A DNA stretch of 21,043 bases from a virus, in IMG/VR virus record IMGVR_UViG_3300048586_000797, positions 1 to 21,043 of that record; one strand, given 5' to 3'. Positions 1-21,043 of this stretch are shown piece by piece (position 1 is the stretch's first letter; every line of letters begins with the position of its first letter). The position numbers and the translations under genes are program-made. A model generated the notes under the pieces. The model did not search any database. It saw only the letters and a list, made by a program, of their open reading frames with translations, and was not told where the DNA came from.

Positions 1-245
1 CATCGCCGCGCTCGGGGAGGGATCCAGGTGGCGAGCCGAGGCCCGCGCAGCCGCCCGGCAGACCTAGAAGTAGATGCATCGCGTCGTTTGACGAGGTCAG
101 CGGTGATGAAGGTGGGCAGCACAGCCCGGAGGCCGCTGGTCCGACCCTGCGCCTGGTGAAGGGTGAGGGCGACCAGTAGGCGGGGCTGGGTTCGGGTCAC
201 ACTTCGTCGCTTGGTGCCTCGGAGAAGTCGAGGCCATTCACCACG
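1..245. other. left flank before the integrase, no gene recognised
   Basis: I find no convincing gene here. One plus-strand frame stays open from the window edge to a TAG at 177-179, but it has no visible start, its codon use is mixed, and the peptide is Gly/Pro/Arg-rich, so it may be chance or the tail of a gene cut by the edge. Because a tyrosine integrase follows at once, an attachment site could lie in this stretch or just after the integrase gene. No tRNA end and no clear core repeat can be identified without the other junction. Confidence 0.4.
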
Positions 246-1109
246 GTGGAGTTGCGGATGAGCGAAGCGGGCGAGTTGTTGGCGGGTTGGCGGTTGGATC
301 AGGAGCGGCGGGGGTTGATGCCCTCGACCATCTTGCGGCGGATGACGATGGTGCGTGGTTGGGCGCGGTGGTGTGACGCGGGCGGGCTGAGCCTGCGGTC
401 GGCGACGCGCGACGACGTGGAACGCTTCCTCGACGCCAAGGAGATCGGCGCGCGCACTCGCTACACCTGGATCTCGGCGTTGCACTGCTTCTACGCATGG
501 GCGGTGATCGAGGACCATCTCGATGCCGATCCGACGCACCGGATCGTGAGGCCGAAGCTCCGGCGTACCCTCCCCCGCCCGGTCTCCGATGCTGATCTCG
601 CCATGGCCATCGCGCTGGCTCCACCGATGGAGCGCCGGTGGGTGATCCTCGCTGCGTACGCCGGGATGCGGGTGGGTGAGATGGCCGTGCTGTGCCGTGA
701 CGACGTGCTGTTCGATCAGGAGCTGCTGCACGTGACGGGGAAGGGCGCGAAGGAGCGCATGGTTCCGATGTCGCGTGCGGTGCTCGAGGAGCTGCGCACG
801 TGGCCGATGCCACGGGTCAACCGGCCGATCTTCACGAGGCCCTCGGGTGGCCCCTGGACCCCGGCTGGGCTGTCTCGCGCTGGGAGCGTCTATCTGCACG
901 ACATCGGGGTCGATGCGACGCTGCACCAGTTCCGGCACTGGTTCGGCACGCGCACGCTGAAGGTCTCGAAGAACCTTCGCACCGTGCAGGGCCTACTCGG
1001 GCACTCGTCGCCTACGACGACGGCGATCTACACGGCGTTCTGCGATGACGATGCGCGCCTCGCGGTGAGCTCTCTCGGTGAGGTGCGAGCCGAGCAACCC
1101 TTGTTCTGA
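246..1109 (+). CDS. int: tyrosine-family site-specific recombinase (phage integrase)
   Basis: Catalyses strand exchange between phage and host attachment sites through a covalent 3'-phosphotyrosine link. The 287-residue product has an N-terminal SAM-like core-binding domain (about residues 8-90) and a C-terminal catalytic domain. All six expected active-site residues are visible: Arg142 in GMRVGE, Lys166 in TGKGAKER, His227 and Arg230 in HQFRH, His253 in LLGHSS and the nucleophile Tyr262 in AIYTAF. It is short and lacks an obvious arm-type DNA-binding domain, so it resembles XerC/D-like integrases more than lambda Int. The start is GTG at 246; an in-frame ATG at 258 is equally possible, and neither has a good ribosome site. 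It lies on the opposite strand to the structural genes, at their end, as is usual for temperate phages. The fold is certain; that it integrates this element is inferred from position. Confidence 0.95.
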   Translation: MELRMSEAGELLAGWRLDQERRGLMPSTILRRMTMVRGWARWCDAGGLSLRSATRDDVERFLDAKEIGARTRYTWISALHCFYAWAVIEDHLDADPTHRIVRPKLRRTLPRPVSDADLAMAIALAPPMERRWVILAAYAGMRVGEMAVLCRDDVLFDQELLHVTGKGAKERMVPMSRAVLEELRTWPMPRVNRPIFTRPSGGPWTPAGLSRAGSVYLHDIGVDATLHQFRHWFGTRTLKVSKNLRTVQGLLGHSSPTTTAIYTAFCDDDARLAVSSLGEVRAEQPLF

Positions 1110-1175
1110 AGGGCTACCTTGCGCCCGAAGGGTGCCGCGGTGGGGCGGCCGCACAAGAGGCGGGAGCAGAGCGTC

Positions 1176-1448
1176 ATGGCGCAACCGAGGTGCACAAGGT
1201 GCACGTACCAGCCGACCAGCGACGAGGATGCCCGACGGCACCACAACGAGGTGCACAGTGGCTCGAGGTCGTCGGTGCCGGCTCAAGAGAGGGCCCCGAA
1301 GATCGAGCATTCGAAGCGAGGAACGCTCTTCAGCACGAAGTGCGCGATGTGCCGCATCCGCATCGGCAGAGGCCAGTCGTCGAAGCGCTTCGCGTTCCGG
1401 AACAGGACCTACTGCGAGGCGTGCTGGCGCTATATGCGAAAAGGCTGA
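1176..1448 (+). CDS. small protein with a C2H2 zinc finger and a second four-cysteine site
   Basis: A 90-residue basic protein with two likely zinc sites. The first is Cys6-X2-Cys9-X12-His22-X4-His27, which fits the classical C2H2 spacing. The second is Cys56-X2-Cys59 paired with Cys80-X2-Cys83, a zinc-ribbon-like arrangement. A linker rich in Ser, Arg and Lys separates them. I chose ATG 1176 because GGGAG lies about 10 bases upstream; the frame could be extended to 1119 without a better start. It follows the integrase by 66 bases on the same strand and may be co-transcribed with it. Small zinc proteins are common in actinophages and are often DNA- or RNA-binding. A part in recombination directionality or regulation is possible, but only its location suggests it. 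Confidence 0.75.
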   Translation: MAQPRCTRCTYQPTSDEDARRHHNEVHSGSRSSVPAQERAPKIEHSKRGTLFSTKCAMCRIRIGRGQSSKRFAFRNRTYCEACWRYMRKG

Positions 1449-1576
1449 GGCTCAAGATTCACCTCGGCGAGTCTGGTGCTCGGCGCACGGCAGCAGCTCG
1501 GTGGTGGGAGCTCGTCGAGGATGCTCTGGTCGACTCGATCGGTGTGCCTCTTCGCATCTGTAGGGGCTTGGCGCCG
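1430..1576 (-). pseudogene. gene remnant similar to the 3' end of the last lysis-operon gene
   Basis: This 128-base gap between convergent genes (plus the overlap with the zinc-protein gene) carries a decayed copy of coding sequence. Bases 1493-1547 align without gaps to 2190-2244, the 3' end of the 123-residue membrane protein gene, with 43 of 55 positions identical by eye. On the minus strand the copy reads DQSILDELPPPSC where the intact gene ends ERRILDELPPPAC. The remnant is in the same frame as the upstream 167-residue gene but lies after its TAG stop. It has no start codon of its own before the match and runs past the point where the intact gene stops, to a TAG at 1430-1432. I read it as debris of a duplicated or recombined gene. 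Confidence 0.55.
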
Positions 1577-2080
1577 CTACTTGTGGTTGAGGTGCTGGTC
1601 GCTGTCGATGATCAAGCCGCGTCGCTCCCAGCGGCGGAGCATGCCGAGGACTTTGCGGCCCAGCATCATCTCGAGCTCGTCGGCCATGAAGTGCAGCTGG
1701 TCGCGAATCGTGCCGCCGATGCCGTCGAGGTGTCCCCACCCGAAGTCCATGAGTGCCGTGCCGGCAACGGAGGGGTCGAGGGGACGTTCGAGCTGGCGGC
1801 GGCCGCGCACGATCGACTCGGCTGCGCTGGGAAGGTGCGCGCGGCCTTCGTTGCGGAGATCCGCCAGCCGCTCGAGCATGGCGTGCGTGACCTCGAGGGT
1901 GGATCCGTGCATGGTGCCGCTCTCGTAGCGGTGCTCGAGTTGCAGTTGGCGTAGCAGGGCCACGATCAAGGTGCGCCGCCGGGCGATCGACCCACTGAGC
2001 TCGAGGGGCTCCTTCAGGAGCGGGTCGATGACGACCTGCTCTTCGAGCCACGACGTGAGGTACTGCCCCGGGGTGGTCAT
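1577..2080 (-). CDS. hypothetical protein, 167 residues, mostly helical
   Basis: I do not recognise the family. The product is a soluble-looking 167-residue protein, predicted mainly helical, with charged amphipathic stretches (about residues 5-55 and 60-100) and a C-terminal helix rich in Met, Leu and Arg. It has no signal peptide, membrane span or metal motif. ATG 2080 is the first in-frame ATG; AGG just upstream is a weak ribosome site. It lies 41 bases beyond the strong hairpin at 2122-2150, on the same strand as the late operon. It is therefore either expressed by read-through or has its own promoter, which I cannot point to with confidence. Its TAG stop is followed by the gene remnant. 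Position at the end of the lysis module next to the integrase suggests an accessory or regulatory role, without direct evidence. Confidence 0.7.
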   Translation of the reverse strand: MTTPGQYLTSWLEEQVVIDPLLKEPLELSGSIARRRTLIVALLRQLQLEHRYESGTMHGSTLEVTHAMLERLADLRNEGRAHLPSAAESIVRGRRQLERPLDPSVAGTALMDFGWGHLDGIGGTIRDQLHFMADELEMMLGRKVLGMLRRWERRGLIIDSDQHLNHK

Positions 2081-2121
2081 CGCCTGGCCACGTTACGTCC
2101 GCTCGAACTCTTGACGCGAAG

Positions 2122-2150
2122 ACGCCCCCGGCCGGGAGGGCCGGGGGCGT
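2122..2150 (-). terminator. strong hairpin terminator closing the late operon
   Basis: A perfect 12-bp GC-rich inverted repeat (2122-2133 with 2139-2150) around a 5-base loop lies 36 bases past the stop of the last lysis gene in the minus direction. No U-tract follows, as is common for terminators in high-GC actinobacteria. A second, outer repeat, CGCTCGAAC at 2100-2108 and GTTCGAGCG at 2149-2157, overlaps it and could form an alternative structure. Confidence 0.75.
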
Positions 2151-2186
2151 TCGAGCGAGGTGGACGTGGTGGACTTACCGCCGGGT

Positions 2187-2558
2187 TCAGCAGGCGGGTG
2201 GCGGGAGCTCGTCAAGGATGCGGCGTTCGACGCGAGCGGTGAGCACGTTGCGGCGGTCAGGGGCGAGCTCGCCGAAGTCGGCGACCTCGTCGACGCCGGC
2301 TTCAATGGCGGCGCGGATCTCGATGCGGGACTCGGTGCGCTGGGCACAGGTGATCGAGGCCTCGCGGCGGGCGTCGAGACCCCAGAGGACCGATGCGACG
2401 AGCAGCGCTGCGAGACAGACCAGTGCGAGCGTGGTCGAGCTGCGCCGGCCCCTGCGTTCGGCGATGACGACGCTGGTGAGACGGGCGAAGTCGTCGCGGA
2501 TCCCTTGGAGGACGGTGAGCTCCGCGCTCACCGGTTCCGGGCTGGATGAGTGGGTCAT
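2187..2558 (-). CDS. single-span membrane protein, last gene of the lysis cassette
   Basis: A 123-residue protein with a charged N-terminal region (1-39, including the run RRGRRS), one membrane span at about 40-61 (Leu/Ala/Val-rich, ending LWGLDARR) and a charged, probably helical C-terminal domain (62-123) ending DELPPPAC. The positive-inside rule is ambiguous because Arg lies on both sides. The ATG at 2558 overlaps the previous stop as ATGA, which fixes the start. The topology and place suit a holin accessory, antiholin or spanin-like protein, but no family signature is visible. The terminal Cys is not in a lipobox. A degraded copy of its 3' end lies at 1493-1547. Confidence 0.75.
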   Translation of the reverse strand: MTHSSSPEPVSAELTVLQGIRDDFARLTSVVIAERRGRRSSTTLALVCLAALLVASVLWGLDARREASITCAQRTESRIEIRAAIEAGVDEVADFGELAPDRRNVLTARVERRILDELPPPAC

Positions 2559-2737
2559 GGGGTCTCCGAGGGCTCTGGGCGCGGTCGGTAGACGACGCGC
2601 TCTGCTGCGGCGACCGCTTGCGCGCTCGCCTTGTCGATCTGGTCGAGGGCGGTGTTCGCTTCGGCTCGCCGGGCGCGGGTCGAGGTTCCCCAGACGAGCT
2701 CGACGGCGGCAGCGCGTGCGCGTGCGAGGCGGTTCAC
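2555..2737 (-). CDS. small helical protein of the lysis cassette (60 residues)
   Basis: A 60-residue Ala/Arg/Glu-rich protein, predicted as one long amphipathic helix (about residues 3-49) followed by a Pro-rich tail (RPRPEPSETP). There is no membrane span. It is bracketed by translational coupling: its GTG start at 2737 overlaps the upstream stop as GTGA, and its TGA overlaps the downstream ATG as ATGA. Those double overlaps are the main reason to accept so short a gene. Function unknown; it may act with the two membrane proteins on either side. Confidence 0.7.
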   Translation of the reverse strand: MNRLARARAAAVELVWGTSTRARRAEANTALDQIDKASAQAVAAAERVVYRPRPEPSETP

Positions 2738-3027
2738 GATGTGCGCCGGTGTTGACGGTCGATCGCCCGTCGGGCGTCGTCGAGGGCTCGCCGGTTCTCC
2801 TCGAGGGCGTGGTTGGTGGTCTCGAGGAGGGGGAGGTGGCGTTCGGCCATCTCGATGAGCCGGTCGGTCTGCTCGCGGCTGGCCTTGCGTTCCTCGAGGA
2901 TCTGGCGTTGCTGCCACCAGATGACGAGCAGCGCGAGGCCACCGAAGGCCACGAACGGGCCTAGGGAGTCGAGCCAGGGCGCCGCCGGGGAGGCGTCGGA
3001 CTGTGCGAGGTGCAGCCATGTGATCAC
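2734..3027 (-). CDS. holin-like protein with one membrane span and a long charged helix
   Basis: A 97-residue protein with a short N-terminal segment, a single membrane span at about residues 21-38 (Gly/Leu/Ile/Trp-rich) and a long charged helix (about 40-95; Glu, Arg, Gln, Leu) that may form a coiled coil. It starts at GTG 3027, with GGAG six bases upstream. It lies 89 bases downstream of the endolysin stop, separated by the palindromic hairpin at 3068-3098. One-span proteins beside a lysin are often annotated as holins, but spanin or antiholin roles cannot be excluded. A separate two-span holin candidate lies on the other side of the lysin, so this one may be its modulator. Confidence 0.7.
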   Translation of the reverse strand: MITWLHLAQSDASPAAPWLDSLGPFVAFGGLALLVIWWQQRQILEERKASREQTDRLIEMAERHLPLLETTNHALEENRRALDDARRAIDRQHRRTS

Positions 3028-3067
3028 CTGCCTCTCCTACGGTGGCGGGGAGGGACTGCGCGTCGGT

Positions 3068-3098
3068 GGCGGGGTGATTCCGTCGGAATCGCCCCGCC
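3068..3098. repeat. palindromic hairpin element, copy 1 (between lysin and holin-like gene)
   Basis: A 14-bp stem (3068-3081 with 3085-3098, one G-U wobble) closes on a 3-base loop. Its core at 3070-3090 is identical in 20 of 21 bases to 15031-15051, in the gap before the major tail gene. It could act as a terminator, an RNA-processing or stability hairpin, or a protein-binding operator. The conserved loop-side sequence GATTCCGT-GGAATC argues for more than a generic terminator. Confidence 0.7.
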
Positions 3099-3116
3099 GC
3101 TCGGCGTGGTCATCGT

Positions 3117-3350
3117 TCAGCCGCCTGGCGCCCGGGCGCCGACGATCTGGAGCTCGCTCAGGATGGGCACGGCGGCGGCGGGAGCCTTGCGGATCCACTG
3201 GGTCTCGCGGTTCGGGTCGTTCGCCGGCACTGGCGCGACGAGTCCGACGATCGCTCGTTGCTCGAGCGCCCGGGTGGAGGTGATGTGCTCGCGGTGGGTG
3301 CCGGTGCACAGCCATACCTTGTGGTCGGGGAAGCGGTACGCGAGTGCCAT
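3117..3350 (-). CDS. possible independently translated C-terminal domain of the endolysin
   Basis: Inside the lysin gene, Met213 (ATG 3350-3348) is preceded by a full AGGAGG at 3364-3359 with an ideal 8-base spacer, better than the site of the lysin itself. It falls exactly at the border between the Thr/Pro linker and the C-terminal domain and would yield 77 residues beginning MALAYRFPDHK. Several phage endolysins are known to make their wall-binding domain separately from an internal start, giving hetero-oligomeric enzymes. That this happens here is inferred from the site and its position only. Confidence 0.5.
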   Translation of the reverse strand: MALAYRFPDHKVWLCTGTHREHITSTRALEQRAIVGLVAPVPANDPNRETQWIRKAPAAAVPILSELQIVGARAPGG

Positions 3351-3986
3351 GTCGGGGTCCTCCTGGCGGACGGTGGGTGGCTCGGTGGGCGCGGGGGTGG
3401 GGGTGCCGGTCATGCGGCGTGCGACCCGTGCCCGCCCGCCGGTGAGGTCGTAGGGCCGGACGTCGATCTTGCGGCCTGCGGGCCGGCAGATCGACTTGTG
3501 GTCCCAGAGGTCGGTGCCGGGTTGCAGGCCGAGGTAGATGCAGATGGCGGCGTTGCCCTGGATCATCGCTTCGTACTGGCGGCCGTCGACCGGGAACGGT
3601 TCGCCCACGCCGTCGAGGGCGATCTCTCGTCCGAGCGCCCAGTACTTCACCCCGGAGCTGATTCCTCCGCGGTGGGGCAGGTAGGAGACGCCGGGATGGT
3701 TGGCGGCTCCGGAGGCGACGCAGATGTGGACCCCATCGCGGGTGAGTGTGAGGTTGGCGAGCGGTCCCGGGACATCGGGCCGCCCGCGGCGGACGGTCTC
3801 GAGCGCACCCAGGGGGCCGGAGCGTTGGCTGGAGGCATCGTGGTGATCGACGATGGCCAGCCACTCGTGGGGTTCCTTCCCAGCGCCGGCGAACTCGGGC
3901 ACGACCTGGACCGGGAGCCCGGCGTCGCGGAGGATGTCGGGTAGCCACAGAGCGCGGCCGCGGCGGCGGGAGCCGATGCCGGTCAT
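3117..3986 (-). CDS. lysA: endolysin, N-acetylmuramoyl-L-alanine amidase (Ami_2/PGRP type)
   Basis: Cleaves the amide bond between N-acetylmuramic acid and L-Ala in peptidoglycan, releasing progeny at the end of infection. In the 289-residue product the amidase domain covers about residues 10-185. Visible signature: His48-His49 in VDHHDAS, the conserved ANHPG turn near 95-99, and DHKSICRPAGRKID at 162-175 supplying a second zinc-ligand His163, Lys173 and Asp175. A Thr/Pro linker (about 193-206) leads to a C-terminal domain of about 77 residues, probably for cell-wall binding or assembly. ATG 3986 is chosen because it overlaps the stop of the small upstream frame as ATGA; an ATG at 4067 would overlap that gene and has poor spacing. 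There is no signal peptide, so a holin is needed for export. Confidence 0.9.
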   Translation of the reverse strand: MTGIGSRRRGRALWLPDILRDAGLPVQVVPEFAGAGKEPHEWLAIVDHHDASSQRSGPLGALETVRRGRPDVPGPLANLTLTRDGVHICVASGAANHPGVSYLPHRGGISSGVKYWALGREIALDGVGEPFPVDGRQYEAMIQGNAAICIYLGLQPGTDLWDHKSICRPAGRKIDVRPYDLTGGRARVARRMTGTPTPAPTEPPTVRQEDPDMALAYRFPDHKVWLCTGTHREHITSTRALEQRAIVGLVAPVPANDPNRETQWIRKAPAAAVPILSELQIVGARAPGG

Positions 3987-4147
3987 CGGACCGGGTCGAC
4001 GCGGTGGCGTCGCCCTCGGCGGGTGCGCCGTGTGCGGCCAAGCATGCGATCGGGCCAGCCGCTCCATCGCTCCGACGCCATAGGCTCGGGGTAGATCGCG
4101 ACCCAGCCGCAGCGGGAGATGAGCTGCGCTCGGGAGAGCTCAGCCAC
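3983..4147 (-). CDS. small basic protein between holin and endolysin (54 residues)
   Basis: A short frame that fills the gap between the holin stop (4151) and the lysin start. It begins with GTG at 4147, three bases after the holin TGA, and GAGG lies in the end of the holin gene. Its TGA overlaps the lysin ATG as ATGA. The product has a mixed N-terminal half (MAELSRAQLISRCGW, then VAIYPEP) and a strongly basic C-terminal third (about residues 38-50, mostly Arg). No family is recognised and no membrane span is seen. Translational linkage on both sides supports its reality and suggests that lysin synthesis is coupled to it. Confidence 0.6.
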   Translation of the reverse strand: MAELSRAQLISRCGWVAIYPEPMASERWSGWPDRMLGRTRRTRRGRRHRVDPVR

Positions 4148-4150
4148 CGT

Positions 4151-4432
4151 TCAGGCCTCGGGGTCGCTGCAGGCCGAGCGCTCGTCCTCGGGCAACGTGA
4201 AGCTGGCGAGCTCGCTCAGGCGACGCTCGATGGTCGCGGGCGAGTCGGTGAACGCCCGCTTGGTCTCGGCTCTGGCCACCAGCGCTCCCGACGTGGTGAA
4301 GGCACCGGAGATGAGCAGCAGCGCCTCGGCCAGCTCCAGGCGCAGCACGACGGCAGCGACGATGGCGAGCACCACGATTGCGCTGGAGACGAGGAGGGCG
4401 GGGAGCCGGATCGGCTCGTTGGTCATGTTCAT
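4151..4432 (-). CDS. probable holin with two membrane spans
   Basis: A 93-residue protein with two hydrophobic segments, about residues 10-31 (Ala/Leu/Val/Ile) and 34-54, joined by a very short turn (RLELAE), then a charged cytoplasmic-type tail of about 40 residues. Small size, two-span hairpin and position just upstream of the lysin fit a class II-like holin that forms the membrane lesion releasing or activating the amidase. The start is ATG 4432, with GGAGG five bases upstream; ATG 4426 and TTG 4444 are less likely. The strong ribosome site differs from the weaker, overlap-driven starts of its neighbours. The holin call rests on topology and context only. Confidence 0.75.
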   Translation of the reverse strand: MNMTNEPIRLPALLVSSAIVVLAIVAAVVLRLELAEALLLISGAFTTSGALVARAETKRAFTDSPATIERRLSELASFTLPEDERSACSDPEA

Positions 4433-4472
4433 GGCGACCTCCAAGGGTCAGGTTGAAGTTGACGGTGAGGGT

Positions 4473-4637
4473 TCAGGTGGGTGGGTCGAGGGTGAGTGCG
4501 GCGGTGAGCGCGACGTCGGTGACGATCTCGATCGCGGGGCGGGCGTCGTTCGCCGGGTTGATGGCGGCGAGCGCGTCCCAGAGGTCGCCGGCGTGGTCGA
4601 TCAGGCCGGCGGCGACGCTGAGGATCGCGGCGGCCAT
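4473..4637 (-). CDS. small hypothetical protein between fibre and holin genes (54 residues)
   Basis: From ATG 4637 a 54-residue frame reads MAAAILSVAAGLIDHAGDLW and continues to TGA 4473; it is Ala/Asp/Ile-rich and probably helical. The start has no good ribosome site. The same frame is open further upstream, back to a stop at 4773-4775 inside the fibre gene, with protein-like Pro/Asp-rich sequence between the fibre stop and this ATG. The true start may therefore be a non-standard codon, or the frame may be reached by a shift from the end of the fibre gene. It is the only support for coding in the 266-base gap between fibre and holin. Confidence 0.5.
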   Translation of the reverse strand: MAAAILSVAAGLIDHAGDLWDALAAINPANDARPAIEIVTDVALTAALTLDPPT

Positions 4638-4698
4638 CGCCGGGTCGTCGAGCGGGGTGGCAGGCGTGCCCGGGTCGACGATCGACGCGGGCTGGGGG

Positions 4699-6843
4699 TC
4701 AGGCGGTGCGGACGAACTGGAACACGGACCAGCGCTGGCCAGCGTTCGTGGAGACGCCGTTGCCGCCGGCGGTCACTGTCGAGCGCAGGACGTACTGGCC
4801 CGACGTCGGGATCACGATCCCGGTGTGCTCCACGGGGTCGGGCGCGGCCTCGGTCGTCGGGTTGTACCTGGCGGCGGTGCCGACGGTGATGGTCGACCCG
4901 CCGGCGAGCGGGGTGAGCTCGAACGTGCACGTGCCGAGGGCTGCGCCGCGCTCGCCGAACGACAGCTGCTTCCAGGTGCCGGCGTCGAAGTGTCCGGCGT
5001 ACCACTCGACCCAGCGGTTCAGCGACGTGGAGTCGGCCTGCATGGTGGCGGCGAACCAGCGGGCGTTGCTGAACAGGCGGCTGGGCGCGTGGGACGCGTC
5101 CTTCCACGAGACGAACGCGTGCAGCACCGGCTTGGCCCACTCGCCGTTGCCGATCGCGGCCCGGAGCTCGGCGGCGGTGCGATCTGCGGTGAGATCGATG
5201 CCGGCGAGCGTGCGCGAGGTGGGGACTGCACTGACGTCTGCGGCGTCGAGGACCACGGTGCCGGTGGCGCCGTTCACCGAGTCGACTGCGCCGCCCGAGG
5301 GCGCCGAGGCCTCGCTGACTTCGGCGTTCTCCTGAGCGACCCACTCGGCCGGGGTGCCGGGCGACGCTTCGAGGACGGCGTCGTCGATGGTGGTTGCGCC
5401 GTCGGCGGCGGTGGTGAAGTTGGCGTCGACAGCGGGGACGTCGTCGACCCACACCCGGATCCGGGCGATGTCGAAGTGGCCGGACCCGCGACCGATCCAC
5501 TGCTCGGCGGCGTCCGAGGCTGCGATCGAGGGATCAGCTGCGGACACGTCCTCGACGAGCGTCGTGATCCAGCGAGAGCCGTCGTCGGGGTCTTCGTAGT
5601 CCCAGCCGATGTCGCAGCGCACACGGTGCGAGACGGTGGCCCCGGTGAGGTCGTAGTCGACCATCCACTCGAACCACTTCCCGGCCGGGACCGTGCCGCC
5701 GGTCGACTGGATATCCTCGATCACTGAGCCGTCGGGGGTCTTCTCGACGAACGTGCGCGGCTCGCCCGAGTCGGTCGCGATCGCGCCCTCGATCCGGTCG
5801 GCACCGTCGGTGCCGTCGTTGATCTCCTCGGACCAGTCCTCTTGGTACTGGTTCGGGTTGTCGCTGCTGGGCGACACGACGATTCGTCGCCACGACCGAA
5901 GCCGCAGCGACGAGGCGGGGGAGTCGATCGTCGTGGAGCACGACCAGTGCCCTCGAGGAGAGGTTCCGTAGCCCTCTTCGCCGTAGCCGACCGACGTGTA
6001 CGCGGCCGGCTCGCCACCGAGCGCTGACGGGTCGTCGAACGCCTGGGCCATCCGGGCGGCGTGGCGGGCGATCTGCGCTTGGGTGAGCGCGTAGGCCCCG
6101 AAGCGGGAGGCGTTGTCGTTGATCTGCTCTTGGTCGGTGCCGTCGTCGGTGACGACGTAGGGCAGCACCACGGCGGCCTGTTCCTTCACTGCGGTGGGGA
6201 CTGCGAGTGAGTCGGCGACGGCCTCGTAGAAGGCGGCGGTGTCCGCCGTGCGGAACAGGAGAGCCGACCCGGCCGTGATCGTGAGGTCGGAGTCGTCCGA
6301 AGCTCCGCCGCCGGCAACGTCGCCGGGGCCCCAACGCTCCAGCCCGGCGTCCCACACGAGGCCCTGGCCGTCGGTCGGAGCGGCGGTCGAGGTGTCGACG
6401 TCGGAGAGATCGTCGAGCACGAGGTCGGCCTCGTCGTCAGCGACGGCGATCCCGTTGGACGGGTCGATGTCCCAGTCGGCGTACCCGGCGCCCTCCGGGA
6501 CCGGGAGCAGCGAGACGAGCTCGCTGTCGGCATCGGTCGCGCCGGGATCGAAGAACACCACGGCCCGGGGCGTGGCGCCGCTGGTGTCGGTGGCGGGCAC
6601 CGCCGCTCCGGGGTCGCGCTTGAGCATGCCGAGCTCCGCGTCCCACACGACGGCGATCGTGCCCCGCTCGTAGCCGGGAGCATCCCCGACGTCGAGCTCG
6701 CCGGTGAGGTCCTCGACGGTGGCCATCGACGGCGCAGCGGCCGAAGCACCGTCGGGATCGAGGATCAGCCAGCCGAGCTCGCCGCCGTCGAAGGTGTCGA
6801 GGTGGCCGCGGGCCACGCGGAAGGTGAAGGGGTCGATCGCCAT
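4699..6843 (-). CDS. large minor tail protein / tail fibre, probable receptor-binding protein
   Basis: A 714-residue acidic, modular protein. Residues 1-30 (MAIDPFTFRVARGHL) look like a tail-attachment segment. Around 146-173 is a motif of phage fibres, LSDVDTSTAAPTDGQ followed by GLVWD and W. The middle (about 295-510) is beta-rich with Trp-rich strands and HFDIARIRVWVDD, resembling a concanavalin/LamG-type carbohydrate-binding fold. At 522-537 comes the SVNGATGTVVLDAADV element typical of trimeric fibre shafts, then TLAGIDLTADRTAAELRAAI. The last ~120 residues are another beta-rich domain ending in a C1q/TNF-like strand pattern (GQYVLRSTV, WSVFQF). GGAGG lies five bases before ATG 6843. Position after the hub genes and before lysis suits the distal tail. 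Receptor binding and domain folds are inferred. Confidence 0.8.
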   Translation of the reverse strand: MAIDPFTFRVARGHLDTFDGGELGWLILDPDGASAAAPSMATVEDLTGELDVGDAPGYERGTIAVVWDAELGMLKRDPGAAVPATDTSGATPRAVVFFDPGATDADSELVSLLPVPEGAGYADWDIDPSNGIAVADDEADLVLDDLSDVDTSTAAPTDGQGLVWDAGLERWGPGDVAGGGASDDSDLTITAGSALLFRTADTAAFYEAVADSLAVPTAVKEQAAVVLPYVVTDDGTDQEQINDNASRFGAYALTQAQIARHAARMAQAFDDPSALGGEPAAYTSVGYGEEGYGTSPRGHWSCSTTIDSPASSLRLRSWRRIVVSPSSDNPNQYQEDWSEEINDGTDGADRIEGAIATDSGEPRTFVEKTPDGSVIEDIQSTGGTVPAGKWFEWMVDYDLTGATVSHRVRCDIGWDYEDPDDGSRWITTLVEDVSAADPSIAASDAAEQWIGRGSGHFDIARIRVWVDDVPAVDANFTTAADGATTIDDAVLEASPGTPAEWVAQENAEVSEASAPSGGAVDSVNGATGTVVLDAADVSAVPTSRTLAGIDLTADRTAAELRAAIGNGEWAKPVLHAFVSWKDASHAPSRLFSNARWFAATMQADSTSLNRWVEWYAGHFDAGTWKQLSFGERGAALGTCTFELTPLAGGSTITVGTAARYNPTTEAAPDPVEHTGIVIPTSGQYVLRSTVTAGGNGVSTNAGQRWSVFQFVRTA

Positions 6844-6874
6844 GGCGGCCTCCGGGAGTGGTGGGGCGGGTAGG

Positions 6875-7453
6875 TCAGAACGAGACCGGGCGGATCCAGT
6901 CCGCCCGGTACGACACGTAGCCCTCGACGCTCGAGGTGGACCCGTCGATGGCGTTCGAGGCGAACTGGACCTCGACGTCGAAGAGGTCCTCGTCGTCGAA
7001 GGTGTGCATCCCGATCGGCTGCGGCAGCGCGAACGCTCCGCCGGCGGCTGGGACCAGGAGCCGGGTCGAGGTGCGGCCGAGCAGCGTCGAGGTGCCAGCG
7101 AGCCGGAACCGGACGTCCATCGGGATGACGTGGTCGACGCCGCCGGAGGGGGCGGAGATCTCGGCGTAGGCGTCGAGCACGATCAGCTGCCACTTCCCGA
7201 GCGCCGGGATCGTGAACGTGGCCATGGTCTCGCCGGTGGTGCCGGTCGTGAGCCCGGAGAACTCCGAGAACCCGGTGAGCTCCTGGATCTCCGGGTACGC
7301 CTTCTTGGCGGCGGCACGGGTCGAGTCGCCCACGTTCGCTGCAAGCCTCTCAAGCGACGCTGCGATCCCAGCACCAGCCGACGATCCGACCACGGTGCGG
7401 GTACGGCCGTGGCCCTGGGCGTCGCCGAGGGTACGGGGTCGGGTCTCAGGCAT
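6875..7453 (-). CDS. minor tail protein (192 residues), beta-rich C-terminal domain
   Basis: The N-terminal ~75 residues are polar and helical (GSSAGAGIAASLERLAAN, then KKAYPEIQEL); from about residue 78 the protein is beta-rich (TFTIPALGKWQLIVLDAYAE, then DVRFRLAGT) and ends YRADWIRPVSF. This fits a small trimeric adaptor or upper-baseplate protein linking hub and fibre. I do not recognise a named family. ATG 7453 overlaps the hub gene by 8 bases and is preferred to the earlier in-frame start at 7516. A gap of 31 bases with a strong ribosome site separates it from the fibre gene. Its role is inferred from its place. Confidence 0.65.
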   Translation of the reverse strand: MPETRPRTLGDAQGHGRTRTVVGSSAGAGIAASLERLAANVGDSTRAAAKKAYPEIQELTGFSEFSGLTTGTTGETMATFTIPALGKWQLIVLDAYAEISAPSGGVDHVIPMDVRFRLAGTSTLLGRTSTRLLVPAAGGAFALPQPIGMHTFDDEDLFDVEVQFASNAIDGSTSSVEGYVSYRADWIRPVSF

Positions 7454-9152
7454 CGGTCGCTCCGAGGCCGAGCTCGACGAGCATCTTGGCGGGGAGCGGC
7501 CGGCGGGTGACGACACGCATCGTGGTCTCGAGGCCGAGGTGGCCGTCGTGGTCGACGATCGGGAGCGTGTCGCCGGCGGCGATCGCCATGCCGAGCTCCC
7601 ACGGCACGACGGCGGTCTTGGTGATGTGGATCCGGGCGGCAGCGCGCGAGTGGGCGTCGGCCCACTTCTCGAGCTCGTTGAGGGTCCGGTCCGGTGGCGC
7701 GGTGACGAGGGCGATGATCCGGTGCCGGTCGGCGACCTCGGGCTGGGACACGGTCACCGACACCCAGGAGGTCCCGGAGCCGATGCCGGTGTCGACCACG
7801 TAGTCGTCGACCTGGGCGCCGGGGTCGATCTGCCAGCCGGTGTCGACGAGGTCATGGGCGGTGATGGCCAGGTCGGCCCGGTCCGCTCCGAGGCGGGGCC
7901 CGACCTCGATCCACCAGCCCGGCGTGACCCGGGCCTCGGGTGCGCCGTCGCGCTCGAGGATCATCGCGAGGACGTCGCCGACCTTCGTGCGCTGGTTGTG
8001 CGCCCAGCGCATGCCGGTCGCGGTGGTGCCGCAGTCGGTGGCGCGCACCGACAGCCCCGTGGGGGATCCGCCGAGCGACCGGGAGTTCAGGTCGCGCCAG
8101 ACCCGCTCGAAGTACCAGGAGAGGTCCTGGGCCGAGCCGGGAGGGGCGCCGGTGGTGACGCCCTGGCGGAGGGTCACGAGGTCGTAGTCGGTCGACACGC
8201 CGGTGTAGGAGCGGCCCTGGACCCAGCAGCGGTGCGACGCGACGACCGGCTGCATCCGGGCACCGGAGGTGATCGGGCCGTCGGACCAACCGGACTCGGC
8301 GCCGGGGCGGCCACCGGCCCGGCTGTTCCGGTAGGTGACGTCCTCGGCCGAGTTCCCGATCCGGACCGCCCGGGTGCGGACCACCTCGGTGTTCGGCTCG
8401 ATCGCATCGTTGAAGCGGGCGAAGCAGGCGCCCTCGACGGTGCGGCCGTAGCCGTCGGCGCCCTCGAGGGTGACCTTCGGCGACGACCACCAGCCCTTGC
8501 CCGTCACCCGGAGGGCCTTCGTGCCCCGCACCGCGTCGGTCGTGATCAGCGACGGCGTCACCCCGGCGTCGAACTGCCAGCCGTCGGCGATCATGTCGCC
8601 AACCGAGGAGTACTGCTCGAACGATCCCCGGTCTGCGAGGAGGTCGAGCTGCTCGGCTCGGCCCAGGATCCGCTCGGCGCAGATCGCCCCGGGGTCGATC
8701 GCGGGCAGCACCATGACGCCGGCGCCGATCTCGATCGGCGCCCGGAACATCCCGGTCCAAACTGCGGCCCCGTCGACCTCGATCACCACGATGAACCCCT
8801 TCGGGTCCCACTCGTACACCGGGTGCCCGTCGGCGGAGATCCCGACGAGCGTGCCGACGAGCGGCCAGATCGGATCCCAGGTCGACGCCCGGATCGATGC
8901 CGACTGGGTCTGGAGGAACTCGACGTCGTCGACCCAGTCCGACACCACGGCGGTCTCGATCGACCCGATCACCTCGCGGGTGATCGCCCGGCCCAGCACG
9001 ACGTGCACCGCCGGCGCATCCGCACCCGGGTCGATGGTCCAGGTCGGGGCCGGCACCGGAGGGATCGGCTCGGCCATCTCCGGAGCGCGCCACCAGGTGC
9101 GGGCCGGGCGGCGCATCGTCGGATCGACAGCGGGCCCCTCGAGGACGGGCAT
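7446..9152 (-). CDS. minor tail protein, tail hub (Gp37-like / tail-associated)
   Basis: A 568-residue protein following the distal tail gene, where siphoviruses encode the hub that caps the tail tube. The N-terminal third is a hub-like beta domain (VEFLQTQSASIRAS; TLVGISADGHPVYEWDPKG; IEVDGAAVWTG). The middle (about 200-300) looks like an inserted carbohydrate-binding jelly roll (TKALRVTGKGWWSSPKV). The C-terminal part (about 380-568) ends with a circularly ordered hub-type segment (AAGDTLPIVDHDGHLGLETT). No peptidase or lysozyme motif is visible. The start ATG 9152 overlaps the preceding TGA as TGATG. The family name is a judgement from gene order and strand pattern, less sure than the general minor-tail call. 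Confidence 0.75.
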   Translation of the reverse strand: MPVLEGPAVDPTMRRPARTWWRAPEMAEPIPPVPAPTWTIDPGADAPAVHVVLGRAITREVIGSIETAVVSDWVDDVEFLQTQSASIRASTWDPIWPLVGTLVGISADGHPVYEWDPKGFIVVIEVDGAAVWTGMFRAPIEIGAGVMVLPAIDPGAICAERILGRAEQLDLLADRGSFEQYSSVGDMIADGWQFDAGVTPSLITTDAVRGTKALRVTGKGWWSSPKVTLEGADGYGRTVEGACFARFNDAIEPNTEVVRTRAVRIGNSAEDVTYRNSRAGGRPGAESGWSDGPITSGARMQPVVASHRCWVQGRSYTGVSTDYDLVTLRQGVTTGAPPGSAQDLSWYFERVWRDLNSRSLGGSPTGLSVRATDCGTTATGMRWAHNQRTKVGDVLAMILERDGAPEARVTPGWWIEVGPRLGADRADLAITAHDLVDTGWQIDPGAQVDDYVVDTGIGSGTSWVSVTVSQPEVADRHRIIALVTAPPDRTLNELEKWADAHSRAAARIHITKTAVVPWELGMAIAAGDTLPIVDHDGHLGLETTMRVVTRRPLPAKMLVELGLGATDA

Positions 9153-10036
9153 CAGCGGGTGCTCCGCACCTTGCAGAACCCGGAGAACGCACCGGTGGCC
9201 ACCGACATCGTGACCACGTTCGCCCCGTCGTCGCCGTCAGACGCGAGGAGTCGAAGCGGGCGGCGGGCCCGGCCCGGCGACGTGCCGGTGCTCGTGGACA
9301 CCTGGACCCGCCCAGGGACCGGCATGTCGTTGAGCAGCGGCATGCCTGCGACGATCTTCAGGACCTGGCCGCCGGTCATCGACAGCGTGAACTGCCAGCG
9401 CTCCCACGAGCCGTCGGCATGGGCGACGTGGATGCGGGGGTTGGTGGTGGTCCCGTGGGCGGTGAATCGGAACTCCCACGCCCGGCGGGCCCATCGTCGG
9501 TAGCCGCCGACGTTCGGGGCCTCGAACGTGGTGGTCGACGTCGGTGACCCGGTGGCGACGTAACCGGCCTGGATAGCGACGGCTGCGTAGGCGGTGGGGT
9601 CGGTGGCCTTCCAGGCCAGCTCGAAGCCGGGCAGGTCGTTGTCGACGGCCTCTTCGTCGGTGAGCCAGTCGCATCGCACGGGCCGGGCGTAGACGCACCA
9701 GGGGTCGTCGCCCCACAGCAGCCCTCGCCAGTAGAGGGGGCGCTCGTCGAGGGGCGACTCGATCGGCTGCATGGCCTCTGCGAGCCGCCACAGCGCGTCG
9801 AGATCGTTGGACGTGCAGTCGGTGGCCACGAGGCGTCCTCGGGGGCTGTGGCGGCCGCCCCACTCCCCTCCTTGCGCCCGGGGTGACGGGTCGTCGCTCG
9901 GTGGCGTGACGCCGAGGCCATCGATGCCGTCGCCGAGGATCAGACCGGGTTCGGCGCCTGGGACCGCGTTGGGTCGGCGGGCGATGACGATGCCTTCCCA
10001 GCCCATCGCGTTGAGGGCAAGGTCGTCGGGCAGCAT
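9152..10036 (-). CDS. distal tail protein (Dit-like)
   Basis: A 294-residue protein lying directly after the tape measure gene, the standard position of Dit, which forms the hexameric ring joining tail tube to hub. Its make-up agrees: an N-terminal domain with the conserved turn around RPLYWRGLLWGDD and a C-terminal galectin-like beta domain (FRFTAHGTTTNPRIHV; WERWQFTLSM). ATG 10036 overlaps the tape measure stop as TGATG; a GTG at 10042 is the only alternative nearby. It ends in TGATG with the hub gene. The middle (about 45-70) is a Gly/Pro/Ser-rich loop. Assignment is by synteny and beta pattern. Confidence 0.8.
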   Translation of the reverse strand: MLPDDLALNAMGWEGIVIARRPNAVPGAEPGLILGDGIDGLGVTPPSDDPSPRAQGGEWGGRHSPRGRLVATDCTSNDLDALWRLAEAMQPIESPLDERPLYWRGLLWGDDPWCVYARPVRCDWLTDEEAVDNDLPGFELAWKATDPTAYAAVAIQAGYVATGSPTSTTTFEAPNVGGYRRWARRAWEFRFTAHGTTTNPRIHVAHADGSWERWQFTLSMTGGQVLKIVAGMPLLNDMPVPGRVQVSTSTGTSPGRARRPLRLLASDGDDGANVVTMSVATGAFSGFCKVRSTR

Positions 10037-13000
10037 CACCACTGGTCGTCTCCGAACACGAACCGTTGCCCGATCTCTCGGGTGACGGCACGCCCTGCGC
10101 CGATCAGCTCGACCACGTGGTGCTCGGGTGCGACTCGAGCACCGCGGAAGCGGCGGCCGCCGGCGGGGCGACGGCGGCCTTGTTCGGCACGGGCTCGCAT
10201 CTCGGCGTTGGAGATCACCTCGCCGGGCACTGCGGGCTCGAAGCCCTCCAGGCCGAACTCGTTGATCGGGTAGATCACGCCAGGAACGACGGGCCCGCCG
10301 CCGGCGCGCGGTGGACCGGGCCGGCCGCTCGAGCCCTCGCCGTAGTCGCCGGCGTTCGCAGCGAGCACGGAACCGAGCGACAGCTTGTCGATGATCATCT
10401 GCGCGCGCTCTTCGAGGGTCTGGAGGTTCAGGCCGAACTCGCGGGCGATCCGCACGACCTCGTCCTCGGTGGTGCCAGCGACCGCGGCCAGCTCGCCGAG
10501 GCTGGCCAGGCCCCCCGTCTTCATCATCTCGATCGAGATCGCCGTGGCGGTCGCGAGATCCTCGGACATCTGCTGGCCTGCCTCACCGGTGGTGGTGATG
10601 GCGATCTGCTGCAGGCGCGCAGCCTCGACGGCGTACGACGACAGGTTCGAGATGGCGTTCTCGGCGTTGTTGACCATGTCGACGAACGCCTGGTCGACGT
10701 CGCCGGTCAGCTGATCGAGGATCGGACCCGCCTGCTCGGGACCGGCCTGCATGAGGCGGGTCACGTACTCGGGGTCGTAGCCGAGCTCGAGCGCCCGCTG
10801 GATGTCGCCCGAGAAGTCCTCGGTGTCGGCCAGGACGTCGCGGTAGAAGGCCTCGATCTTGTCCTGGTTGAGCGGCGAGTCGGTGGCGAGCAGGTCCGAC
10901 AGCGACTCGCGAGCGTCGTCGAGGTCCTTGCGGGCCTGCTCGAGCGCGGCGGCGTCGCCGTCGTCACGGACCTCCCGGAGGCGCTTCTCGGCCTCGGCGA
11001 CGGCCTCCCGGGCAGCCTCGACCTGCTTGGGGTCGACCGGGTCGTCCGTGACCTGCAGGACGTCTCCGAAGCTGGCGTACGCGTCGGCCACAGCGGACTG
11101 GGCCTCCTCGATCACCTTGACGTTGGCGGCGAGGACCTCGGGGTCGAGGCGCAGGGCCTCGTCCATGTCGGTGCCGGTGAGCTGCGCAGCGGTCTGGAGC
11201 TCTTCCCACTTGGCGATCAGCTCAGGGGTCGCTTGGCCGGTCTCGTCGAACGCGTCGGGAAGCCCGACTCCAGCGGCGTCGGCGAGGGCCATGACCTGGT
11301 CGGCGGTGAGGCCGGTCTCGTCCCGGAACATCCGCATCCCGACGGCCGACCGTTCGACCAGGACGTTGTTGGCTTCGAGCTCAACGCCGAGTGCTGCCTG
11401 TTCGGCGGCGAGCTTCTCGTCGTCGAACCGGTTCGTGGAGCCCTCGGCCTGCAGCTGCTGGAGGCGCTGGATCTCCTCGAGGATGTCCGCCGAGCGGCCG
11501 GTCAGCGAGTCGAGCGACCCGGTGTCGACCTCGTCGAGGCCGGCAAGGAACTCCGACGCGTCGCGGCGGCCGGACTCGTGGAGCTTGTCGAGCGCGAACG
11601 ACGCGGCGGTCGCCCCGATCGCGATGCCGGCGAGGGCACCGCCGGCGATGGCGCCGGCCGATACCGAGGTCTTCGCGATGTTGGAGAACCCGGTGCGTAC
11701 CTTGTCGAGGCCGGCGCTCGAGCGGGGCGTGAGCCGCTTGTTCCAGTCGGGCACGGTGAGCATCCCCGACGCCAGGTCTCGCACACCGGAGGCCATCATG
11801 GTCAGGTTCGGGGCCGAGGCGGCGAGGACCTGCATGCTCGCTGCTGCCGTGGAGATGCCCCGGGTTGCCGCGAGGCCGGCGATCGAGTTGCGCAGGAACA
11901 CGGTGTTGCGGGCGAGCACGACCACGCCGCTCGATGCGAGCTCGAGGCCCGACACCCACGACCCGAACTTCACGGCTCCGTAGGCGATGCCGACGCCGAG
12001 GACGATCTCGGTGTGGTCGGCCAGCAGCCCGGTGAGGTCGCCGACGAGCTCGACCACGGGCATGCCGGCGTTGAGCACGGTGACGAGCGCGACGCCGGTG
12101 GTGTCGAGGGCGACCGGCAGCACGTCGCCGGCGATCTCCTGCAGATCGTCGAGCACCGGCAGGAGCCGCTCACCGAACTCGATCGCCACCGGGACGACGT
12201 CCTCACCGAGGTCCACGAGCGCGTCGCGGGCCTCTGGGGTGGTCGCGATGAGCCCGGCGAGGCCGAGCGCGACGGGCCCGCCGCGGATGAACTGGCCGAA
12301 GAACGGGATCGAGCTCTTCCCGAGGCCCAGCAGCGCGCCGGTGATGCCGGCGGCTGCGGGGCCGTACTGCTCGAGCAGCTCGAGTCCCTCGCCGAGTCCG
12401 TCGACGAGCGGGGGCAGCAGGTCAGCGGCTTCGCCGGCGGCGGTGGCGAGCGCCGGAGCGAAACGGTCGATGACCTCACCGGTTACGTCGGTGAGCAGGG
12501 GCAGCATGTCCTTGAGCTCGTCGACGGTGGGCTCGAAGGACCTGGCGAGGTCCTGGCCGGCCTCGTCGCGGTAGGTGTTCCAGAGGCCGGTAAGGGTCTC
12601 GGACTGCTTGTCCATGAGGCCGGTGAGACGGCCAAGCGCGGGGCCGGCCCGGTTCTCGAGGGCATCGAACACGACGTCGGCAGACACCGTGCCGGCAGTC
12701 ACGGCGCGCTGGGCCTCGACGATCGAGATGTTCATCTGGGCGGCGAGGGCTTCCCAGGCGGGGATGCCAGCCTCGGCCAGCTGGAGCATCTCTTCGGCTT
12801 GGACCTTGCCCTTCTGGCGCATCTGGGTCAGGGCCCGGACCGCGCGCTCGATGCCCTCGGATCCGGTGCCCATGCCGGACGTGGCGTCGCCGAGGGTCTC
12901 CATGATGGGGATGACCCGGTTGGCCTCGAGCCCGACGGCGGTCAGCCGGGATGCTGCGGTCCGCAGGCTGGGCAGATCGAACGGGGTGTCCGCGGCGAAG

Positions 13001-13344
13001 CTGGCGAGGTCCTCGAGGAAGTCCTTGGCAGCACCGGCAGAGCCGAGGGTGGTCTCGAACCCGACGGTGGCCACCTCGTTCGCGGCGGCCAGCTTCACGC
13101 CGTAGACGGTCGCTGCCGCGGCGCCTGCGCCCAGCGCAACGGTTCCGGTGGCGATCGCCTGGGCGGTGATGGCGCCGAGGTCACCGAGCCCGGCGCTGAA
13201 CCCGCGCCGCGTGGAGGCGCCGAGGTTGCGGCCGGCTTTGGCGCCGACGGCGGGGGCCATGGCCGAGAGCTCGCGGTCCATGGTGGCCTGGACGCCCTTG
13301 AGCGAGGGGATGATCTGGACGGCGGCGTAGCCCCATTGGTCCAT
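10036..13344 (-). CDS. tape measure protein
   Basis: The longest gene, 1102 residues. It sets tail length and is injected with the DNA. Residues 90-270 match the conserved tape-measure N-terminal domain (NEVATVGFETTLGSAGAAKD; TPFDLPSLRTAASRL; QMRQKGKVQAEEMLQLAEAG). Hydrophobic Gly/Ala-rich stretches at about 58-88 and again in the middle (GAIAGGALAGIAIGATAASF) would be membrane-active on injection. A long alpha-helical region rich in Glu, Ala and Asp follows, ending in a Gly/Pro-rich tail with FGLEGFEPAVPGE. At about 0.15 nm per residue the tail would be near 165 nm. No muralytic domain is seen. ATG 13344 directly follows the TGA of the second chaperone. Confidence 0.95.
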   Translation of the reverse strand: MDQWGYAAVQIIPSLKGVQATMDRELSAMAPAVGAKAGRNLGASTRRGFSAGLGDLGAITAQAIATGTVALGAGAAAATVYGVKLAAANEVATVGFETTLGSAGAAKDFLEDLASFAADTPFDLPSLRTAASRLTAVGLEANRVIPIMETLGDATSGMGTGSEGIERAVRALTQMRQKGKVQAEEMLQLAEAGIPAWEALAAQMNISIVEAQRAVTAGTVSADVVFDALENRAGPALGRLTGLMDKQSETLTGLWNTYRDEAGQDLARSFEPTVDELKDMLPLLTDVTGEVIDRFAPALATAAGEAADLLPPLVDGLGEGLELLEQYGPAAAGITGALLGLGKSSIPFFGQFIRGGPVALGLAGLIATTPEARDALVDLGEDVVPVAIEFGERLLPVLDDLQEIAGDVLPVALDTTGVALVTVLNAGMPVVELVGDLTGLLADHTEIVLGVGIAYGAVKFGSWVSGLELASSGVVVLARNTVFLRNSIAGLAATRGISTAAASMQVLAASAPNLTMMASGVRDLASGMLTVPDWNKRLTPRSSAGLDKVRTGFSNIAKTSVSAGAIAGGALAGIAIGATAASFALDKLHESGRRDASEFLAGLDEVDTGSLDSLTGRSADILEEIQRLQQLQAEGSTNRFDDEKLAAEQAALGVELEANNVLVERSAVGMRMFRDETGLTADQVMALADAAGVGLPDAFDETGQATPELIAKWEELQTAAQLTGTDMDEALRLDPEVLAANVKVIEEAQSAVADAYASFGDVLQVTDDPVDPKQVEAAREAVAEAEKRLREVRDDGDAAALEQARKDLDDARESLSDLLATDSPLNQDKIEAFYRDVLADTEDFSGDIQRALELGYDPEYVTRLMQAGPEQAGPILDQLTGDVDQAFVDMVNNAENAISNLSSYAVEAARLQQIAITTTGEAGQQMSEDLATATAISIEMMKTGGLASLGELAAVAGTTEDEVVRIAREFGLNLQTLEERAQMIIDKLSLGSVLAANAGDYGEGSSGRPGPPRAGGGPVVPGVIYPINEFGLEGFEPAVPGEVISNAEMRARAEQGRRRPAGGRRFRGARVAPEHHVVELIGAGRAVTREIGQRFVFGDDQW

Positions 13345-13749
13345 TCAGACCACCTCCTCGGGTGTGGTGTCCTCGCGTTCGGCGGCGAGCTGCTCGATGC
13401 GGTCGAGCGCAGACGCGAGGCCGGGGTCGAGGCGCCGGTTGCGTTCGTGGTGCGGGCTGCGAGGGTCGGGCTTGATCTCGACGCGCTTGCCCTCGGGTCG
13501 CTGGACGAGCGCTGCGGTCTGCATGCGGATCCGGTCGAGCAGGTCGTCGTGGCGGGTCCAGTCGTGGCCACGCTCGACGATCGCGACGGGCGAGTCGTCG
13601 GGAATCCAGCGCAACCGCACCGCGATCTGGCGTCGGGTGAGCCTGGGGGGCGTGGTGTACAGGTCGCGCAGGTCGAGGTGGTCGTAGCGGGAGAGGTGGG
13701 CCTCCACTGCGGCCGGGTGGTCCCGGAGCAGCAGGTGGAGGCGGATCAT
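13345..13749 (-). CDS. tail assembly chaperone 2 (lambda T-like), possible frameshift extension
   Basis: A basic, helical protein of 134 residues if started at ATG 13749 (MIRLHLLLRDHP), which overlaps the first chaperone's stop as ATGA. It lies in the -1 frame relative to that gene, the arrangement conserved in long-tailed phages, where some ribosomes shift to make a fusion that recruits the tape measure. If the slip at 13749-13755 is used, the fusion is 108 residues of chaperone 1 plus 135 residues of this frame (243 in all). The product contains a Trp/Asp segment (RWIPDDSP) and a charged C-terminus that would contact the tape measure protein. Both expression modes are compatible with the sequence. 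Confidence 0.85.
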   Translation of the reverse strand: MIRLHLLLRDHPAAVEAHLSRYDHLDLRDLYTTPPRLTRRQIAVRLRWIPDDSPVAIVERGHDWTRHDDLLDRIRMQTAALVQRPEGKRVEIKPDPRSPHHERNRRLDPGLASALDRIEQLAAEREDTTPEEVV

Positions 13750-14075
13750 TCCCCCGAGCTGGATCCGAGCGCTGCGAAGATCTCGCTGTAGAGGGTGTTG
13801 AGATCCCCGGAGGTCCGGCCCGGCTTGGCGGCGAAGCGGTGCCACTGCGTGGGGCCGAGCACGGCGATGACGAAGCGGCGCACGTACTTGGGGAGCCGGG
13901 CGGGGTTGTCGCGGCTGTCGGCGATCTCGGCGAACGCATCGGCCGCGTCGAGCGTCCAGAAGTCGCCGGGCGGGATCGTCCACTGCTCGTCGTCGAACGT
14001 GAACGTGATCGGAGCGGCGTTGGCTTCGGCGGCGGCGGCGTTCGGCTGGTCGGGGTCGGGCTTGTCCTTGGGCAT
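13746..14075 (-). CDS. tail assembly chaperone 1 (lambda G-like)
   Basis: A 109-residue acidic protein with a beta-type N-terminal segment (ITFTFDDEQWTIPPGDF) and a helical body (TLDAADAFAEIADS; YVRRFVIAVLGPTQWHRF). This is the usual make-up of actinophage chaperones lying between the major tail and tape measure genes. It would coat the tape measure during tail assembly and is not in the virion. AGGAG lies six bases before ATG 14075. It is separated from the major tail gene by a strong hairpin that should lower its expression. Its 3' end carries GGGGGAA just before the stop. Confidence 0.88.
   Translation of the reverse strand: MPKDKPDPDQPNAAAAEANAAPITFTFDDEQWTIPPGDFWTLDAADAFAEIADSRDNPARLPKYVRRFVIAVLGPTQWHRFAAKPGRTSGDLNTLYSEIFAALGSSSGE
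13749..13755 (-). promoter_or_regulatory. candidate -1 ribosomal frameshift site GGGGGAA
   Basis: The 0-frame reads TCG GGG GAA TGA. Slipping back one base lets the P-site GGG re-pair perfectly and continues as GGA ATG ATC in the second chaperone frame; the A-site GAA re-pairs imperfectly. The position, one codon before the stop, and the frame direction match known G/GT systems. The overlapping ATGA offers a competing restart mechanism. Confidence 0.5.
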
Positions 14076-14124
14076 CGTGACTCCTGGTGGTGCGGCGATC
14101 TTGGGCTCCTACGACGCGGCGGGG

Positions 14125-14164
14125 TGCCGGGCTGCGAGGGGGAGCCGGTCCTCGCAGCCCGGCG
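14125..14164 (-). terminator. hairpin between major tail and chaperone genes
   Basis: A perfect 13-bp stem (14126-14138 with 14151-14163), extendable by one inner G-C pair, encloses a loop of about 10-12 bases. It begins about a dozen bases past the major tail stop in the minus direction. Partial termination here would explain how a protein needed in hundreds of copies outpaces the chaperones encoded downstream. No U-tract follows. Confidence 0.7.
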
Positions 14165-14176
14165 AACGTGCGTCGC

Positions 14177-14959
14177 TCAGCTGGTGACGGTGACGGCGCA
14201 GGTGTCGCTCTGGCCGATGAACTCGGCCGAGACCACCGCGCTGCCGACACCGGTGCCGGTGACGTAGCCGTGATCGACGATCGCCTTGGTCGGGTCGCTG
14301 CTGGTCCACACGGCCGAAGCCGTCACGTCGAGCGTCGACGCATCGGAGTACGTGGCCGTCGCGGTGAGCTTGCCGATCTCGTCGTCGGCGACGGTGAGCG
14401 TCGACGGGGCGACGGTCAGCGACACCAGGGTGATGTCGGTCGAGTCGGGCTGGCGGATGCCCCACTCGTCGTCCGCGTTCGGGAAGAACGTGGCCTTGAA
14501 CGGGTAGGCGACGACGTCGTCATCCTTGGCCGTCGGGGACCCGTCGAGGTCGACCTCGACGTAGTTGGCGGCGATGATCCGCTTCTTGGTGCCGCCCTCG
14601 ACCATCTCCAGGCCGAGCAGGACGGGCTGCGGGCGGCGGAGCTTGAGCTTCGACGCGGTGCTGCCGGGCCAGCACAGGTCCTCGACGACCTTGCGGCGGC
14701 CTTCGAGGCAGGTGAAGCCGACGGTGATCTCGTCGTCCTTGCGGATCAGGCGGAGCAGGTAGCCGCCCCAGGCGCGCCGGGGGGTGACGGACTGGCCGTA
14801 GCCGAGCGGGAACCCGGCGGAACCGTCGAGGGCGCCGACGGGCTTCCACTGGCTGGGCCAGGCGGCGGAGATGTTGGCCGGCTTCGGCGAACCGAGCGGC
14901 GCGATGTACACGTCGGCGAACGGCCAGTACTCGGCCTTGTTGGGATCGAACACGCCCAT
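14177..14959 (-). CDS. major tail (tube) protein with C-terminal Ig-like (Big_2) domain
   Basis: A 260-residue protein that would polymerise into the tail tube. Residues 1-175 form the tube domain (MGVFDPNKAEYW; WKPVGALDGSAGFPLGYG; EVDLDGSPTAKDDD; AYPFKATFFPNADDEW). Residues 178-258 form a bacterial Ig-like Big_2 domain (LTVAPSTLTV; TATYSDAS; AVWTSSDPTKA; VSAEF), a known surface decoration of phage tail tubes thought to bind cell-surface sugars. AAGGAGG six bases upstream of ATG 14959 is one of the best ribosome sites in the window, as expected for an abundant product. The gap before it carries copy 2 of the palindromic element. Confidence 0.92.
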   Translation of the reverse strand: MGVFDPNKAEYWPFADVYIAPLGSPKPANISAAWPSQWKPVGALDGSAGFPLGYGQSVTPRRAWGGYLLRLIRKDDEITVGFTCLEGRRKVVEDLCWPGSTASKLKLRRPQPVLLGLEMVEGGTKKRIIAANYVEVDLDGSPTAKDDDVVAYPFKATFFPNADDEWGIRQPDSTDITLVSLTVAPSTLTVADDEIGKLTATATYSDASTLDVTASAVWTSSDPTKAIVDHGYVTGTGVGSAVVSAEFIGQSDTCAVTVTS

Positions 14960-15100
14960 GGTGGGCCTCCTTGGTGGTCGGTGCGCCGGGCCGGTCGGGC
15001 CGACACGGTTGGTGGTCCACGGCGCGACGCCGGGGTGATTCCGTTGGAATCACGGGTGGGGCTGCGTGGTGGAGCTGGTGCGCCCTTCGTGGGGCGGCGG
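14960..15100. promoter_or_regulatory. 141-base untranslated gap before the major tail gene
   Basis: This is the largest untranslated gap between genes of the head-tail operon. No frame with a credible start crosses it. It holds the palindromic element at 15031-15053 and the strong ribosome site of the major tail gene. A dedicated promoter is plausible because the downstream product is needed in high copy, but I cannot identify convincing -35 and -10 boxes. Confidence 0.4.
15031..15053. repeat. palindromic hairpin element, copy 2 (before the major tail gene)
   Basis: The inverted repeat GTGATTCC / GGAATCAC (15035-15042 with 15046-15053) has a 3-base loop. The stretch 15031-15051 differs from copy 1 (3070-3090) at one loop position only. 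Here the outer stem found in copy 1 is missing, so what is conserved is the core plus one GGGG flank rather than hairpin stability. That fits a bound sequence better than a simple terminator. Confidence 0.7.
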
Positions 15101-15496
15101 TCAGGTGAGCGGGGTGGGGCGCACCGTGGCGATCACGGTGAACCAGGCGAGCTCGGCGGCCGTGTGGTGCGGGTCTCGGGCCGGCAGCGGCCCGACGGCC
15201 GGGCGGATCGATGCGATCTCGCCGGTGCCGTCGTGGGCGAGGAGCCGGCCTTGCGCGGCGAGCGCCGCGGCTTCGGCGATGACGGGGTCGTTGGACCAAG
15301 CGCAGATCCGGATGGTCGCTTGGGCGAGCATGCGGCGGACGACGGTGGTGCCGTCCCAGCCGACCTGGAGGTGCGTGGGGCTGGCGGTGGTCCAGCCGGC
15401 GGGAAGGTCGCCGACGGTGGTCGGTGACGGGGTGAGGGCGTCGAGGAGGTCGATGGTCGCGGTGCGCGGGTTGGGGAACGTCCAGGTGTCGGTCAT
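15101..15496 (-). CDS. tail terminator protein
   Basis: A 131-residue protein (MTDTWTFPNPRTATIDLLDA) with an alpha/beta pattern: N-terminal helix, a central beta strand pair (HLQVGWDGTT, ATIRICAWS), a helix (DPVIAEAAALAAQGRLLAHD) and a final strand (AWFTVIATVRP). Size, fold pattern and position, last of the neck genes and just before the major tail gene, match the ring protein that ends tail growth and joins tail to head. ATG 15496 overlaps the previous stop as ATGA, which fixes the start. Confidence 0.75.
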   Translation of the reverse strand: MTDTWTFPNPRTATIDLLDALTPSPTTVGDLPAGWTTASPTHLQVGWDGTTVVRRMLAQATIRICAWSNDPVIAEAAALAAQGRLLAHDGTGEIASIRPAVGPLPARDPHHTAAELAWFTVIATVRPTPLT

Positions 15497-15759
15497 CGGC
15501 CTCGGACCTGCAGGCCTGCGGTCCCGGCCGCCCGGGTGAGGGTGCCGTGCTTGGCCTGTTCGGCCATGCCGGCGGGGTGCGCGATCGTGACGGCGGCCGC
15601 TGCGCGGTCGGTGGTGTAGGACCGCACGGTGATGGGCAGGTCGGTGAGGGCTCGGGCCTCGGCGGACACCTTGGCGGCGGTGCGGTTGACGCCCTTGGTG
15701 GCCTCGGCGGACTTGAGCCATCGGGCGATGCCGTCCCGATCGAGCCGGAACGTGGCCAT
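15493..15759 (-). CDS. HK97 gp10-like neck / tail-completion protein
   Basis: An 88-residue basic protein (MATFRLDRDGIARWLKSAEA) with an N-terminal helix, a region rich in Ala and Lys, and a C-terminal beta hairpin (AAAVTIAHPAGMAEQAKHGT). The pattern of helix, then a strand with VTIAHPAG and a 'HGT' turn resembles short gp10-family proteins from actinophages. It is bounded by TGATG upstream and ATGA downstream, so the short length is not caused by a misread start. The family assignment is by pattern and order. Confidence 0.65.
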   Translation of the reverse strand: MATFRLDRDGIARWLKSAEATKGVNRTAAKVSAEARALTDLPITVRSYTTDRAAAAVTIAHPAGMAEQAKHGTLTRAAGTAGLQVRGR

Positions 15760-16082
15760 CAGCCGGTGCCCCGGACAAGGTCGACCTCGACGCCGCCGAC
15801 GCGTTCGCCGTCCCACGGTCGAGGTGGGGCGGCGACGTCGTACCAGGTGCCGACGTGGAGGATCTCGTCGTCGACGGTGAGCTCGGTTCCCGGCGGCGCG
15901 TACAACACGAGCTCGATGACCTGACCTCGACGTGCGGGGATCTCGATCACCCGGGTGCCGTCGCCGGGGGCGACGAGGCACCCGGCGATGGTCGTGGTGG
16001 TGGTCGTGGACGGTGTGGGGCTGCCGTACTGGTCGCGCCCGCCGGGGCTACGCCGGCGGCGGGTGACCGTCACCCGGTTCAC
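15759..16082 (-). CDS. head closure / head-tail connector protein
   Basis: A 107-residue beta-rich protein. The N-terminus is basic (MNRVTVTRRRRSPGGRD) with an unusual run of Thr (TTTTTT, about residues 27-32). It is followed by a small beta-barrel pattern (VIEIPARRGQVIELVLYAPP; ELTVDDEILHVGTWYDV) that fits head-closure proteins plugging the neck after DNA packaging. It starts at GTG 16082, overlapping the adaptor stop as GTGA, and ends in TGATG with the gp10-like gene. Confidence 0.7.
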   Translation of the reverse strand: MNRVTVTRRRRSPGGRDQYGSPTPSTTTTTTIAGCLVAPGDGTRVIEIPARRGQVIELVLYAPPGTELTVDDEILHVGTWYDVAAPPRPWDGERVGGVEVDLVRGTG

Positions 16083-16465
16083 GGCGGCGCGATCCCCAGG
16101 CCGAGCGGGATCGAGCTACGCCGGCGGCGTGCTGGCGGGGTGAGGAGCGCTGCGTCGTCACGGGTGAGCGCGAGGGCGGCGGCCTGGGGCGGCGACCAAC
16201 GCTCCCGGAACGGGCCGGCCTGCTCCTCGATGGGGATGTCGGGTCCGCGGACCTCGAGGTAGCGGCGGACCATCCCTGCGACGACCTGGCGCGCCAGCAG
16301 CGGTGACAGGGCGCCGGCGGCGAGACGGGCGTCGATGGTGGGGAACCGTTCGCGCACGATCGTCGAGGCGACGTCGACGAGGACCTCGGCGGTCGTCTCT
16401 TCGGCGGCGGTCAGAGGCCGCCAGATGGCGGCGATGTCGGCGGGGGTAGCGAACGGCGCTGCCAT
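16079..16465 (-). CDS. head-tail adaptor protein (gp6/gp15-like)
   Basis: A 128-residue mostly helical protein (FATPADIAAIWRPLTAAE; AEVLVDVASTIVRERFP; VAGMVRRYLEVRGPD), the typical four-helix layout of the adaptor ring that sits under the portal. The C-terminus (SPPQAAALALTRDDAALLTP then an Arg-rich tail) is the usual extended arm. ATG 16465 overlaps the preceding stop as TGATG. Its place between capsid and neck genes agrees. Confidence 0.78.
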   Translation of the reverse strand: MAAPFATPADIAAIWRPLTAAEETTAEVLVDVASTIVRERFPTIDARLAAGALSPLLARQVVAGMVRRYLEVRGPDIPIEEQAGPFRERWSPPQAAALALTRDDAALLTPPARRRRSSIPLGLGIAPP

Positions 16466-16878
16466 CAGGTCTCGGTGGCGGCGAGCTCGGCGAGCTGGTC
16501 GACGAGCGAGATCATCGCGTCGCGGTCGAGGCCGGCCGGATCGAGGCCGTGAGCAACGAGGTACGCGGCCCAGGCGGCCTTGCCCGAGCCCTTGCCGCTG
16601 CGGGGCGGCTCGTCGACGATCTCCTCCGAAGCACCCGAGGAGGTGCCGGCGGGATCGGGGGCGCCCGCCGGCGTCTCGCGCTCCGGGTCGGGAGTGGCCG
16701 CCGGGGACCCGGCCGGGGCCTCGAGCTCGTGCTCGAGGTCGGCCGGGGCCCAGGCGTCCGGGTTGGTGATGCGGTCCGCCGCCCACACCGGCGGCACGGT
16801 GCCGGCCTCGAACACGACCACCTGGCCGCTGTCGGGGTCGCGGTCGACGACGTTGACGGCGAGGCGGCGGACCATCAT
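16465..16878 (-). CDS. acidic protein with C-terminal SAP/Rho-N-like helices (137 residues)
   Basis: The N-terminal 50 residues are beta-like (MMVRRLAVNVVDRDPDSGQV; VFEAGTVPPVWAADRI) and resemble a short capsid-associated domain. A disordered Pro/Ala/Glu-rich linker follows (about 51-97). The end (about 99-135) is a helix-turn-helix-like segment, GKAAWAAYLVAHGLDPAGLD then RDAMISLVDQL, typical of the small SAP/Rho-N-like domains that many actinophage head-neck proteins carry at their C-terminus. The exact role (head-tail joining or scaffold partner) is not known. ATG 16878 overlaps the capsid stop as TGATG. Confidence 0.7.
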   Translation of the reverse strand: MMVRRLAVNVVDRDPDSGQVVVFEAGTVPPVWAADRITNPDAWAPADLEHELEAPAGSPAATPDPERETPAGAPDPAGTSSGASEEIVDEPPRSGKGSGKAAWAAYLVAHGLDPAGLDRDAMISLVDQLAELAATET

Positions 16879-17912
16879 CACAGCACCTTCGCTGCGATGG
16901 AGCGATCGGCGTTGGCCAGCACCGGGAGCCCGATGGCGTCGGAGATGACCTCGACCCCCATGGGGGGCTTCGGGTTCTTGTAGACGCCGGCGACGATGCC
17001 GGGCTGGTCGCCGTCGGGGATCTCCCAGTCGCCGTCGGTGGAGGTGAGGGTCCGGCCCCAGAACGTGGCGCCGAGGTCGGTCTCCTCCCACGCGTCGGTC
17101 TCGACCGGGGCCGGGAGCATGAGCAGCGTGTCGTCGGGCAGGACCCGGGTGGTCACGCCGTTGACCGAGACGCGCCGGTCGTACTTGAACAGCGGCGGGA
17201 GGCTGGCACCGACGACGGTGTCGTTGACCTGCTGCTCGGTGGCGGGGCGGGACGCCCCGTTGACGAGCTGGGTCTGGAACTCGTCGCCGGCGGCGAGGGC
17301 CCGCATGACGCGGGTGGGCAGCACGATGGCGCCGGGCTGCTCGCCGGTGGCCTCGACGTAGAGGTCGGTGAGCGTCTGGAGGAACTCCAGCCGCGAGACC
17401 GACGTCGAGCTCCAGAGGCTGCCGGCGACGACCTGGTGGGACGCCGGGCGCCCGAAGTCGTCGTCGCTCTTGAAGTTCGGCTGGTCGATGGTGGCCTTGC
17501 CGGTGGCGAGCACGATGCCGCGCATCCGCTCGATGGCGTCGGACACGGCGCGCACCACGGTCTCGGTGGTGGCGAGGATGGTCCGCAGCGCGGCGTCGTC
17601 GCCGATGTCGCCACCGCGGAGGCGGAGCTGCTCGTACTCGGTGACCGGGAGGTTCTGGCCGAGGGCGGGGAGCTCGAGGGTGACGCGCTTGCCGGGCTGG
17701 CGGCGGCCGATCTCGGGCTCCGCGTCGTAGGCGCGGAACTTGGCGGCCTCGACGAGGCCGGAGGAACCCTTCACGAAGCGGGCGACCACGTCGGAGACGT
17801 CGCGGTTGGGCAGCCACCGGGCGAGGGTGCCCTTGCGGGCCTCGTAGGTGGCGAGGGACTCACGGGCGTAGCCGGTGAGCTCGGCGGGGGTGATGATGTC
17901 GGTCCAGAGCAT
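16878..17912 (-). CDS. major capsid protein (HK97 fold)
   Basis: A 344-residue shell protein. Diagnostic stretches include the N-terminal arm (LATYEARKGTLARWLPNRDV), an E-loop region (FRAYDAEPEIGRRQPGKRV; LPALGQNLPVTEYEQLRLRG), a spine helix (RTILATTETVVRAVSDAIER) and an A-domain with a nucleotide-free beta core (GAIVLPTRVMRALAAGDEFQ; ATFWGRTLTSTDG). The pattern recalls the E-type capsid family of SPP1- and lambda-like phages. GGAGG about eight bases before ATG 17912, inside the end of the decoration gene, supports strong expression. There is no cleavable delta domain and no protease gene in the window, consistent with use of a separate scaffold. Confidence 0.92.
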   Translation of the reverse strand: MLWTDIITPAELTGYARESLATYEARKGTLARWLPNRDVSDVVARFVKGSSGLVEAAKFRAYDAEPEIGRRQPGKRVTLELPALGQNLPVTEYEQLRLRGGDIGDDAALRTILATTETVVRAVSDAIERMRGIVLATGKATIDQPNFKSDDDFGRPASHQVVAGSLWSSTSVSRLEFLQTLTDLYVEATGEQPGAIVLPTRVMRALAAGDEFQTQLVNGASRPATEQQVNDTVVGASLPPLFKYDRRVSVNGVTTRVLPDDTLLMLPAPVETDAWEETDLGATFWGRTLTSTDGDWEIPDGDQPGIVAGVYKNPKPPMGVEVISDAIGLPVLANADRSIAAKVL

Positions 17913-17914
17913 GC

Positions 17915-18610
17915 TCAGGCCTCCTCGAAGATGAACGAGCCGGTGGTGTTGTGGCCCGTGGTGGCGAAGGGGATCGGGAGGCGCGAGACCTTGACGGTGC
18001 CGTGCCGGAAGATGGGCCAGGCGCCGTCGGCCGGGACCTTCTGGTCGGACAGCACGAAGCCGTAGAGGACCTCGCGGCCGTCCGAGCTGGCGTCGGCGCC
18101 GCCCTGGGTGTTGGTGGTGACGGTGACGTCGGGGGACGAGCCGCCCGTCAGCGACTTGGAGCTGACGACCGAGTTGCCGAGGTTGGCGTTGGCCGATGCG
18201 CCGACCGCGGTGAGGGCCCAGGCGCCGGCGCTGCCGCCGACGAGGACCCGGCCGACGAGCGCGGGCACGGCGTCGACCTTGGCCTGGACCTGGGCGACGG
18301 TGTCGCCGATGTTCCACGCTGCGGTGTTGCCGAGCCCGAACGGGCTCACGACGAAGGTGCCGGAGCTGGGCGACCCGGTCACGGCGATGGTCTGCACTTC
18401 GTCGGTGCTGTCGCCGGTGTAGGGGCCGAGCTGCTTGGTCGCGGTGACCTGGCCGACGGGGGTGCCCGAGGGCACGACCCCGGAGGGGTAGGCGGCCAGG
18501 GAGAACAGGGCCGGGTCGGGGGCCGCGCTGGGGCACTCGTGGATGCCGTGCGTGGACCCGAGCCAGGACTGGTCGCCCGGGCCGAAGGTCTCTTCCGAGA
18601 GACGGGGCAT
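17915..18610 (-). CDS. head decoration protein with an inserted beta module
   Basis: A 231-residue protein. Its two ends resemble lambda gpD-like decoration proteins (Pro/Ala/Gly-rich start ending in PSGVVPSGTPVGQV, and C-terminal VLYGFVLSDQKVPADG with HGTVKVSRLP). Between them, at about 70-167, is a separate module: EVQTIAVTGSPSSGTFVVSP, DTVAQVQAKVDAVPALVG and VLVGGSAGAWALTAVG. This pattern (T-I-x-V-x-G, G-T-F, AQVQAxVDA) recurs as an inserted repeat in many phage capsid and tail proteins. AAGGAG six bases before ATG 18610 is strong. It would sit at capsid three-fold axes; the insert probably projects outward. Confidence 0.8.
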   Translation of the reverse strand: MPRLSEETFGPGDQSWLGSTHGIHECPSAAPDPALFSLAAYPSGVVPSGTPVGQVTATKQLGPYTGDSTDEVQTIAVTGSPSSGTFVVSPFGLGNTAAWNIGDTVAQVQAKVDAVPALVGRVLVGGSAGAWALTAVGASANANLGNSVVSSKSLTGGSSPDVTVTTNTQGGADASSDGREVLYGFVLSDQKVPADGAWPIFRHGTVKVSRLPIPFATTGHNTTGSFIFEEA

Positions 18611-18657
18611 GGGGATCTCCTTGTGAAGGGTGGTGGGGGCTCGACCGGGCGGCCGGG

Positions 18658-19518
18658 CTAGTCCCGGGACTTGCGCTTGTGGTGCTCTCCGTAGAGGTCG
18701 CGGCCCGACGCCACCGAGGGCGTGGCGTTGCTGCTGCCTCGTCGGCCTTGGCCGAGGTCGGGGAACCCGCGGCCCTTGCCGGGCCCGATGCCTGCGATGC
18801 CCTCGACGAGGGCCTTCACCTTGGCGGTGTCGACGTCGCCGGCGGCGTCGAGGTACTTGGTGTGGTCGAGGCCCTCGAGGAGCACGCCGAGCGCGGCGTC
18901 ATCGAGGCGGCCGGCGACCTGCGAGCGGATCTCGGTGCGCACGAGCGACGGGACCAGCTCGGCGCGCCCTTCGGCCTTGCCCTGATCGCGGGCCTCGGCG
19001 ATGCGCCGGTCGCTGTCGCTCATCTGCTCACGCCGGAGGCGCTCGACCTCGGCGTGATTGTCCTTGGACTGCCGCTCGTGCTTCTGGGCGTGGAACTTCC
19101 AGTAGGCGGCCTGCTGCTCGGCGGTCATCTGCGCGATCGGCGTGTTGGCCGGGAACCCATGGTCACCACCACCACCACCGTCGCCGCCCCCAGCGCCCTC
19201 CTGGCCACCAGCACCGCCCTGCGAGCCGCTCCCAGCGCCGCCCTCCTGGCCACCGGCGCCGCCCTGTGAGCCGCCAGCCCCGCCTGCGCCGCCCTCTTGG
19301 CCACCGGCGCCGCCCTGTGAGCCGCCAGCCCCGCCTGCGCCGCTCTCCTGGCCACCAGCGCCGCCCTGCGAGCCGCCTGCGGCACCTTCGCCTTCGCCGG
19401 CGCCGCCTCTGACGTGCACGAGCAGGCCGTCGGGGCCGAAGAACCGGCCGACGACGGGTGAGCGGCGCAGCTCGTCGAGGCGCTCGGGGCTGAGGTAGGC
19501 GGGGTCGGTGGGGTTCAT
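18658..19518 (-). CDS. capsid scaffolding protein with Gly-rich repeat region
   Basis: A 286-residue protein with a compact N-terminus (MNPTDPAYLSPERLDELRRS), a long Gly/Gln/Ser/Ala low-complexity region (about 38-120), then a helical, charged scaffold core (QMTAEQQAAYWKFHAQKHER; ELVPSLVRTEIRSQVAGRLD) and a basic C-terminus (GEHHKRKSRD) likely to bind the capsid shell. The layout, acidic-helical core, basic tail and position between MuF and capsid genes are typical of scaffolds with no protease. GGGAG nine bases before ATG 19518 supports the start. A flexible Gly linker this long is unusual. Confidence 0.85.
   Translation of the reverse strand: MNPTDPAYLSPERLDELRRSPVVGRFFGPDGLLVHVRGGAGEGEGAAGGSQGGAGGQESGAGGAGGSQGGAGGQEGGAGGAGGSQGGAGGQEGGAGSGSQGGAGGQEGAGGGDGGGGGDHGFPANTPIAQMTAEQQAAYWKFHAQKHERQSKDNHAEVERLRREQMSDSDRRIAEARDQGKAEGRAELVPSLVRTEIRSQVAGRLDDAALGVLLEGLDHTKYLDAAGDVDTAKVKALVEGIAGIGPGKGRGFPDLGQGRRGSSNATPSVASGRDLYGEHHKRKSRD
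19195..19381. repeat. in-frame tandem repeat, ~51-bp unit, coding a Gly-rich 17-residue motif
   Basis: Two full 51-bp units at 19240-19290 and 19291-19341 are nearly identical. A 45-bp diverged unit (19195-19239) precedes them and a partial one (19342-19381) follows. Each encodes GGAGGAGGSQGGAGGQE with small changes. The length is a multiple of three, so copy-number change keeps the scaffold frame. A (CAC)n run next to it (19164-19179) codes only Gly. Confidence 0.85.
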
Positions 19519-19546
19519 GGGGGTCTCCCTTGTCGGGTGGGTGATG

Positions 19547-19563
19547 ATGTCCGTGGCGGACGT
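19547..19563. terminator. weak hairpin between MuF and scaffold genes
   Basis: ATGTCCG and CGGACGT (one G-U pair) flank a TGG loop, ending three bases before the MuF stop position on the plus strand. It lies in the 47-base gap upstream of the scaffold ribosome site. It may be an attenuator or simply chance in GC-rich DNA. Confidence 0.3.
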
Positions 19564-19565
19564 GG

Positions 19566-20357
19566 TCAGAGCCGGGCGAGCTGCGCGCGGAGCCGCTCGG
19601 CTCGGGTCTCCCACTCCTGCTCTCGCTGGGAGAGCCGCTCGCGCCGCGCAGGGTCCGGTTCGGTGAGCTGGTCGATCGCTGCCTGCTCTTGGCGAGCTTC
19701 GGCGGTGCGGATCTGGGCTCGGAGCCGGGCCTGGGCTTGAAGGCGCTCGCGTGCGGCGCGGTCCGTGGCGGACTCGCGTTGGGTGGAGGTGAGATCGGTG
19801 GTGGGGACGACGTTGCAGTGGCAGCGGGTGTGGCCGAAGTCGGCGTCGTCTGCGCTCCAGTAGATCTGGCCGTCTCGGGCCCGGCACCAGGGACAGGCGC
19901 GGGGCTCGGCGACGCGTTGCCAGCGCAGCTCGAGGCCGGTCCGCTCGGCGAGCACGTCGCCGGTGCTGCGGGCGGTGGAGGTGATGAAGTTGTCGGCGAC
20001 GGCCGAGGCTGCGGATCGGCCGACGCCGACGGCGTCGAGGTAGGGGCGGCCCTTGCGGATCGCGCTCCAGGTGGCGGTGAACGGGTCTCGGAGGCGGGCG
20101 GTGACGGCGACGTCGCCTGCGGCGATCGGCGGAGGGGAGATCTCGAGGTGGAGGGCGTAGAACGCTGCAGCGGTCGAGGTGGCGGCTTGCTTGGTGCCCT
20201 CGAGCAGTGGCGTCACGGCGGCGATGTAGGCGGGGAGGTCGCTGCGGTTGTAGCTGTCGAGGTCGTCCCAGGCGCTGGTAGCCACGAGCTGGGCTCGGGC
20301 GGTGATGACGGCGAGGAGGGCCCGGTAGCGGTTGAGCAGCACCGGGTCGGCTGCCAT
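19566..20357 (-). CDS. MuF-type minor head protein
   Basis: A 263-residue protein following the portal, matching the SPP1 gp7 / Mu gpF class that is co-packaged in the head. The MuF core (about 85-190) shows Phe94-Ser98 region strands, a helix with SAASAVADNFITSTARSTGD and the metal-site signature Cys155-X2-Cys158 with His176, Cys179 and Cys181 (ACPWCRARDG, GHTRCHCNVVP). A long charged helix (about 195-263), rich in Arg, Glu and Gln, forms the C-terminus. ATG 20357 overlaps the portal stop as TGATG. The cysteine spacing is strong evidence for the family. Confidence 0.9.
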   Translation of the reverse strand: MAADPVLLNRYRALLAVITARAQLVATSAWDDLDSYNRSDLPAYIAAVTPLLEGTKQAATSTAAAFYALHLEISPPPIAAGDVAVTARLRDPFTATWSAIRKGRPYLDAVGVGRSAASAVADNFITSTARSTGDVLAERTGLELRWQRVAEPRACPWCRARDGQIYWSADDADFGHTRCHCNVVPTTDLTSTQRESATDRAARERLQAQARLRAQIRTAEARQEQAAIDQLTEPDPARRERLSQREQEWETRAERLRAQLARL

Positions 20358-21043
20358 CAGGTGGATGCGTCGGGTTCAGCCGGCGCCGCTGTGGGCGAGA
20401 GGAGGGCGTCTTGGGCGCGCTGGGTGCGCATCGCGGCGATCTCGACGGGGGTGTAGCCGTAGATGGAGCTGAGGCGGGTCTCCCAGGGGATGTCCTCGCG
20501 AACCTTCGATGCGGCATCGGCGCGCTCGGCGAGCGATCGGCGCTCGGGTGGCAGCCAGAGCACCCGGATGTTGGACCGGTCAGCGCGCTTGGCGTCCTGC
20601 AGGGTGAGGAAGGCGAGTTCGAAGACGTCACGGATGGCGCCGTCGGCGCGCTTGATCCGGTCCTCGGCGACGAAGATCAGGCCCTCCTTGGCGAGGGTGG
20701 CGCCCTCAGCGGATTGGGGCATGGCGGTGGGCATGAACTGGGCGATCGGGAGCTTCGTGACCGCGGCGAGGTACTCGACGTCGGCCTTGGTGGCGTTGAG
20801 GATGGGGCTGAAGTCGGTCTGGTTCGACTCCCAGATGTCGACGCCGGCGGGAAGGTCCCAGATGGCTCCGGGGTCGGCCGAGAAGATCGTCTCGTAGTCG
20901 ATCTCCTCGCCGTTCTCGTCGTGGGTGGGGGCGCCCTTGAGTGCGCGCTGGCGGTAGGCCTGCATGGCGGCGATGACCATGCGGGACAGGACCATGTGGT
21001 TGATCCGGTCGAGGAGGTCGGTGTGGTGCTCGAACTGGCCGAT
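20357..21043 (-). CDS. portal protein (C-terminal part, cut by window edge)
   Basis: The last 228 residues of a portal, open to the window end. Portal rings form the DNA entry and exit channel at one capsid vertex and dock the terminase. The visible part shows the conserved layout of SPP1 gp6-like portals: a stem helix (QFEHHTDLLDRINHMVLSRM), clip region (Pro/Gly-rich IWDLPAGVDIWES), wing strands and the crown helices (LPIAQFMPTAMPQSAEGATL; RDVFELAFLTLQDA), followed by the extended C-terminus. The stop at 20357 overlaps the MuF start. The N-terminal portion and the terminase genes should lie beyond the right edge. Confidence 0.9.
   Translation of the reverse strand: MGQFEHHTDLLDRINHMVLSRMVIAAMQAYRQRALKGAPTHDENGEEIDYETIFSADPGAIWDLPAGVDIWESNQTDFSPILNATKADVEYLAAVTKLPIAQFMPTAMPQSAEGATLAKEGLIFVAEDRIKRADGAIRDVFELAFLTLQDAKRADRSNIRVLWLPPERRSLAERADAASKVREDIPWETRLSSIYGYTPVEIAAMRTQRAQDALLSPTAAPAEPDAST

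Follow-up and report, generated by a model that had tools for sequence, protein, structure and literature searches.

The endolysin gene in a stretch of viral DNA probably contains a genuine internal translation start, to judge from a ribosome-binding site and start codon placed between its catalytic and C-terminal domains. The stretch analysed here (hereafter the window) is the 21,043 bases of IMG/VR record IMGVR_UViG_3300048586_000797, with a G+C content of 66–75% along its length. On the reading that we favour, and consider likely as a whole, the gene would give rise to a full-length amidase made by translational coupling and to an independently initiated C-terminal tail, the latter acting with the full enzyme in lysis. 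The site, its rank among internal codons, its persistence in a related phage and its recurrence at the same domain border in other lysins can all be read directly from the sequences.

The lysin gene and its probable internal start site

The relevant features are given below, where G001 denotes the one close relative found.

3117–3986, minus strand: endolysin gene of the N-acetylmuramoyl-L-alanine amidase type, 289 residues (phrog_880; PDB 9hna; Amidase_2 below threshold)
3411–3986, minus strand: amidase domain, residues 1–192 (relatives align over approximately residues 6–212)
3351–3410, minus strand: linker, residues 193–212, Pro/Thr-rich and variable compared with G001
3359–3364, minus strand: internal Shine–Dalgarno sequence AGGAGG (duplex −10.3 kcal/mol; GGAGG kept in G001)
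3348–3350, minus strand: internal start codon ATG (Met213), best among 78 internal in-frame ATGs
3117–3350, minus strand: predicted separate 77-residue tail product (from translation; no family match)
3983–4147, minus strand: 54-codon gene, conserved in G001, whose stop overlaps the lysin start as ATGA

The N-terminal part of the lysin is an endolysin catalytic domain, matching phrog_880 (E = 1.3e-20) and, over residues 6–193, the solved amidase PDB 9hna (E = 1.1e-7). The Pfam Amidase_2 match (PF01510; E = 5e-4) scores 20.9 bits against a gathering threshold of 26, so we treat the protein as an amidase relative via phrog_880 and 9hna and not as a Pfam member. The conserved His/His/Asp-or-Cys set and nearby Lys of Amidase_2 are present as H48, H163, D175 and K173, all four invariant across seven lysins. 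By analogy with T7 lysozyme, we take H48, H163 and D175 to be the metal ligands, with K173 close by. No relatives of the lysin were found in genome contigs, and it was not found in 25 phage records that share the capsid protein. Seven diverse lysins, once aligned, proved too divergent to serve for a scan of the collections.

The original prediction had placed AGGAGG at 3364–3359, followed by an 8-base spacer and an ATG at 3350, and this arrangement was confirmed on the minus strand. The spacer (3358–3351) reads ACCCCGAC, and the open reading frame from the ATG runs for 77 codons, in frame with the lysin that starts at 3986, to the stop at 3119–3117. As predicted, the site is stronger than the lysin's own, an ATGA overlap with almost no Shine–Dalgarno sequence (−2.3 versus −10.3 kcal/mol). 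Duplex energies against the 16S tail were computed for every ATG and GTG lying in frame inside the 26 genes of the window; Met213 was the sole ATG stronger than −9 kcal/mol among the 78 internal in-frame ATGs, the runner-up reaching −8.0. With mRNA folding and spacing added, in a simplified version of the RBS Calculator, Met213 again came first of the 78, and its total energy beat all but one of the real ATG and GTG starts scored. The worst of these real starts was the lysin's own (18.0, versus 1.4 for Met213, on this crude energy scale). Met213 is a candidate in-frame internal start between two domains that stands well above the gene background. Separately, an in-frame GTG (codon 752) at 11091 on the minus strand, within the gene at 10036–13344, follows GAGGAGG (−11.0 kcal/mol) at a longer spacing of 10 nt and is a possible second internal start in this long, tape-measure-like gene.

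G001 (IMGVR_UViG_3300048586_000582; 46,006 bases) is largely collinear with the window and encodes a lysin 90% identical to that of the window. Seven of the 16 linker residues at codons 193–208 differ between the two, whereas codons 209–221 show no residue changes and two synonymous ones; along the tail, six of 75 aligned residues differ. This step from variable to unchanged sequence bears out the view that the site lies at the border between linker and C-terminal domain. Homologous lysins lacking both the site and the Met would have counted against the prediction; G001, in which the site reads CGGAGG, keeps GGAGG, the spacing and the ATG at the same relative position despite the change in the linker. 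At codon 208, CAG in the window is replaced by ACG with the final G retained, and GCA, which encodes the second residue of the small product and makes up approx. 8% of Ala codons in window genes, is also kept. At the nucleotide level the stretch does not stand out: in the synonymous comparison with G001, 18 of 275 intervals are as conserved, so we count the persistence of the site as support, not proof.

The same comparison yielded several observations on the surrounding genome. The tail-fibre-like gene at 4699–6843 (minus strand) is only 46% identical to its G001 counterpart amid neighbours that are mostly 75–98% identical, which suggests rapid divergence of a receptor-binding module. The stretch holding a 167-residue open frame at 1577–2080 (minus strand; no family match) has no counterpart in G001; two phages that are collinear elsewhere differ here by a gain or a loss. 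A strong hairpin (3061–3110, minus strand; −28.8 kcal/mol, z −5.1) with no U run after it follows directly on the lysin stop and precedes the membrane-protein-like gene that comes next. Its single internal stem mismatch is repaired to a pair in G001 (−35.8 kcal/mol, z −5.6), and it may be a terminator, a processing site or a regulatory RNA. Lastly, approximately 170 bases recur, with a few mismatches, at both ends of the G001 contig (L002 and L003), in sequence that belongs to the 3′ end of the lysin gene; the genome may be circular or permuted and imperfectly joined, or the population may vary there.

Candidate border starts in lysins with the same amidase

Lysins that carry this amidase domain were gathered from actinobacterial genomes, viral contigs and annotated phages, giving 116 proteins that reduced to 44 at approximately 60% identity, 41 of them with a tail of at least 30 residues. 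A strong start was defined as an in-frame ATG whose duplex energy was −9 kcal/mol or lower. Within a border zone, set after examples had been seen and reaching from 3 codons before to 42 codons after the point where the amidase match ends, 7 of 40 in-frame ATGs were strong starts, compared with 0 of 76 in the amidase and 0 of 17 further on (7/40 versus 0/93, p = 0.00015; p = 0.0005 with the window excluded). Among out-of-frame ATGs at the border, only 1 of 23 had a strong Shine–Dalgarno sequence (in versus out of frame, p = 0.0026). The border also had more ATG codons for its length (40 in 1845 codons) than the amidase (76 in 5762) or the region further on (17 in 2913). By total energy, the best internal start fell at the border in 25 of the 41 lysins, where the proportion of start codons would predict 8.5, in a sample of modest size that may include some cellular enzymes and under a simplified energy model.

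The seven lysins with a strong border start are those of the window, L053, L073, L094, L128, L153 and L172. Similar peptides recur at the border and encode the site: QEDPDM in the window, QEDTM in L094, QEDDM in L153 and QEDDV in L129. The tails of the surveyed lysins show little or no similarity to one another apart from a few small groups, and several open with Met-Ser, Met-Pro or Met-Ala, as ordinary proteins do. Eight tails match recognised wall-binding families (PG_binding_1, SH3_3 or LGFP). None of these eight has a border best start with a total energy of 3 or below, compared with 19 of the other 33 (Fisher p = 0.004), in a post hoc comparison in which five of the eight tails are mutually similar. 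The less expected part of the analysis is this recurrence of border starts with unrelated orphan tails, together with their absence from recognised wall-binding tails. A search for a tail gene directly downstream of lysins with very short tails found nothing convincing. The prediction of a functional internal start has good computational support from the top score in the window, retention in G001 and recurrence at the border in other lysins, the survey carrying the most weight.

Could the site be fortuitous? In this G+C-rich genome the acidic linker end Gln-Glu-Asp-Pro-Asp uses the codons CAG GAG GAC, and a Met might follow by chance with nothing starting there. With Gln-Glu-Asp held fixed, 74% of synonymous recodings contain GGAGG (20% for the residues of G001); approximately 5% of random genes with matching codon usage show one internal ATG as good as Met213; and the window has 18 copies of AGGAGG against 13.4 expected, which is no enrichment of the motif alone. 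These figures speak for chance, but chance would not readily account for the recurrence of the site at the same border, in frame, not elsewhere in the gene and before mostly unrelated tails. Nor would it readily explain retention of the site through the residue change at codon 208 in G001. We think a fortuitous site unlikely.

Two further explanations accept the pattern but not the start. Lysins are modular, and the tail might descend from a stand-alone gene that brought its ribosome site along when it joined the amidase gene, the start now being idle; the ordinary protein-like openings of several tails would fit such a history. Against this, among the matches listed from 50,697 phage records, two orphan tail families always sat inside genes annotated as lysins or endolysins and never formed a gene by themselves, as one would expect of lysin modules rather than of accidental fusions. 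The site in G001 has also outlasted drift in the linker. We consider a fossil start quite improbable. Shine–Dalgarno-like stretches have also been proposed, with some dispute, to slow ribosomes, and one lying exactly between two domains could give the amidase time to fold without any initiation. Pausing needs no start codon, however, yet ATGs are denser at the border, and strong Shine–Dalgarno sequences there favour in-frame over out-of-frame ATGs; this explanation strikes us as highly improbable.

The tail domain and the proposed two products

The original prediction could assign the tail to no wall-binding family, and our searches with residues 213–289 agree: Pfam, PHROGs, NCBIfam and the PDB gave no match. 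In phages, tblastn yielded a best E-value of 6; among viral contigs, G001 alone matched; and a tail profile run against 395 genomes of the class of Blastococcus gave weak matches in 29 (E 0.002–0.05), approximately the level of chance. The tail and the end of L072 resemble each other around a KVWL motif, in what we take to be an alignment by chance. Two AlphaFold predictions, made with too few sequences, reached pLDDT values of 27.8 and 48.6. The suggestion that the tail is a wall-binding subunit of a hetero-oligomer is drawn by analogy only.

Under the two-product reading, ribosomes would re-initiate at ATG 3986 through the ATGA overlap with the 4147–3983 gene, producing the full amidase, and would load independently at AGGAGG/ATG 3350, using the internal start to make the 77-residue tail alone. 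The short product would then take part in lysis together with the full-length enzyme, as an additional subunit for binding or assembly; it may bind the wall, associate with the full enzyme or set the timing of lysis. From the relative strengths of the two sites, the long form would not outnumber the short one. A broader and more tentative idea, which we think somewhat unlikely, is that the orphan tails of actinobacterial amidase lysins form exchangeable cassettes with their ribosome sites and start codons. Unrelated tails would bring or rebuild their own start, peptidoglycan-binding tails would do without one, and the separate tails would serve as assembly or timing subunits, not plain wall binders.

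In a separate observation, many Gordonia phage genomes (H86–H101) match one C-terminal lysin domain twice, the top match being an annotated lysin A peptidase gene. The second match may be the remaining half of a lysin A that has been split, which would hint that the domain unites the parts.

If two products are made, annotation of such lysins should list both, and recombinant lysins from recoded genes might lose a partner subunit. The seven lysins with strong border starts offer a small testable set in which the tails mostly differ.

Relation to known two-product endolysins

An internal start within an endolysin gene is an arrangement already known and published, as the original prediction had noted. 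Single genes encoding two polypeptides with one catalytic domain include Lys170, LysIME-EF1, CTP1L, CD27L, CS74L and LysP7951 (PMC9430671, PMC4777826, PMC7098653). Internal starts have been predicted in 51.5% of endolysin genes compared with 15.2% of portal genes, and several have been demonstrated by experiment. Where the 2022 survey names examples with one catalytic domain, they belong to phages of Enterococcus, Clostridium, Lactococcus and Streptococcus.

Other actinobacterial phages offer partial parallels. The LysA genes of mycobacteriophage Ms6 and of Pollywog also have an internal start, and the two Ms6 products set the timing of lysis. Unlike the predicted start in the window, which lies between amidase and tail, theirs falls between two catalytic domains, so that the short form is still an enzyme. 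Lysins of the phrog_880 type from Mycobacterium, Gordonia and Arthrobacter phages have a homologous amidase (approx. 29–37% identity to the window lysin); the match ends near residue 192, and their C-terminal domains have no detectable relation to the window tail.

The closest likeness is to the Lys170-type endolysins, which resemble the window lysin, as predicted here, in having a single catalytic domain and an in-frame internal start before the C-terminal domain, giving that domain alone. The tails of Lys170-type enzymes are wall-binding domains for which the product or complex has been demonstrated, whereas that of the window is an orphan known from its sequence, in a phage that, unlike theirs, is very G+C-rich and related to phages of actinobacteria. 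The excess of tail expected here would agree with the 1:3 and 1:5 complexes of published two-polypeptide endolysins, and the window lysin would add to this class a member from a very G+C-rich phage with an orphan tail.
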